From Nodosilinea sp. P-1105 (GTDB taxonomy: Bacteria; Cyanobacteriota; Cyanobacteriia; Phormidesmidales; Phormidesmidaceae): a DNA stretch of 64,000 nt. The notes under the pieces are model-generated. The model was not told the origin of the DNA. It made no database searches and worked only from the letters and a program-made list of their open reading frames with translations. Positions within the stretch are counted from its first letter, which is position 1. Each line of letters begins with the position of its first letter. Shown one piece after another: positions 1 through 64,000 of this stretch. Both the position numbers and the translations under genes were made by a program. Location of the stretch: NCBI RefSeq assembly GCF_012911975.1, contig NZ_SMDQ01000009.1, positions 62,001 to 126,000 of the forward strand, given 5' to 3'.

Positions 1-156
1 GAGAAACAACAAAGGTGAGAAACAACAAAGCCCCACAGACGCCAAACGGCGCTATGGGGCCAAAAGCACGCCAAATTAATCAATCAGGGGCTCTATACCA
101 AGTCCAGCTCGGGATCTGGTGTTTTCCCATAGGTAGAACGCCAGGTCTGGACTTGG
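1..156. repeat. Tandem repeat and two hairpins downstream of psaK
   Basis: The first 32 bases are two copies of GAGAAACAACAAAG. A hairpin follows, with GCCCCA at 30-35 against TGGGGC at 55-60 and an inner GCC/GGC pair. A second inverted repeat pairs CCAAGTCCAG (98-107) with CTGGACTTGG (147-156), just beyond the psaK stop. The second could serve as the psaK terminator, but it has no U-tract. No gene is supported here. Confidence 0.45.
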
Positions 157-163
157 ATTGGGT

Positions 164-424
164 CTATAACGCCCCCAGATTAGCCAGGCCCAAAATCACT
201 CCAGCCCCGATCAAGTGACCAAAGCTGGCCGTCCCCAGCACCGCTGGTAGCCCAAAGCCGCCAAATAGCTGCGGGGAGGGCATAGCTGGCTCAGCACTGG
301 GGTACTTGATGGTCAGCTTGCCAAAGGCGATCGCCAAAATGTTGCACACAATCATTACCACCGCCACCTTAGGACTCCAGGTTAAGGTGTTGGGTACTGC
401 CGCTAAAACAGGTAGAAATGCCAA
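164..424 (-). CDS. psaK: Photosystem I reaction centre subunit PsaK
   Basis: PsaK is a small two-helix subunit at the edge of photosystem I in the thylakoid membrane, where it helps bind light-harvesting partners. The 86-residue product has transmembrane segments at about 19-36 and 60-82, and the family signature NILAIAFGKLTIKYPSAEP and SFGHLIGAGVILGLAN. An upstream ATG at 499 would add 25 residues not typical of the family. I prefer the TTG at 424-422, which follows a GGAGG Shine-Dalgarno by 7 bases and gives the usual PsaK length. The gene stands alone on the minus strand. Confidence 0.9.
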   Translation of the reverse strand: MAFLPVLAAVPNTLTWSPKVAVVMIVCNILAIAFGKLTIKYPSAEPAMPSPQLFGGFGLPAVLGTASFGHLIGAGVILGLANLGAL

Positions 425-467
425 AATACAGCCTCCAAGAACGCACAAAAACGCAATGTCATGGGCG

Positions 468-499
468 CGTCCCGCTGGGGCACCGTCCCGCTGGGGCAC
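468..499. repeat. Two tandem 16-bp copies upstream of psaK
   Basis: CGTCCCGCTGGGGCAC occurs twice in direct succession (468-483, 484-499). It lies in what would be the psaK 5' untranslated region if the TTG start is right. This supports the view that the upstream in-frame residues are not part of the protein. Confidence 0.6.
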
Positions 500-621
500 A
501 GCCCATACTAGGCTTACTCTTCCATGAGCCCAGGGCTCTGAGGGATTAGCTGTTGCAAGACTTTACAATTTGAACAGAGCTTAGGGACGTGCAGGAAAAT
601 AAACTACCCGCTGATCGGGCC

Positions 622-666
622 TCGACTTCGCTCAGCCCTCGATCCCTGAAGGTTGAGCGAAGTCGA
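622..666. repeat. Inverted repeat, 16-bp arms
   Basis: TCGACTTCGCTCAGCC (622-637) pairs with GGTTGAGCGAAGTCGA (651-666) with one mismatch and a 13-base loop. This resembles a palindrome dispersed in many cyanobacterial genomes. It lies between divergent psaK and the 753-1226 gene, a stretch (425-752) otherwise holding only their promoters. Confidence 0.7.
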
Positions 667-752
667 AACCTGGCCACTGGGTACACTATTAACCCGCAGA
701 TCCCTTACTTCCTCCATTGGCCAGTGCTCAATAGGAAGTATTTGATCTGACA

Positions 753-1226
753 ATGCTGTTGTTAGCGTACATCGTCAGCGAGGATAAACCAGACCTTATG
801 GAACGAGGATTGATGTGGTTGCCCCTGCTAGGTACTTTTATCTGGTTAGCCTGGGCGGGCTGGCGCGAGTACCAAAAGCTACAGGCCTATGAGGCCTGGG
901 CTGCCGATTTTGACCGGGGCAAGTACGACATTCGGGCCGTATTGGCCCAGTCTGGGGCTACCCTGGTCTGGGGGCAGCCTACCCCCCAAGGACCGATTAA
1001 TCTACAATCCGTTGATCTACATGACGTAGACACCATTCAAGTGCAGGTGAATCGTCAACCACTTCCCCCCAAGACCCTGGTTAAACGGGGACAAGCCATT
1101 GAATTAGTCTTACTTCTGGCCAACGGTTCAGACTATCGAATTCCCTTTATTGACTGTGATATGGCGAATCAATGGGAAAAAGCGTTGCAGGAATCGCTAC
1201 AAACGCTAAAATCGGCATCAACCTAG
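753..1226 (+). CDS. Conserved membrane-anchored protein of unknown function upstream of ftsQ
   Basis: The product has 157 residues. One hydrophobic segment at about residues 20-37 (LMWLPLLGTFIWLAWAGW) is followed by a soluble domain of about 115 residues that looks beta-rich. I recognise no catalytic motif. It ends 38 bases before the ftsQ start on the same strand, so it may be cotranscribed with the division genes. A later ATG at 798 (MERGLMW) would remove 15 residues before the membrane segment and is equally possible. A role in envelope or division is suggested only by position. Confidence 0.7.
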   Translation: MLLLAYIVSEDKPDLMERGLMWLPLLGTFIWLAWAGWREYQKLQAYEAWAADFDRGKYDIRAVLAQSGATLVWGQPTPQGPINLQSVDLHDVDTIQVQVNRQPLPPKTLVKRGQAIELVLLLANGSDYRIPFIDCDMANQWEKALQESLQTLKSAST

Positions 1227-1264
1227 GCCCAGTCTGGGATACATGGGCTAACCTGGACGTTGCT

Positions 1265-2116
1265 ATGACTGATGTTTCTCCCGTTTCCCGTAGCCAGCTT
1301 CAGTCTCGTAGAAAAACCCTACGACGACAGCGACGGCTGACCATTAGCCAAGCCCTGTGGCGGTTTATGGCCATGGCTGGGTTGACGACAGCCATGTTTT
1401 GGGGGGCAACTCGCCCCGTGTGGTTAATTTATGGCCCAGATCAAATCATTGTCACCGGCAACGAACTACTGAGTAGCACCCTGATTCAGGATCTTGTCCC
1501 CCTTGACTATCCCCAACCCCTGCTCAAGGTAGAGCCAGAGGTTTTGGCTCAGCAACTGCGCGATCGCGCCCCTGTGACCGCCGTCGAGGTTACTCGTCAA
1601 CTGCTGCCCCCACGACTTAAGGTACAGGTGCAAGAGCGATTGCCCGTGGCCCTGGTCGAGCCTCCCCCCCGCCAAGACAACACCATCGACATTCAGTACC
1701 TGCAAGCCGGATTCTTAGATGCTGAAGGGGCTTGGATGCCTAGGTCCAGCGTTGTCCTAGGGGAGAATGCATCCCCGTTGCCGACCCTGCGGCTGCGGGG
1801 GGTGCAAGCCCAATACCAACGGTACTGGCCCCAAATTTATACCACTATCCGCCAGAGCCCGGTGGCGATTCAGGAAATTGACTGGCAAGACCCGAGCAAC
1901 CTGGTCCTACAGACAGAACTGGGGGTGGTTTATCTGGGGCCGTACACCCCAGAGCTAGAGCAGCAGCTAGCTACTCTGGACAAAATGCGCAATTTGCCTA
2001 ACCAACTGGGTACCGAGGATGTCGCCCATATCGATCTAACGATACCTACGGCTCCCACCATTTCTATCATTGAAGGAACTGGAAACCTATCTGCTGATCC
2101 TAGTCAGGTTCCGTAA
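1265..2116 (+). CDS. ftsQ: Cell division protein FtsQ
   Basis: FtsQ is a bitopic divisome protein linking cytoplasmic FtsZ-ring assembly to septal wall synthesis. The 283-residue product has a basic cytoplasmic N-terminus, one transmembrane helix at about 33-55, then a POTRA-like domain starting near IIVTGNELL and the FtsQ beta region. The ATG at 1265 was chosen because the extra 31 residues of the longer frame overlap the upstream gene and resemble no FtsQ N-terminus. It is followed by ftsZ and thiD on the same strand; ftsQ-ftsZ is the classic cyanobacterial order. Confidence 0.9.
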   Translation: MTDVSPVSRSQLQSRRKTLRRQRRLTISQALWRFMAMAGLTTAMFWGATRPVWLIYGPDQIIVTGNELLSSTLIQDLVPLDYPQPLLKVEPEVLAQQLRDRAPVTAVEVTRQLLPPRLKVQVQERLPVALVEPPPRQDNTIDIQYLQAGFLDAEGAWMPRSSVVLGENASPLPTLRLRGVQAQYQRYWPQIYTTIRQSPVAIQEIDWQDPSNLVLQTELGVVYLGPYTPELEQQLATLDKMRNLPNQLGTEDVAHIDLTIPTAPTISIIEGTGNLSADPSQVP

Positions 2117-2310
2117 CTCTTCGTCACCATGACAGGGTTGCCTCGGGCAGCGGTACAGTAGGTCAATACCCTGAATTTGTTTCTTAGGGGGCTTTGGGGG
2201 GCTCTGGCCCATGGACGGTGACTGACCGGGTATCCCCAGGCAGAATCCTGGAATCTGGACTGAGGTCCTAGAAGGAAATCTCTGCTGCTCAACTTAAGGA
2301 AGGATTTTGC

Positions 2311-2339
2311 TTGTCAAAGGGTTGATTTCGACTTATTTT
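2311..2339 (+). promoter_or_regulatory. Possible ftsZ promoter in the 363-bp ftsQ-ftsZ spacer
   Basis: The spacer 2117-2479 is GC-rich at first and AT-rich from about 2300. TTGTCA (2311-2316) and TATTTT (2334-2339) are separated by 17 bases and fit a sigma-70 promoter, with a long leader of about 135 bases before the ftsZ ATG. No Shine-Dalgarno precedes that ATG. No other gene is visible in the spacer. Confidence 0.3.
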
Positions 2340-2479
2340 ATTGGCTTCAGGCTAAATTTGAGGAATTTATCATCCTGTTTGGTGTTTTCCACTGAAGTAA
2401 TCTATAGTTGTCTAAAATCGGCCAGAGTTTAGAGTTTTAGGGCTAGGTGCTATTTTCGTTTTATTGAATTTGATATACT

Positions 2480-3793
2480 ATGGCCTCCGAATCCATGCTT
2501 CCCGATGACCGACCGGATGATGGCTTCAACCACGATCATTCTTCGTCCCCCGTGTCAGATTTCCGTTTATCGGTCGACGCTATGCCCAATTCCGCTGCTC
2601 AGTCTAACCCGTTCACCCCGGATGGGCTCAATCACAGCCAACCCCACGATGCCAGATCTATGCCCGGAGAAGCGCTGAACCACAACAATACCTTGCCCAG
2701 TAGCGTTGCCCGTATCAAGGTGATTGGCGTTGGCGGCGGTGGCTGTAATGCTGTCAATCGAATGATTAGCAGTGGCCTATCAGGTATCGAGTTTTGGTCC
2801 GTGAATACGGACGCTCAGGCCTTAGATAGTTCCACCATCACCAATAGTCTGCACATTGGCCAAAAGCTGACTCGGGGGCTGGGGGCGGGCGGGAACCCAG
2901 CCATTGGCCAAAAGGCGGCTGAAGAGTCCCGAGAAGAAATTGCGGCATCCTTGGAAGAGTCAGATTTGGTGTTTATTACCGCTGGCATGGGGGGGGGTAC
3001 AGGCACTGGTGCAGCCCCAATTGTGGCTGAGGTAGCTAAAGAAGCGGGAGCTCTAACTGTAGGGGTTGTCACTCGGCCCTTTACCTTTGAAGGTCGCCGC
3101 CGAATGAACCAGGCGGACGAAGGGATTGCGGCCTTGCAAGGGCGAGTGGATACCTTAATTGTGATCCCCAACGACAAGCTGTTGTCGGTGATTTCAGAGC
3201 AGACCCCGGTGCAAGAGGCCTTCCGCACCGCTGATGACATTTTGCGTCAGGGGGTCCAGGGTATTTCTGACATCATTACCATCCCCGGTCTGGTAAATGT
3301 GGACTTTGCTGACGTGCGGGCGATCATGGCGGATGCGGGGACGGCTTTGATGGGGATTGGGGTTGGTTCTGGCAAATCTCGGGCTCGGGAAGCCGCGATC
3401 GCAGCGATTTCCTCTCCCCTGCTTGAAGCCTCCATTGATGGCGCATCAGGAGCGGTGTTTAACGTAACGGGCGGCAGTGATTTGACCCTGCATGAGGTCA
3501 ATGCCGCCGCCGAAATTATTTACGAAGGGGTAGACCCCAACGCCAACATCATCTTTGGGGCGGTAATTGATGAGCGGCTGCAAGGGGAAGTGCGGATTAC
3601 GGTAATTGCCACTGGGTTTAATACCCAGTCCGGGGCTCAGCCCGCCCTAGAGGCTGAACGGGTCACGCCCTTTAAGCGCAACCTGTCTGCCCCGCCCATT
3701 TCTCCTCCGACCGGTGGTAGCGGCTCAGGAGGGCTGGGCAGCGGCCTCGATATTCCTGAGTTTTTGCAGCGCCGTCGGCCCAATAACCGCTAA
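2480..3793 (+). CDS. ftsZ: Cell division GTPase FtsZ
   Basis: FtsZ is the tubulin homologue that polymerises into the cytokinetic ring. In 437 residues it shows an N-terminal extension of about 76 residues typical of cyanobacterial FtsZ. The GTPase core starts at [18 protein letters not shown] (about 78-95). The tubulin signature GGGTGTG lies at 171-177 and the T7-loop NVDFADV at about 273-279. A Gly/Ser-rich linker is followed by the conserved C-terminal tail [11 protein letters not shown], the docking peptide for membrane and regulator partners. thiD starts 2 bases after the stop. Confidence 0.98.
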
Positions 3794-3795
3794 CG

Positions 3796-4611
3796 ATGAC
3801 GATGGCCCCTGTTTCGCCGCCCATAGCCCTCACCATTGCTGGTTCTGACAGTGGCGGTGGGGCTGGTATTCAAGCCGATTTGCGCACTTTTGCCTTTCAC
3901 CAGGTCCATGGCACCAGTGCTTTAACCTGCATCACGGCCCAAAACACGGTGGGGGTTGATCGGGTGGATGCTTTGCCCGCGGCGGCGGTGACGGCCCAAA
4001 TTCAGGCGGTGGTCAGCGACATGGGGGTGCAGGGCATTAAAACGGGCATGTTGCTGAATCAGGAGATTATCCAGGCGGTGACTGACACCCTCAAGCAACT
4101 GTCGGATCGCCCGGCTGTGGTGGTCGATCCAGTGATGGTATCGCGCACCGGGGTACAGTTGATTGACGATACAGCGATCGCCACCTTAACCCAACGGCTC
4201 ATTCCCCTGGCCACTATCCTCACCCCTAACCGCTATGAAGCCCAGTTGCTGAGCGGATTCATGATCGAAACTTTGGCGGACATGGAAGCGGCCGCCCGTA
4301 AAATCTATCAACTTGGCCCCCAGGCGGTGTTGGTCAAAGGGGGTGGCATGGCCGATGACCTGCGCGGGGTCGATGTTTGGTTTGATGGTAAAACCACTCA
4401 AGTGCTGCGCACCACCACCGTCGATACCAGCGACACCCATGGCACCGGCTGCACCCTCTCCGCTGCGATCGCCGCTAATCTGGCCCAGGGTAAGGATAAC
4501 TGGACCGCCGTGCAACAGGCCAAGGATTATGTCACCACTGCCCTGCAGCATGCGCTGCGGATTGGCCAAGGGCAGGGACCAGTGGGGCACTTTTTCCCGC
4601 TGCTGCGCTAG
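3796..4611 (+). CDS. thiD: Hydroxymethylpyrimidine/phosphomethylpyrimidine kinase ThiD
   Basis: ThiD phosphorylates HMP and then HMP-P to make HMP-PP, the pyrimidine half of thiamine. The 271-residue ribokinase-fold protein has substrate-site motif GSDSGGGAGIQAD near residues 16-28, the stretch PVMVSRTG, and the C-terminal anion-hole and catalytic-base motif DTHGTGCTLSAAIAAN near 213-228. It begins 2 bases after ftsZ, so it is almost certainly cotranscribed. ATGs at 3796 and 3802 are both possible. Confidence 0.95.
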   Translation: MTMAPVSPPIALTIAGSDSGGGAGIQADLRTFAFHQVHGTSALTCITAQNTVGVDRVDALPAAAVTAQIQAVVSDMGVQGIKTGMLLNQEIIQAVTDTLKQLSDRPAVVVDPVMVSRTGVQLIDDTAIATLTQRLIPLATILTPNRYEAQLLSGFMIETLADMEAAARKIYQLGPQAVLVKGGGMADDLRGVDVWFDGKTTQVLRTTTVDTSDTHGTGCTLSAAIAANLAQGKDNWTAVQQAKDYVTTALQHALRIGQGQGPVGHFFPLLR

Positions 4612-4652
4612 TATCGGGTAGCAGGGTTTGACCGGACAGCCGCCAGACAGAA

Positions 4653-5186
4653 TTACACCTGATCGCGATCGCTGGGCCAAAAAGACTCCCAGTCTGGACA
4701 GGATTGCTCCTCCGCTGGCCCAAACGGGTGCATGGCGCAGACCAGGGTGTTCCCCCCATGGGTCTGCCCATAGAAATGGCGGCATCCCACACAGGCCGGA
4801 TAATTTTGTAAAATTGGCTCCACCGTACTGTTCAGCGGGGCCGATACCTCTTCTAACCATTGATCCAACCCCGCCAGCCCAACCACCAGTGGTTCTAGGA
4901 CCTCATCAAGGTGATCAACCATTTGGTTGACCTGACGCTGCAAAGAAACCTCCAGGGGCTCGATGGTCCGGTTCAACTCATCGACCAGGCGATCGATCTC
5001 TGGATCAAGCGCCTCTTGCACCTGTTCAGCCCACTGATCGGTGGTGTCTAGCAAGCTGTCAGAGGCATCTGCCAGGCGATCGTTAACCTCCTCAAGCCAG
5101 CGCTCTGCGTCCTGGGTCATCTGCTGGCTGACATCCTGCACTATGCTGCCAAAGGCATTGAATAACTGCTTGGGCCAATCATCCAT
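4653..5186 (-). CDS. Cyanobacterial protein with C-terminal cysteine cluster, function unknown
   Basis: The 177 residues fall in two parts. Residues 1 to about 125 are acidic amphipathic helix with likely coiled coil (QQMTQDAERWLEEVNDRL, LEVSLQRQVNQMVDHLDE). The C-terminal segment contains CVGCRHF, then LVCAMHP, then SCPDWE. Four cysteines (CxxC-x13-C-x12-C) could bind zinc or an iron-sulfur cluster. It lies 3 bases downstream of the phasin-like gene and converges with thiD. I know similar uncharacterised cyanobacterial proteins but no proven role. Confidence 0.75.
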   Translation of the reverse strand: MDDWPKQLFNAFGSIVQDVSQQMTQDAERWLEEVNDRLADASDSLLDTTDQWAEQVQEALDPEIDRLVDELNRTIEPLEVSLQRQVNQMVDHLDEVLEPLVVGLAGLDQWLEEVSAPLNSTVEPILQNYPACVGCRHFYGQTHGGNTLVCAMHPFGPAEEQSCPDWESFWPSDRDQV

Positions 5187-5189
5187 GGG

Positions 5190-5570
5190 TTAAAGGCTCG
5201 ACTTTCGCTTCAAGGTTTCTAACTCTTGCCGCAAGGCCTCCACCTGCTGCCTCAGGGCTGCGGCCTGTTCTGCTTCAGTAGGGGAGACAGTCGCAGGGGT
5301 ACCCTCAGGGTCATCATCCAAAATTTCAATTCGCCGGGGCTCAGAGGGTTGGGAGGGCGGTGCGGCCTCCTGGGCACGATTCACCATCTCATTGACCAGC
5401 CGCTGAGCTTCCTCGGCCGTCAGCTCGCCCCGTTCTACTAACTCATTCATCAGGGTCTGAGTTTGTTGCCGCACATCCTTTAGGGTATCTCCAGCCTTTT
5501 CCCCGGCATAGGAAGCCACCCCTACCCCTAGATAGAAAGCCTTTTTAACCACATCTCCGAATCCAGCCAT
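5190..5570 (-). CDS. Phasin-like small amphipathic protein
   Basis: The 126 residues begin with a short hydrophobic segment (VKKAFYLGVGVASYAGEKA). A helix (LMNELVERGELTAEEAQRL) recalls the phasin/PhaI-type granule proteins. A Pro/acidic linker and a leucine-heptad coiled coil (AALRQQVEALRQELETLKR) end the protein. It could coat polyhydroxyalkanoate granules or bind membranes, but this is a family guess. It forms a two-gene unit with the cysteine-cluster protein downstream. Confidence 0.7.
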   Translation of the reverse strand: MAGFGDVVKKAFYLGVGVASYAGEKAGDTLKDVRQQTQTLMNELVERGELTAEEAQRLVNEMVNRAQEAAPPSQPSEPRRIEILDDDPEGTPATVSPTEAEQAAALRQQVEALRQELETLKRKSSL

Positions 5571-5736
5571 ACGAACCGCCTTCCTGTTGTTCTAGACACA
5601 CTGCCAGCCTAAAAAAGATGCTGGTCAAGAGCCAGGGGCAATGTCACGCTGTCTAATACGGGAAACCCAACCCCCCAAGCGTCTGTGTATTGCCCAGAAG
5701 ACGAGGCACTCAGAAGTGCTTAAAACCCCATTAACT

Positions 5737-5836
5737 AAAAGACCCGGAGTCCACGCCTGTCACAAGCATCCCGTAATGCTGCTACCTTCCGGTCCTGACA
5801 TGATTTGGGCGTTGCGACCGCATGGGTCCGAGTCCC
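5737..5836 (-). ncRNA. ffs: Signal recognition particle 4.5S RNA
   Basis: Read on the minus strand, the stretch contains the hallmark SRP core GTCAGGACCGGAAGGTAGCA: the GTCAGG asymmetric loop, the GGAA tetraloop and the AGCA symmetric loop that bind Ffh. It is flanked by long complementary arms ending in a TTTT run near 5737-5740, and is about 100 nt, the size of the bacterial small SRP RNA. The 5' end near 5836 is set by the pairing arms. A short frame on the opposite strand (5641-5847) is not a gene. Confidence 0.9.
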
Positions 5837-5887
5837 TTATAGTGTAACACTAATCTGAGTAGGCTGAGGTCGCCTAAGATATAACCC

Positions 5888-6051
5888 TAGTGTTCAGTCA
5901 AAAAAATAATGACGGGAGATGTGACTTAGGGTTCACGGTTTAAGGTTTACGGTTTGCGGTATACGGTTCTGCCATTCACCTTGCACCGTATACCGTTCAC
6001 CTTGCACCGCAGACCCGGTTGACCCGTCACTTCTGGCTTGACAGACCACTA
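5888..6051. mobile_element. MITE copy 1, TA target duplication
   Basis: The element is 164 bp including TA duplications at 5888-5889 and 6050-6051. Its left end starts AGTGTTCAGTCAA and its right end, reverse-complemented, reads AGTGGTCTGTCAA. A second matched block (TGACGGG) lies 9 bases further in. The interior is short reiterated motifs (GGTTTACGGTTT, GGTATACGGT with its inverse ACCGTATACC). TA insertion fits IS630/Tc1-mariner-type transposition in trans. It ends 4 bases from the stop of the HTH gene. Related copies are at 25944 and 38957. Confidence 0.75.
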
Positions 6052-6055
6052 GCCT

Positions 6056-6760
6056 TTAGCTCTCCACCGGGCTAACCTTGGCCCGATACAGAAGGCGATC
6101 GCCCTGCTGGTAACCGACATAGCGAATTCGAACCCGTTGCCCTGGGGTAATGGCGGCTCCCATGGGCTGGTGTTGCTGGGGATCGTAGGGGACGTCAGCC
6201 CCGACTGGGCCAATGGCGGTTAACCCCCAGGCTTGCAACAGAGCATCCAGGGGCTTGGTCAGGGGAATCAGCCGAGTAGCTGGAATCGTTGGGTTTTGCT
6301 GGGCGGCATAGATGGCGGTGGGCCACTGGAGTAGCCAGGGTTCGAGCAGGGCGATCGCCTCCCTCTGGACCTGCTGACAAATCTGCTGCGGCTGGGTCTC
6401 CAGCTGGTGCTTCAGCCGTTCATACTCTTGCCGTAGGGTGATGTCTGGCTGCAGGGCCTCAGGGGTTTGAGAGACAGCGCCCTGAGAGACAGGCTGAGCG
6501 GGAGGGGGTGCAGCAGGCCCAGCACCATCGAACTGCACCAGCAACTCTGGAGTCGTTACCCCCAGGGCTTGAGCCAGCCGCTGTACGGAGACTACCCGTA
6601 ACCGCCCCACCTGTCCCTGTCGCAGCAACGTCAGGGTAGAGCGCGATACCCCAGCCGCACGGCTGAGGGCCCGATAGCTGGAGAGCCCGGCCCGTTGCAT
6701 CAATGCCTGTAGGGGCTGGCTGTAGTCGTTAGGTTGTTTTACCCGTTGATCTTCACCCAT
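6056..6760 (-). CDS. HTH protein with GrpE-like C-terminal domain
   Basis: The 234 residues have three parts. An XRE/HTH region at about 15-75 includes SYRALSRAAGVSRSTLTLLRQG and LAQALGVTTPELL. A Pro/Gln-rich linker with coiled coil follows (LRQEYERLKHQLETQPQ). The C-terminal region, YDPQQHQPMG...VRIRYVGYQQGDRLLYRAKVSPV, resembles the beta head of the nucleotide exchange factor GrpE. It sits 20 bases downstream of asnS and is likely cotranscribed. It may be a regulator sensing a chaperone partner; this is inference. The MITE lies directly beyond its stop. Confidence 0.75.
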   Translation of the reverse strand: MGEDQRVKQPNDYSQPLQALMQRAGLSSYRALSRAAGVSRSTLTLLRQGQVGRLRVVSVQRLAQALGVTTPELLVQFDGAGPAAPPPAQPVSQGAVSQTPEALQPDITLRQEYERLKHQLETQPQQICQQVQREAIALLEPWLLQWPTAIYAAQQNPTIPATRLIPLTKPLDALLQAWGLTAIGPVGADVPYDPQQHQPMGAAITPGQRVRIRYVGYQQGDRLLYRAKVSPVES

Positions 6761-6780
6761 GGATGCCCTTAAAACTCCCC

Positions 6781-8166
6781 TTAAAACTCAATGTTGTCTG
6801 GGGTGCGCGGGAAGGGAATCACATCCCGGATGTTGCCCATGCCGGTCATAAACTGCACCAGACGTTCGAATCCGAGGCCAAAGCCAGCGTGGGGGACGGT
6901 GCCAAAGCGGCGTAGATCCAAATACCACCAGTAGGTGGCTGGATCTAGACCTGCTTCTGTAATCCGTCGTTCCAGCACATCCAGGCGCTCTTCCCGCTGG
7001 GAACCGCCGATGATTTCCCCCACCTTTGGGGCGAGTACGTCCATGGCGGCAACGGTTTCGCCGCCCTCATTGAGGCGCATATAAAACGCCTTAATGCCAG
7101 TGGGATAGTCCGTCACAATCACTGGCTTTTTGAACAGGTCCTCGGCCAGGTAGCGTTCGTGCTCAGATTGCAGGTCAATGCCCCACTCTACCGGGAATTC
7201 AAATGGGCGATCGCACTGTTCTAGCAACTTCACGGCCTCAGTGTAAGTAATCCGCTCAAAGGTGTTATTGATGATGTTGTCGGCAGTGGCCAGCACCGAT
7301 TTGTCAATGCGCTGGTTAAAAAAGTCCATATCCTCGGGGCACTGCTCCAGGACAAACTTAAAAATGTATTTCAGGAACGATTCGGCCCAGTCCATGTTGC
7401 CCACCAGATCGCAGAAGGCCATTTCTGGCTCCACCATCCAAAACTCAGCCAGGTGGCGAGAGGTGTTGGAATTTTCCGCCCGGAAGGTAGGCCCAAACGT
7501 GTAGACGTTGGTAAAGGCCATGGCCATGATTTCCGCCTCCAACTGCCCGCTGACGGTCAGGTAGGCCGGTTTGCCAAAGAAGTCCTGGCTGTAGTCAATG
7601 GCCCCAGATGGATCCTGGGGCGGCTTGGCTAGATCGAGGTTAGTGACCGCAAACATTTCCCCCGCCCCCTCACAGTCACTGGCGGTAATAATCGGGGTGT
7701 GTATCCACAAAAAACCCTGCTCTTGAAAGAACTGGTGAATCGCCTGGGCACAGGCATTGCGCACCCGAAAAACGGCTCCCAGGGTATTGGTGCGGGCTCG
7801 CAAATGCCCCAATGTCCTTAAATACTCAAAGGAATGACGTTTTTTTTGCAGCGGATAGGTTTCCCCTTCCGCCGTGCCAAACACCGTAATCGATTGCCCC
7901 TGCAGTTCAACCCGCTGCCCCTTGCCCGGCGATTCCACCAACAGGCCACTGATTTCGACGGATGATCCCGTCGTCAAGTCTTTGACTACAGTCCCATAGC
8001 CATCCATATCAGCGTTGAGGACCACCTGCAGCCCCGCCATAGCCGAGCCATCGTTGATGTCCACAAAGGTGAACCCCTTCGATTCACGCTTTGTCCGGAC
8101 CCAGCCTTTGACGGTAATGACTTGGTCGGGCTCTCCAGTCTGCAAGATCTCTCGAATACGGGCCAT
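6781..8166 (-). CDS. asnS: Asparaginyl-tRNA synthetase
   Basis: AsnS charges tRNA-Asn with asparagine. The 461-residue class IIb enzyme has an N-terminal OB-fold anticodon-binding domain (about 15-105, [21 protein letters not shown]). The catalytic core follows, with class II motif 2 region [21 protein letters not shown] and C-terminal motif 3 [20 protein letters not shown]. The terminal [11 protein letters not shown] is the usual AsnS ending. It leads the asnS-HTH pair. Confidence 0.97.
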
Positions 8167-8269
8167 AGCGATTGGTCAATGATTATGTACATCAGGCTTG
8201 TAGCTATTTTCACCCATGGCAGACGGATTGGGGAGGACGCATCCCACTTTTGCAGCCCTCACCCTAAAT

Positions 8270-8334
8270 CCCTCTCCCAGAGCGGGAGAGGGACTTTGAA
8301 TCCGGCTCCCCTTCTCCCAAAATGGGAGAAGGGG
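8270..8334. repeat. Double hairpin of a dispersed cyanobacterial repeat
   Basis: Two perfect inverted repeats sit side by side. CCCTCTCCC (8270-8278) pairs with GGGAGAGGG (8284-8292), and CCCCTTCTCCCA (8308-8319) pairs with TGGGAGAAGGGG (8323-8334). They resemble the interspersed CCCTCTCCC-type repeats known from cyanobacteria. This lies in the 698-bp asnS-rqcH spacer (8167-8864), which otherwise holds a candidate small RNA and a third repeat. Confidence 0.75.
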
Positions 8335-8465
8335 CTGGGGGATGTAGAGCTTGCGCTTCCCGAAGGGTGGGCCAACTCGCAAAACTGGGATGCACTCGAT
8401 TGGGGATACATGGACGGGTTAACTCGCCTTGCCCCCTGATCCCTGGAGGCAAAACATAAAGAAAC

Positions 8466-8494
8466 AAAAAAAATCGGCCCGTGTCCGGACCGAT
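8466..8494 (-). terminator. Rho-independent terminator
   Basis: Minus strand: ATCGGTCC (8494-8487), loop GGACAC, GGGCCGAT (8480-8473), then seven T (8472-8466). The stem is eight pairs including one G-T. No protein gene reads into it within 370 bases, so it argues for a short independent transcript. Confidence 0.75.
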
Positions 8495-8598
8495 GCAGGT
8501 AATACTTAAATACCTATGTTGTTCTCTCAATCTGGAAGAAACTGCCTCGAGCTCTGGAAGCTGGGGCGGTTACTTCTGGAGGGCTCTCATCTCCTCCG
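8466..8598 (-). ncRNA. Candidate small RNA, family unknown
   Basis: On the minus strand a -10-like TACAAT (8610-8605) is followed about 7 bases later by a possible start near 8598. A strong intrinsic terminator with a seven-U tract ends near 8466, giving about 133 nt. Inside is a potential stem GGAGG/CCTCC with a 10-base loop. The only reading frame is six codons (MRALQK) with GGAGG just 2 bases from its ATG, too close for normal initiation. No known RNA family is recognised. Confidence 0.4.
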
Positions 8599-8604
8599 TT
8601 TCTC

Positions 8605-8610
8605 ATTGTA
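8605..8610 (-). promoter_or_regulatory. -10 element TACAAT of the candidate small RNA
   Basis: Minus-strand TACAAT matches the sigma-70 -10 consensus at five of six positions. The best -35 is a weak TTAAAG 18 bases upstream. It stands in AT-rich sequence between rqcH and the terminator at 8466-8494. Confidence 0.35.
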
Positions 8611-8697
8611 ACAACAAGTACAGATTTTCTTTAACATAATCTCTGGTATTTGTGTCTTGGTTTGATAACCTAAGCTGATGAGCAAATGTACTTAGTG

Positions 8698-8787
8698 CTG
8701 CCTGGCAGAAATATGACCACCGTTGCTGAGGGTGCCAGGTGTCGGGTATCAGGTGCCAGGTGTCGGATATCAGGCATCAGGTTTTAG
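8698..8787. repeat. Dispersed repeat with two tandem 21-bp units
   Basis: GGTGCCAGGTGTCGGGTATCA at 8731-8751 is repeated with one change at 8752-8772. The preceding stretch (from CTGCCTGGCAGAAATAT at 8698) matches the sequence just after sufE (from 25794), so this is a repeat family present at least twice. Confidence 0.65.
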
Positions 8788-8864
8788 GAATGATGGGCTG
8801 ACTGGTATCCCAGTGTATTTTCCAGAGTATTAGGGCAGTTAGGGATTGGCCCTGGGCCGGTGTC

Positions 8865-10634
8865 TCAGGCTTCAGCAACCGCTGACGCTAAATCCCCAGC
8901 CTGCTGGGCCTGTTGCTCAATCCGTCGAGGCTGCCCCCACATCACCGTTTCTTGCTTGTAAATGACCATGCCGGGGCGGGCTCCTTTGGGCTTATACACA
9001 TATTTAGGCTGGGTGTAGACCACGGGTACCTGGTCCGCGAGACGAGCCCGACTGTAGTAGGCGGTTAGATCGGCGACGTACTGCAGGTCGCGATCGCTAG
9101 GGGCCTGACCCGGGTCTAACCGCAACAGCACATGGCTGCCAGGAATCTCCTGGGTGTGAAACCAGAGGTCGTAATCGGTGGCGATCGCCGATACCAGCAA
9201 ATCATTTTGGCGGTTATTGCGGCCTATGAGCACGGGTAGCCCGGCCGGGGTGGTCTGCCGACGAAACCCCTCGTCCTTGCTGGCCCTAGCCTCGCTGGAG
9301 CGATAGTCAGGATCGGCCATATAGCCCTGCTGAATCAGTTCGTGACGAATATCGAGCAAGGCGGCTAAATCAGCTGGTTCCCCATAGCGATTCAGCTGTC
9401 CCAGGGCCGCTTCCACCTGCTCTAGATAGGCTAACTCGGCCCGCACCGCTGTCAACAGGGGGGCCACAGCATCTTTGGCCCGCTTCAGTTTTTGGTGCTG
9501 TTTATAGAGCCGTTGGGCCTGCTGAATGGCCGTTTTGTCAGGATCAATCGCGATCGCCACAGGATCCCCTGTGGCAAAGTCATCCACAATCATTTGGGTC
9601 ATGCCCGGTTGCCACTGATGCGCATAGGCCATCAGCAGGTCCCCCTTTTGCCGATACTGCTCCGCCTGAGCCGACTGATCGAGCCGTTGCTCAAAGCCAT
9701 CGGCCTTTTGACGTAACTTGCCCAGTAGCCCCTTCAGCTTTTGTCGCAGCTGATTGCTCAAGTGGTCAAACCGTTGTTGGTTCAGCTGCTGGGCGTAATA
9801 GGTCTCCAGCAATGTGTGAATGTCAGGCGCTGGCGCTATCATTCCCCAGCCTAATACCGTATAGCCGGTCTCGGTCCAGCCCGGTTGAAACTGGCCCTGC
9901 TCTAATTTAGTCAGCCACTGCTGCCACACCCCAAAGAGTCTGTCCCAGTCTTGCGGCGTCAGGGTATCTGGGGTTTGATCAGGGGCTAACTGAGCGGCTA
10001 AAAGCTGTGATCGCACTAGGGCCGAACTCAGCCCTCCATAGCTCTGCATGAGCATTTTTTGTAGGGACTTAGGCACTAACGTCACCCGCTCCTGCCAACT
10101 CTGCTGCGACTCTGTCAGGCTCGGTAATGGGCTTAACATGGCTGGCGGTGGGGTATAAGCATCCCCGGTCTGAATTGGCCGCAGCCGTGATTGTTGATCA
10201 CTGACCTGGTGGGCAGCGGTGACAATTTGGTTTTGAGCATTAGCCAAAATCACATTGCTGTATTTGCCCATCACCTCCACATACAAATGCCACTGGGGTG
10301 GGTCCCCTGGACGGGGGCCAAACTGTAAATCCAATACCCGTTCCCAAGGGGCTACAGACGCGATCGCCACCAAAGCAAGCTGATTCAACTGATGCTTTAG
10401 CTGTTGGCTGAAGGTAAACGTATCGGCGACCTTAGGCGGTGCTTTACCCAAATGCAGCCGCGCCCCCTGGGGATGCCAGGAAATCGTCAGCCAGCCCCGC
10501 CGATCTAACGTCCGTAGCGCTATGGCTATCGATGTCGTATCACGCTGCACCACCTGCTCACAGCGAGACGGCACCCAATGGCACCGCAGGTTATGGCCTA
10601 TGGCCATTAAGGTGGTGAAATCAACCGGCTGCAT
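8865..10634 (-). CDS. rqcH: NFACT / RqcH ribosome quality control protein
   Basis: RqcH (Rqc2/NEMF homologue) binds stalled 50S subunits and recruits tRNA-Ala to add alanine tails to nascent chains. The product has 589 residues. An N-terminal NFACT-N domain covers about 4-170, including VEVMGKYSNVILAN. A coiled-coil/HhH middle region follows. The C-terminal NFACT-R domain covers about 455-560 (GLPVLIGRNNRQNDLLVSAI, DLWFHTQEIPGSHVLLRL, PGMVIYKQETVMWGQPRRIE). The ATG at 10634 follows AGGAGG by 5 bases and was preferred to the TTG one codon upstream. It is divergent from remA. Confidence 0.92.
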   Translation of the reverse strand: MQPVDFTTLMAIGHNLRCHWVPSRCEQVVQRDTTSIAIALRTLDRRGWLTISWHPQGARLHLGKAPPKVADTFTFSQQLKHQLNQLALVAIASVAPWERVLDLQFGPRPGDPPQWHLYVEVMGKYSNVILANAQNQIVTAAHQVSDQQSRLRPIQTGDAYTPPPAMLSPLPSLTESQQSWQERVTLVPKSLQKMLMQSYGGLSSALVRSQLLAAQLAPDQTPDTLTPQDWDRLFGVWQQWLTKLEQGQFQPGWTETGYTVLGWGMIAPAPDIHTLLETYYAQQLNQQRFDHLSNQLRQKLKGLLGKLRQKADGFEQRLDQSAQAEQYRQKGDLLMAYAHQWQPGMTQMIVDDFATGDPVAIAIDPDKTAIQQAQRLYKQHQKLKRAKDAVAPLLTAVRAELAYLEQVEAALGQLNRYGEPADLAALLDIRHELIQQGYMADPDYRSSEARASKDEGFRRQTTPAGLPVLIGRNNRQNDLLVSAIATDYDLWFHTQEIPGSHVLLRLDPGQAPSDRDLQYVADLTAYYSRARLADQVPVVYTQPKYVYKPKGARPGMVIYKQETVMWGQPRRIEQQAQQAGDLASAVAEA

Positions 10635-10774
10635 CAATACCTCCTATACGCGCCCGCCTATGCTCCAAAACTGAGCCCTAATCCTCAAATGCTGCCCCCT
10701 GGGCTTTGGGATGTAACCTATGGCACTAAAAACCCGATAAACTTGAAATTTTGACCGATATTACCCCTCAGCCT

Positions 10775-10795
10775 CCATACTATTCGTTAGTATGG
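10775..10795. promoter_or_regulatory. Perfect 8-bp palindrome between rqcH and remA
   Basis: CCATACTA and TAGTATGG flank a 5-base spacer, about 135 bases before the remA start. The symmetry and position suggest a regulator binding site, possibly autoregulatory. A TTGACC lies 18 bases upstream of it (10751-10756), but no well-spaced -10 is obvious. Confidence 0.3.
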
Positions 10796-10929
10796 GCAAT
10801 AAGCCTGCCCTTAGCCCTAGACAGAGCTTTGCCTAGCAAAATACCTCAGGCGTGGCCCCCGGGCCAGGTTAGCTCAGGTTGAATTCTAGAAGCTCGGTTT
10901 GTCCTCTGTCTCAGTTGCCCCTTCCCATT

Positions 10930-11193
10930 ATGGACATTAAGCTCATCAATATCGGCTTCGGCAATATCGTGTCAGCGAATCGGGTAATCGCGATCGTCAG
11001 TCCCGAGTCAGCACCGATTAAGCGCATCATCTCCGACGCACGGGAACGGGGTCAACTAGTCGATGCCACCTACGGCCGCCGTACCCGCGCCGTAATCATC
11101 ACAGACTCGGGGCACACCATCCTCTCCGCCATTCAACCCGAAACCGTGGCCCATCGCTTCGTCGGCAGCAAAGACGGGGAAGCCAAGGCATGA
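10930..11193 (+). CDS. remA: RemA family DNA-binding regulator (DUF370)
   Basis: RemA in Bacillus subtilis is a ring-forming DNA-binding protein that activates biofilm-matrix (eps) and osmoprotection genes. This 87-residue protein is full length for the family, starting [19 protein letters not shown] and containing the conserved [24 protein letters not shown]. An in-frame ATG 17 codons upstream gives a non-conserved, proline-rich extension and was rejected. The next gene downstream, 295 bases away on the same strand, opens the exopolysaccharide cluster. Regulation of that cluster is an inference from position. Confidence 0.9.
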
Positions 11194-11244
11194 AAGCCTA
11201 TCATTAGGAAAACGACTCAGCTATTGGGGTTTTCTGTGCACTGC

Positions 11245-11264
11245 TTTACGCCATTCAGCGTAAA
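11245..11264. other. Small hairpin after remA
   Basis: TTTACGC and GCGTAAA are separated by CATTCA in the 295-bp spacer between remA and the exopolysaccharide cluster. It lacks a U-tract, so a terminator role is uncertain. The rest of the spacer becomes AT-rich toward 11489 and probably holds the cluster promoter. Confidence 0.3.
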
Positions 11265-11488
11265 TCTGCCCTTCTCACTTCCCTAGCGGCAAGAATGCAT
11301 AGAAAATTAAGCCGTAAGCAATTTCTATATCCAAACCAATTCCAATTCAAGATCTGAAGTTTCCCCACTGGCACAGCTTCAGGTTTGGGCTGGGGTTTGG
11401 TGTGGCACTAAAACGAACTCGGTCTCTATAGTTCCTAGACCTTAGCTCACCAATCAAAATAATAATAATATTAATCTTAACTATTGCA

Positions 11489-13663
11489 ATGGATACAGAT
11501 TTCTCAGTCGAGGAAATTAATTTCCAAGATTATTGGCTAATTCTCAAAAGGCGATGGAAACCAGCAATAGGAACTTTGAGCTTAGTTAGCTTAGCTGCCT
11601 TGGTTGTAGCTTTTTCTGAAAAAACTGTTTACCAAGCAGAAGCCAAGTTGCTCTTTAGAACCGATCGCTCAACGTCACTCACCGGCTTAGGAGAGGCTTT
11701 GGGTCGCCTTGAAACATTAACGTTTGAGGCCAATCCACTAGATACTCAGGTACAGGTAATTCAATCTCAACCGACACTGGCGACTGTGATCCAGGATTTA
11801 GACTTAAGGGATAGCGAGAATAATTTGTTAAAACCAGATGATTTGGCCGAGGACTTAACTGTTGAAGCCTTGGCAGGTACTGATGTCATAAAAATCTCCT
11901 ATAAGTCCAGCGATCCAGAAATCTCAGCTTTAGTTTCTAACAAAATTGCCGAATTCTTTGTCCGGGAGAATATTCAGGAAAATCGAGCAGAGGCAACTGC
12001 AGCGCGAGACTTTGTGTCTCAACAACTACCTCAAACTGAAGCAGCACTAAATCAGGCAGAAATAAATTTAAAGCAATTCAAAGAACTCAATAATATTGTC
12101 TCATTAGACCAGGAATCCAGTTCATTGGTGAACATCTCATTTAACTTACAGGAACAGCTAGACTCTGCAGAGTCACAGATTTCCAACATAGATGCAATCA
12201 TCCAAACATATCAGGCTCAACTAAATATCAGTGATCCACAATATGCTGTTGTGATAGCAGCCTTAAATCAATCAGAAGGTGTTCAAAAGGTTCTTAGGGA
12301 GCTACAGGAAGTTGAAGAAGAAATTGCCACCAATAGAGCACTCTTTACTGAAGAAAGTCAATTAATATCAAGACTAAGAGTTCGACAAGAAAATCTCCAG
12401 AGTATCTTGCAAAAGCGAATTAATCAAGTAGTCAATCAACGTCCTTTACCAAATACTGTCAATCTCCAAATCGGGGGATTACAATCAGATTTGATCAGCC
12501 AAGTTGTAGCTCTTAATGCTCAACGTCAGGGATTAGTAAATCAAGTTAGTGCACTTAATAACCAGCTTGGTCGATATGAGAGTCGCATGCAATCATTACC
12601 TGATCTCGAAAAACAGCAAAGTGAATTAGAGCGCAATCTACAGGTAGCTAAAGCGACTTATGAATCCCTTCTAGCTCGCTTCCAGGAGCTTAAAGTTGCT
12701 GAGAGTCAAAATATCGGCAATGTACGCCTTATGTCACCAGCGCTTGTACCAGAGAAGCCAGTTAACTCCAACAAAAAACTAATTTTGCTAGCTGGTATTG
12801 TCGCAGGAAGCCTACTTGGTATTACAGTAGCATTTATTTTAGACCTTTTAGATGCCTCTGTAAAAACAGTAAAAGAGGCCAAAGATCTTTTGGGTTATGC
12901 AACACTGGGTATGATTCCCATGATTAGTGAGTCTGAAGAATATCTCCTGTATTCAAGGAAAGAACGATGGGTTCCAAGTTTGGTAACTCGTGATCTAGCC
13001 CGATCTCCCATTAGCGAAGCCTACCGAATGTTGCAAGCTAATTTAAAGTTTGTTCGTTCCGATGATGAACTAAAGGCTATTGTGGTTACAAGTTCTATTG
13101 CTCAAGAGGGAAAGTCTGAGCTAGCGGCAAATTTAGCTGTTACCATGGCCCAAGTAGGTCGCAAAGTACTATTAGTTGATGCAAACCTGCGTCGACCTGT
13201 TCAGCATAGAATTTGGGATATCCCAAACAGATGTGGCCTCAGCAATATTTTGGTTGAGCCAATAGATGTTTACAAGGCGACTCAAGAAGTGATGCCAAAC
13301 TTACAGGTTTTAACTTCAGGGGTCGTACCACCTAACCCAGTTTCACTCTTAGACTCAAATCGAATGAGAGCCTTGATTCCAGGCTTAAAAAAGCATTATA
13401 ACTTTGTTATTTTTGATGCACCATCTTTACTAGACAAAGCTGATGCTACAGTCTTATCACAACTATCTGATGGCATACTCATGGTAATTCGGATAGGTAA
13501 GACTAATAAATCCTGTGTCAAGTCTTCTATAGAGTTCTGCAATCAGACTGGACAGAATGTGTTGGGAGTAGTCATCAATGGGATAAGTATAAACAAAGAG
13601 CCTGATAGTTATTTCTACTATCGTGACCAGCCAGAAGTTGCGATGACTAGTTATAAAAGCTGA
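11489..13663 (+). CDS. Wzc-like polysaccharide copolymerase / BY-kinase-like protein
   Basis: This inner-membrane protein would control chain length and export of the polysaccharide. In 724 residues it has an N-terminal Wzz domain with a transmembrane helix at about 28-46, a long periplasmic coiled coil (about 150-410), a second helix at about 430-452, and a C-terminal MinD/BY-kinase domain. The nucleotide motifs deviate: Walker A is SSIAQEGKSE (GKS at 541-543) with E where T/S is usual, Walker A' is LLVDANLRRP with N for the second D, and Walker B is VIFDAPS. The C-terminus has a short tyrosine cluster (YFYYRDQ). Kinase activity is therefore uncertain. It is the first gene of the island. Confidence 0.88.
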   Translation: MDTDFSVEEINFQDYWLILKRRWKPAIGTLSLVSLAALVVAFSEKTVYQAEAKLLFRTDRSTSLTGLGEALGRLETLTFEANPLDTQVQVIQSQPTLATVIQDLDLRDSENNLLKPDDLAEDLTVEALAGTDVIKISYKSSDPEISALVSNKIAEFFVRENIQENRAEATAARDFVSQQLPQTEAALNQAEINLKQFKELNNIVSLDQESSSLVNISFNLQEQLDSAESQISNIDAIIQTYQAQLNISDPQYAVVIAALNQSEGVQKVLRELQEVEEEIATNRALFTEESQLISRLRVRQENLQSILQKRINQVVNQRPLPNTVNLQIGGLQSDLISQVVALNAQRQGLVNQVSALNNQLGRYESRMQSLPDLEKQQSELERNLQVAKATYESLLARFQELKVAESQNIGNVRLMSPALVPEKPVNSNKKLILLAGIVAGSLLGITVAFILDLLDASVKTVKEAKDLLGYATLGMIPMISESEEYLLYSRKERWVPSLVTRDLARSPISEAYRMLQANLKFVRSDDELKAIVVTSSIAQEGKSELAANLAVTMAQVGRKVLLVDANLRRPVQHRIWDIPNRCGLSNILVEPIDVYKATQEVMPNLQVLTSGVVPPNPVSLLDSNRMRALIPGLKKHYNFVIFDAPSLLDKADATVLSQLSDGILMVIRIGKTNKSCVKSSIEFCNQTGQNVLGVVINGISINKEPDSYFYYRDQPEVAMTSYKS

Positions 13664-13729
13664 TAAACATTAAATAGAAGAATCGACTCAGTTAGAAAAT
13701 ACACAGAACGAAACTATAAATGAAAATAT

Positions 13730-14806
13730 ATGACAAGAAAGCTTAGAATAATTTCTATGGGACCTAACCTTAGTGAGCAGGGAGGTATGGGCTCAGTAGA
13801 AAAAATGATAGTCGCATCTGCCACTGACAAATTTGAATATAAGCACCTTTCAACTTGGAACTCTCCTCCTCAAAAGTCAGGCAAGCTAATCCCATTTATA
13901 AAATCAAGCTGCACCTTACTACAGTTATTGCTAGCTCAAAGGGTTGATTTATTGCATATTCATATGTCCGAGCGTGGCAGTGTCTTAAGAAAGCTATTTT
14001 TAGCTTCTTTAGCTTTTTTATTCAAAAAACCAGTTATCATGCATGCTCATGGTTGTGAGTTTCACGTCTTTTACAATAACCTGACATCTTTGCAAAAGAG
14101 TGTGATTCAATCTTGCCTTCAGCGATGCACTTACGTGATTGCTTTGTCAGATAGCTGGAAAGAGTTTTACGTAAGGCAATGTAAGCTGAGTCCAAATCAA
14201 GTGGTAGTGTTTAAAAACCCAGTTGTTTTTCCACTACAATTAAGAAAAAAAAATCAGTCAGATGTTACTAGCTTTCTATTCTTGGGAAAAATAAATGAGC
14301 GGAAAGGTGTTTATGACCTTGTCCGTTCTATTGCAAAGCTGAATCTAGAAGAGCGCTCGCGAATGAAACTCACGTTAGCGGGTTGTGGAGAAATTGATAA
14401 TGTAAAAAATCTTGCAAAGGAATTGAATATTTTAGAAACCCTCCAATTTACTGGTTGGGTTGATGCAGAAACTCGAGATCAGCTATTAGCTGATGCAGAT
14501 GTGTTTGTCTTACCTTCCTATAACGAGGGTTTGCCTATGGCTTTACTTGAAGCAATGAGCTGGTCACTTCCTGTCATCACTACACCAGTGGGAGGCATCC
14601 CTGAAGTGATATCACACGAGGAGAATGGCTATCTGGTCAATCCTGGGGATATAGAATCGCTTACTGCAGCACTATCAAATTTTATCAATGATGCCGAGCT
14701 AAGAATTAGACTTGGGTTGAATGCTAAAGAGAGTATAAGTGATTTAGATATAACTGCTTATGCTTCAAAGTTGTTTGCACTATATTCAAAATCTATTGGG
14801 TATTAA
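13730..14806 (+). CDS. Glycosyltransferase family 4
   Basis: This retaining GT-B glycosyltransferase has 358 residues. The N-terminal acceptor domain has a glycine-rich loop (GPNLSEQGGMGSVEKM). The C-terminal nucleotide-sugar domain begins near FLFLGKINERKGVYDL and contains the EX7E motif EGLPMALLE with following GGIPEVI. It would add one sugar to the lipid-linked repeat unit in the cytoplasm; donor and linkage cannot be read. It is 66 bases after the Wzc-like gene. Confidence 0.9.
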   Translation: MTRKLRIISMGPNLSEQGGMGSVEKMIVASATDKFEYKHLSTWNSPPQKSGKLIPFIKSSCTLLQLLLAQRVDLLHIHMSERGSVLRKLFLASLAFLFKKPVIMHAHGCEFHVFYNNLTSLQKSVIQSCLQRCTYVIALSDSWKEFYVRQCKLSPNQVVVFKNPVVFPLQLRKKNQSDVTSFLFLGKINERKGVYDLVRSIAKLNLEERSRMKLTLAGCGEIDNVKNLAKELNILETLQFTGWVDAETRDQLLADADVFVLPSYNEGLPMALLEAMSWSLPVITTPVGGIPEVISHEENGYLVNPGDIESLTAALSNFINDAELRIRLGLNAKESISDLDITAYASKLFALYSKSIGY

Positions 14807-14867
14807 AAGTAAGAGATATGCATTTTCGATTTTAGATTGAAAACTCATTATAGAAAAATCATAAAAA

Positions 14868-15797
14868 ATGTCATCCAAACCTCTCGTCAGTATATTAATC
14901 AACAACTATAACTATGGTCGCTTTTTGAAAGACGCAATCGATAGTGCTCTGAACCAGACCTATAAAAATATTGAGGTGATCGTTGTTGACGATGGCTCAA
15001 CTGATAATTCTCAGGAAACCATAGAAGCCTATGGCAATTCAATAGTATCAATATTTAAGGAGAATGGAGGCCAAGCTTCAGCTTTTAATACGGGTTATAT
15101 GCATAGCCATGGTGAAATCATTTGCTTCCTAGATGCTGATGACATTTTTGAAGAGAAAAAGGTTGAAGAAGTTGTTGCTTCATTCGAGAAGAGATCTGAT
15201 TTAGGTTGGCATTTTCATACACTGCATAGCATAGGTGAAGATTCTCAAGATCATATCGACAACTGTGAAAACATTTCTGACTCAGAAATATATGATTTAC
15301 GGATACATATTTCGAGAGGAAGACTAGAAGGATGTTCACCATTGCGTCTTGAAACCGCAACATCAGGGATGTCCTTTAAAAGAACACTTCTAAAAAACCT
15401 ATTACCGATGTCTGAAACTATTAAGATAACTGCTGACGACTATCTAAAGTATGCCGCATTAGGGACTAGCATAGGAGTTTTTAGCTTTCAGAAACTTTCT
15501 CGACAAAGGATACACAGAAACAATTTCTACACCTACCGCAATGATCAAAAAATCACGCAGTCAAAAGTTCAGCTTTTAACTGCATATCAACTACGTAAAA
15601 ACCATGAGCAATTATCAAAATTTTCTCATAACCTGTTTTCCCTAGGAATTTCTTTGAACTGGTGGGCAGGAGCTAATAGTATTAAACTAAAAGATAATGA
15701 AACATTTCAAATTTATTTAAAGGACTTGAGTTTCTTTGAGAAACTTAAAATTTACTTAAAGGCAATCTACTATCGCTATATCCGCTACTACATATAG
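14868..15797 (+). CDS. Glycosyltransferase family 2
   Basis: This 309-residue GT-A protein begins VSILINNYNYGRFLKDAIDS, then has VIVVDDGSTDNS for nucleotide binding and FLDADDIF as the metal-binding DXD. The acceptor half is poorly conserved and ends with a basic amphipathic segment (KLKIYLKAIYYRYIRYY) that may touch the membrane. It would act as one of the repeat-unit transferases. The following 250 bases (15798-16048) are AT-rich and show no gene. Confidence 0.9.
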   Translation: MSSKPLVSILINNYNYGRFLKDAIDSALNQTYKNIEVIVVDDGSTDNSQETIEAYGNSIVSIFKENGGQASAFNTGYMHSHGEIICFLDADDIFEEKKVEEVVASFEKRSDLGWHFHTLHSIGEDSQDHIDNCENISDSEIYDLRIHISRGRLEGCSPLRLETATSGMSFKRTLLKNLLPMSETIKITADDYLKYAALGTSIGVFSFQKLSRQRIHRNNFYTYRNDQKITQSKVQLLTAYQLRKNHEQLSKFSHNLFSLGISLNWWAGANSIKLKDNETFQIYLKDLSFFEKLKIYLKAIYYRYIRYYI

Positions 15798-16048
15798 CAT
15801 GCTAGTCTATCCTTGCTTTAGGTTCGCAAATTCAGTGATTTTACTAAAAATACAAATTTTGCAAAGCCAGAAATTTTGAAAAGATTAACCCCAGAACACA
15901 ACTGCTCTATTTTGATTTAATTGAGCAACGGCCGTATAAAGTTATCTGTTAAGTAAATAAGATTTCCAGCACTGATTATTTTGGTCGTATTGACTACTTC
16001 GGCTGAATCCATAGTCAGGATAAATAAAGATCACAATATTAATTGTAT

Positions 16049-17404
16049 ATGAAAATACTTAGAAAATATAGATTTACTAAACTTGAGAAAGATGATGGAC
16101 TAGGTAATTTTCTTGCTAAGGCTAGTTCTGGGACTTTTTTATTGATGACATTTAGTTCTGGAGTTGGCTATATATCAAGTATATTTTTAGCAAAAATATT
16201 AGGTGTCGAAAGTTTCGGTACTTATTCTTATTTGTTGACATTATTAAGTTTAGTGCAGATTCCGACTGAGTTCGGCCTCCCTACTCTGGCACCTAGAGAA
16301 GTATCAGTATATGAAAGTCAGCAGAATTGGAAATATTTAAGAGGATTTATTATCTGGTCTCATATACATATACTTATAGCCTCTGTTTTGGTTGGACTCC
16401 TATTTTTCTACTTTTCCTATAGAATTTCACCTGAATGGCTTATTAGTTTAGATAACAAGAACTTAATTATAATCATTGCCTGCTTACCACCTTTAGCAGT
16501 GTCAAACCTTGGATCGGCAATACTTAGAGGCAGGAACAAAATATTAGAGTCTCAATTGCCGATTACATTTATAAAACCGGTTCTTCTGTTGACTTTACTC
16601 ATATTGGCTTATTGGTGGCTCGGAGACCAGTTTGGCTTATTGCATGTTCTATGCAGTTTTTTGTTTGCGACTTATATTTCTTTTTTGTGCAATTTATTTT
16701 TAGTCTTTTTTAACTTACCTCAAGATTTACGCCGATTTAGTCCAAAGTATAAAGTAAAAAAGTGGCTCCGCTTTGCTACACCTATGGTTCTTGCAACCAT
16801 CATGTTTGTCATCAATAATCAGATGGACACTGTAATGCTTGGAGCTTTATCGAATAGTGCGGAGATAGGTGTTTACAGTATATCGGGTAAACTATCAGGC
16901 CTTATAACTTTTGTGCTTGTTGCCGTGAATATGTCTATTGGTCCAACTTTTGCAAGATTACATGCGAGCGGTGAGCAGCAAAGCTTGCAAAGGCTATTCA
17001 CAAAATCAAATAGGATAATATTTTGTGTCTCTTTGCTGATCGGAACTTTTATTATCATGTGTGGACCTTGGATATTTCTAATACTTGGTGATAGTTATGC
17101 AATCGGGAATTCTACACTGATCATTCTATCAATGACTAATATTGTTAACTCTTTTTTTGGTTCGGTAGGTCTTCTACTAATTATGACTGGTTATCAAGAT
17201 TGGGTTGCAACCAGCCTTATTGTGAGTTCGATAGTAAATTTTGGTCTTAACATCAGTATGATTCCAATCTATGGTTCTTTGGGGGCAGCTGTGGCTACGC
17301 TAAGCAGTACTCTTGTGTGGAACTTGATACTGGGCTGTATAGCTTATTGGAAGCTGAGAATAGTATCTTCACCCTTAGCAAGAGGATCAGGTAGTTATCG
17401 ATAG
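16049..17404 (+). CDS. Wzx-type oligosaccharide flippase
   Basis: Wzx flips the undecaprenyl-linked repeat unit across the inner membrane. The 451 residues carry about 12-14 hydrophobic helices and the MATE/polysaccharide-transporter opening (LAKASSGTFLLMTFSSGVGYISSIFLAKIL, FGTYSYLLTLLSL). The ATG at 16049 was preferred to the TTG two codons upstream; neither has a clear ribosome site. It pairs functionally with the Wzy-like polymerase at 18650. Confidence 0.88.
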   Translation: MKILRKYRFTKLEKDDGLGNFLAKASSGTFLLMTFSSGVGYISSIFLAKILGVESFGTYSYLLTLLSLVQIPTEFGLPTLAPREVSVYESQQNWKYLRGFIIWSHIHILIASVLVGLLFFYFSYRISPEWLISLDNKNLIIIIACLPPLAVSNLGSAILRGRNKILESQLPITFIKPVLLLTLLILAYWWLGDQFGLLHVLCSFLFATYISFLCNLFLVFFNLPQDLRRFSPKYKVKKWLRFATPMVLATIMFVINNQMDTVMLGALSNSAEIGVYSISGKLSGLITFVLVAVNMSIGPTFARLHASGEQQSLQRLFTKSNRIIFCVSLLIGTFIIMCGPWIFLILGDSYAIGNSTLIILSMTNIVNSFFGSVGLLLIMTGYQDWVATSLIVSSIVNFGLNISMIPIYGSLGAAVATLSSTLVWNLILGCIAYWKLRIVSSPLARGSGSYR

Positions 17405-17535
17405 TGCTATTAAGATGTCTGGAGGTATTCAAAAGCTTAGATTTCAGATAGCGATCAAGCCATTACCTCGATGTGAAGCTAATAATAATCTTTTACTCCT
17501 TTATACTCAGAAAGTCTTTAAGTGCTTATATTATT

Positions 17536-18453
17536 ATGGTTTTACCTAATTTTTTGCTAATTGGAGCCCCTAAGTCAGGAACAAGTTCTGTCTATGAATA
17601 TTTGAAGCAGCATCCTGAAATATATATGCCGTCTAACAAGGAGCCGCACTACTTCTCTCTCAACGATCAGCCACCTAATTATCAAGGCCCTGGCGATTGT
17701 CATAGATTTTCAAATGCTATTTACGATAGACATGACTACGAAAGGCTTTTCAGTGCTGTAACTACCGAAAAAGCTATAGGCGAAGCCTCAACAACATATC
17801 TAGGTAGTAAGGTCGCACCCCATAGAATTAAAGAAATAACTCCTAATTCTAAACTGATTGCTATTTTAAGAAATCCAGTTGAGGTAGGCTTTTCTAGCTA
17901 TAGACACTTGATTAGAGATGGTGACGAAAGATTAACCAGCTTTGAGCTTGCCCTAGAGCATGAGGAGCAGAGAATAAAAGATAACTGGGAAGGTATATGG
18001 CATTACAAAAGAAGAGGATTTTATTCCAGGCAATTACAAAATTATTACAATCTTTTTGACAAAAATCAAATTAGAGTTTATCTATACGATGATTTTCGAG
18101 ATAGTTCTCAGAGAGTCATCCAAGATATAATTAACTTTCTAGAAGTAAATCCTAGCTTTGAAATAGATATCTCAAAAAAGTTTAATGTTTCAGGACTACC
18201 TCGTTCGATGTGCATTAATAGACTAATTTTGAAGGATAACTGGCTTAAGATAGCTGTTAAGTGCGCAGTGCCTGATTATATAGCTGAAAAAATATCAGCA
18301 AGAATAAAGAGCTGGAATTTCAGTGAAAATCGTAAAGCTCATAATTTACACCTAAAACCAGAAACACGTGAATATTTAATTAAGGTATACCGTCAAGATA
18401 TAATAAATTTGCAGGATATGATTAATCGTGACTTATCAAACTGGCTGAATTAG
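17536..18453 (+). CDS. PAPS-dependent sulfotransferase
   Basis: The enzyme would transfer sulfate from PAPS to a sugar hydroxyl. The 305-residue protein has the 5'-phosphosulfate loop NFLLIGAPKSGTSSVYEYL near residues 5-23 and the 3'-phosphate motif IAILRNPVEVGFSSY near residue 111. A longer frame from the GTG at 17473 adds a hydrophobic stretch. The ATG at 17536 puts the PAPS loop at the usual place and was preferred. Lying between the flippase and polymerase genes, it points to a sulfated exopolysaccharide, as in other cyanobacteria. Confidence 0.9.
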   Translation: MVLPNFLLIGAPKSGTSSVYEYLKQHPEIYMPSNKEPHYFSLNDQPPNYQGPGDCHRFSNAIYDRHDYERLFSAVTTEKAIGEASTTYLGSKVAPHRIKEITPNSKLIAILRNPVEVGFSSYRHLIRDGDERLTSFELALEHEEQRIKDNWEGIWHYKRRGFYSRQLQNYYNLFDKNQIRVYLYDDFRDSSQRVIQDIINFLEVNPSFEIDISKKFNVSGLPRSMCINRLILKDNWLKIAVKCAVPDYIAEKISARIKSWNFSENRKAHNLHLKPETREYLIKVYRQDIINLQDMINRDLSNWLN

Positions 18454-18649
18454 ATATAGATAGGGATCTTGGTTTTTGCTAAGCAAAACTGCTTAACTGC
18501 CTCTGCTTCTTGTCAGTCAAGCATATCATTTTCTTTTCTTTGTCGATTCTACTAGGCTGGGCATTATTGAATGTGCTTTATATTCCTTTGACGTTTATTT
18601 TGATTTTTTGTTCTTCAGGCTTCTGATTTTTTAGTTAAGAGATACTGAC

Positions 18650-19882
18650 GTGGTGTCCAACCTAGAATATATCCTCTCTATTACTATTGTTGTCTATCTG
18701 AGTGGTACCTTAAGAACTCTGTTGCCAGATTCTTTACTCTCGCTAATACAACATGGCACTTATGTCCTATTTTTTCTACTATTACTTGCTCGGCCAAAAC
18801 TTAGCTTTGCATGTCTTCTTTCAAACAAGGTGTTACTTATCCTAGTTAGCTTACCTATTATTTCTTCTTTCTGGTCAGAGATGCCGTTAGCTTCACTCAA
18901 AAGCGGAATCATTGTTGTTCAAACAGCAAGCGTTGGTTTTTTTCTGTCTTATAGATATACACTTAAAGAGCAAATTAAAATTTTTGCTATTGCTGCTACA
19001 ATTATCGGAATAATCAATATTTTATATTTAGTAGGTTATCCTGATCTTGCTTTTCATACTGATATTGAGCACAGTGGTGCATTACGAGGTGTTTATTCCC
19101 AAAAAAATGAGCTAGCTCAAGTTGCGGTATTTAGCAGTCTTGTCTTTTTTGTCTTGAATAGAAATACATCAGGTAAATCTAGAACAATAACGAATATATT
19201 TTCTTTAACCGGCTTCTTTCTTTGGATGTTATTACTTTTTATTACTGACTCAAAGACAGGTCTTTTAGTCTTTTTCTTTGTCTTATTTATATATACTGCA
19301 GCTAAGGTTATGCGCTTTCGCGGATATGGCTTTGTGCTGTCAGTAATATTAGGTATGCTCACAATCACTTCTCTAACTCTAATTCTATTTAGCAACGCCG
19401 ATGAGAAAATTGGTTTTCTAGGTAGGGATCTAACATTAACTGGTCGAACCAATATTTGGAATGCAACGATTAGCATGATTAGTCAAAGACCATTACTAGG
19501 CTACGGAAGAGACGCTTTTTGGAACTTAAACACTAGTATTCCATACCAAATTGGTCTTTCTCTTGACTCCAGAGCTACTTATATGCCCCCTCATTCACAT
19601 AATGGTTTTATTGATCTAACTGCAGAATTAGGATTGATTGGCCTCTTAATTTTTCTATTTATCTTAATTCAGTCATTCTTTATCGCAGTGCAAACTGTTC
19701 AGAGCTCTAACAACACAGAGTACTTATGGTTAGTATCATATATAACCTTCTTCATATTATATAATCTTACAGAGAGTTCTATACTCAAACACAACTCGCT
19801 TTTGTGGGTGACTTTCGTAATGGTCGCCTGCTCTTGTCAATTTGTAAAACGAAAAAAATACTTGGAAAGATGTGCTAAATAG
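18650..19882 (+). CDS. Wzy-type polysaccharide polymerase / O-antigen ligase family
   Basis: This 410-residue integral membrane protein has about 11 hydrophobic segments. The family's conserved region GRTNIWNATISMISQRPLLGYG is followed by a large periplasmic loop and PHSHNGFIDLTAELGLIGLL. It would polymerise repeat units at the periplasmic face. The start is GTG (18650) after a weak AAGAGA. The 196-bp spacer before it has no gene. Wzy and WaaL ligases look alike; the neighbouring Wzx and Wzc genes favour polymerase. Confidence 0.85.
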   Translation: MVSNLEYILSITIVVYLSGTLRTLLPDSLLSLIQHGTYVLFFLLLLARPKLSFACLLSNKVLLILVSLPIISSFWSEMPLASLKSGIIVVQTASVGFFLSYRYTLKEQIKIFAIAATIIGIINILYLVGYPDLAFHTDIEHSGALRGVYSQKNELAQVAVFSSLVFFVLNRNTSGKSRTITNIFSLTGFFLWMLLLFITDSKTGLLVFFFVLFIYTAAKVMRFRGYGFVLSVILGMLTITSLTLILFSNADEKIGFLGRDLTLTGRTNIWNATISMISQRPLLGYGRDAFWNLNTSIPYQIGLSLDSRATYMPPHSHNGFIDLTAELGLIGLLIFLFILIQSFFIAVQTVQSSNNTEYLWLVSYITFFILYNLTESSILKHNSLLWVTFVMVACSCQFVKRKKYLERCAK

Positions 19883-19909
19883 AATTCCTTATAGATATAA
19901 ATACTAATT

Positions 19910-21040
19910 ATGAGCAAGAAGATAACATTATTCCTTAGTGATTTGTCTGGTGGAGGGGCAGAGAAAGTTTTTGTCAACTTAGCCCATGGGTTGCTAGATC
20001 TTGGTTATAACATTGACTTTGTTTTAGCTAGGGCTGTTGGCCCATATATTAGGCAACTAGATGAGAAGATCAATCTTATAGATCTTAAATCAACCAAATT
20101 ATTATTAAGTTTGCCTAAACTGCATCAGTATCTTAAGCAAGCAAATTCATCTTTAATCATATCAGGATTAGAAGATACTAATCTGATTGCTTTATGTGCT
20201 AAGTTGTCGGTTAATAATAACACTCCACTAATTGTCACTGTACATAATGCACTAACTCACGAGATCAGACATTCTAATTCTCTAAAAAGAAAGTTGGTAC
20301 CCTATCTGCTTCCTTTCTTTTATTCCATGGTGGATGCGGTTGTCGCTGTTTCAAATGGCGTATCTTCAGATCTTCAAAAGTTAGGTGTAAAAGATAACAA
20401 AATACAAGTAATTTATAACCCTATCGTAAATTCTAAGTTACTTAGTAAAGCCAGTTCAGAGATCCTCCATCCTTGGTTTAGTAAAAAAGCTAAAGTACCT
20501 GTTATTTTAGGTGTGGGGCGCTTAACAGAGCAAAAGGACTTTAGAACTTTGCTTAGAGCTTTTGCTTTGGTTCTTAAAGAGAAAACTTGTCGGCTAATGA
20601 TTTTAGGAGAGGGAAGCGAACTCACTAATTTAGTAGAGCTAGGTGAGTACTTAGGACTATCACTTAACAAAGATTTTTGCTTTCCTGGATTTACTCAGAA
20701 TCCCTATGCCTACATGAGTCAGGCTTCAATGCTTGTTTTGTCTTCTAAATGGGAAGGTTTTGGAAACGTTCTAGTAGAAGCTATGGCAGTTGGCACCCCT
20801 GTTGTAGCTACTGATTGTAATTATGGTCCAAATGAAATCTTGGTTGATGGTGAATATGGTGAACTTGTACCAGTTGAAAATCCACAAGAAATGTCATTAG
20901 CTATCTTGAGAACTCTTGAAATGCCTTGTCCAAGGGATAGACTTCAGGCAAGAGCCCTAGATTTTTCAGAAAAAATCATTGCCCAAAAGTATATTCAGTT
21001 GGCTTCTAAGTTTTCTCCAGATTTAAGCGCCAAAATTTAA
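19910..21040 (+). CDS. Glycosyltransferase family 4
   Basis: This GT-B enzyme has 376 residues. Its N-terminus is ITLFLSDLSGGGAEKVFVNLAHGLL, the loop typical of WbpH/PglA-like transferases. The C-terminal donor domain runs from ILGVGRLTEQKDFRTLLRAFA, with ILGEGSELTNL and the EX7E segment WEGFGNVLVEAMAVGTPVVA. Its repeat-unit role is inferred from the cluster. The next gene starts 13 bases downstream. Confidence 0.92.
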   Translation: MSKKITLFLSDLSGGGAEKVFVNLAHGLLDLGYNIDFVLARAVGPYIRQLDEKINLIDLKSTKLLLSLPKLHQYLKQANSSLIISGLEDTNLIALCAKLSVNNNTPLIVTVHNALTHEIRHSNSLKRKLVPYLLPFFYSMVDAVVAVSNGVSSDLQKLGVKDNKIQVIYNPIVNSKLLSKASSEILHPWFSKKAKVPVILGVGRLTEQKDFRTLLRAFALVLKEKTCRLMILGEGSELTNLVELGEYLGLSLNKDFCFPGFTQNPYAYMSQASMLVLSSKWEGFGNVLVEAMAVGTPVVATDCNYGPNEILVDGEYGELVPVENPQEMSLAILRTLEMPCPRDRLQARALDFSEKIIAQKYIQLASKFSPDLSAKI

Positions 21041-21053
21041 GTAAATTAAGCAA

Positions 21054-21845
21054 ATGATTGTATTTATTATTCCAGTAAAGCATCACCTAGTTGCTCATTC
21101 TTGGACTGATCTCAGCAAGTATTTTACACGCACTCTGCGTTCAGTTTGTAGGCAATCTAGTGAAAACTTTCAAGTCGTTGTCGTTTGCAATCAAAAACCA
21201 GTTACTGACTTTGATCATCCTAATGTACATTATCACCATGTTAATTTCCCAGTACCGAATTCAGCATATACATCGAAAATGGATGATCGATCTAAAAGAG
21301 TAGTTGCTGGACTTGTATATGCAAAACAAATGAATCCTTCTTACATCATGCTCGTAGATGCAGATGACTGTATCAGCAAGAACATAGCATCTTTTGTGGA
21401 CTCTAATGAGTTAACTAATGGTTGGTTTGTTGATAGTGGATACGAGTATGTTGAAGGGCTGAACAAAGTGTATTTTCGACGCAAAGGATTTAATCGGCTC
21501 TGCGGAACTTGTAATATTATTAACTATAAATTATTTAAGGTGCCAGATTCTCTTCCGACTTATGATCAAATTGCAGGGTATGATAGATTTTTAACGGGTC
21601 ATTCATATGCGCAGATTGACCTTTCTGATCGAGGTTATCCTATAGCTCCTCTACCGTTTCCTGGATGCATTTATGTTCGGGATAATATCGGTGAAAGTGT
21701 AACTCTTGAAGAGGCGCTACATGAGAAAATAAAACGTAGTCCAAAAGAAATATTTCATGGACTTAAGAGAACAGTTTTATCGCCATTAAATAGTAGAAAA
21801 CTAACTGAAAATTTCAAAGACGAATTTAGTTTTTACAAGATTTAG
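21054..21845 (+). CDS. GT-A-like glycosyltransferase, paralogue 1 of a tandem pair
   Basis: The 263-residue product starts MIVFIIPVKHHLVAHSWTDL. It has a GT2-like beta strand (VVVVCNQKP), the DXD-type VDADDC near residue 103, and signatures shared with the next gene: NGW(F)VDSGYE, RRKGF, and PLPFPGCIYVRDNIGES. The usual GT2 opening motif is replaced by PVKHH, so it is a divergent branch. Donor and acceptor are unknown. It closely follows the GT4 gene. Confidence 0.75.
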   Translation: MIVFIIPVKHHLVAHSWTDLSKYFTRTLRSVCRQSSENFQVVVVCNQKPVTDFDHPNVHYHHVNFPVPNSAYTSKMDDRSKRVVAGLVYAKQMNPSYIMLVDADDCISKNIASFVDSNELTNGWFVDSGYEYVEGLNKVYFRRKGFNRLCGTCNIINYKLFKVPDSLPTYDQIAGYDRFLTGHSYAQIDLSDRGYPIAPLPFPGCIYVRDNIGESVTLEEALHEKIKRSPKEIFHGLKRTVLSPLNSRKLTENFKDEFSFYKI

Positions 21846-22002
21846 TCTAAATCTGACTAAATCTGAGATGCTTATTAGTTTACTGAGTTTGAGGCTTTAT
21901 AGGGCTAGTCACTTCTAGATTTTCAGTGAGTTTTTGAAATTCTTGGGCTGGATAGGCCAAATAAAGTTTGGCGGTGTCATTAAGTGAAATATTCATCATT
22001 CT

Positions 22003-22788
22003 ATGTTGACCTTCATTATTCCCTTAAAGGCTAGAGAAACTGCGACTTCATGGGACTTGACCTGTAAGTTGCTAGGGAGAACTTTGGACTCAATCCTTAA
22101 TCAAAGTCACCCAGATTTCAAGGTTATCGTTGTCTGTCATGACATACCTGAAAATTTTGCCAAGGATCATCGAATTTTATTTCATAAAGTAGATTTACCT
22201 CTTCCGCTTGACTCGTATTTTAGTAAAGAGAAAGACAAAATGGCTAAGATGTTGATTGGCTCAAAGCTTGCTCACGACCTAAGTACTACACATGTTATGT
22301 TTGTTGATGCTGATGATTGTGTCAGTCGAGAATTATCAAGATTTTTACTTGGGAAGGAAAATCAAAATGGTTGGTTTTTTGATAGCGGATATGAGTTTCG
22401 TCAAGATCTTAGAAGATTGAAGTTGAGAAGGAAAAATTTTCATTTGAGAACCAATACTAGTCATATAGTAAGGCTAGACTTACTTTTGAATGATTTATCA
22501 ATTCCCTATGATAAAATCAATCGAAGTGATTGTATATTTTATCATATTGATACCGCCTCTCTTTTGCAAAAAAGAGGTTTTCCCTTAAAGCCCTTACCTA
22601 TTATTGGCTCTGTGTATATAACTGATAATGGCGAAAATATGTGGTGGGAGCAATCTAAAATTAATTATGCAAATGGAAATAGTAAATTTAAGGCATTCAA
22701 ACATAAGGCAAAAGCAGTTTATCACAGGATGATATCTGTACCCGTGAGTGCTTCTATAGTTTATGAGTTTTCACTTCAGGATATCTAG
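22003..22788 (+). CDS. GT-A-like glycosyltransferase, paralogue 2 of a tandem pair
   Basis: The 261-residue product matches the preceding protein along its length: FIIPLKARETATSWDL against FIIPVKHHLVAHSWTDL, FVDADDC, NGWFFDSGYEF, RRKNF, and PLPIIGSVYITDNGE. Identity is moderate, so the duplication is old or the two came in together. It would act on the same repeat unit with a different sugar or position. Confidence 0.75.
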   Translation: MLTFIIPLKARETATSWDLTCKLLGRTLDSILNQSHPDFKVIVVCHDIPENFAKDHRILFHKVDLPLPLDSYFSKEKDKMAKMLIGSKLAHDLSTTHVMFVDADDCVSRELSRFLLGKENQNGWFFDSGYEFRQDLRRLKLRRKNFHLRTNTSHIVRLDLLLNDLSIPYDKINRSDCIFYHIDTASLLQKRGFPLKPLPIIGSVYITDNGENMWWEQSKINYANGNSKFKAFKHKAKAVYHRMISVPVSASIVYEFSLQDI

Positions 22789-23028
22789 TCTTTAAAGTCT
22801 TGTTCTTTTCTATGATTAGTCTGGCATGAGATTCAGGCCAGCAAGCTCTGAATAGGCAGGAGCTGGAATTCAGGAGTTTGCTCTAATATTCTCGAAGGAT
22901 CAGGCTCAAATCTCTTTTTGTATTTTAACTTTTAGGTTTTGACTGCTATGACGGACATAACTTTTCACATTAAATAATGAGTTAGAAATTCCCAGCTATA
23001 CTGCTAATCGTTAAAGTTTAGGACACAA

Positions 23029-24003
23029 ATGTGTAAAATATCAGTAATCATCCCAGCGTATAATTCAGAAAATACGATATCTGAGACACTTCAGTCAGTT
23101 CTTTCTCAATCTTTTCACGATTTTGAAGTAATTATTATTGATGATGGTTCAACCGATCAGACGTATAAAATTATCAATCAGGTTGATGATAGTCGTATTC
23201 ATGTTTTCCAATATGAAAATGCAGGAGTATCTACAGCAAGGAATCGCGGCATTAGCCTTGCCCGAGGTGAATTCCTGACATTTATAGATGCTGATGACTT
23301 ATGGACGAATGATAAACTAGAAGCTCAAATAAGTGCATTAATTAAATATCCTTACGCAGGGGTATCTTACAGCTCAACTGTGAATATGTATGACTATTGT
23401 GGTAAGCGTTATTTTAGTCAAGGTAGTAAGGCAAACGTTACTGGAAATGTTTTAAAGAACCTTCTGGTTGGCAATTTCATCGGTAGTGGCTCCAATATCC
23501 TTGTTCGTAGAGAGGCTATTGAAACAACTAACCTTTTTAATCCGTTGTTAAGTGGTTACGCCGATTGGGAATTTTATACTAAATTAGCGATCAACTGGAA
23601 ATTCATTGCCGTACCCAAGAATCAAATTTTTTATCGTCGATCTATTAACTCTATGAGTTTGAATTTCGACAAAATGCTCTTAGAAGGTATTGAAGCAATA
23701 AATCTCATATATGAGTCTGTTTCAACGGATTTCCAAAAGTTAAAACCTATGGCAATAGCTTTAATGTATAGGTACTGTGCTGAATTATGTTTAGTAAGCT
23801 CTTCAAGTGATCAAGCTATTCAACGTGCGCAAGATTATCTGTATCTTTCCATAAAGAGAAAACCGGAGATTCTCTTAGAGAATTACACCCAAAAACTGAT
23901 TTCAAAGTTTTTAGTCAGAAGATATTTGCCTAAATTTTTAGTTGATAAAATCTATCAAGCAACAAGGAAGAAGAAGGCTACAGCTTATATTGAAAACTAT
24001 TAG
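23029..24003 (+). CDS. Glycosyltransferase family 2, paralogue 1 of a second tandem pair
   Basis: This 324-residue GT2 protein has KISVIIPAYNSENTISETL at the N-terminus, then VIIIDDGSTDQT and the metal site FIDADDLWTNDKLEAQ. A conserved IGSGSNILVRREAI segment and ADWEFYTKLA follow. It is about 240 bases after the previous gene; that spacer shows no gene. Its close relative follows at 24133. Confidence 0.92.
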   Translation: MCKISVIIPAYNSENTISETLQSVLSQSFHDFEVIIIDDGSTDQTYKIINQVDDSRIHVFQYENAGVSTARNRGISLARGEFLTFIDADDLWTNDKLEAQISALIKYPYAGVSYSSTVNMYDYCGKRYFSQGSKANVTGNVLKNLLVGNFIGSGSNILVRREAIETTNLFNPLLSGYADWEFYTKLAINWKFIAVPKNQIFYRRSINSMSLNFDKMLLEGIEAINLIYESVSTDFQKLKPMAIALMYRYCAELCLVSSSSDQAIQRAQDYLYLSIKRKPEILLENYTQKLISKFLVRRYLPKFLVDKIYQATRKKKATAYIENY

Positions 24004-24132
24004 ATTCACATGTATTCCAGATAAACCTTTATTATTTTTGGCATTAAAGATTTTGTCTAGAGATTTATTCTCTAATATTTTGCAAAATAATGTGAAAAAT
24101 TTCTCAAGTAATTAGTTGAAGATGAATTTGCT

Positions 24133-25119
24133 ATGAATTATAAAATATCAGTTATAGTACCTGCCTATAATGCTGAAAGAACTATTGGGAAAACAATTCA
24201 ATCAGTATTAGAGCAAACACATCAAAATCTTGAGATTATAGTTGTTAACGACGGCTCTAGCGACGGAACAGTGGATGTCGTCAAGAGTATTCAGGACGAA
24301 AGAATTAATATATATAATCATAGCAACTCAGGAGTTTCTGCTTCAAGAAATCGTGGAATTGATTATTCCAGTGGTAATTTCTTGGCCTTTATAGATTCTG
24401 ACGACTTGTGGTCTGATGATAAGCTTGAGCGACAGCTCCAGGCGTTATTGCAAGACAAAAGTGCTGGTGTTGCCTATAGTTGGACAGTATTCATGCATGA
24501 CAGCGGAGAAGAAACACATTTTGTTCAGGGTGCACAAGTTCGGTACGAAGGCTATGTCTTCCCAAAACTACTAGAATCCAACTTTGTGGGTAGCGGTTCT
24601 AATATTTTGGTTCGGAGAGATGCTATTAGAGATATTCGGTTTACCGTTGGTCTGGAAGCAGTTGAGGATTATGATTTTTGTTTAAGATTAGCAAAAAGTT
24701 GGAATTATGTAGTAGTCCCTAAAAATCAAATCATATACAGAAAATCTCCAGGGTCTATATCCTCTAAAATTGATAGAATGGAAGGTCAATATCTTCGTTT
24801 AGTAGAGATTACTTATCAGTCAATAGTGCCTGAAAATTTGATGTATTTGAAGAAAACAAGTAAATCTTACATGTATAGATATATTGCAGAATTGTACTTG
24901 AGTGGGACTCGCTCCAAAGCAAACTTAAGGCTTTCTTTGGCAAAGCTTTTAAAAGCCATATGGATAAAGCCAGATATAGTGTTTGAATATTACACTCGCT
25001 TAATGTTTCTGATTTTGCTAGTCAAAGCAACTATTCCAAATAGGCTTCTTGATTTGCTGGTAAACTACCGACGAAATAAGAGTCTTCAAGACTTGAGAGT
25101 GATACAAGAAAGTCAATAG
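24133..25119 (+). CDS. Glycosyltransferase family 2, paralogue 2 of a second tandem pair
   Basis: The 328-residue product has KISVIVPAYNAERTIGKTI, IIVVNDGSSDGT and FIDSDDLWSDDKLERQ, then VGSGSNILVRRDAI and VEDYDFCLRLAKSWNYVVVPKNQIIYR. It shares these blocks with the gene before it and is clearly a tandem paralogue. The nucleotide motif has N for the first D of DDG and the metal site reads DSDD, both tolerated in GT2 enzymes. It is the last gene of the AT-rich island. Confidence 0.92.
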   Translation: MNYKISVIVPAYNAERTIGKTIQSVLEQTHQNLEIIVVNDGSSDGTVDVVKSIQDERINIYNHSNSGVSASRNRGIDYSSGNFLAFIDSDDLWSDDKLERQLQALLQDKSAGVAYSWTVFMHDSGEETHFVQGAQVRYEGYVFPKLLESNFVGSGSNILVRRDAIRDIRFTVGLEAVEDYDFCLRLAKSWNYVVVPKNQIIYRKSPGSISSKIDRMEGQYLRLVEITYQSIVPENLMYLKKTSKSYMYRYIAELYLSGTRSKANLRLSLAKLLKAIWIKPDIVFEYYTRLMFLILLVKATIPNRLLDLLVNYRRNKSLQDLRVIQESQ

Positions 25120-25214
25120 CTAGTCAGTGTGGTATTTTTCTTGTACTACGGTTGGATAGCCATAGGCCAAGTCCACGATGAAAGACGTAGTTTTTGCCTT
25201 TACCCCTAGCTTTT

Positions 25215-25224
25215 CCCCTAGGGG
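25215..25224. promoter_or_regulatory. Palindrome CCCCTAGGGG upstream of sufE
   Basis: A perfect 10-bp palindrome lies 131 bases before sufE, preceded by a second CCCCTAG at 25203-25209. It could be an operator or a relic of a dispersed repeat. The rest of the 25120-25355 spacer shows no gene. Confidence 0.25.
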
Positions 25225-25355
25225 ACTCCAGGTTTGAAGATGGACAGGACTTATATTCATCCTAAGATCGCTATCCTGCTTGATAATTGCCTGCGTTGCA
25301 GACTGCTAGATTGTCTAGAATAAGTATATCTGCTGTTTGTTCAGCCTAGGTACTT

Positions 25356-25790
25356 ATGTCTGACACTCGTCCTGCTTCTGTAACTAAGATCGTCAGCCGC
25401 TTTCAGAAAACGGCTGACCCTAAACGACGCTATCAGCAGTTGCTGTGGTTCGCGAAGAAGTTAGATCCGATGCCTGAGGACCAGAAGGTGCCGGAGAATA
25501 AGGTGCCTGGGTGTGTTTCTCAGGTATTTGTGATCGCTCATCTAGAAGACGGTAGGGTGATGTACCAGGCTGACTCTGATGCGCAGATTACCAAAGGATT
25601 GGTGGCGTTGCTGGTGAAAGCACTGAATGGCCTTACCCCTGAGGAAATAACGGCCTTAGCCCCTGATTTTATTCAAGAGACTCAGTTGGATGTGAGTCTG
25701 ACGCCATCGCGGGCTAATGGGTTCTACAACATCTTTAAAGCTATGCAGCAAAGGGCTGCGACGTTGGCGGCGTCGGTGGATATGGCCTAG
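25356..25790 (+). CDS. sufE: SufE cysteine-desulfurase activator
   Basis: SufE accepts persulfide sulfur from SufS and passes it to the SufBCD Fe-S scaffold. The 144-residue protein has the acceptor cysteine in VPGCVSQV (Cys53), preceded by RRYQQLLWFAKKLDPMPEDQK and followed by the family segment KGLVALLVKALNGLTPEEI. It returns to GC-rich core codon use directly after the island. A dispersed repeat starts 4 bases after its stop. Confidence 0.95.
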   Translation: MSDTRPASVTKIVSRFQKTADPKRRYQQLLWFAKKLDPMPEDQKVPENKVPGCVSQVFVIAHLEDGRVMYQADSDAQITKGLVALLVKALNGLTPEEITALAPDFIQETQLDVSLTPSRANGFYNIFKAMQQRAATLAASVDMA

Positions 25791-25793
25791 CAT

Positions 25794-25860
25794 CTGCCTG
25801 GCGGCAATATAGCAACTGTCGCTGAGGGGATCAGGTTTAGGTGTCAGGCATCAGGAGTGG
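25794..25860. repeat. Second copy of the CTGCCTGGC repeat family
   Basis: CTGCCTGGCGGCAATATAGC and following bases match the 8698 copy (CTGCCTGGCAGAAATATGAC), including the shared GTYGCTGAGGG and the GTGTCAGG-type tail. It is 4 bases behind the sufE stop. The stretch 25791-26294 holds only repeats and no supported gene. Confidence 0.6.
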
Positions 25861-25900
25861 TTGACCGCCTGATGTCGCTGAGCATTCCATATAGTATTTC

Positions 25901-26283
25901 AAAATCCCAGGGTTCTGCCCTCAGATACCTCAAAGATCCTGGCTAGTGCAGCGTCAAGTCTTGAGTTTAGGGTTTCCAGATATAGAGATTTAGTGGCATC
26001 AAGGTCCGAAATCCCCTCCTTTGGAGGCCTGTGCTGTATAGCCTGCGGCATGGCTTTGCTAGCGTGTAGCGGCCCCGGAGGGGCAACCTGTCGAAGTAGG
26101 TAGGGGTGGGTCAAGCGAGCCCGAAGGGACCCACCCCGCCCTCTGGGCACCCCTCCGTGAGAGGGGATGAAAGGTCCTGATGTGTTGAAGCAACCTCCCT
26201 GAAGCTTAAAAAGCTTTTGCAAAGCACTTACCCTAATTTTTAGCCTTGACAGACCACTAGTCGGCTCAAGAACCCGGGGATTA
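25901..26283. repeat. Palindromic repeat (family of 31934-32021) split by a MITE
   Basis: The left half carries ATCCCAGGGTTCT (25904-25916) plus TGCCCTCAGATACC. The right half, after the MITE, carries AGAACCCGGGGAT (26269-26281). The unbroken relative at 31934-32021 has AGATCCCAGGGTTCT and AGAACCCTGGGATCT in the same order with the same TGCCCTCGGATACC between. The halves are therefore one repeat interrupted at a TA. Confidence 0.7.
25944..26259. mobile_element. MITE copy 2, nested in another repeat
   Basis: The 316-bp element has TA at 25944-25945 and 26258-26259. The left end reads GTGCAGCGTCAAGTCTTGA. The right end, reverse-complemented, reads GTGGTCTGTCAAGGCTAAAA, and both are followed by a TTAGGGT block. 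A minus-strand frame (25899-26222) with low-complexity composition runs through it and is not credible as a gene. The host repeat on both sides gives the pre-insertion sequence. Confidence 0.75.
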
Positions 26284-26294
26284 GTACCGGTGTT

Positions 26295-26747
26295 CTAGGG
26301 GTTGATAACTGTGGTTTGATGTGGCAAGCTCTCGTGTGAATGGGCAACGGATGGCTCAGACTGGGGCTTGTCCTTGTCTTCAGAGCCCTCCGAGGGCTGG
26401 TGCTTCCGGCGGTTTTGCAGCAACTCCTTAAGGGGATCCCGTTTTTCTTCGGTCATGTGAATCTGGATGTTGGGGCCTGATCGGGCTAGCCGAATCACCA
26501 TGCCGTCTTCTACAGGCATTTCCGTAATTCGTTTACCCTCTAAGTAGGTACCATTGGTCCCTATACTTTTGACCAGCCACCCGATTTCGGATCGATGTAT
26601 TTCGACGTGGTGCCGCGACACAACGGCACTGTAGAGGATGACGTTATTGTCTGTGGAACGACCTAACCGGATGACAGTTTCTTGATCAAACGACCAATGC
26701 TGGACCGGAGTTTTATGCAAAGGGTGTAGCAGCGAGAGGGTAATCAC
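26295..26747 (-). CDS. FHA-domain protein
   Basis: FHA domains bind phosphothreonine peptides. The 150-residue protein has the domain at about 25-95 with the full signature: IRLGRS (GRS), NNVIL, VSRHHVEIH, and NGTYLEGKRI. A hydrophilic tail of about 50 residues (KRDPLKELLQNRRKHQ then a Ser/Glu-rich part) follows. The start is GTG at 26747. It stands alone next to the split repeat. Its partner, presumably a Ser/Thr kinase substrate, is not in the window. Confidence 0.85.
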   Translation of the reverse strand: MITLSLLHPLHKTPVQHWSFDQETVIRLGRSTDNNVILYSAVVSRHHVEIHRSEIGWLVKSIGTNGTYLEGKRITEMPVEDGMVIRLARSGPNIQIHMTEEKRDPLKELLQNRRKHQPSEGSEDKDKPQSEPSVAHSHESLPHQTTVINP

Positions 26748-26887
26748 ATTACTCAGCTAGAGTTGCTTGCCGATAGTTTTCATCATAGGTGAGCCCAAAG
26801 GACCTAACTCAATTTTAATGCAGAGTTAACGCACTCCATAACGGTTTTTGGGCTTAGCTTAGACAAATCAGGGCGATCGCGGCGGGG

Positions 26888-27628
26888 TTAAACTGGCAAG
26901 GCCAACCCATGGGCCGCCTGAGCGTCCAGTAACCACCGCAGTTCCCCTTGGGGTTGAATTAACCTGGACGGATACGTTTGCTCATCTCCATCGGCAGCAA
27001 AGACCTGTTCTAGGGCCGCTTGCTTATCGGCGCCAGCCACCAGAAACAGCACCTGGCGGCTGTGATTAATCAGGGGAACCGTAAACGTGAGGCGGGGAGC
27101 ACCGTCTTTCATGCCTACGGTAACCAGTTGATCGTGAACGGCCAGGGCCGGGGTGTGAGGAAACAGAGACGCGGTGTGGCCATCGGCACCCATACCGAGA
27201 AAGATTAAATCAAACTGAGGGATGGCGGTAGGTGCCTTTTGAAGGGAGTCAAACAGTCGCTGAATTGTCGTTTGATAAGCTTGGGCAGATATGGCTGGGT
27301 CAGGATGATGGGTGGGGGGGATAAAAATCTGCTCGGTCGGAATCGGCACATGGTCGAGCCAGGCTTGTTTGGCCATGCCAGCGTTGCTGTCAGGATGCTC
27401 TACCGGGACGTAACGCTCGTCGCCCCAAAAGATATAAAGCTGAGACCAGGGTAAATTGGCTTTGGCTAAGCCGGCGTAGAGTGGTTTAGGGGTACTACCG
27501 CCAGCTAAGGCTAGGGTGCAGTAGCCGTGGTCGGCTATGGCCTGTTGGATCTGGTCAACGGCGATCGCCAAACCCCTGTCAATCAGCGCTGGCTTATCAG
27601 GTAGGGTTTCAACGATGGGGTTCACCAC
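26888..27628 (-). CDS. pgl: 6-Phosphogluconolactonase
   Basis: This enzyme hydrolyses 6-phosphogluconolactone in the oxidative pentose phosphate pathway, which supplies NADPH in the dark. The 246 residues show the DevB-type motifs LALAGGSTPKPLYAGL, WGDERYVPVEHPDSN, and FLGMGADGHTASLFPHTPAL. The start is GTG at 27628. It is the downstream neighbour of the tRNA-Gly gene, separated by 225 bases with no gene. Confidence 0.95.
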   Translation of the reverse strand: MVNPIVETLPDKPALIDRGLAIAVDQIQQAIADHGYCTLALAGGSTPKPLYAGLAKANLPWSQLYIFWGDERYVPVEHPDSNAGMAKQAWLDHVPIPTEQIFIPPTHHPDPAISAQAYQTTIQRLFDSLQKAPTAIPQFDLIFLGMGADGHTASLFPHTPALAVHDQLVTVGMKDGAPRLTFTVPLINHSRQVLFLVAGADKQAALEQVFAADGDEQTYPSRLIQPQGELRWLLDAQAAHGLALPV

Positions 27629-27853
27629 GGGCTCGCTCCAGAAGACAACTGCGTTTTTCAGCAGACTAACCCAGTTTCCTGCCCAGGTCCCATAGCTTAA
27701 GGTTTACTTTCTATCGCCCGCTGACGACACCAGGCTCCAGCAGCTCAGGGAAAACGTCGGACAGCTTGCCGAGATGAGACATCCTGACAGGTCTAAGTAG
27801 ACATTACCCACCACTCGGCAGGAAGGTCCCCAAAAACCAAATCACAATCAAAA

Positions 27854-27925
27854 AGCGGGTAACGCGATTCGAACGCGCGACATTCACCTTGGCAAGGTGA
27901 CGCTCTACCACTGAGCTATACCCGC
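27854..27925 (-). tRNA. tRNA-Gly (anticodon GCC)
   Basis: The minus-strand cloverleaf is complete. The acceptor arms are GCGGGTA and TACCCGC with discriminator T. The D-arm sequence is AGCTCAGTGGTAGAGC, the anticodon stem TCACC/GGTGA with loop TTGCCAA (anticodon GCC), and the T-arm contains GTTCGAATC. It is 72 nt and CCA is not encoded. Flanking bases on both sides (27629-27853, 27926-28090) hold no gene. Confidence 0.97.
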
Positions 27926-28090
27926 ATAACAAATCAAGCTTAACACTTTTTCAGACCCTGTCGGGTTCAACCCCTATCAGAAGCGCTACGCTCAACTTGA
28001 CCTTAATAAGAATCTCAAAAAAATGTATCGATGTCAACATTTTAGCGGCAGTTAATTTTGGTGTAGTGACTTCTCAAGTTGTTGACCAGG

Positions 28091-28654
28091 CTAATCTTGA
28101 GCCATCATCGACTGCCCTTGCCCTGGCAATAGTTGCCCAGAACTGGGAGAGCCATTCCCTAAGGCGGAGCCTGAGGCGGTACGAATCTGCCCCATCAAGC
28201 TAGCCATTTCCAGGGCGCTCATGGCGTAGTCCCAACCGTGGTTGGCCTTAATGCCAGCTCGCTCTAGGGCTTGTTGGAGGGTGTCTGTGGTTAGTACGCC
28301 AAAAATGATCGGGATGCCGGTTTGAAAGCCAGCGGCCGCGACCCCTTTGGCAACCTCAGCGGCGACATAGTCAAAATGGGGGGTTTGGCCCCGAATCACT
28401 GCCCCCAGGCAAATAATGGCATCGTAATGCCCGGTCAAGGCCAACTGCCTGGCCACCAGCGGAATTTCAAAACTGCCAGGCACCCAAGCGTAGTCTACCT
28501 GGGTGCCAGCGGGGTTGATATCAACGCCATGGCGCTTGAGACAGTCCTGGCATCCTGCCAGCAGTTTGCCGGTGACCAAATCGTTAAACCGGCCTAGGAC
28601 AATGGCAAACTTGGGCGTGCCCGTAGATGCAAACGTGCCTTCAAATGTTGCCAT
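28091..28654 (-). CDS. ribH: 6,7-Dimethyl-8-ribityllumazine synthase
   Basis: RibH condenses the pyrimidinedione and dihydroxybutanone phosphate precursors into lumazine, the penultimate riboflavin step. It has [62 protein letters not shown], and [14 protein letters not shown]. At 187 residues it carries a C-terminal extension of about 25 residues beyond the usual end, Ser/Gly/Gln-rich and probably disordered. It lies 13 bases after psbZ. Confidence 0.96.
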
Positions 28655-28667
28655 AGGCTAAAACGGG

Positions 28668-28856
28668 TTACACCACAAAGTAGTTCAAGCTGCCCACTAA
28701 GACGACCAACACACCCCAAATGACTGAACCGAACAGAATCAATCTCTTAGACTGATCCCAATTTTGGGGGGAGGCATAGGCAACTGGTACATACACTACC
28801 AGAACAAAGGACAGCAGTACCAGGGCGAACAACGCGAGTTGGAACAAAATGACCAT
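28668..28856 (-). CDS. psbZ: Photosystem II protein PsbZ (Ycf9)
   Basis: PsbZ is a two-helix subunit at the periphery of the PSII core. The 62-residue protein starts [21 protein letters not shown] and ends [25 protein letters not shown], the exact family size and layout. An upstream ATG at 28877 adds seven charged residues not found in the family, so 28856 was chosen. It is cotranscribed with ribH, an arrangement known in other cyanobacteria. Confidence 0.93.
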
Positions 28857-29108
28857 TGGTTTCCCTCTATCTCTCAATCACAGCAGCAAAATGACGATGG
28901 CCTCAACCCCAGGGCAACAGCAAACGTCCTAGGTTATTGGCAGCACAATCCTTGCTAGTACGCTATCAGAAATGGGGACCTAAGGGAATGTCTGTCACGC
29001 CCGATTACGCTGATGGGGGGACGTTGTCTAGGGCCAACCGGGTGGTTTGCTGGTCTAGGGTCAGGAGGCTGAGCCCTATGATGACTATATGACGCTGGCC
29101 CGATAACT

Positions 29109-31928
29109 ATGGATTTGGTGCTTTGCCACACAACTGCTGACTTTGATACCCTGGGGGCCGCTGTCGGACTCGCGAGATTACGCCCTGGGGCGAGGGTGGT
29201 GCTAACAGGGGGATGCCATCCGACGGTGCAACGGTTTGTGGCGTTTCACCGAGATGAATTTCCATTGATTGAGCGGCGGGCCGTGAGCCCCGACCAGATT
29301 CGCTCGTTGACCCTGGTGGATGCCCAACAGCCGGAACGCTTTGGCCCTGCGGCGGAATGGATTACCCAGGCCCCAGGGGAGACTGTGCCGATTACGATTT
29401 ATGATCATCACCCTCCAGGGGAGGCGGCAACGACCACTCGGCACCTGGTGATTGATCGGGTGGGGGCCACTACCACCCTGGTGGTGGAGGCGATGCAACG
29501 GCAGGCGATCGCGCCCACCGGGGTGGAGGCTACGGTGATGGCTTTGGGGATTCATAGCGATACCGGTTCGCTGACCTTTGAACAAACAACGGCGCGAGAT
29601 GCTTTGGCCCTGGCTTGGTTGATGCAGCAGGGGGCGAGTATGCAAGTGATTGCTGAATTTGTGGAGCCGGGGCTGCCGCCGATGCTGCAGGATTTGCTAT
29701 CAACGGCGATGGAGGCGTTGCAGACTGAGACGATTCGAGGCTATGGGCTAGCCTGGGTGGTGCTGCCCGTGGAGGGCTATATTCCTGGGTTGTCTGGATT
29801 GGCGGAACGTTTAATTTCTCTGGCGGATGTGGATAGTTTGCTGTTGGCGGCTTACTATCCCACCAAAGAGTCGGCCCAAGGACTGGCCCAGGCGGGGGAT
29901 GACTTTCCCCATCCGCCGACCAACTATAAGCTGATGTTGATTGGCCGTGCCCAAGGACGTATGGGGTTGGGGTTAGGGATTGACTGGGGCTCGATTTTGA
30001 CTCCCCTGGGGGGGGGTGGTCACCCCCCAGCGGCGGCGGCTACCCTCACCACCCAGAACCCCACTCAGGTGGTAGACCAGGCACTAGCAGAGGCGCGATC
30101 GCAGTTGCCCCACCCCCCCACCGCCCGCGACTTGATGTCGTCGCCTGTGCGCACCATTCGCCCCGATACCCCCATGGCAGAAGCCCAGCGCATTCTGCTG
30201 CGCTATGGCCATTCGGGCTTGTCGGTTGTGGACCCTGAGGGCCAGTTAGTGGGGGTGATTTCCCGGCGAGATTTGGACCTGGCTCTGCACCATGGCCTCA
30301 GTCATGCCCCGGTGAAAGGGTATATGGCCACCAACCTGAAGACCATTACCCCCGATACTCCCCTAGAAGCTATTGAGCATCTGATGGTCACCTACGACAT
30401 TGGCCGCCTGCCCGTGCTCGATCAGCAGAGTTTAGTCGGGATTGTCACCCGCACGGACCTGCTGCGCCATCTGCACCAGGCCCAGGTGGCCAATGGTCTC
30501 AATCACCAGGCGGGAAAGGTGCTCTCCCCAAGGCCCCAACTGCCCCCCGCCCCACCCCTACGCCACCGGCTAGATGACACCCTCAACCCCCAGCTCAGGG
30601 TAGTCCTGGGACAGATTGTAACAGCAGCCCAGGACCAGGGCTGGCATCTTTACCTGGTGGGCGGGGCCGTGCGGGATCTACTGCTGGCCGACGGGCAAGC
30701 GGCCGTCACCTTGCCGGATTTAGATTTGGTGGTGGATGGGTTTTACCAGGCGGCCCGGGTGGGGGCAGGGGTGGATTTGGCTGAAGCGGTGAAGGCCAAT
30801 TTCCCTGAGGTAGAGCTTCAGGTGCATGGACGGTTTCAAACGGCCTCCTTGGTGTGGCGCAAAGACTTGGACCATCCCCTGGCTGGGGTGATGATCGACA
30901 TTGCCACCGCTCGCACTGAGTTTTATCCTTACCCGGCGGCTAACCCAGAGGTGGAAGCCAGTTCCATTCAGCAGGATCTGTACCGGCGAGATTTTACGAT
31001 CAACGCCATGGCCCTGCGGTTGACCCAACCGGGGGCAGGGCAATTGCTGGACTATTTTGGCGGACTGATGGATGTGCGCCAGGGGGTGGTTCGTGTCCTC
31101 CATGCCAGCAGCTTTATTGAAGACCCTACCCGCATCTATCGGGCAGTGCGGTTTGCGGTGCGCTTGGGGTTTAGCCTTGATCCCCAAACCCAGGGCTATA
31201 TCCACCACGCTCTGGATAGCGGTGTCTATGCCCAGATGCAGCGCCAGGTCAAACGGGTGCCTGCCCTGCAGGTGCGGCTCAAGCATGAGCTGAAGTACAT
31301 TCTGGAAGCCCCCTATTGGCAGTCGGCCCTAGAGCTACTGGATAACCTCCGGGCGCTCAGGTGTATCCATGATGATCTGGCGATGACAGCTGCTCTGTGG
31401 ACGCAACTGCGGCGGATGACGCGATGGGTGGAGCGGTTTGGCTGGACCCACCGCTTTATCCCTTGGCAGATGCGCCTGGAAGTATTGCTGGCGGCGGTGC
31501 CGGCAGGCGATCGCGTCACCATTGCCGCCGCTCTGCAACTGCCTGACAGCAGCATCCAGCGTTTAGAGCAGCTTCAGTCCCTGGAGCAGGACTGGCTGCA
31601 TCACTTTGCCACCCCCCAACCCCCCAGCCAGATCTATCAGGCCCTGGTACAGGCGGACACCCCCACCCTGTTGCTGGTCAGTGCCCGCCATCCCCGTACC
31701 CTGGGCCCATTGATTTGGCGTTACTTAACCCACCTGTCCCAGGTGCAGCCTTTGATCGATGGGCATCGGCTAAAAACCCTTGGTTACCGGCCAGGGCCGA
31801 CATTTCGCCCGATGTTGAACGCTGTTTTTGCCGCTCAGCTAGATGGCCTGGTGCAAACAGAAGCAGATGCCCTGAATTTTCTGGCCCAGCACTACCCGCT
31901 GACTAGCGGTCCTAAGCCAGCCCCCTAG
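29109..31928 (+). CDS. DHH phosphoesterase - CBS pair - tRNA nucleotidyltransferase fusion
   Basis: The 939 residues have three parts. At 1 to about 325 is a DHH/DHHA1 phosphoesterase, with ADFDTLGAAVGL, YDHHPPG near 98 and GGGGHPPAAAA near 300. Two CBS motifs lie at about 337-455. From about 505 comes a class II polymerase-beta domain: LYLVGGAVRDLLL, the metal site LPDLDLVVDG, RRDFTINAMAL, and FIEDPTRIYRAVRFAVRLGF. The last part should add CCA, or A, to tRNA 3' ends. This gene is needed here at least for the tRNA-Gly, which lacks CCA. The DHH part may hydrolyse short RNA or cyclic dinucleotides. The architecture is known in cyanobacteria and some thermophiles. Confidence 0.93.
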   Translation: MDLVLCHTTADFDTLGAAVGLARLRPGARVVLTGGCHPTVQRFVAFHRDEFPLIERRAVSPDQIRSLTLVDAQQPERFGPAAEWITQAPGETVPITIYDHHPPGEAATTTRHLVIDRVGATTTLVVEAMQRQAIAPTGVEATVMALGIHSDTGSLTFEQTTARDALALAWLMQQGASMQVIAEFVEPGLPPMLQDLLSTAMEALQTETIRGYGLAWVVLPVEGYIPGLSGLAERLISLADVDSLLLAAYYPTKESAQGLAQAGDDFPHPPTNYKLMLIGRAQGRMGLGLGIDWGSILTPLGGGGHPPAAAATLTTQNPTQVVDQALAEARSQLPHPPTARDLMSSPVRTIRPDTPMAEAQRILLRYGHSGLSVVDPEGQLVGVISRRDLDLALHHGLSHAPVKGYMATNLKTITPDTPLEAIEHLMVTYDIGRLPVLDQQSLVGIVTRTDLLRHLHQAQVANGLNHQAGKVLSPRPQLPPAPPLRHRLDDTLNPQLRVVLGQIVTAAQDQGWHLYLVGGAVRDLLLADGQAAVTLPDLDLVVDGFYQAARVGAGVDLAEAVKANFPEVELQVHGRFQTASLVWRKDLDHPLAGVMIDIATARTEFYPYPAANPEVEASSIQQDLYRRDFTINAMALRLTQPGAGQLLDYFGGLMDVRQGVVRVLHASSFIEDPTRIYRAVRFAVRLGFSLDPQTQGYIHHALDSGVYAQMQRQVKRVPALQVRLKHELKYILEAPYWQSALELLDNLRALRCIHDDLAMTAALWTQLRRMTRWVERFGWTHRFIPWQMRLEVLLAAVPAGDRVTIAAALQLPDSSIQRLEQLQSLEQDWLHHFATPQPPSQIYQALVQADTPTLLLVSARHPRTLGPLIWRYLTHLSQVQPLIDGHRLKTLGYRPGPTFRPMLNAVFAAQLDGLVQTEADALNFLAQHYPLTSGPKPAP

Positions 31929-31933
31929 AACGC

Positions 31934-32021
31934 CGGTACAGATCCCAGGGTTCTGCCCTCGGATACCCCAAAATTCCTGGCCAACTAGCCCAAGAACCCT
32001 GGGATCTTGACGTACTGTACC
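31934..32021. terminator. Extended palindrome between convergent genes
   Basis: AGATCCCAGGGTTCT (31940-31954) and AGAACCCTGGGATCT (31993-32007) are perfect 15-bp arms, flanked by GGTACA and TGTACC (31934-31939, 32016-32021). It fills the space between the convergent CCA-transferase and dxr genes and may act as a bidirectional terminator. It also belongs to the repeat family of 25901-26283. Confidence 0.55.
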
Positions 32022-32034
32022 GATGCCCTAGCGA

Positions 32035-33228
32035 TTACCCCATCGTCATCACGGTGGCTTTAGGCAGGGTTTCGCTGACGCTAATCACCTCGGCTCTGGC
32101 CCACTGGTCGGCTGCCAGAATATCGGCCAGGGCTGGCTGGGCTATGTTGTGGGACCGGTGGCGATCGCAGACGCCCTCAATGACTTTAGGGATATCGAGA
32201 AAGTGGATTTTTTCTTCTAAGAATAGGGCCACAGCTTGCTCATTGGCGGCATTCAGGACGGCGGTCATGGTGCCGCCGGCCCGGCCCGCTGCATAGGCCA
32301 AATCCATACAGGGATATTTGGCGTGGTCGGGGTCCCGGAAGGTGAGGTTGCCCGCTTTCACCAGGTCTAAGGGCTCCCAGTCTGTGTAGATCCGCTCGGG
32401 CCAGGAGAGGGCATAGAGCAGGGGCAGGCGCATATCCGGCCAGCCCAGTTGAGCCAGCACTGAGGTGTCCTGTAGCTCGATTAAGGAGTGAATAATGCTC
32501 TGGGGATGGATAACAATGTCGATGTGGTCATAGTCCATGTCGAACAAGTAATGGGCTTCGATCACCTCCAGCCCTTTATTCATTAAGGTGGCTGAATCAA
32601 CGGTGATCTTGCGGCCCATGGACCAGTTGGGATGCTTAAGGGCGTCAGCGACTGTGACCTGGGCCAGCTTATCCACCGGCCAATCCCGGAAGGCGCCCCC
32701 CGAGGCGGTCAATAGAATCCGCCTCAGTCCCCCCTGGGGGACCCCCTGCAAACATTGAAAGATGGCGGAATGTTCAGAGTCAGCCGGCAGCAACTTGACC
32801 CCGTGTTTTTTCACCAGGGGCAACACTGCTGGCCCCCCGGCAATCAGGGTCTCTTTGTTGGCCAGGGCAATGTCTTTACCCGCTTCAATGGCAGCCAGGG
32901 TTGGCAGTAAGCCAGCACAGCCAACAATGCCAGTGACCACCGCCTCGGCGTCGCCATAGCGGGCGACTTCCACGATGCCATCCTGGCCCGCTAAAATTTG
33001 CGGCTGGGGGTCGAGGTCCGCCAGGGCCGTTTGCAGCTCTGCAACTTTATCAGGGTTGCAGATGGCCACAATCTCGGGTTTGAACTGGCGTACTTGTTGG
33101 GCCAGCAACTCGACATTGTTTCCCGCTGCGATCCCCACTAAGCGAAACTGATCGGGGTGATGTTCCAGAATATCCAGGGTTTGGGTGCCGATGGAACCGG
33201 TCGATCCGAGTAGGGTGATGGCTTTCAC
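32035..33228 (-). CDS. dxr: 1-Deoxy-D-xylulose 5-phosphate reductoisomerase
   Basis: Dxr converts DXP to MEP with NADPH, the committed step of plastid-type isoprenoid synthesis. The 397-residue protein has the NADPH loop [28 protein letters not shown], metal-site region [27 protein letters not shown], and [28 protein letters not shown]. The start is GTG at 33228. The gene is divergent from the ArsR regulator. Confidence 0.97.
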
Positions 33229-33367
33229 GGAAGTCCTCTGGGTGGATAGGTCTCCCCCTTAGAATCTCACGTTGCGCCCTTTCTTTCCATGACTCTATTG
33301 CTATCGATGGCTTGAAAAATGAAAAAGTTGTTAAGATGTTTGAGAATTCCTCATGTGCATTTTTGTA

Positions 33368-33721
33368 ATGAATACTGGTGAGCCGGTTTCGGTTGAGGTG
33401 GTGCAACAAGTGGCTGAGTATTTCAGTGTCTTGAGCGAGCCTATGCGCCTACGGATCCTGAACCTGCTACGGGAGGGAGAAAAATGCGTCCAAGAGTTGG
33501 TCGATGCCACCCAAACCAGTCAGGCTAATGTGTCAAAGCATTTGAAGGTGATGTTGCAGGCAGGCATTCTCAGTCGCCGCACTGAGGGAACATCGGCCTA
33601 TTACCGGGTGGCGGATGAGTTGATTTTTGAGCTGTGTGGTTTGGTGTGCGATCGCATTGCCTGCCGGATTGAAGAACAAGCCAAGCATTTCCGCAACTTT
33701 AGCCTCACGGCCCGCCAGTAG
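33368..33721 (+). CDS. ArsR/SmtB family regulator
   Basis: This winged-helix repressor has 117 residues: YFSVLSEPMRLRILNLL, recognition segment TQTSQANVSKHLKVMLQAGILSRRTEGTSAYYRV, and a C-terminal helix ELCGLVCDRIACRIEEQ. Cysteines in the GEKCVQEL region and in CGLVCDRIAC could bind metal or sense redox state. The effector is unknown. An ATG at 33353 would add five residues. The spacer to divergent dxr contains TGAGAATTCCTCA just before the gene, a possible operator. Confidence 0.88.
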   Translation: MNTGEPVSVEVVQQVAEYFSVLSEPMRLRILNLLREGEKCVQELVDATQTSQANVSKHLKVMLQAGILSRRTEGTSAYYRVADELIFELCGLVCDRIACRIEEQAKHFRNFSLTARQ

Positions 33722-33752
33722 AAACTTTGAATTTTAGCGTTTGAGAGTCAGG

Positions 33753-34295
33753 TCAGGGTTTGATATTCAGCAACCCCTGTTCTTTTAGCTTGGGGTCAAA
33801 CCGTAAGGGTTCACAAATGCCTCGGGTTTTAAGCAGCGCTAATAGGTCTGCTTCCACCCGCTGGGCAATCTTTTTCAGGCACTTTGCCTGCTCAATTTCA
33901 GTGACTGCGGCTTGATACCGATTCTGTTCGTCTGGGGTCATTTGCCCTTTGACATCGATCGGCTCTGTCCACCTAGTCTGGTCGATATCACCGCCAATCG
34001 GCGTACCACTTTCCGCCAACCAGGCTGACTGAATCGTCTCTAGCAGGGTGCGATTTGGGCGCTCGATGGTTGTCACCTTGACCCAGTGACAGGCGTGGGG
34101 GCAACGGACCAGATGCTGCTTCAGGCTCATGGTGATGTCGCGAGAATAGCCGACAAATTGTAGGGTTTTCTCGGCATCATAAATAGCATAAATACCGACT
34201 GCCTTCGAGAACTGCTGAGGCAGCCGCCCGTGATCATCGCAGTAGGGCAGAAATTCTAACTCTCGAAGCAGCGGGGCCTGGACATCAAGGGTCAT
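33753..34295 (-). CDS. GIY-YIG domain protein
   Basis: The 180-residue product has a GIY-YIG-like segment at about 33-95 (VGIYAIYDAEKTLQFVGYSRDI with the aligned second motif FVGYSRD), then a basic/acidic helical tail. In this cyanobacterial branch the second YIG is VGY, so nuclease activity is doubtful. It begins 1 base after the stop of the preceding gene, so they form an operon. Confidence 0.75.
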   Translation of the reverse strand: MTLDVQAPLLRELEFLPYCDDHGRLPQQFSKAVGIYAIYDAEKTLQFVGYSRDITMSLKQHLVRCPHACHWVKVTTIERPNRTLLETIQSAWLAESGTPIGGDIDQTRWTEPIDVKGQMTPDEQNRYQAAVTEIEQAKCLKKIAQRVEADLLALLKTRGICEPLRFDPKLKEQGLLNIKP

Positions 34296-34296
34296 G

Positions 34297-34650
34297 CTAA
34301 GCCTCCTCTGGGTTTGGGTTGGGCCCAGTCAAAATTTGGTAAATGGCGCAGAGGCGACTGGGCTTAAACACTTTTGCCTTGAACATAAAGTTGGGCGGCA
34401 CGTTGATAATGGCGTAGTCAGGGGAGTCGTGGTACGGCTCGTACTCTGGGGGCATGCCCTTGGTGGCTTGGGCCGTGTAGGGCACCGGCTGAAACAATAG
34501 CTCGGTGAAGGCTACCTGGGCACAGCTGAGCTGAGCGCAAATTTGCTGCCGAAATGCTGCCTGGTTTAGCAGGCTAAATAGAGCTTGGCGGGCCTCAGGG
34601 TCAAGGGTAAAGGATGAGTCGTAGGCATCTACAATCTTCAGCCGGGGCAT
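34297..34650 (-). CDS. Conserved cyanobacterial protein of unknown function
   Basis: The product has 117 residues with no membrane segment and no recognised domain. Notable parts are MPRLKIVDAYDSSF at the start, two cysteines in CAQLSCAQVAF, the YEPYHDSPDYAIINVPPNFMF segment, and a Pro-rich C-terminus. It is the first gene of a two-gene unit with the GIY-YIG protein, so they may work together. Confidence 0.7.
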   Translation of the reverse strand: MPRLKIVDAYDSSFTLDPEARQALFSLLNQAAFRQQICAQLSCAQVAFTELLFQPVPYTAQATKGMPPEYEPYHDSPDYAIINVPPNFMFKAKVFKPSRLCAIYQILTGPNPNPEEA

Positions 34651-34723
34651 AATGTCTGGGGGTTGCTTCAGCTCTAGGTTAGAAGATTCCTGTCCCCAGA
34701 CTGGTGGATATTACAGAATGTCT

Positions 34724-35521
34724 CTAAACAGCCACATTCAATAGCACCCCCCGCAGGACAGTGACGGCTTGACCGCTAAGGCGGACGCGCTCCCCCTCGT
34801 CGTTGACTTGGACCACGCCGCCTCGGGGGGAAGCCTGATAGGCCAGAAAGGTGGTTTTGCCCAGCTCATCCCGCCAGTAGGGGCTGAGGCAGCAGTGGGC
34901 AGAGCCGGTCACCGGATCTTCGTTGATACCAATGGCGGGGGCAAAAAAGCGAGAGACAAAATCATAGGGGGCCTGGCTGCGGCTGGTAACGATGACTCCG
35001 TGGACAGGATAGTGCTGAAGGGCAATAAAATCCGGCTTTAGCGCCTTTACCCTGGCGGCTGAATCGAGCTCGACTAAGTAGCCCAGGGAATTTTCCACCA
35101 CGGCTTTAATCGGGGCTCCCAGGGCCTCGGCTAACCCAACTGGAACCGCGATCGCCTGGGATGGGTTGGTCGGAAAATTTAGCTCGATCCAGTTGGCTCG
35201 GCGGCTGGCGGTGAGGACACCACTGCGGGTGTGGAATTTGGCGACCTGGTTGGGGTTGAGGTAGCCTTCAGTCCACAGAACGTGGCTGGTGGCCAGGGTA
35301 GCGTGGCCGCAGAGATCTACTTCTACGGTGGGGGTAAACCAGCGTAGCCGGTAGCAGTCGGCTTCAGGATAGACAAAAGCTGTTTCTGACAAATTCATTT
35401 CTTGGGCCACTTGCTGCATCCACCGATCAGGGAGAGCCTGAGGCAACACACATACGGCCGCTGGGTTGCCCCTGTAGGCGGTATCAGTAAAGGCATCAAC
35501 CTGAATTAATGGAATCGTCAT
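34724..35521 (-). CDS. PhzF family isomerase-like protein
   Basis: PhzF-fold proteins catalyse proton-shift isomerisations; most are uncharacterised. This 265-residue protein has IPLIQVDAFTDTAYRGNPAAVCVL at the N-terminus, MNLSETAFVYP containing the catalytic Glu, RWFTPTVEVDLCGHATLA, and C-terminal DPVTGSAHCCLSPYW. The ATG at 35521 puts the conserved Asp-Ala-Phe at the normal distance, so the ten extra residues of a longer frame were rejected. The substrate is unknown. Confidence 0.92.
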   Translation of the reverse strand: MTIPLIQVDAFTDTAYRGNPAAVCVLPQALPDRWMQQVAQEMNLSETAFVYPEADCYRLRWFTPTVEVDLCGHATLATSHVLWTEGYLNPNQVAKFHTRSGVLTASRRANWIELNFPTNPSQAIAVPVGLAEALGAPIKAVVENSLGYLVELDSAARVKALKPDFIALQHYPVHGVIVTSRSQAPYDFVSRFFAPAIGINEDPVTGSAHCCLSPYWRDELGKTTFLAYQASPRGGVVQVNDEGERVRLSGQAVTVLRGVLLNVAV

Positions 35522-35579
35522 AGGGGACAGCCCGGCAACTCTGTACACCATAGTCTGGCACAGGAGATTGGCCTATTCC

Positions 35580-36203
35580 CTACAAGGCTGATAGCACCGC
35601 CCCCAAGACTGCACCAGTGACGGGATTGACAACCACAATGTGGTTACCCAACATGACCAGAGCCGTATTTTTGGGCTGGCGAATCAAAGCGGCAACCAAC
35701 TGGGGCACCCGCAACCGTCTGACCAACCCCGTCGGCATCCACCGTCTGCGACCCACCTGGCGTTCGATAATGGGTAAAACGTCTAACTGAGCTAAAATCT
35801 CGGGGGGCAGCTCTGCTACAAGGTTGGCGCTGGCTGACGCTTCTGCAGTCGAAATAATAGAGGCGATCGCGGCCAGTTGCTCCTGCGAAAGCTGTTCTAA
35901 TACCTCTGTGGTCACTGGAGCGATCGCGAGTGCGGGGGGGGCGATCAAGTCAGCCTCTAGGGTGGGGTCTGGGGCAACCAGAGTTTCCTCAGCCAGAGCC
36001 TCCAGCAAACTCTGGTCGGGCGTTATAGCCGCAACCTGTCCTGGCTCAGGTGTTGACGCCTCGGCTAGCGCCTCGTCCACCTGACCTAAACTTGGAGCCT
36101 CTACACCGTCTGCTGGACCGGGGTAGGCCTGGGCTACAGTCCACAGGCTGCTGGCGGCCACGAAACCTAAACTGACACCTATCGTTTGTCGCCAAAGGAT
36201 CAT
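35580..36203 (-). CDS. Secreted protein of unknown function
   Basis: Starting at the ATG at 36203, the product is 207 residues with a clear signal peptide (TIGVSLGFVAASSLWTVAQA, cleavage after AQA). The middle is acidic and Ala/Pro/Glu-rich (about 25-110), probably disordered. It ends in a compact C-terminal region, VVNPVTGAVLGAVLSAL. A longer frame to 36320 would hide the signal peptide. I do not recognise the family. Confidence 0.65.
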   Translation of the reverse strand: MILWRQTIGVSLGFVAASSLWTVAQAYPGPADGVEAPSLGQVDEALAEASTPEPGQVAAITPDQSLLEALAEETLVAPDPTLEADLIAPPALAIAPVTTEVLEQLSQEQLAAIASIISTAEASASANLVAELPPEILAQLDVLPIIERQVGRRRWMPTGLVRRLRVPQLVAALIRQPKNTALVMLGNHIVVVNPVTGAVLGAVLSAL

Positions 36204-36474
36204 GAGTGTTTTCCAAAAAAGAATCGGGGTTGCCCAATCGGCACTGGAATCGGGGTCTGGCTCTGAGCAGTGCAGGGAGAGCGCGCAGCGATTTCTCCTA
36301 AGTAAAAGGGCTAGAGCCAAGCCGCAATACCTATCACAGCAGGCTTCGCTGAAACTTGAATCGGGCAGGGGTTCAGTTTGTTAATTGGCTGCACGGCAAG
36401 TATGTAATCATGCCGTTTATTCAATGCTTGCAGCGGAGTTCTACCGTCATACCCTCATTCAATAGCGCCCAACC

Positions 36475-37212
36475 ATGAAAGTGTGTGCCGCTCAACTTCG
36501 ACCAGCCGCAGGCAATTTCGCAACGAACGTTGCTAAGCATCTTCAGCTCATCGAGCTGGCCGTTGCCCAGCAGGCAGATTTAGTTTTCTTTCCTGAGCTT
36601 TCGCTCACGGGCTTTGAACCACGGCTCGCGAGCTCACTGGCTATCGGTACGGCTGATCCCCGACTCGACATGTTCCAGGAGTGCAGCGACAGAGATAACC
36701 TACTCATAGGGGTCGGCATGCCTGTCACCACGGTTGCTGGCGTGCATATCGGGATGTTCTGGTTCGCACCTGGCGTAGCTCGTCGCATGTACGCCAAGCA
36801 ACAACTACATATCGACGAACATCCTTACTTTGTGCCCGGCGCTGAGCAGCTTGTGTTAGAGAGTGGCGGCCACAAGCTCGTCCCTGCCATTTGCTACGAG
36901 TCGCTTCAGATGGATCATGCCGACAGCGCGGCCGCATTGTCTGCCGAGATCTATCTAGCCAGTGTTGCCAAACCGGCTGGTGGTCTTGCCAAGGCAATGG
37001 TGCACTATCCCGCCGTCGCACGCAAACACAATATATTTGTGATCATGGCGAACTGTATCGGGCCGAGCGATGGCTTTGTCGGCGTTGGTCAGTCGGCCGC
37101 TTGGAATGCTTGTGGAGAGCTGCTTGCACAGCTGGACGCGGAGTCAGAGGGCGTGGTGCTGCTAGACATTGCTAGCGGCAGAGCTAGCGTACATGAACTC
37201 ATCAGCATATGA
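36475..37212 (+). CDS. Nitrilase-superfamily carbon-nitrogen hydrolase
   Basis: This amidase-like enzyme hydrolyses a C-N bond with a Glu-Lys-Cys triad. All three are visible in 245 residues: Glu in FFPELSLTG (about 42), Lys in MYAKQQLHIDEHPYF (about 109), and Cys in AICYESLQMD (about 142). The family's substrate cannot be read. Its sequence lacks HIP1 octamers, and an attC-like hairpin lies 8 bases after the stop, which together suggest acquisition as a mobile cassette. It precedes the AtzG/AtzE pair, so a joint nitrogen-scavenging role is possible. Confidence 0.88.
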   Translation: MKVCAAQLRPAAGNFATNVAKHLQLIELAVAQQADLVFFPELSLTGFEPRLASSLAIGTADPRLDMFQECSDRDNLLIGVGMPVTTVAGVHIGMFWFAPGVARRMYAKQQLHIDEHPYFVPGAEQLVLESGGHKLVPAICYESLQMDHADSAAALSAEIYLASVAKPAGGLAKAMVHYPAVARKHNIFVIMANCIGPSDGFVGVGQSAAWNACGELLAQLDAESEGVVLLDIASGRASVHELISI

Positions 37213-37220
37213 AAAAGCTT

Positions 37221-37271
37221 GCGCTCCAACCGACGCCGCAAAGCGACGCGGCTGAGCTGGGTGGGTTAACC
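37221..37271 (+). repeat. attC-like (integron cassette) sequence, degenerate
   Basis: Directly after the nitrilase stop lie GCTC (37223-37226) and GAGC (37254-37257) around an inner GCCGC/GCGGC stem with an 8-base loop, then GGGTTAACC. The layout and wording (GCGCTCCAACCGACGCC...GGCTGAGCTGGG) recall proteobacterial attC sites. The outer core sites RYYYAAC and GTTRRRY are not intact. This is a likeness from memory, not an alignment. Confidence 0.35.
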
Positions 37272-37313
37272 ATGATTCAATATTGTTATTGCCCTTAGTG
37301 TTTTTAGACGTCA

Positions 37314-37535
37314 ATGCCTGCTCCCCCCGCTGCTCATGGAGAATCTCCTGGGCTCCCTCCCTCTGACACGGCCGCTTATGTGGCAGCCATGGCTACCATG
37401 CTAGATCTTCCTGTTCCTGCCAGTCTTCAGGCTGGGGTGGTGGCTAATCTAGAGCATATCCGCGCGATCGCCCAGCCTGTGATCACCTTTGCGCTACCCG
37501 ACACCATCGAAAGTGCCGCAACCTTCGAGCCGTAA
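37314..37535 (+). CDS. atzG: AtzG-like small subunit (DUF4089)
   Basis: AtzG is a small partner that stabilises the AtzE amidase of the cyanuric-acid/biuret pathway. The 73 residues include AYVAAMATMLDLPVPASLQAGVVANLEHIRAIAQPVITFAL, the single family motif. It lies immediately before the amidase gene, the usual order. In cyanobacteria the natural substrate is unknown; urea-related ureides are likely. Confidence 0.85.
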   Translation: MPAPPAAHGESPGLPPSDTAAYVAAMATMLDLPVPASLQAGVVANLEHIRAIAQPVITFALPDTIESAATFEP

Positions 37536-37563
37536 CCCCAGTGCCTGGGTGCAGTCTATAGAA

Positions 37564-38976
37564 ATGACCCAGACCATCCCCGACCAAGCTTCTGCTATGA
37601 CCCCACCCCAAAATGCCCTGGCCCTGGTTGCCGCTGTTAAACAGGGACACCTGTCGGCCCTAGCAGTGGTTGAAGCGACCCTGACCACCCTGCAAACGCA
37701 AAATCCTGCCCTTAACTGCTTTACAGCGATCACCGCCGATCGCGCCAGGCAGCAGGCCCAAGCGATCGATCAGGCGATCGCCGCTGGCCAAGACCCCGGT
37801 CCCTTAGCTGGCGTCCCCTTTGCAGTCAAAAATCTGTTTGATATTCAGGGAATAACCACCCTAGCGGGGGCCAAACTGAACCAGGGCAATCCCCCAGCGA
37901 GCCAAGATGCTACCGCGATCGCTCGTTTGACTGGGGCCGGGGCCATTCTGGTGGGGGCGCTAAACATGGACGAGTACGCCTACGGCTTTGTCACCATCAA
38001 CCACCACTTTGGCACCACCCCCAACCCCCACGATCCCCGCCGGATGGCGGGCGGGTCGTCCGGCGGGTCGGCGGCGGCGGTAGCCGCCGGGTTGGTACCC
38101 GTTACCCTGGGGTCCGACACCAATGGGTCCATTCGAGTACCAGCGTCCCTCTGTGGAGTATATGGCCTAAAGCCCACCTACGGACGACTATCCAGGGCTG
38201 GGGCCTACCTGTTTGCCAGCAGCCTTGACCACGTGGGGCCGTTCGGTCGGTCGGTGACCGATGTGGCGGCGGTCTATGACGCTCTGCAGGGGCCAGACCC
38301 GGCCGATCCCGTATGTACCCAACGGTCCCCAGAACCCGTTACTCCAGCCTTAAATCAGGGCATTCAGGGTTTGCGCTTGGCCCGCTTGGGCGGACATTTC
38401 GATCGCGGCATGGAGCCCGGGGTGCGCACAGTCGTTGATGACGTAGCCCAGGCCCTAGGGGTTACAGCCCAGGTAGACTTTCCCGAAACCCACCGGGCCA
38501 GAGCCGCCGCTTACCTGATCACCGCCTGCGAAGGCAGCCAACTGCACCTGGACCGCCTGCGTCACCACCCCATGGATTTTGACCCCGCCACCCGCGATCG
38601 CTTTTTAGCCGGAACCATGCTCCCGGCTGCCTGGTATGTGCAGGCCCAGCGGTTAAGACGCTGGTACCGCGATCGCGTTCGAGACATCCTGCAGTCCTAC
38701 GATGTACTGTTGGCCCCCACGACCCCCTGCGTCGCCCCACCCTTAGACCAAACCACGCTGACTATCGATGGCGACACCTTTCCCCTGCGCCCCCACCTGG
38801 GGTTTTATACCCAGCCCCTCTCGTTTATCGGCCTGCCGGTGCTGTCGGTGCCGATCCACCGCCCTGGCCAGTTGCCCGTCGGGGTTCAATTGGTGGCTGC
38901 GCCATATCAGGAGGTCAAGCTGTTTCAGGTGGCCGCCTGGTTAGAACAGCAAAGCCTAGTGCAGCGTCAAGACTAA
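37564..38976 (+). CDS. atzE: AtzE-type amidase
   Basis: This amidase-signature enzyme (GatA-like) hydrolyses 1-carboxybiuret or a related compound. In 470 residues the Ser-cisSer-Lys triad is present: Lys in FAVKNLFD, cis-Ser in AGGSSGGSAAA, Ser in GSDTNGSIRVPAS. The ATG at 37564 avoids overlap with atzG; an ATG at 37597 is also possible. The last codons and the stop come from a MITE whose left TA lies at 38957-38958, so the native C-terminus has been replaced by a few residues (VQRQD). Confidence 0.9.
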   Translation: MTQTIPDQASAMTPPQNALALVAAVKQGHLSALAVVEATLTTLQTQNPALNCFTAITADRARQQAQAIDQAIAAGQDPGPLAGVPFAVKNLFDIQGITTLAGAKLNQGNPPASQDATAIARLTGAGAILVGALNMDEYAYGFVTINHHFGTTPNPHDPRRMAGGSSGGSAAAVAAGLVPVTLGSDTNGSIRVPASLCGVYGLKPTYGRLSRAGAYLFASSLDHVGPFGRSVTDVAAVYDALQGPDPADPVCTQRSPEPVTPALNQGIQGLRLARLGGHFDRGMEPGVRTVVDDVAQALGVTAQVDFPETHRARAAAYLITACEGSQLHLDRLRHHPMDFDPATRDRFLAGTMLPAAWYVQAQRLRRWYRDRVRDILQSYDVLLAPTTPCVAPPLDQTTLTIDGDTFPLRPHLGFYTQPLSFIGLPVLSVPIHRPGQLPVGVQLVAAPYQEVKLFQVAAWLEQQSLVQRQD

Positions 38977-39089
38977 AAATTAGGGTCCCGTAGGTTGGGT
39001 GAAACGCAGTGAAACCCAACAGCAGTCAGCCTTGTTGGGTTCTGCTGACGCGCCACCCAACCTACAAATTTAGAATTGACAGACCACTA
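38957..39089. mobile_element. MITE copy 3, overlapping the atzE 3' end
   Basis: The 133-bp element has TA at 38957-38958 and 39088-39089. The left end reads GTGCAGCGTCAAGACTAAAA and the right end, reverse-complemented, reads GTGGTCTGTCAATTCTAAAT. The interior is another common cyanobacterial palindrome (GTAGGTTGGGTGAAACGCAG... with its inverse ending CCCAACCTAC). It provides the atzE stop codon. Confidence 0.75.
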
Positions 39090-39116
39090 GTAGGGGGTGT
39101 CGCTTGCCCGTCAGCC

Positions 39117-39180
39117 TAGAGCAGGGTCAAGTCTTGAATTGAGAATTAACAGGTGTAGAGATTTGATAGCGTCAGGGATA
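39117..39180. mobile_element. MITE fragment, left end only
   Basis: TAGAGCAGGGTCAAGTCTTGA and the following GTAGAGATTTGATAGCGTCA match the left part of copy 2 (TAGTGCAGCGTCAAGTCTTGA and ATAGAGATTTAGTGGCATCA). No right end follows before the Uma2 gene. It lies 27 bases from copy 3. Confidence 0.6.
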
Positions 39181-39212
39181 CAATCGCACTATGGCGTCAG
39201 GAGAATCGTTCG

Positions 39213-39869
39213 ATGACTACGCTTAATCTGGTCACCCTACCAATCACCACCATCGAGCTATCCCCAGGCAGCCACCTATTGATTAACGATGTCACCTGGA
39301 CACAATATGAAGCCCTGCTGGCTCATCGGGGTGATCATCGCCGTCTACCTCGAATTCACTACTGGAATCGCACGCTGGATATTATGGCCCCCCTTCCCGA
39401 ACATGAAAGGGTAATTGTCGTGATCGCTGACGTGGTCAAAATCATTTTGCGACTGCAGCAACGGCCTTGGGAGTCCCTACGCTCCACTACCTTCAAGCGG
39501 CTTAATCTAGCGGGTGTGGAGCCGGATGACTGTTTTTACATCCAAAATCAGCAGGCGATTATCGGTAAAGACCGCATTGATCTGGCTGTAGATCCGCCGC
39601 CAGATCTGGCGATTGAAAGTGATGTCACCTCTAAAACTAAAACCGAGGCGTATCAGGCTATTGGTGTTCCCGAGCTATGGATTTACGACACCGGCAAGTT
39701 GACGATATATCAGTTGCAAGCCGGTGATTATCAGGACGTGGATACTAGCCCCACTTTTCCGACCCTACCGATCAAGGATCTGATTCCTCAGGTATTGCAA
39801 CGGGCAAAAACCATTGGTAGTAGCCAGGCCCTGATGGAATGTGAACAGGCTGTGCGCAGCCAAATATAG
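39213..39869 (+). CDS. Uma2 family PD-(D/E)XK protein, full length
   Basis: Uma2 proteins share a nuclease fold, are very numerous in cyanobacteria and have no established function. The 218-residue product has RRLPRIHYWNRTLDIMAPLPEHE, the core PPPDLAIESDVTSKTKTEAYQAIGVPELWIYD (acidic and Ser/Lys active-site positions), and a helical tail. It stands alone between the MITE cluster and ppk2. Confidence 0.9.
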   Translation: MTTLNLVTLPITTIELSPGSHLLINDVTWTQYEALLAHRGDHRRLPRIHYWNRTLDIMAPLPEHERVIVVIADVVKIILRLQQRPWESLRSTTFKRLNLAGVEPDDCFYIQNQQAIIGKDRIDLAVDPPPDLAIESDVTSKTKTEAYQAIGVPELWIYDTGKLTIYQLQAGDYQDVDTSPTFPTLPIKDLIPQVLQRAKTIGSSQALMECEQAVRSQI

Positions 39870-39914
39870 CGATGGCCATGGCGTTTAGGACATTACTCCT
39901 GTCACAGCTGGAAA

Positions 39915-40808
39915 CTACTTGGCTTCCTTTTCTAGCATGACTTTCGCCTCTTGCAGGCGCTCCAGATGGTTGTCTTCCAACTCAGGATAGGCCAGGTCGA
40001 GAGACTGGAGCTTCTGGTAAATGAAGCTAGCCACCGCCAACCGAGTGAACCACTTGTGGTCAGCCGGAATCACATGCCAAGGGGCCCAGTCAGTGCTGGT
40101 GTGGGTGATGGCAGCTTCGTAGGCGGCCCGGTAGTCGTCCCAGTAGCGGCGTTCTTTGGCGTCAGCGACAGAAAACTTCCAGTTTTTGTCTGGGCGATTA
40201 ATCCGCTTCAAAAAGCGCTGCCGCTGTTCTTCTTTGGACACATTCAAAAAGAACTTCAGGACCACAATGCCGTTGTTGACCAGGTACTCTTCGAAGTTGT
40301 TGATTTCCTCAAACCGTTGCTGCCAAATGTGGGGACCGCGGACAGTGTCCGGCAATTGCTGGTTATTTAAGATCTCGGGGTGGACCCGCACAATCAGCAC
40401 CTCTTCGTAGTACGAGCGGTTGAAGATACCGATATTGCCCCGACGAGGTAAGGCTTTGCTGGATCGCCACAGGTAGTCGTGATCCAGTTCTTCCTCAGAG
40501 GGTTGCTTAAAGCTAACCACCTGGCATCCCTGGGGATTAACCCCCGACATCACATGCTTGATGGTGCTGTCTTTACCGGCAGCGTCCATGGCCTGGAAGA
40601 TCAACAGTAGGGCATAGGTATTTTGGGCGTAAAGCACATCCTGGTATTTGGCCAGTTGTTCAATACCGTCCTGCAGAAAGTCTTTAGCCTCTTTTTTCTT
40701 AAACCCTCCGGTAAAGCCAGGATCAAACTCCTTCAGCTTCACTGGGTGACCAGGTTTGACCACCATCGAGTCTGGGTTTAAGGCGTCTAGGAAAGACTTG
40801 GATTCCAT
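39915..40808 (-). CDS. ppk2: Polyphosphate kinase 2 family protein
   Basis: PPK2 enzymes use polyphosphate to phosphorylate AMP or ADP. The 297 residues have Walker A FQAMDAAGKDSTIKHVMSG, the lid and Walker B region FNRSYYEEVLIVRVHP, VLKFFLNVSKEEQRQRFLKR, and WDDYRAAYEAAITHT. It is most like class III (AMP and ADP) by these motifs, though that is a judgement. The other polyphosphate enzyme, ppk1, is also in this window. Confidence 0.93.
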   Translation of the reverse strand: MESKSFLDALNPDSMVVKPGHPVKLKEFDPGFTGGFKKKEAKDFLQDGIEQLAKYQDVLYAQNTYALLLIFQAMDAAGKDSTIKHVMSGVNPQGCQVVSFKQPSEEELDHDYLWRSSKALPRRGNIGIFNRSYYEEVLIVRVHPEILNNQQLPDTVRGPHIWQQRFEEINNFEEYLVNNGIVVLKFFLNVSKEEQRQRFLKRINRPDKNWKFSVADAKERRYWDDYRAAYEAAITHTSTDWAPWHVIPADHKWFTRLAVASFIYQKLQSLDLAYPELEDNHLERLQEAKVMLEKEAK

Positions 40809-40899
40809 AGCAAATAGAGATTAGCAACATGGTAAGGCGGTTAGGTCTATAGTAATGTCCAAGGCGGAACAGGCGACTCTACACACAGGGTGATCGTTG

Positions 40900-42558
40900 A
40901 TGACAGGGGCAGAGCAACAGATGGGCAGGGTATACATCGTGGGGGCTGGACCGGGCCGCCTCGATTACCTGACGCTGCGAGGCTATGGCCTGTTACAACA
41001 GGCGCAGTGTCTAGTGCACGATGCCCTGGTCGATCCCAATGTGCTCACCCTACTCTCTCCCCACTGCGAAACCATTGACGTCGGCAAGCGGGGCGGGCGA
41101 CCCAGCCCGGCCCAGGGGGATATCGACCAGTTGCTGGTCAACCTCTGCCGCCAGGGACGGCAGGTGGTGCGGTTGAAAAGTGGTGATCCGTTTATCTTTG
41201 GCCGTACCGCCTCAGAGGTGCAGGCTTTGAAGGCAGCCCACTGTCCCTTTGAAGTGGTGCCAGGGGTTTCCTCGGCCCTGGCCGCCCCGCTGTTGGCGGG
41301 GATCCCGCTGACGGACCCGGTCTGGAGCCACGGATTTGGGGTGGTCACAGCCCATAACCCAGATCTGCTGGACTGGCCCTCCCTGGCGCGACTGCATACC
41401 CTGGTGATTTTGATGGGTAGCCGCCACCTGGAGGAAATTGTGCGCCGCTTGCAGCACAATGGCTGTCGGGGCGATATGCCGGTGGCGATTATTCGCTGGG
41501 GCGGCCACGACCAGCAGCAGGTGTGGGAAGGCACGTTGCTCAGCATTCGCCAGGTAGTGAAGGGGCAATCCCTGTCCCCCTGTGTGATGGTATTTGGCGA
41601 GGTGGTACGCCTACGTCCCTACCTGATGCCCGACCTCCCCACTCTTCCATCCCTGGAGGGCGGACACACAGGTACCGCCCCTACCGTTGCCTTTCCCCCC
41701 CCATCCCCCCATCCCCCCATCCCCCCATCTCCAGAGGGCGGACACACGGGGACCGTCCCTACCGCCCCACCCCTGACCGGCAAAACCATCCTGATCACCC
41801 GCTCCGCTGGCCAGTCCAGTTCCTTCACCGACCTGCTCACGGCCCGAGGGGCCAGGGTGGTTGAGATGCCAGCCCTGGAAATTCGCCCCCCCTCTAGTTG
41901 GGACTCGGTGGATCGGGCGATCGCGGCGCTCTCCAGCTTTCAGTGGCTCATCATCACCTCGGCCAATGCTGTTAACTTTTTCCTCCAGCGTCTGTGGGAC
42001 CAGGGCCATGATCTGCGGGCCTTGGGGGGGCTAAAGATTGCGGTAGTGGGTCAGAAAACCGCCGCCGTACTGCAGCAATGGCGGTTGAGCCCTGATTTTA
42101 TTCCCCCCGACTTTGTGGCCGACTCGCTGGTGGAAACCTTCCCCGAGTCGGTAGCCGGACAGCGGATTTTGTTTCCCCGGGTGGAAAGCGGTGGGCGAGA
42201 GGTGCTGGTGCAGTCGTTTTCCGTCGCTGGGGCTGAGGTAGTGGAGGTGGCGGCCTATGAGTCGGGCTGTCCGTTAAGGCCAGAAGCCAGCGCGATCGAC
42301 GCTTTGCGCGATCGCCAGGTGGACGTTATCACCTTTGCCAGTTCAAAAACCGTAGGGCACACTAGCCAACTACTGGAGCAGGGGCTAGGCCCTAACTGGC
42401 GACAGTGGCTAGCAGGGGTAGCGGTGGCTTCCATTGGCCCGAAAACCTCGCACACCTGCCGAGAACAACTCGGGCGAGTGGATATTGAGCCAGCAACCTA
42501 TACCCTAGATGCGCTTACGGAGGCGATCGCCGCATGGGCCAGCGGATCATCGGACTAA
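40900..42558 (+). CDS. cobA-hemD: Uroporphyrinogen-III C-methyltransferase / uroporphyrinogen-III synthase fusion
   Basis: The first half, CobA/SUMT (about 8-245), starts VYIVGAGPGRLDYLTLRG and has DALVDPNVL and VKSGDPFIFGRTASEVQAL; it methylates uroporphyrinogen III for sirohaem or cobalamin. The second half, HemD (from about 295, TGKTILITRSAGQSS), cyclises hydroxymethylbilane. The 40-residue linker is a translated repeat: EGGHTGT twice with a Pro run. The ATG at 40900 was preferred to the TTG one codon earlier. Its end overlaps coaE by 25 bases. Confidence 0.93.
   Translation: MTGAEQQMGRVYIVGAGPGRLDYLTLRGYGLLQQAQCLVHDALVDPNVLTLLSPHCETIDVGKRGGRPSPAQGDIDQLLVNLCRQGRQVVRLKSGDPFIFGRTASEVQALKAAHCPFEVVPGVSSALAAPLLAGIPLTDPVWSHGFGVVTAHNPDLLDWPSLARLHTLVILMGSRHLEEIVRRLQHNGCRGDMPVAIIRWGGHDQQQVWEGTLLSIRQVVKGQSLSPCVMVFGEVVRLRPYLMPDLPTLPSLEGGHTGTAPTVAFPPPSPHPPIPPSPEGGHTGTVPTAPPLTGKTILITRSAGQSSSFTDLLTARGARVVEMPALEIRPPSSWDSVDRAIAALSSFQWLIITSANAVNFFLQRLWDQGHDLRALGGLKIAVVGQKTAAVLQQWRLSPDFIPPDFVADSLVETFPESVAGQRILFPRVESGGREVLVQSFSVAGAEVVEVAAYESGCPLRPEASAIDALRDRQVDVITFASSKTVGHTSQLLEQGLGPNWRQWLAGVAVASIGPKTSHTCREQLGRVDIEPATYTLDALTEAIAAWASGSSD
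41657..41762. repeat. Interspersed repeat inside the cobA-hemD linker
   Basis: GAGGGCGGACACACAGG and GAGGGCGGACACACGGG are near-identical direct copies about 80 bases apart, each followed by a CCGCCCC or CCGTCCC arm. Between them CCCCCCAT is repeated about four times (about 41695-41730). All three kinds are typical of cyanobacterial intergenic repeats, yet they keep the reading frame. Confidence 0.65.
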
Positions 42559-43127
42559 CCGGCGGCATCGCCACAGGCAAATCCACCGTGGCTGACTATT
42601 TGCAAACCACCCACCAGCTACCGGTGCTGGATGCCGATATCTATGCCCGCCAGGCGGTGTCACCAGGGTCGTCGGTGCTGGAGGCGATTCAAGCCCGCTA
42701 CGGGGTGGCCATGGTGACCCCAGATGGCCACCTCAATCGGTCCCGGTTAGGGGATCTTGTCTTTAACGATCCCACCGAAAAGACCTGGCTAGAGCAGCAG
42801 ATTCATCCGCTGGTGCGCCAGAGCTTTACCATTGCTATGGCGGCATTGGCCGCAGAGCCAGTGGTGGTGCAAGTGATCCCACTGCTATTTGAAGCAGAAT
42901 TGACCGACCAGGTGACCGAGATTTGGGTGGTGACTTGTCCCCCAGAGCAGCAGCAGCAGCGGCTGATGGCCCGCAATCACCTTACCCCAGCCCAAGCAAC
43001 CGCCCGCATTCAAAGCCAAATGCCCCTGGACCAAAAAGCCGCCCGGGCCGATGTGGTGCTCGACAATGCCACTGATTTAGCGTCCCTTTTCCGTCAGGTG
43101 GATCAGGCGTTGCAACGCCGCCCCTAA
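42534..43127 (+). CDS. coaE: Dephospho-CoA kinase
   Basis: CoaE phosphorylates dephospho-CoA in the last step of CoA synthesis. The 197 residues have P-loop GLTGGIATGKSTVADYL at the start, LDADIYARQAV, EQQIHPLVRQ, VVQVIPLLFEAEL and MPLDQKAARADVVLDN. It starts inside the end of cobA-hemD (25-base overlap) and its last 51 bases overlap the antiparallel methylase-like gene. Confidence 0.95.
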   Translation: MGQRIIGLTGGIATGKSTVADYLQTTHQLPVLDADIYARQAVSPGSSVLEAIQARYGVAMVTPDGHLNRSRLGDLVFNDPTEKTWLEQQIHPLVRQSFTIAMAALAAEPVVVQVIPLLFEAELTDQVTEIWVVTCPPEQQQQRLMARNHLTPAQATARIQSQMPLDQKAARADVVLDNATDLASLFRQVDQALQRRP

Positions 43128-45614
43128 GGCCTCTGGGGCCAGGGCGTTGGCGACTCGGCTATGGGCACTATAGGGACAGGTGGTGGTAGGCCCCTGACGC
43201 TGTAGCCACAACAGGCAGAGGGCCGTGCGGCCGGGGACGTCAGGCCATAGACCCTGCTGATTAGATAAATCGACCACCGCCTCTAGGGTGGTGTGACGTT
43301 CCAGCCAGTGGCGTAGGGGGGCACTGTTCGTCTTGGCCCAAAAGGGGTCCAGCATCACCCCACAGCGCCCCCCAGGACGCAGTAACTGCACTGCCCGCTC
43401 CAGAAACAGCCGCGACCAGTAAAGTCGTCCCTGGCTTTGGGCGGCACAGGGATATTGGCCCGAGCGGCGGAAATATTTGTCTGGCAGGGCAAACTGACCG
43501 CGATAGTGATCCCAGGCGGTGGCCAGGTCAGGGGCAATGGCTAGCACCTGGGGGTGGTTATGCAGAAAGGTGGAAGGGGCCACCCCCTTGGCCTGGAATA
43601 AATCCTGATAGAGGTCGATAAACTCAGTGGCGGTGGGCTGTACCGTCCCACCCGGGAAATGGCTGAGAATGATGTCGAAGCCCCCCTGGCCGTCGGCTTG
43701 TGGCTCAGAGATGCGATCGCGCAGTAGATCGTGAAAGTAAAACCCCCAATGGAAGGGGTTGACCGCTTCCACATCGGCGATCGCCAGGGGGCGAGTCTGG
43801 CGGGACCCGGCACTATCGGCCACCCGAATGCTGAGCTGTTGACTGCCTTCGCTCCACAGTAGATGGGTGAGTTTATCCTGGGCAATGCGGTTGAGGTCGT
43901 CCAAGCGATCGCGCAAAAAGTCCGCCTGGGCATAGGTCGGCACACTCCCCGCTTCCGCCAGCAGGCGGGTCTGGCTACGGTAGTGCTCTAGGCGCACCTG
44001 GCGCTCGGCCAGGACTGACTGGTAGGTATCGGCCAGCAACGGCTGCAGCAGATTCCCCTGCAACGGGGGCGCATGGTTGGCACTCCGCCGCCCTTTGGCC
44101 GGGATCTGGTCAAACCGTTCCGAGTCAACCCGCACGAGCCCAATCAGGGCATTGCCCTGCAACAGGGTCAGACTCAGATCTGGCAGGCGGGCCAGGTCCT
44201 CGGGCGCTTGGCTGTACGCCACCCCCGTCAACCAGAGGCCCAGGCGGGCCAGTTCCACCGCTGGTGGCCACAGGTCAAGGCCGTAGAGGCTGTGCCCCGC
44301 AAACTGACCATATAGGGCAAGGGGGGACGGTTGGACCCAGTCGGGGACAGCAGCGGTGTGATCGAGGTCGGCAATGGCAATCAAGATCTGGGCCAAAGCC
44401 ATCAACTGCTCTAGGCCCCAGCCGAGATAACGTCCAGAGCCACAGGCTGGATCCAGCACAGTGATCTGCCCCAGCCGCTGGAGTAGGGCCCCCGCCTGGG
44501 CCGGGGAAAGGCTGAGCCACAGGTTCTCCAGCGATGGCGGGCGGTAGCCCAGCAGCGGTTCAGCCCAGTCCAGCAGGGTGGCCTTGAGGGTGCGATCGCA
44601 GAGGGCCCAGGCCCCTGGCTCTGGGGTGATCAGGGAGGTACCGCTATGCTGGTTGACAGCGGCCTCCAGAAGCGGGCGCAACTGATACACCAGCGGTGTA
44701 GCGGTGTCTGGGGCCAAATCCCCCAACCAGGTCAGGGCTGGCTCAAAGGCGCGATCGCCGAGGGGAAGTTGACCCCAGCGTCGATCTAAGTCTCCTGGGG
44801 TGAATGGCCCAGTGGGCAAAAAGGGGAGGGGGCCCAACTGCTGTTGGATCAGCCGCGATCGCTCCTCCAGCGGTAGCCCCAGCCCCTGATGACACAGCGG
44901 TTGCAGAATATCTTGAAAAAATCGGTCTGCCCCCCGCTGCTGACTCTGGCCAAACTGGTTATGCAAGTACCACTCGTCTGCCGCCAAAAAGCCCCGCCGC
45001 TGCAGCGCCACCAGGGCAATTAAACGGGCTAAGAGCACCACGGCATAGTGATGACGATCGGCAGCTTGGGGAATCGCCCCCAGGGCCTGGCCCAGGCTCT
45101 GCCAACTGGACAAAAACTCCTGCACTTGGGCTGGGGTCGGGGTCACCTCTAGGGTGTTGAGCGCCTTGTACAGGGGAGTTGCGGGGCGATCGGCTTGGAG
45201 TCGCAGCAACTTGGTGGCCCAGGGGAGGCTACCGACCCCGACTATCCCACTGTGAGTCCGCCAGTGGGCCTGGGATGCCACACTTCCCCGCCAGTACCAG
45301 AGACAGCGCTGACCGGCCGCATCCTGCCAAATCACGAGCGGATCGGGGTAGGCGGGGGTGAATGCTTCAACCAGGGCAGGGCCTGTGGATGGAGGCCCAG
45401 AAGGGGCTGACCAGGGAAACTCTCCTGCCGCCGTCGCTCCGGTGACCAAAATCACCGCTGCCGTCTCGCGACGAGCCAGCACCCGTACCGATCCCGGTAG
45501 GTCTGGGGGCAGGTCTGGGGCTTCAGGGGCCGCCCAACCTAAATCGTCACGAAATAAGGCTTCAAATTGCCCCCGGGCCAAGCGCGTTTGAATCTGCTGA
45601 ACCGTTAGCCCCAT
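43077..45614 (-). CDS. N6-adenine methylase-like protein with degenerate motif IV
   Basis: The 845 residues are related to Eco57I-type methylases. SAM motif I is clear (VLDPACGSGRYLGWGLEQL, about 388-406), followed by SLYGLDLWPPAVELARLGLWL. The catalytic motif, normally NPPY/F after FDIIL, reads FDIILSHFPGG here (near residue 650). Long N- and C-terminal parts match no domain I recognise. It lies 6 bases after the SRPBCC gene; the ATG at 45614 was preferred to GTG at 45617. It may bind SAM or DNA without methylating. Confidence 0.8.
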   Translation of the reverse strand: MGLTVQQIQTRLARGQFEALFRDDLGWAAPEAPDLPPDLPGSVRVLARRETAAVILVTGATAAGEFPWSAPSGPPSTGPALVEAFTPAYPDPLVIWQDAAGQRCLWYWRGSVASQAHWRTHSGIVGVGSLPWATKLLRLQADRPATPLYKALNTLEVTPTPAQVQEFLSSWQSLGQALGAIPQAADRHHYAVVLLARLIALVALQRRGFLAADEWYLHNQFGQSQQRGADRFFQDILQPLCHQGLGLPLEERSRLIQQQLGPLPFLPTGPFTPGDLDRRWGQLPLGDRAFEPALTWLGDLAPDTATPLVYQLRPLLEAAVNQHSGTSLITPEPGAWALCDRTLKATLLDWAEPLLGYRPPSLENLWLSLSPAQAGALLQRLGQITVLDPACGSGRYLGWGLEQLMALAQILIAIADLDHTAAVPDWVQPSPLALYGQFAGHSLYGLDLWPPAVELARLGLWLTGVAYSQAPEDLARLPDLSLTLLQGNALIGLVRVDSERFDQIPAKGRRSANHAPPLQGNLLQPLLADTYQSVLAERQVRLEHYRSQTRLLAEAGSVPTYAQADFLRDRLDDLNRIAQDKLTHLLWSEGSQQLSIRVADSAGSRQTRPLAIADVEAVNPFHWGFYFHDLLRDRISEPQADGQGGFDIILSHFPGGTVQPTATEFIDLYQDLFQAKGVAPSTFLHNHPQVLAIAPDLATAWDHYRGQFALPDKYFRRSGQYPCAAQSQGRLYWSRLFLERAVQLLRPGGRCGVMLDPFWAKTNSAPLRHWLERHTTLEAVVDLSNQQGLWPDVPGRTALCLLWLQRQGPTTTCPYSAHSRVANALAPEALGAALQRLIHLTEKGR

Positions 45615-45620
45615 CACCCC

Positions 45621-46073
45621 TTAAGACGACTGTTGCTGTTTGGCCGCCATGGCATAGTCCCGGAATCGATTCAGGTCTGACTGTAGGGTGGCTTCTACTA
45701 AGCGCCCTAAAAATAGACCATCCATCCATTTAACAATCGTTGGCACCGCATAGGATACGGTCAGTTTCACCGTCGATCTGCCCTCTTTGCGGTCATAAAA
45801 CCGAATCGCCCCCCGGTTCGGTAGGCCATCAATCGCTTCCCACTGAATAATTTGATGGGTGACCAGGTTGGTGATTTTAGAACGCCAGGTAAACTCTAAC
45901 CCCCGAGACGCCAGCTTCCATTCCGACAGTTCTGGATTATCTTCGGGCACCCGCACCGAGTCAATCCATTTCATCCAGCGGGGCATTTGCTCTAAGTCGG
46001 ACCACAGAGCCCAGGCAGTTTCCACAGGAATATCCACGTCTACCACCACGCTATGGTCTAACCAGTCGCTCAT
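45621..46073 (-). CDS. SRPBCC (START-like) domain protein
   Basis: The 150 residues are a single START-like ligand-binding domain: DHSVVVDVDIPVETAWALWSDLEQMPRWMKWIDSV at the start and the long C-terminal helix (MDGLFLGRLVEATLQSDLNRFRDYAM). In cyanobacteria such cyclase/dehydrase-like proteins bind hydrophobic ligands. The ATG at 46073 matches the family start; a longer frame to 46184 would overlap rsmA. The methylase-like gene follows closely. Confidence 0.88.
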   Translation of the reverse strand: MSDWLDHSVVVDVDIPVETAWALWSDLEQMPRWMKWIDSVRVPEDNPELSEWKLASRGLEFTWRSKITNLVTHQIIQWEAIDGLPNRGAIRFYDRKEGRSTVKLTVSYAVPTIVKWMDGLFLGRLVEATLQSDLNRFRDYAMAAKQQQSS

Positions 46074-46116
46074 GATTGTTCCTCTGCCATGAATGAAGCC
46101 ACTTGTGTCTAGGATA

Positions 46117-47010
46117 CTAGGATTCCTCCAGGTTTTTGTTGCCCTGACCGAGCTGATTAGCCAGGGCCACCCACTGGTCCACACTCAGATCTTCGGCCCG
46201 AGCGGTATCGGCAATGCCCAGTTGAGTCATCAGGGTGGTCAGGGAATCGCGATCGCAGATTCCCTTTAAATTATTCCGCAGCATCTTGCGTTTACTCCTA
46301 AACCCCAACGTCACCAACTGGTTTAGCCCCTCGGGGTCCACCGCTGGGGTGGCCAGGGGCCGAGGAGTCAGCTGGACCACGGCCGAATCTACCTTCGGCG
46401 GTGGCCGAAAAGCCTTAGCCGGTACTGGGCACACCAGCCGACAGGCCGCCAAATACTGCACCCGCACCGATAACGCCCCAAACGCCTTGGTGCCGGGCTT
46501 GGCATACAACCGCTCAGCCACCTCTTTTTGCACTAGCAGCACAATGGTGTCATAGGGGTTGGGGTTAGGGGTAGCCAGGCTACCCAGCAGCGTTTCTAGA
46601 ATTGGCCCAGTAATGTAATAGGGAATGTTAGCCACCACTTTGTTGGGGGGGCCAAAGGGAAAATCTTTAGCTGGGGCGATCGCCCCTAAGTCCAACCCCA
46701 ACACATCCCCCTGCACCAGACGAAAATTATCGACCTGGGCAAACTGGTTTTGCAACCGACGGCAGAGGTCCCAGTCAATTTCGACCGCCACGACGGCATC
46801 AGCTAGGGGCATCAGCCATTTAGTCAGCACCCCGGTGCCGGCGCCAATTTCCAACACACAGTCTTGTCGAGTCACCGCCGCCGCTTCTAGCATGGCGTGA
46901 AGCACCTTTTCACTGGTCAACCAGTGCTGGCCAAACCGCTTCCGGGTCCGTTGAGAAAACATCATTGGCTCAACCATTCGGCTACCATCCTTGAACCTGA
47001 AACCAGCCAT
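46117..47010 (-). CDS. rsmA: 16S rRNA dimethyladenosine transferase (RsmA/KsgA)
   Basis: RsmA dimethylates two adjacent adenosines near the 3' end of 16S rRNA. It has RKRFGQHWLTSEKVL, SAM motif I VLEIGAGTGVLTKWL, VEIDWDLCRRL, catalytic NIPYYITGPIL, and the C-terminal domain with LGFRSKRKMLRNNL. Up to 297 residues; conservation begins near residue 20, so an ATG at 46977 is a likely alternative to 47010. It follows the HAD gene by 11 bases. Confidence 0.95.
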   Translation of the reverse strand: MAGFRFKDGSRMVEPMMFSQRTRKRFGQHWLTSEKVLHAMLEAAAVTRQDCVLEIGAGTGVLTKWLMPLADAVVAVEIDWDLCRRLQNQFAQVDNFRLVQGDVLGLDLGAIAPAKDFPFGPPNKVVANIPYYITGPILETLLGSLATPNPNPYDTIVLLVQKEVAERLYAKPGTKAFGALSVRVQYLAACRLVCPVPAKAFRPPPKVDSAVVQLTPRPLATPAVDPEGLNQLVTLGFRSKRKMLRNNLKGICDRDSLTTLMTQLGIADTARAEDLSVDQWVALANQLGQGNKNLEES

Positions 47011-47021
47011 ACCCCGCCAAG

Positions 47022-47831
47022 CTATATCAATTGTCGCACCCGCTGGCTGGTCAACGCTGTGACCTGGTCAACCACAGCTTCTGCCCCGGCTGTCTGCAAA
47101 GCCGCCCCATAGCGCTGTTGATAATCGCCGCCTTTGGCTACCACATGGGGGGGCAATACCCCCACCCCTAGCCAGCGTCGCTGAGGCTGTTGCGCCTTAG
47201 CCTTGACGATGGTGTGCATATCCGCCACCGTATCCCCGGTATAGATCACCGGTAGATCTGGGGCCAGATGAGCTTGCTGAGTCAGAGTTTCCACAACCGC
47301 AAACAGTCCAGTGGGATCAGGCTTGCCAGGGGCATCTTCCATGGCCACCAGGGCCGGGTGATCTAAGCCCAGACGGCGGGTCAGCACATAGTGGGCCGAT
47401 CCCCGGGTAGCACCACTAAAAAACCCCCAAGCTACCTGGCTATTGGTCAGCGCCTCAAAATAAGACCGATCGACCAGCAAAGGCTCCTCGGTAATGTAAC
47501 CCGTCCATTGGTTTGGGTCAGTGGGGTCAGCCCCCCGGTAACGCCGCTGAAAAAAATCGACGATGTCGTCATAGTTCAAAGCTATGGTGCCTCGCGATCG
47601 CCCCTGACCCTCAAAATAACGATAGACCAATTCCTGGGACCCCTGCCAATCGTTATTCCAGGTCCCTTCACTCTTGAGGGCATCAATTGCTTCAGCCGTG
47701 GGACGGTAAGCCCCATCAGTGAACTGTTCCACAGTATCCGCCAGGGCTCGACGATACGACCCGCCCACATCCCGAATCACCCCATCAATATCAAAAATCA
47801 AAATTGCCCAGGATGTTGCCAAAAAAGTCAT
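47022..47831 (-). CDS. HAD-superfamily hydrolase, cyanobacterial type (TIGR01548-like)
   Basis: This probable phosphatase has 269 residues: nucleophile motif [20 protein letters not shown] near residue 13-20, cap region, [20 protein letters not shown] (motif II region), GKPDPTG with the motif III Lys, and [10 protein letters not shown] (motif IV acidic pair). The substrate is unknown. It heads the run HAD-rsmA on the minus strand and is divergent from PSRP-3. Confidence 0.88.
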
Positions 47832-47917
47832 GGAATGATGTCGCAGCCTTAACGCTAAACAACAAAGATGGTAGGATTATAGACTGTAGTATTCTTAACA
47901 TTACGTCGGAGGTGTGC

Positions 47918-48217
47918 TTGTCCAGATTTGTACTAAAGGTTCTCTGGCTAGAAAATGATGTGGCTCTAGCGGTTGACCAGGTCGTAGGTAAGGGCACCAG
48001 TCCGCTGACATCCTACTTCTTTTGGCCGCGCAACGATGCTTGGGAAGAAATGAAAACCGAGCTTGAGAGCAAACCCTGGATTGAAGAAGAAGAACGGGTT
48101 GAGGTGCTTAACAAAGCAACGGAAATCATTAATTACTGGCAAGAAGAAGGTAGAGGTAAATCCCTGACCGAGGCTCAGGATCGGTTTCCCGAAATCACCT
48201 TCACAGGTAGTTCGTGA
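47918..48217 (+). CDS. 30S ribosomal protein PSRP-3 / Ycf65
   Basis: This plastid- and cyanobacterium-specific ribosomal protein has 99 residues, with signature [43 protein letters not shown] and IINYWQEEG. The frame runs upstream to 47804, but that part is not conserved. TTG at 47918 lies 5 bases after GGAGG and gives the family's usual start; GTG at 47912 is an alternative. A strong bidirectional terminator follows. Confidence 0.9.
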
Positions 48218-48264
48218 TCGGCTAACTCCTGATTGATCAGAGACTCGATTGATTCAACACCCTT

Positions 48265-48294
48265 AAAAAACCGCCTGCATGCAGGCGGTTTTTT
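48265..48294. terminator. Bidirectional intrinsic terminator
   Basis: A 30-bp perfect palindrome: A6 then CCGCCTGCA, mirrored by TGCAGGCGG then T6. The GC-rich stem with U-tracts on both strands can end both the PSRP-3 transcript (plus) and the atpD-atpC transcript (minus), whose genes converge here. Confidence 0.92.
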
Positions 48295-48299
48295 GCCAT

Positions 48300-48707
48300 T
48301 TACTTCATGCCGCCTGCGGCTTGCAACTTAGCCCGAGCCCGTTTCAGCGCTTGTTTAGCCTGAATCATCGCCTGCTTATCATCAGCGCTGGTTTGACTGA
48401 GGCGGGTTTCAGCCTCAGCATAGGCAGCTTTAGCAGCGGCTTGGTCAATGGCATCGCCACGCTCAGCCCCATTTACGAGGATGGTCACTTCGTTGCTTTC
48501 GACCTCTGCAAAGCCCCCCATCAACGCAATGGGCACCCAGGTCTTATCGGCTCGGACCCGCATCACCCCCACATCTAGGGCGGTAAGCAGGGGAGCATGG
48601 CCAGCTAAAATCCCCAGTTGGCCAGTGGTACTGGGCAGAATGACTTCCTCTGCCTCAGAGTCCCAAACGGTTTTGTCTGGGGCAATTACGCGAACGGTTA
48701 ATGCCAT
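48300..48707 (-). CDS. atpC: ATP synthase F1 epsilon subunit
   Basis: The epsilon subunit couples rotation to catalysis and inhibits ATP hydrolysis in the dark. The 135 residues have the N-terminal beta-sandwich [41 protein letters not shown] and the two-helix C-terminal part ([30 protein letters not shown]). It is 78 bases after atpD. Cyanobacteria keep this pair away from the main atp operon. Confidence 0.96.
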
Positions 48708-48785
48708 AGCAACAGTGGGATAGGTGATCTTGAAAGCACACTAGGTGGAAGCCAGCTGAACAGGCCATCCACCTAGCAGGAGAGT

Positions 48786-50264
<1,479 letters not shown>

Positions 50265-50320
50265 TCAGCTGTTATGGCGGCTTCTATGTCACTGTTACAT
50301 TCCAAAGCGCCATCATCCAG

Positions 50321-50350
50321 ATTATCACTAGAGTGCAACCTCCAAGCCAA
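50321..50350 (-). promoter_or_regulatory. Probable atpD-atpC promoter
   Basis: On the minus strand TTGGCT (50350-50345) and GATAAT (50326-50321) are 18 bases apart, leaving a leader of about 70 bases to the atpD ATG. The remainder of the 495-base spacer to ppk1 (50244-50738) has repeats and one MITE but no gene. Confidence 0.45.
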
Positions 50351-50609
50351 TTGAGTTAGCTTTATCTCTCTGGTTAATGAAATAGGCAGGGTTAGAGGGA
50401 TGTTCCATCGCATTGTTTAGCCGCTGCCCCCCCAACTCGGGTGGGGGTCTGAGTTGGAGTTGGAACGGATAGTCGGCCGTAAAGGCTAAGATCCTGGTGA
50501 AACATCCATAGGGTATCCCAACTAAAAAAGCATTCATTGCCAGGACGCGAACTCGGTCCGTTGGGCCGGCCCCATTGAAATTCCAGATCAGTATTTAGTT
50601 GGAACCCTC

Positions 50610-50711
50610 TTAGAACCTATCCGAAAAGTCACTAAAAGCGCTACTACGGTATTTCAATCCTTGATTTACGCCACATATGGTGTCTTGCTGGGTTATTCGG
50701 ATAGGCTCTTA
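50610..50711. mobile_element. IS5-type MITE upstream of ppk1
   Basis: Terminal inverted repeats GAACCTATCCGAA (50613-50625) and its partner TTCGGATAGGCTC (50696-50708) differ at one position. They are bounded by TTA at 50610-50612 and 50709-50711, a 3-bp target duplication as made by IS1031/IS5-related elements. The 96-bp element has no coding capacity. It ends 27 bases before the ppk1 ATG, so it probably sits in the ppk1 promoter region. Confidence 0.75.
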
Positions 50712-50738
50712 ACCTAATCATCAAGTTGGTTGGTTACG

Positions 50739-52931
50739 ATGCCCAGACGACAAAACATGGAGTCTAGAATGGCTAAGGCTGAAGCCGCTGATCCAGCGGT
50801 AACGTTGAGCGATCATCAGTACTATATCAACCGAGAGATCAGCTGGCTGGGGTTTAACGAGCGGGTCCTACACGAAGCCTTAGACCCTCGCACGCCGCTG
50901 TTAGAGCGACTAAAGTTTTTGGCGATTTACAGCACCAACCTGGATGAGTTTTTTATGGTGCGGATCTCAGGGGTGATGGAGCAGGCCGACGCTGATGTGC
51001 ATCCGACCACCCCAGATGGGCTGTCCCCCCCCAAGCAGTTGGCGATGCTGCGATCGCGCCTGATTGAGCAAGTCCAGCTCCAGCACCAGACCTTTGAGCA
51101 AGACCTGCGGCCTGCCCTGACCCAGTATGGAGTTCACCTGAAGCAATACAGCGACCTGGGCCAAGAACAACAGGCTTATCTGACGGACTATTTCGAGAAA
51201 CGCATCTTTCCGGTGTTAACTCCGCTCAGTGTCGATCCGTCCCACCCCTTTCCCCGCATGTCTAACCTCAGCTTGAACCTGGCGGTACGGGTGATCAATC
51301 CAGATAATGGGGTGGAGCGCTTTGCCCGGATAAAGGTGCCCGGTAGCTTGCCCCGCTTCATTAGTATGCCGGATGACCTGTGTACCCACCAGGGGAAAGA
51401 CTGTCTTTGGGTTGGGGTACCCCTAGAACAAGTGATTGCTGCAAATCTGAACTATTTGTTTCCGGGTATGACCATCGGCGGGCATCACCTGTTTCGGATT
51501 ACCCGCGATGCCGACTTTCCGGTACTTGAGGATGAAGCCGATGACCTGCTGCTTGCCATCGAGCAGGAAATTAGCAAGCGGCGGCTGGAAGGGTTTGTCT
51601 GCCGCCTAGAGTTGGAAAGCTCCATGCCCGAGGATCTGCGCCAGGGGATGATGCGAGAGCTGAAGGTGAAAGCCGATCGGGTCTTCGAGATCGATGGCAT
51701 GCTGCACCTGGGGGACTTATTCTTCTTTTTATCTCTCCCCCTACCGGAGCTCAAGGATAAACCCTGGGCCCCCTTAGTGCCGCTGCGGCTACAGCCAGTA
51801 ATTGATATCGACGACGAAGATAAAAACACTTACACCGAGCAGCCCCCGGATATCTTCCAGGTGATTCGTCAGGGGGATCTCTTAGTGCACCATCCCTATG
51901 AATCGTTTACCGCTTCGGTACAGGAGTTTATTACCCAGGCCGCCCACGATCCTCGGGTGCTGGCGATCAAAATGACCCTTTACCGCACCTCCGGGGATTC
52001 CCCAATCGTCAAGGCGCTGATTACCGCTGCCGAAAACCGTAAGCAAGTGGTGGCCCTGGTGGAGTTGAAAGCGCGATTTGACGAAGCCAACAATATCGAA
52101 TGGGCCAAAACTCTAGAGGATGCTGGGGTGCACGTGGTCTACGGCATTGTGGGGCTGAAAACCCACACCAAGACCACCCTGGTGGTGCGAGAAGAGGGGG
52201 ACCAGATTCGCCGCTATGTGCACATTGGCACTGGCAACTATAATCCCAAAACCTCGAAGCTGTACACCGATTTGGGACTGTTCAGCTGCCAGGAGAATTT
52301 GGGGGCTGATCTGACCGATTTATTTAATTTTCTCACCGGCTATTCGCGGCAGCAGACCTACCGCAAACTACTGGTGGCCCCTTACACCCTGCGGACATCC
52401 ATGGAAGCTTTGATTCGGCGCGAAATCGACCATGCCCAAGCCGGGGGACAGGGCAAAATTATCGCCAAGATGAACTCCCTAGTGGATGCCAAGATCATTC
52501 GGCTATTGTACGAAGCCTCCCAAGCCGGGGTTGAGATCGACTTGATTGTGCGGGGCATCTGCTGTCTGCGACCGGGGATCAAGGGGGTCAGCGACAATAT
52601 TCGGGTGATTAGCGTCATTGGCCAATTTCTAGAGCATTCCCGCATTTTCTGCTTTCACAACAACGACCAGCCCGAATACTACATCGGTAGTGCCGACTGG
52701 ATGACCCGCAACTTGGATCGTCGAGTGGAAGCGGTCACCCCCGTGGAAGACCCAGCCCTGATGGCCGAACTTCAGGATGTGCTGGATATTATGCTGGCGG
52801 ATAATCGCCAAGCCTGGGACATGGCCCCCGATGGCAGTTTTACCCAGCGCCGCCCCGCCAAAGGGGAAACAGAACGGGGCACCCACGCCATGGTTAAGGC
52901 CTATATGACCAAACGCGATCGCGATCGCTAA
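50739..52931 (+). CDS. ppk1: Polyphosphate kinase 1
   Basis: PPK1 makes polyphosphate from ATP, the main phosphate store of cyanobacteria. The 730 residues have N-terminal domain YYINREISWLGFNERVLHEA, and two phospholipase-D-like halves with the phospho-accepting His region YVHIGTGNYNPKTSKLYTDLG and the second His in FLEHSRIFCFHN. The ATG at 50739 was used; the TTG three codons earlier and an ATG at 50757 are alternatives. A MITE lies directly upstream. Confidence 0.96.
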   Translation: MPRRQNMESRMAKAEAADPAVTLSDHQYYINREISWLGFNERVLHEALDPRTPLLERLKFLAIYSTNLDEFFMVRISGVMEQADADVHPTTPDGLSPPKQLAMLRSRLIEQVQLQHQTFEQDLRPALTQYGVHLKQYSDLGQEQQAYLTDYFEKRIFPVLTPLSVDPSHPFPRMSNLSLNLAVRVINPDNGVERFARIKVPGSLPRFISMPDDLCTHQGKDCLWVGVPLEQVIAANLNYLFPGMTIGGHHLFRITRDADFPVLEDEADDLLLAIEQEISKRRLEGFVCRLELESSMPEDLRQGMMRELKVKADRVFEIDGMLHLGDLFFFLSLPLPELKDKPWAPLVPLRLQPVIDIDDEDKNTYTEQPPDIFQVIRQGDLLVHHPYESFTASVQEFITQAAHDPRVLAIKMTLYRTSGDSPIVKALITAAENRKQVVALVELKARFDEANNIEWAKTLEDAGVHVVYGIVGLKTHTKTTLVVREEGDQIRRYVHIGTGNYNPKTSKLYTDLGLFSCQENLGADLTDLFNFLTGYSRQQTYRKLLVAPYTLRTSMEALIRREIDHAQAGGQGKIIAKMNSLVDAKIIRLLYEASQAGVEIDLIVRGICCLRPGIKGVSDNIRVISVIGQFLEHSRIFCFHNNDQPEYYIGSADWMTRNLDRRVEAVTPVEDPALMAELQDVLDIMLADNRQAWDMAPDGSFTQRRPAKGETERGTHAMVKAYMTKRDRDR

Positions 52932-52968
52932 TGCCTTCAACCTTGGATGTGGTCTAGACAGCCAAAAA

Positions 52969-53020
52969 CCGGGTTTCTGGTGGGTGTCAGACCTTAGCTG
53001 ACCACTCCCCAGAAACCCGG
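52969..53020. terminator. Cyanobacterial palindrome between ppk1 and the helicase gene
   Basis: CCGGGTTTCTGG (52969-52980) pairs exactly with CCAGAAACCCGG (53009-53020) across a 28-base loop. It sits between convergent genes and resembles the dispersed AGAAACCGGGTTTCT-type repeat of cyanobacteria. It could terminate both transcripts but lacks a U-tract. Confidence 0.55.
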
Positions 53021-53051
53021 TTTCTAGTTATGCATTCACCGCACGATCAGG

Positions 53052-54335
53052 TTACGCTGTGCGCGCGGCCTTTTTCTTTAGGGTTGGCGCTGCTCGGCGC
53101 TGACCCGCTACCGCAGGCCGAGGCCCACCCCCAGAGCGGCGACGGTTCGAGGAGCGACGGCGGGGTGGAGCACTATTCCCAGCCGGTCTAGACTTCATAG
53201 AAAAGGAGGGCTCATAGCCCGGTACGATGTCGTGGCTGATGGACTGCTTCAGCAACCGCTCGATTTTGGTTAGCAGGTGCAGTTCATCGCTACTAATCAG
53301 CGACACGGCCCGGCCTTCGTTACCGGCTCGGCCGGTGCGACCAATCCGGTGCACATAGTCTTCGGCCACGTTGGGCAGGTCAAAGTTGACCACATAGGGC
53401 AGTTGATCAATATCAATCCCCCGGGAGGCGACATCGGTGGCCACCAGCACCCGCACCCGACCTTGTTTGAAATCCTTCAGGGCTTTCTGGCGAGCGGCCT
53501 GGGTTTTGTTGCCGTGGATGGCAGCGGTTTTGAGTCCATCCTTAGACAACTGCTCGGCCAGACGGTTGGCCCCATGTTTGGTGCGGGTAAACACCAGCAC
53601 CTGCTCCCAATTGTGGAAGCCAATCATGTGGGAGAGTAACTCGCGCTTGCGATCGCGATCCACTGGATGCACCACCTGCTCCACCCGCTCGGCGGTGGTA
53701 TTGCGGGGGGCCACTTCAATCAGGGCGGGATCGTTCAGTAGGGTATTGGCCAGCTGCTGGATGGGCTTCGAGAAGGTAGCAGAGAACATCAGGGTTTGCC
53801 GGGTTTCGGGCAGTTTCCCCATGATCTTGCGAATGTCATGGATAAAGCCCATGTCGAGCATGCGATCGCACTCGTCCAGCACCAAAATTTCCACATGGCT
53901 CAGATCCACCGTGCGCTGGTTGAGGTGATCGAGTAGGCGACCAGGGGTAGCAATCAAAATATCGACCCCATGGCGCAGTTGCTTAAACTGGGGGCCAATC
54001 TTGACGCCGCCGTAAACCATGGCAGTTTTTAGGGGCAGATACTTGCCGTAGGTTTTGACGCTATCCCCCACCTGGGCCGCCAGTTCGCGGGTGGGGGTCA
54101 GCACCAAAGCCCGGGGGGTGCGGCGACCATTGCTGGGGCTGCTGGTCAGCCGCTGCAACATCGGTAGGGTAAAGCCTGCCGTTTTGCCAGTGCCTGTCTG
54201 GGCGCTGGCCAGTAAATCTTGGCCCTGCAAAATTACAGGAATCGCCTGCTGCTGGATCGGCGTGGGCTGGTCATAGCCCTGATCTGCGACAGCACGAAGT
54301 AAGCCGGTCGAAAGACCGAGGGTATCAAATGTCAT
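53052..54335 (-). CDS. RhlE-like RNA helicase with DECD box
   Basis: This ATP-dependent RNA helicase has 427 residues. In order: Q motif [14 protein letters not shown], Walker [32 protein letters not shown], motif [15 protein letters not shown] (DECD instead of DEAD), motif [17 protein letters not shown] and [10 protein letters not shown]. The basic, Ser/Arg-rich C-terminus probably binds RNA. The ATG at 54335 starts FDTLGLS, the family start; the 12-residue longer frame is less likely. In cyanobacteria such helicases often respond to cold or redox state. Confidence 0.93.
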
Positions 54336-54593
54336 GGATGCAATTGCTCCGAGTGGTGCCCCTAATCCCAAATCAGCTACCTGGGCCCAGTCTAAGAGCA
54401 GTGAACTTATGTCAAAAGAATGGCTAAAAGCAAATTCCGTTGGCTAGCGCAGACCGGATGAGCTAGCGAAGCTACATGGTAACAGAAAATGATAATTCTC
54501 GTGTTTGCCTGGAAATGCTCTATCCCTAGGGACCGTTGCTGATAGCGGACAGGTTCGTTAGCTTAATCACAGAAAGCCACCCCAGGAGCCCCC

Positions 54594-55157
54594 ATGACAC
54601 CTCAGTTTCACCGTCCTCAGCCCCGCTTATCGCGTCGCCGTCGCCGCCTACTGCAATATTTGGCTGGGGGAGGACTGGGGGCCATCGCCTTTGGCACATT
54701 GCGTCCTGAAACCGTCGCTAGCCGAGAGGTGAGCCTGGAAAAACTCTGCTCCATGTTTCCCCAGAACTCCCGCTGTGCTGACTATTTGCCAGGGGTACAG
54801 GCCCTGGATACCGAGGGCGAGGCGATCGCGGTGGATACGTTTTTGCCCACCACCACCCCAGGGGATCGCCCCGCTGTAACTGGCTTGCCCGATGGCGAAC
54901 CTACCTACCTGGTGATCCAAGACGGACCCGCGATCGCCGCCTATGGCATTCGCCCCATTTGTACCCATCTGGGCTGTACCGTCGATTGGCACCCCGACCA
55001 AGACCGGTTTATCTGCCCCTGCCATGACTCCCAGTATGACGCCGACGGTCGAGTACTCTCAGGACCCGCCTCTGATCCCTTACCGCTGGCGACGGTGGTG
55101 GTCCGACAAAATCAGATTCGCCTGGTGGAACGCGCCCCTTCCGTTGATCCGCGCTAG
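54594..55157 (+). CDS. Rieske [2Fe-2S] protein
   Basis: This electron-transfer protein has 187 residues. The N-terminal [21 protein letters not shown] looks like a Tat-type signal anchor. The cluster ligands are CTHLGC (box 1) and CPCH (box 2) about 17 residues apart. It resembles PetC-like Rieske proteins but has an acidic Ser/Pro-rich insert before the cluster domain and lacks the usual PetC N-terminal region. Ribosome site AGGAG lies 5 bases before the ATG. Partner unknown. Confidence 0.9.
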
Positions 55158-55279
55158 AGCTTACGCCAAGCCTTCACGCCAATTGATCATGGCTGAGACA
55201 AGGGGGCCAATTCTCGATAAGGTTGGATCAGGCCATAGCACGACTACGCCTGTCTGCCATCCCCCCTGTGATCGCCGCC

Positions 55280-56857
55280 ATGAACCCGACCAACCACTCC
55301 CAAACGGCTGCCTCTCTCTGGTCGATTGCCGACCTGCTGCGGGGCGACTTCAAGCAGTCCCAATATGGGCGCATCATTCTGCCGTTTACCCTGCTGCGAC
55401 GGTTGGAGTGTGTGCTAGAAACCACAAAGCAGACGGTATTGGCGGCAGTGAGGGAACACCAGACCAAGCCCGATCTGGTGCGTGAAAAGCTGCTGTTGCG
55501 GGCGGCCAACCAGCAGTTTTACAACGCTTCGCCCCTGTCCCTGGGCACGCTGTCAGATACCCAGACCGCTGATGACCTGATCAGCTACGTGCAGTCGTTC
55601 AGCACCGATGCGCGGGAAATCTTTGAGCACTTCCACTTTGAGGATTTTGTGCAGCAGCTGGCCACCAGCCGCTTCGACTTTATGCTCAGCAATCTGCCCT
55701 TTGGGGTGGAGTGGAAGAAGGTGCAAAAGCAGGTCACCGATGAGCATAAAGAACGGGGGTTTGACGGGCGGTTTGGTCCGGGGCTGCCTCGGGTGTCGGA
55801 TGGGTCGCTGTTGTTTTTGCTGCACCTGGTGAGCAAAATGCGGGATCCCCGCGAGGGCGGTTCTCGCATTGGCATTATTCTGAATGGGTCGCCGCTGTTT
55901 ACCGGTGGGGCGGGCAGCGGGGAGTCAGAGATTCGCCGCTACCTGCTGCAAAACGACCTGGTGGAGGCGATCGTCGCCCTGCCCACGGATATGTTTTACA
56001 ACACGGGCATTGCCACCTATGTGTGGATTTTGTCGAACAATAAGCCCGCGCCGCGCCGGGGTCAGGTGCAGTTGATTGACGGCAGCCAGCAATTTAGCAA
56101 AATGCGTAAGTCCCTGGGCAGCAAGCGGCAGTACCTGGATGAGGCCCAAATCAATCAGCTGGTGCGGCTCTATGGTCAGTTTGAGGCCACGGCTGCGGGC
56201 AATCCGGAGCAGCATGATCGCTTACAGAGCAAGATTTTTCCGAATCAGGCCTTTGGCTATCGCCGCATTACCATTGAGCGGCCTTTGCGGCTGGCGTTTC
56301 AGGTGACAGAGGAACGCCTTAAGGCGGTGTTGGCGGAAAAGGTGGTGCAAAAGCTGGATGGGGCGGTGCAAAGTCGCCTGATTACGGCGCTGCAAACCCT
56401 GGAGGATGAGCCGGTTTATCTCAGTCGGGCTCGGTTTAGCAAGTTGCTGAAGCAGGCGTTGGCGGTGCATGAGCTGAAGCCTAGTGCGGCACTGCTGAAG
56501 GGCTTGCTGAATGGGTTTGGAGAGCGGCACCCAGAGGCGGAGATTTGCCGGGTCAAGGACAAGAAGGACGGCCCACCGGAGCCAGATACGGGGCTACGGG
56601 ACTATGAGAATGTGCCCTTAGGCGAGTCGATTGATGCGTACTTTGAGCGGGAGGTGAAGCCCCATGTCCCCGATGCCTGGATCGATCAGGACAAGCGGGA
56701 TGCCCTAGATGGGGAGGTGGGAATTGTCGGCTTTGAGATTCCGTTTAATCGGCATTTTTATGTGTTTCAGCCGCCGCGTCCTTTGGAGGAGATTGACCAA
56801 GATCTAAAGGCTTGCACCGATCGCATCAAGCAAATGATCGAGGAGTTGTCGGCATGA
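55280..56857 (+). pseudogene. hsdM: Type I restriction-modification methylase HsdM, internally deleted
   Basis: HsdM should methylate adenine and form the M2S core. The 525-residue frame keeps the N-terminal helical domain (SLWSIADLLRGDFKQSQYGRIILPFTLLRRL) to FEHFHFEDFVQQL. It then passes directly into SRFDFMLSNLPFGVEWKK. The intervening part, which normally carries HYTPREV and SAM motif I (DP.cGTGG), is missing. Catalytic motif IV reads NLPF instead of NPPF. The rest (RFGPGLPRVSDGSLLFLLHL, GGAGSGESEIRRY and the C-terminal tail) is well preserved. The deletion is in frame, near 55660-55670. Methylation is not expected. Confidence 0.85.
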
Positions 56858-57873
56858 CGGCTCCCCTAGATGCGGCAACGGAGCAAAGCTTTGCGGAGGT
56901 GGGGGCGCTGATTCAGTCGGCTAGACAGCAGGCAGTGCAGGCGGTGAATACCCACCTGGTTGAGCTGTACTGGCAGGTCGGGGCTTACATTAGCCACAAG
57001 CTGGCGCAAGCGGAGTGGGGCGATGGGGTGGTGCAGCAGTTGGCGGATTATCTGGCCCGGACTCAGCCGGGGTTGCGGGGATTTACACGCCGTAATCTCT
57101 TTCGGATGCGAAAGTTCTATGAAACGTATCGGGATGATGAAAAAGTGTCAGCACTGCTGACACAATTGCCCTGGACTCATAACTTAATTATTCTCAGTCA
57201 GAGTAAACGTCCGGAGGAGCGGGAGTTTTATCTGCGGTTAGCGATTCAAGAGAAGTGGTCAAGCCGGGAGTTGGAGCGTCAGTTTAAGGCGGCGTTGTTT
57301 GAGCGCAGTGTGTTGAATCCGGTAAAAGTGTCACCAGTGGTGACACAATCTCATCCTGAGGCAGCGAGTGTCTTTCGTGATGCTTATATGGTGGAGTTTC
57401 TGGAGTTGCCAGAACTGCATACGGAGGCAGATTTACACCTTGGTTTGCTGCGGCAGTTGAAGAATTTTTTGATTGAGCTGGGGCGGGATTTTTGTTTTAT
57501 CGGTTCGGAGTATCCGGTGCAGGTGGGTGGGCGCGATTTTGCGCTAGATCCACTGTTTTTTCATCGAGGGTTGAATTGTTTGGTGGCGGTGGAGCTAAAG
57601 GTGGGACGGTTTGAGCCGGAGTATTTGGGCAAGCTGAATTTTTATCTGGAGGCGCTTGATCGCGATGAGCGCAAGCCCCATGAGAATCCAGCGATTGGGG
57701 TATTGCTGTGTGCGAGTAAGGATGATGAGGTGGTGGAATATGCCCTGAATCGCGCTTTATCGCCTGCGTTGATTGCGGAGTATCAAACACAGTTACCAGA
57801 CAAGGCTCTGTTGCAGGCAAAGCTCCATGAGTTTTATGCCCTAAATGTGGCGACAGGAGGGGCAGATGATTGA
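56854..57873 (+). CDS. DUF1016 / YhcG PD-(D/E)XK nuclease-fold protein, intact
   Basis: The 339-residue protein is often encoded inside type I RM loci. The N-terminal DUF1016_N domain (about 1-150) includes WQVGAYISHKL, YLARTQPGLRGFTRRNLFRMRKFYETY, LPWTHNLIIL and EEREFYLRLAIQEKWSSRELERQ. The C-terminal nuclease-like domain includes FIGSEYPVQVGGRDFALDPLFFHRGLNCLVAVELKVGRF (D, E-x-K). Its ATG overlaps the hsdM stop by 4 bases. Unlike its hsd neighbours it has no lesion. Two 19-bp palindromes lie in its coding sequence. Confidence 0.9.
   Translation: MTAPLDAATEQSFAEVGALIQSARQQAVQAVNTHLVELYWQVGAYISHKLAQAEWGDGVVQQLADYLARTQPGLRGFTRRNLFRMRKFYETYRDDEKVSALLTQLPWTHNLIILSQSKRPEEREFYLRLAIQEKWSSRELERQFKAALFERSVLNPVKVSPVVTQSHPEAASVFRDAYMVEFLELPELHTEADLHLGLLRQLKNFLIELGRDFCFIGSEYPVQVGGRDFALDPLFFHRGLNCLVAVELKVGRFEPEYLGKLNFYLEALDRDERKPHENPAIGVLLCASKDDEVVEYALNRALSPALIAEYQTQLPDKALLQAKLHEFYALNVATGGADD
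57145..57346. repeat. Two 19-bp perfect palindromes in the DUF1016 gene
   Basis: GTGTCAGCACTGCTGACAC (57145-57163) and GTGTCACCAGTGGTGACAC (57328-57346) share arm ends GTGTCA/TGACAC with different centres. Both are preceded by AAAA and followed by AAT. They encode VSALLT and VSPVVT segments, so they sit in frame at two different places of one protein. Confidence 0.8.
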
Positions 57874-57941
57874 GGCGCTGTCGGCATGAGGGGGAATGGG
57901 GTTACGGATACCATAGAACCAGTACACAGCAGGTTTTGCCA

Positions 57942-58099
57942 ATGAGGACGTTGCTAGAAATTGCTGCTGCTATTCAAGAACTGCCAGAAGGAGAGGTACG
58001 AGAACTTTCAACCTGGTTGCAAAGTTATCTGGATGAACGGTGGGATCGGCAGCTTGAGGGTGATGTAAGGGCCGGTAGATTAGATCACCTGATTGCCAG
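57942..58099 (+). pseudogene. Antitoxin-like gene fragment fused to hsdS
   Basis: MRTLLEIAAAIQELPEGEVRELSTWLQSYLDERWDRQLEGDVRAGRLDHLIAS is the N-terminal part of a small cyanobacterial antitoxin-like family (addiction-module type). At about 58098 the sequence changes abruptly into hsdS in another frame, so the antitoxin's C-terminal residues are lost and the remaining frame to 58274 is nonsense. No toxin partner follows. Confidence 0.65.
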
Positions 58100-59037
58100 T
58101 ATGAGGCGTATAAGGATTCTGGGGTGGAATGGTTGGGGGAAGTGCCTGAGCATTAGGAATCGTGGAAAATCGCCCATGCCTTTAAATGGATTGGCAGCGG
58201 AACAACACCGCCACCCAATGAAGAGAAATGGTATGAAAACGGAAAAACTCCTTGGATTACAACAGGTGAATTAAGGGAGAATATCGTAACAGAAACGAGA
58301 AAGGCTGTGACTTTAGAAGCACTTAGCAACTTTTCGGCGCTTCGGATTCATCCCCCCGGATCACTTGCTATTGCTATGTATGGTGCAACAATCGGACGCC
58401 TAGGAATTCTAGGTATGCACGCAACCACTAATCAAGCCTGTTGTGTAATGGGAGACTCTAATGTTCTAGATACCAAGTTTGTTTTTTATTGGTTGCAATT
58501 TAGCCGAGATGTAATAATCTCTCTTTACTCCACGGGTGGAGGGCAACCAAACATAAACCAAGAATCTGTAACTTTTTTACGGATACCAGCACCAATTGCT
58601 GAAGAGCAAACCCAAATTGCTCATTTTCTAGACCACGAAACGGCGCGGATTGACGCATTGATTGCAGAGCAGCAGCGGCTGATCGAACTGCTCAAGGAAA
58701 AGCGGCAGGCGGTGATTTCCCATGCCGTCACCAAGGGTCTTGACCCCACCGTCCCCATGAAAGACTCCGGCGTCGAGTGGCTAGGCGAAGTACCAGAGCA
58801 TTGGGATATCAAGAAGTTTGGCCACATTTCAATAGTTGTAAGAGGTAGCTCTCCTAGGCCAGCAGGCGATCCAGAATTATTCAATGGTGATTATTCACCT
58901 TGGGTTACTGTCGTTGAAATCACTAAAGACGATGAAATTTATCTGTCAGAAACAGAGACTTGCTTGACAGTAAAGGGGAGCGCTTTAAGCCGAGTGTTCG
59001 CACAAGGAACTTTATTATTGTCAAACAGTGGAGCTAC
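58100..59037 (+). pseudogene. hsdS: Type I specificity subunit HsdS, broken
   Basis: HsdS chooses the DNA target. The frame opens without its own start at [18 protein letters not shown] and meets TAG at 58154-58156, where the conserved HWE motif needs TGG. It resumes as [20 protein letters not shown]. Target-recognition domain 1, the helical spacer ([43 protein letters not shown]), and the second start block [16 protein letters not shown] are present. Domain 2 stops abruptly after LLLSNSGAT at about 59037, where mazF begins on the other strand. Restart from an internal ATG is possible but would give half a specificity protein. Confidence 0.85.
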
Positions 59038-59334
59038 CGTACTGCGCCACCAGCGCTGGCTCACATCTAAAGTACGAACCTGCTCGGCAATCACCGACCC
59101 ACTCACCCGAAATCCTGCAGGAATGGGAATTAGCGTCTTAATTTCAGGCTTCACCGTGCTGGTAATCGGCGACACAACCACCAGGCCACCCCGAGCCGCA
59201 TTAAAGGCCGTTTGGCTCACCACCAAGCAAGGGCGAGCATCCCCCATTTGCTCTCTCCCCTGCGTGGGGTTCAAATTGATGCGAATCACTTCACCTCGAC
59301 GCAGTTGCATCCAAGACTCTTTCGCTACAGCCAT
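58939..59334 (-). pseudogene. mazF: MazF-like toxin with replaced C-terminus
   Basis: MazF is a sequence-specific mRNA endonuclease. The N-terminal 100 residues are typical: [67 protein letters not shown]. The next codons come from antisense hsdS sequence ([11 protein letters not shown]...) to a stop at 58939, replacing the last roughly 20 native residues. Catalytic Arg and Ser/Thr positions are retained, so residual activity cannot be excluded. It overlaps mazE by 10 bases. Confidence 0.75.
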
Positions 59335-59576
59335 TCTTGCCCCTGCGGCCCACTGTTCACAAAGTCATTCACATCCGTGGGGTAGCAAAAATTGTCAGGA
59401 ATACTGGTCAACAACTCATCTAAAGAGGCTGCGATCGCCTTTTTACGAATGACCAATGCCCCATCGACCTCCAACATCTCCACTGTCGAGTTCTCGTCCC
59501 ACCCAAAGCTCTCCGCCAACCGATGGGGAATGCGTAAGCCCAGGCTATTCCCCCACTTTTTCAGTTGAATATCCAT
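59325..59576 (-). CDS. mazE: MazE-like AbrB-fold antitoxin
   Basis: The 83 residues begin with the swapped-hairpin AbrB DNA-binding domain ([26 protein letters not shown]...[15 protein letters not shown]) and end in an acidic tail that would wrap the toxin. It is cotranscribed with the truncated mazF. The AbrB part normally autoregulates its own promoter. Confidence 0.88.
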
Positions 59577-59598
59577 ACCGCCGACCTGGAGTTATACT

Positions 59599-60985
59599 TT
59601 GGATAATAGTTTAACACTCCTAGCCAAGGGGGCGATCGCCCCCTTGGCTGACAGCAAAGAAGCCGCCTTCCAGCAAGACATCATCAACGCCCTGGCGGCC
59701 CAGGGCTGGCTGGTGGGAACCGCTGCGGGCTACAACCCCACCACTGCCCTTTACACCGAAGACCTGCTGGCCTACGTTCAAACTGCCTGGGGCGATCGCT
59801 GGCAAAAACTCTGCAAAAGCCACCCCAGCGACCCCGCCAGCGTGCTGATTCAAAAAACCGTCCGCGCCCTAGAGAAAACTGGCACCCTTGACGTGCTGCG
59901 CCACGGCTACAAACTGCCGGGGGTCAAAGTCGAGCTGTGCAGCTTTAAGCCCGACCACGCCATGAACCCCGACATCCAGGCTCGCTACCAGGCCAACCGC
60001 CTACGCATCGTGCCCGAAGTCTCCTACTCGCCCCATGCCCGCAAAGGCCCAGACTCCACAAATAACTACAATCCCCGTCTCGACCTGGTGCTATTCGTCA
60101 ACGGCATCCCCACCGCCACCCTCGAACTCAAAAGCGACTTCAAACAACCGATCGAAAACGCCAAACGCCAGTATTGCCACGACCGGCCCACCAAAGCCCC
60201 CTTCACCCGCAAAGCCGAACTGCTGCTGACCTTTAAGCGCGGTGCCCTGGTGCACTTTGCCGTCAGCCAGCAGGACGTAGCCATGACCACTAAGCTGGCC
60301 GGTAAAGACACCTTCTTTTTGCCCTACTACACCAAAGCCGAACTAGCCGATGTCTCTGACCCGCAGATCATCTACGACCTGCAAGGCAAACTTGATGCCA
60401 TTTACCACTGGCAGGAGGTGGAAGCCTTTGCCCTGGCCTTCTTTAACCCCAAGGCCGCCAACGCCAAGCTCAAATACTATTGCCAGCCTGCTGTCCATCG
60501 CTTTAAGCAGTGCTACAACTTAGCAAAAACTAACCGCCGCCAGGCCCTAGAGCAGAAACGCGCCGCCCAGGGCAACAGCAACCGCCTCAAACAAGCCGAC
60601 CACGAGCTAAAAGCCGCTGGTGAGCAGATCGACCAGCTGGATCTGTTCAAGAAAAACCTCCAGAGCTTTGTGCGGCTCTATGAATTCCTCTCGCAGATCG
60701 TCGATTACGAAGACCCAGAGCTAGAGCAACTCTGCGTCTACGCCAAGCATCTGCATCCCCTGCTGCGGCGCGATCGCCCAGCGCATCAGCCGCCAGGACG
60801 ACGTGATGGCCCAGGTCAACAACCACACCCCAGACCAGGTGATGCACGGCCTGTTTCCCAAACGGGTGGTCGATACGGTGCTCGACGCCATGACCGACCA
60901 CGAAAAGCTGTCCCTGGAAGTGCTGGATAATGAGACGTCAGGGCGTCAGTTTGCCCTGCTGGTGCTGAAACTTTTGTCGGGCTAG
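59599..60985 (+). pseudogene. hsdR: Type I restriction subunit HsdR, motor deleted and frameshifted
   Basis: HsdR is the translocase and nuclease of the system. The first 250 residues are normal, including the PD-(D/E)XK site NPRLDLVLFVNGIPTATLELK and LTFKRGALVHFAVSQQDVAMTTKLAGKDTFFLP. Then YYTKAELADVSDPQIIYDLQGKLDA joins directly to the C-terminal helical part, so all helicase motifs are gone. Near 60770 a second seam changes frame: the true ending (AIAQRISRQDDVMAQVNNHTPDQ...) continues in another frame to 60985. The original frame gives 443 residues ending in nonsense. Start TTG at 59599. Confidence 0.85.
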
Positions 60986-61040
60986 GCCAAGATTTAGAGG
61001 CGGATAAACCAGCCGCAGGGTAGGTCAGTTCACCTCACAC

Positions 61041-61430
61041 TCACTTACTTTGCGACTGCAACTGCTGCATCACCCAATTAGCCGCAGCGGTGTTGGTGTC
61101 GGTGGTAGAGCGATCCAATGCCTGTTCAATCAGTGCGATTGGCAAATGATCGAGTACCTGTGATATCTGAATCGCCTCATACATCCCAGCTTCGGTTAGA
61201 CCAAAGGCAAACAGCCTCAACCCTTTGACATCCACCACCCAATATTCTGGAATCCTTAAACGGGCGTAGAGCTGCTTTTGTTCATCTAGATCCAGACTCA
61301 AGCTGGTGTCGGCAATTTCGCCCACCAGATCAGGCCGCCGATGGTGGGTCACGTCAATGCGGCGGGGTTCGCCCGGTTGCCACTTGGGGATAGCCTCGCC
61401 CCGGTAAAGCACCAAATCAGGGGCACACTA
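61041..61430 (-). pseudogene. Uma2 family gene, N-terminal half missing
   Basis: The sequence begins inside the family core (APDLVLYRGEAIPKW), directly after an in-frame TAG. It continues DVTHHRRPDLVGEIADTSLSLDLDEQKQLYARLRIPEYWVVDVKGLRL to a normal C-terminus, about 130 residues against about 190-230 in full members. The break lies 8-10 bases beyond the uraH stop, so a deletion joined the two genes. The full-length relative is at 39213. Confidence 0.75.
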
Positions 61431-61437
61431 CTTTGTA

Positions 61438-61797
61438 CTAGCTACCTCGATACGTACTGTAGGACCAGGGCGAAACCAGCAGAGGTACATGGTAGTTGCC
61501 AGAGGTATCGGCCACGGTAAACCGAATCGGAATTTGATCGAGAAAGGGTGGTTCTGACAACGCTGCCCCCGTTTGGGCAAAATAGGCGGCTACATCAAAT
61601 GTCAGCTCATAGGTGCCTTTGACGAACTCTTCCCCCTCTAGCAGAGGCTCATTAGTGCGACCGTCATCATTGGTTTCAACGGTCTTCAGGGCCGTTTTGA
61701 TATCGGCTTCATTATTAATCGCCCAGACCGTTAACCGCAATGATGCGGCAGGCTTTCCCAGGGCTGTATCGAGGACATGGGTAGTAAGTCGGCCCAT
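61438..61797 (-). CDS. uraH: 5-Hydroxyisourate hydrolase
   Basis: HIUase opens the ring of 5-hydroxyisourate in uric acid degradation to allantoin. The 119-residue transthyretin-like protein begins [20 protein letters not shown], has a helical mid-part with [12 protein letters not shown] (conserved Arg), and ends with the diagnostic YRGS. Other ureide genes are not in the window, though the AtzE-type amidase could serve related nitrogen scavenging. It is divergent from metH. Confidence 0.95.
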
Positions 61798-61967
61798 CGT
61801 AGTGGTGAGTCACTGAGAAGAGGTACGGTTAAAGCATATAGTAAGACGCTAAGCTCTAGGGCCGTTTAAGGCACAATCCTCAAGAATCTCCCTGGCCTAT
61901 GCCTATCAGCTGGATGAGCTTTAGTCGATAATAATAGATCTGTATCGCTGTTCTTGACCCGCGCTCC

Positions 61968-64000
61968 ATGTCTAACGCCTTTCTCGACCGTTTGCATAGC
62001 CCCGATCGCCCCGTGCTGGTGTTCGATGGGGCCATGGGGACCAACCTACAGGTGCAAAACCTGACGGCTGATGACTTTGGTGGCCCCGAGTATGAGGGCT
62101 GTAACGAGTACCTGGTGGTGACCAAGCCCGAGGCCGTTGAGACGGTGCATCGAGGCTTTTTAGAAGCCGGGGCCGATGTAATTGAGACCGATACGTTTGG
62201 GGGCACCTGCCTGGTGCTGGCAGAGTACGATTTGGCGGATCGGGCCTACGAGCTGAACAAGACCGCAGCCGCTTTGGCCCGACGAGTGGCGGATGACTAT
62301 TCCACCCCAGACAAGCCCCGATTTGTGGCGGGGTCTATGGGGCCAGGGACTAAATTACCGACCCTAGGGCACATTGACTTTGACCGCCTCAAAGCCGCCT
62401 ACGTGGAACAGGCGACGGGGCTGATCGATGGCGGGGTTGACCTGCTGCTGGTGGAAACCTGCCAGGATGTGCTGCAAATTAAAGCGGCGCTGAATGCCAT
62501 TGAAGAAGCCTTTGCCGCTGTGGGCAAACGCCTACCGTTGATGGTCTCTGTCACCATGGAGCAGCAGGGCACCATGTTGGTGGGCACCGAAATGGCCGCC
62601 GCCCTGGCCATTCTAGAACCCTACCCCATCGATATTTTGGGCCTTAACTGCGCCACCGGCCCTGACTTGATGAAAGACCACATCAAGCACCTGTCAGAGC
62701 AGTCCCCCTTTGTGATTTCCTGCATCCCCAATGCCGGGCTGCCCGAGAATGTGGGGGGCCATGCCGTCTACCGCCTCACCCCGATGGAGTTGCGCATGGC
62801 TCTGATGCATTTTGTTGAGGACCTGGGGGTCCAGGTGATTGGCGGCTGCTGCGGCACCCGTCCCGAGCACATTGCCCAGTTGGCGGAGATTGCGCGGGAG
62901 CTGCGACCGAAGGAACGACCCGTGAGGGGTGGATGGGTGGATGGGTCGATGGGTAACGGGGCTGAAACACCCACTACTCATCCACCCTCCCACTCATCCA
63001 CCCATCCACCCTCCCCTCGCCCTCCCTTCAACTACACCCCTGCCGCTGCCTCTATCTACAGCACCCAACCCTATGAACAAGACAACTCCTTCTTGATCGT
63101 GGGGGAGCGGCTGAACGCCAGTGGTTCGAAAAAGTGCCGGGAGATGCTAAATGCCGAAGACTGGGATGGGCTGGTGGCCTTGGCGCGATCGCAGGTAAAA
63201 GAGGGTGCCCATGTCCTGGACGTGAACGTGGACTATGTGGGTCGCGACGGCGAGCAGGACATGCACGAGTTGGTGTCGCGCCTGGTGACCAACGTCACCC
63301 TGCCCCTGATGCTGGACTCCACCGAGTGGCAGAAGATGGAAGCGGGGCTGAAGGTGGCCGGGGGCAAGTGTATCCTCAACTCCACCAACTATGAAGACGG
63401 CGAGGAGCGCTTTTTCAAGGTGTTGGAGCTGGCCAAAAAGTATGGCGCAGGCATCGTCGTCGGCACCATTGACGAAGACGGCATGGCCCGCACCGCCGAG
63501 AAAAAGTTTCAAATTGCCCAGCGGGCCTACCGGGATGCCCTGGAGTACGGTATCCCGGCCCACGAGCTGTTCTTTGACACCCTGGCGTTGCCGATCTCCA
63601 CTGGCATTGAAGAAGATCGGGTGAACGGGCGCGAAACCATTGAATCCATCCGGCTGATCCGCGAAAATCTGCCCGGCTGCCACATCATGTTGGGGGTATC
63701 GAACATCTCCTTTGGCCTTAGCCCCGTGGCCCGGGTCACCCTCAACTCGGTGTTTCTCCACGAGGCCATGCAGGTGGGCCTGGATGGGGCGATCGTCAGT
63801 GCCGCCAAGATTCTGCCGTTGGCCAAGATCAACCCTGACCACCAAAAGGTCTGTCGTGACCTGATCTACGATCGCCGGGACTTTGACGGCGACATTGTCA
63901 CCTATGACCCCCTGACCAAGCTAACCACCCTGTTCGAAGGTAAAAGCCTGAAGAAAAAAGAGGCGATCGCCAAGGATCTGCCCATCGACGAGCAGCTGAA
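61968..64000 (+). CDS. metH: Cobalamin-dependent methionine synthase MetH, 5' part
   Basis: MetH transfers a methyl group from methyltetrahydrofolate via cobalamin to homocysteine. The frame is open to the window end (677 codons). The homocysteine domain has [27 protein letters not shown] and the zinc site GLNCATGP with [11 protein letters not shown]. The folate domain follows ([44 protein letters not shown]). The linker between them (about residues 323-350) is a translated repeat rich in Gly/Trp then His/Pro. No cobalamin riboswitch is apparent in the 170-base spacer upstream. Confidence 0.95.
62928..63016. repeat. Palindromic repeat translated inside metH
   Basis: GGTGGATGGGTGGATGGGT is followed about 40 bases later by ACTCATCCACCCATCCACCC, an inverted copy, with a further ACTCATCCACCC between. 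It encodes GGWVDGSMG and [13 protein letters not shown], which link two conserved domains without disturbing the frame. Confidence 0.7.

Follow-up and report, generated by a model that had tools for sequence, protein, structure and literature searches.

The window analysed here is the whole stretch of 64,000 nucleotides from Nodosilinea sp. P-1105, whose genome is a 6.0-Mb draft in 195 contigs. Between a sufE-like gene and a gene for an FHA-domain protein, the window holds a nest of short repeats (Table 1). The two flanking genes are about 71–78% identical in relatives. In the one relative whose gene order was read (L062), another gene, recognised by eye and presumably encoding SAM synthetase, lies between them. 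A search of 57 genomes, 46 of which matched some part of the stretch (many just in genes or short repeats), found no empty site at strain level for the nest as a whole.

Table 1. Features of the nest, its flanking genes and the uninterrupted outer element in the window
Feature	Positions	Strand	Evidence or remark
sufE-like gene, across the nest from the FHA-domain gene	25356..25790	+	Pfam SufE, E 3.6e-43
Outer MITE-like element, interrupted	25878..26298 (25878-25943 + 26260-26298, plus one TA)	.	Gapless rejoined core against 8 uninterrupted copies; borders of 45 other copies
Left TA, target duplication	25944..25945	.	In-register rejoin
Inner MITE, 316 bp including both TA copies	25944..26259	+	Ends TAGTGCAGCGTCAAG and (reverse complement) TAGTGGTCTGTCAAG
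Repeat E, first copy, split (26011-26027 + 26099-26112)	26011..26112	+	Intact in 244-bp inner copies; E also in other contexts
Repeat A, 23 bp, split (26028-26036 + 26085-26098)	26028..26098	+	Intact A in 266-267-bp copies L008-L011
Repeat B, 48 bp, inside A	26037..26084	+	In copies of the L002-L007 type; ends uncertain by 1-2 bases
Second copy, E-like, in opposite orientation to the first one	26128..26168	-	Both can pair as a hairpin core
Right TA, target duplication	26258..26259	.	In-register rejoin
FHA-domain gene	26295..26747	-	TAG stop 26295-26297 is the border of the outer element
Uninterrupted outer element, CTAG at both ends	31926..32030	+	First TAG is the stop of ORF 29109-31928

The original prediction described two halves of a palindromic repeat, a 316-bp insert bordered by TA between them, and an uninterrupted relative at 31934-32021. 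On inspection all of these are present in the sequence, and the relative is real, with limits now widened to 105 bp. When the two flanks were joined with one TA, the resulting 67 bases showed no internal gap against eight uninterrupted outer copies. The left half agreed with the outer family consensus at 39 of 44 bases, and the right half fitted it at 18 of 23 bases in register versus at most 9 at 12 other offsets. The left end of the interrupted element is decayed (CTGAG for CTAGAG at about 25878, in an alignment made by eye), and its right end reads CTAG (26295-26298). An empty relative closer than the one in the window was found at another locus (L045), where the insertion point reads CTAG as it does here. 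Recombination between two outer copies could also have placed the halves around an inner element, since outer copies are numerous and several loci have an outer and an inner element abutting at a CTAG that both share. However, an exact-register join to one full repeat with a single leftover TA would not be predicted from such an event, and we consider it very unlikely.

Borders were compared in fetched loci, using 45 outer copies of 90–120 bp with both ends and 33 inner rows of 130–420 bp, among which one locus (L015) is included twice. A TA bordered both ends of the element in 42 of the 45 outer copies and in 25 of the 33 inner rows; the other 8 inner rows lacked it on at least one side, so that consistent TA borders hold for most, but not all, inner copies. 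Together with the in-register rejoin, these counts bear out the predicted insertion of the inner element at TA with duplication of TA. The predicted relative age was also borne out. The outer element is older than the inner one because of the nesting itself, and the outer copy differs from its consensus at 10 of 67 bases versus 14 of 315 for the inner copy. For comparison, 30 of 37 other 105-bp outer copies have 2–16 such differences (seven unlike variants have 24–38), and seven full-length inner copies differ by 2.2–6.3%. The nesting is confirmed and amounts to a MITE inside a MITE, with the inner unit carrying still smaller nested repeats; the prediction had the nesting right but missed that the host is itself MITE-like and that two further repeats are nested within the insert.

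The outer element is 105 bp long, exists in many copies, and has inverted ends and TA/CTAG borders as in IS630-type MITEs. The host motif has 3 matches in the window (2 of them without mismatch) versus a shuffle mean of 0.12, and its 64-bp core gave at least 43 BLAST matches in the genome. One outer-end pattern had 67 matches in the genome versus 14 for the reversed control, and the hairpin fold of the element has a z-score of -5.1. No IS630 partner for the outer element was found among 192 loci outside this genome, where its ends had no more matches than in a shuffle (9 and 2 versus 7 and 5, up to 3 mismatches). The exception among these loci was one 105-bp-like outer copy with a different core in a genome of the same genus (G013, L118:803-908). 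The outer element probably moved in the same way as the inner one. Some outer elements (L002, L192, L210, L219, L223 and L178) contain, always at one site, an additional insert of roughly 112 bp or longer and form a derived subfamily.

The inner element is multi-copy and short and has no transposase gene, as is typical of an IS630-derived MITE. The sole listed ORF over it (107 aa, 25899-26222) spans the insertion border. The 316-bp insert gave at least 59 BLAST matches in the genome, at least seven of them full length at 90–100% identity, itself included. Its ends, which had been predicted to match, are alike at 21 of 30 bases in the window copy and at 23 of 30 in the consensus; the inverted-repeat search of the window reported one pair at the inner unit, located in the core, and none at the ends. 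The inner right-end pattern had 42 matches in the genome and 0 for the reversed control. In the class, it occurred in 12 of 388 genomes, belonging to 5 of 159 genera, and the reversed control again gave 0. When 27 elements from other species or genera (75–495 bp, some truncated) were compared by eye, similar ends were seen around several different cores. Two other MITEs of the window have ends of this kind. One (5888-6051, 164 bp) has one end of the inner right-end type, and its other end, TAGTGTTCAGTCAA, is an IS630 end in G012. The other (38957-39089, 133 bp) has inner-type ends around a different hairpin core (GTAGGTTGGGTG...CCACCCAACCTAC) and is present in relatives too.

A genome scan using two transposases gave 39 loci, and ends were computed for 32 of them, with seven partial ones omitted. 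Among these 32 loci, L278 carries TAGTGCAGCGTCAAG, and relatives of its transposase are found in 27 of 63 genomes of the family. An IS630 element in a genome of the same genus (G008) matches the inner left-end consensus at 28 of 30 bases and the window copy at 27, and the IS630 copies in G026, G027, G103 and G135 match the left-end consensus at 22–27 of 30. The element in G027 (L339) has two intact ORFs, whereas the G008 copy is broken. No close match to the right end was found on any IS; the best were 16 of 20 (L269) and 13 of 15. Thus the inner MITE shares its ends with IS630 elements on the left side only. Of the predicted IS630/Tc1 origin, the left-end part stands and the right-end part is less clear, so that the inner MITE may combine two end types or derive from an IS not yet seen.

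No partner transposase was found in this draft genome, which has three DDE_3 loci and in which the best relative of the L278 transposase is 46% identical. Among the matches listed, no DDE_3 place of the genus lies beside an inner-end match. When the ends of the three own and 29 genus DDE_3 loci were examined, they were clearly related in L138 only, and the own locus L092 reached 15 of 20. We infer that the inner MITE was probably cut and pasted in trans by an IS630 transposase that is now absent or unassembled here. The IS630 of L138 (743-2090 and beyond) stands between two MITEs that share its CTAG, and its two ORFs meet at an A run, suggesting frameshifting.

Both families are located mostly in CTAG, the known preference of IS630 (Tenzen and Ohtsubo 1991, via the reference list of PMC2170065). 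Among the 45 outer rows, C precedes TA in 44 and G follows it in 42; among the 33 inner rows, the corresponding numbers are 25 and 27. In the background, 205 of the 3112 TA of the window fall in CTAG. TA belonged to the pattern of the border scan, which makes the C and G on either side the more stringent test. In 13 junctions, one of them (L028) doubtful, MITEs of different families stand back to back on one shared CTAG, compared with a rough estimate of 4–5, and we make no strong claim on this number; the loci include L041, L201, L219, L002, L013, L018 and L177.

The outer element covers the TAG stop of the FHA-domain gene and restores TAG, because it starts with G after TA. Of the 13 relatives in which this gene end was read, 12 have the stop near the same codon, 4 of them in CTAG. 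In all, 20 of 146 border rows (19 distinct) terminate an ORF of at least 100 codons, versus 11 of 410 CTAG site-strands in the window. Such an excess could mean that MITEs actively target TAG stop codons. However, few CTAGs of the window (46–60 of 205) are non-coding, so that the excess is explicable by the loss of gene-breaking insertions, which by estimate yields a similar share, and we give almost no credence to active aiming. The IS630 of G008 likewise starts at the TAG stop of an upstream ORF (L341:1482-1484).

The 316-bp unit is a derived form, made of a 244-bp MITE plus the 23-bp repeat A split by the 48-bp repeat B. The inner copies fall into sizes of 243–247 bp, 265–267 bp (with A) and 313–316 bp (with A and B), and others have further inserts; one row of 265 bp has a duplicated end in place of A. 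The A pattern has 47 matches in the genome and 8 in 4 of 25 other genomes of the genus, and the B pattern has 25 matches in the genome and none in those 25. In the copies read, A is located in E except at L328 and at L335 and L336, which resemble coding sequence. In each of the 13 distinct places read, B lies within A, and the inner MITE copies have it at that same site. The hairpin core of a 244-bp inner copy folds with a z-score of -3.7. This fold, and the exchange of cores between contexts in at least three E copies with mixed flanks, could suggest that mobility has been over-read and that recombination spread the 316-bp unit as a structured repeat of a regulatory or REP-like kind. Constant ends around variable cores, the CTAG bias, the IS630-like left end and the lack of any match in Rfam argue against such a repeat, which we regard as highly improbable.

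Seventy E copies were parsed for their flanks and contents. Forty were flanked by the MITE (12 empty, 20 with A, 8 with B), 26 had other flanks (5 empty, 15 with A, 6 with B) and 4 were mixed, one of unclear state. All three states are therefore present in both flank classes. The alleles within a few bases of A differ between the classes, TTT/T being found in 34 of 40 MITE-flanked copies and TGG/C in 19 of 26 others. On a tree of 30 MITE arm pairs, with 16 weak branches among its 27 inner ones and with 5 of 35 rows dropped (truncated arms, or L166 with a false A label), the three states need 12 changes (minimum 2), compared with a shuffle mean of 14.5, and 19 of 200 shuffles were as low. The state without A alone is partly clustered on this tree (16 of 500 shuffles as low). 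The distribution of A and B thus follows the arm tree only weakly, and the pattern may stem from repeated insertion or from loss, either of them precise, or from conversion of short tracts.

Spread of A and B solely by gene conversion between E copies, without insertion, has a real chance of being correct, if somewhat short of an even one. It agrees with the existence of E copies with mixed flanks and with the fact that, among the copies read, the sites occupied by A and B never vary, except for A at the three loci named above. However, the nearby alleles are linked to the flanks and yet every state occurs in both classes, so the converted tracts would need to be very short. Tentatively, and with a chance clearly below even, A and B may instead each be mobile in their own right and insert with precision, with a single target site for A in E and for B in A, in any carrier of E. 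The MITE would then serve as a vehicle, with ends constant across genera and a core that gathers repeats.

The locus is very probably a nest of non-autonomous transposable elements built by successive insertions. In the proposed sequence, a 105-bp MITE-like element would first have entered the CTAG formed by the stop of the FHA-domain gene, regenerating TAG. Later, an IS630-type MITE would have inserted at a TA within this element, in a local CTAG, and duplicated the TA. The core of this MITE is a hairpin of two inverted E repeats; in this copy E holds A and A holds B, and the arrival order of A and B is inferred.

In kind, the nesting is ordinary, namely that of IS630-type MITEs with a CTAG bias. 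As in the IS630/Tc1/mariner group (IS630, ISY100), the target TA is duplicated, CTAG is preferred, the terminal inverted repeat starts with TAGTG and the transposase of the partner group has two ORFs. Unlike these elements, the inner element has no transposase here and its two ends differ. Nezha is reportedly an IS630-type cyanobacterial MITE with a TA target and, compared by description rather than by sequence, is alike in these respects. An excerpt of PMC3542288 reports that the genome of Anabaena sp. 90 has many intergenic MITEs but no IS to match them, which resembles the present case; no related IS is named in that excerpt, whereas here one is found in relatives. Literature searches on nested MITEs, stop codons, cyanobacterial MITEs and SDRs brought up no report recognised as this case, and searches on the 14-base core of A or on Leptolyngbya MITEs found no paper. 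What stands out is how cleanly the layers are nested one within another in a single bacterial genome; because this genome has the inner layers in both empty and filled form, their relative order can be read directly. The analysis also links a cyanobacterial MITE that was an orphan to a specific subgroup of IS630.

For A and B, the closest published system appears to be the Nostoc SDRs, which Elhai et al. are said to have described in 2008 as repeats of about 21–27 bp inside mini-transposons and inside one another. By description rather than by sequence, A would fit in its length (23 bp), its dispersal (47 pattern matches) and its nesting in E, whereas B is longer at 48 bp. REPINs depend on a RAYT transposase for their movement. 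They consist of a short repeat that occurs singly or as an inverted hairpin pair, according to an excerpt of PMC3116915, and E likewise occurs in both forms; unlike in REPINs, the E pair is housed in an IS630-type MITE. The copies with none, A, or A and B provide a natural test set for the spread of repeats shorter than 50 bp. In some copies (L300, L309, L026), B itself contains a further repeat, roughly 24 bp long (with GTCCTGAGCTTGTCGAAGGA), which forms a fifth layer. In most copies of repeat A (L310-L337), a T or C near the left end is matched by an A or G towards the right end, as it would be in a base pair, and a few copies have T with G.
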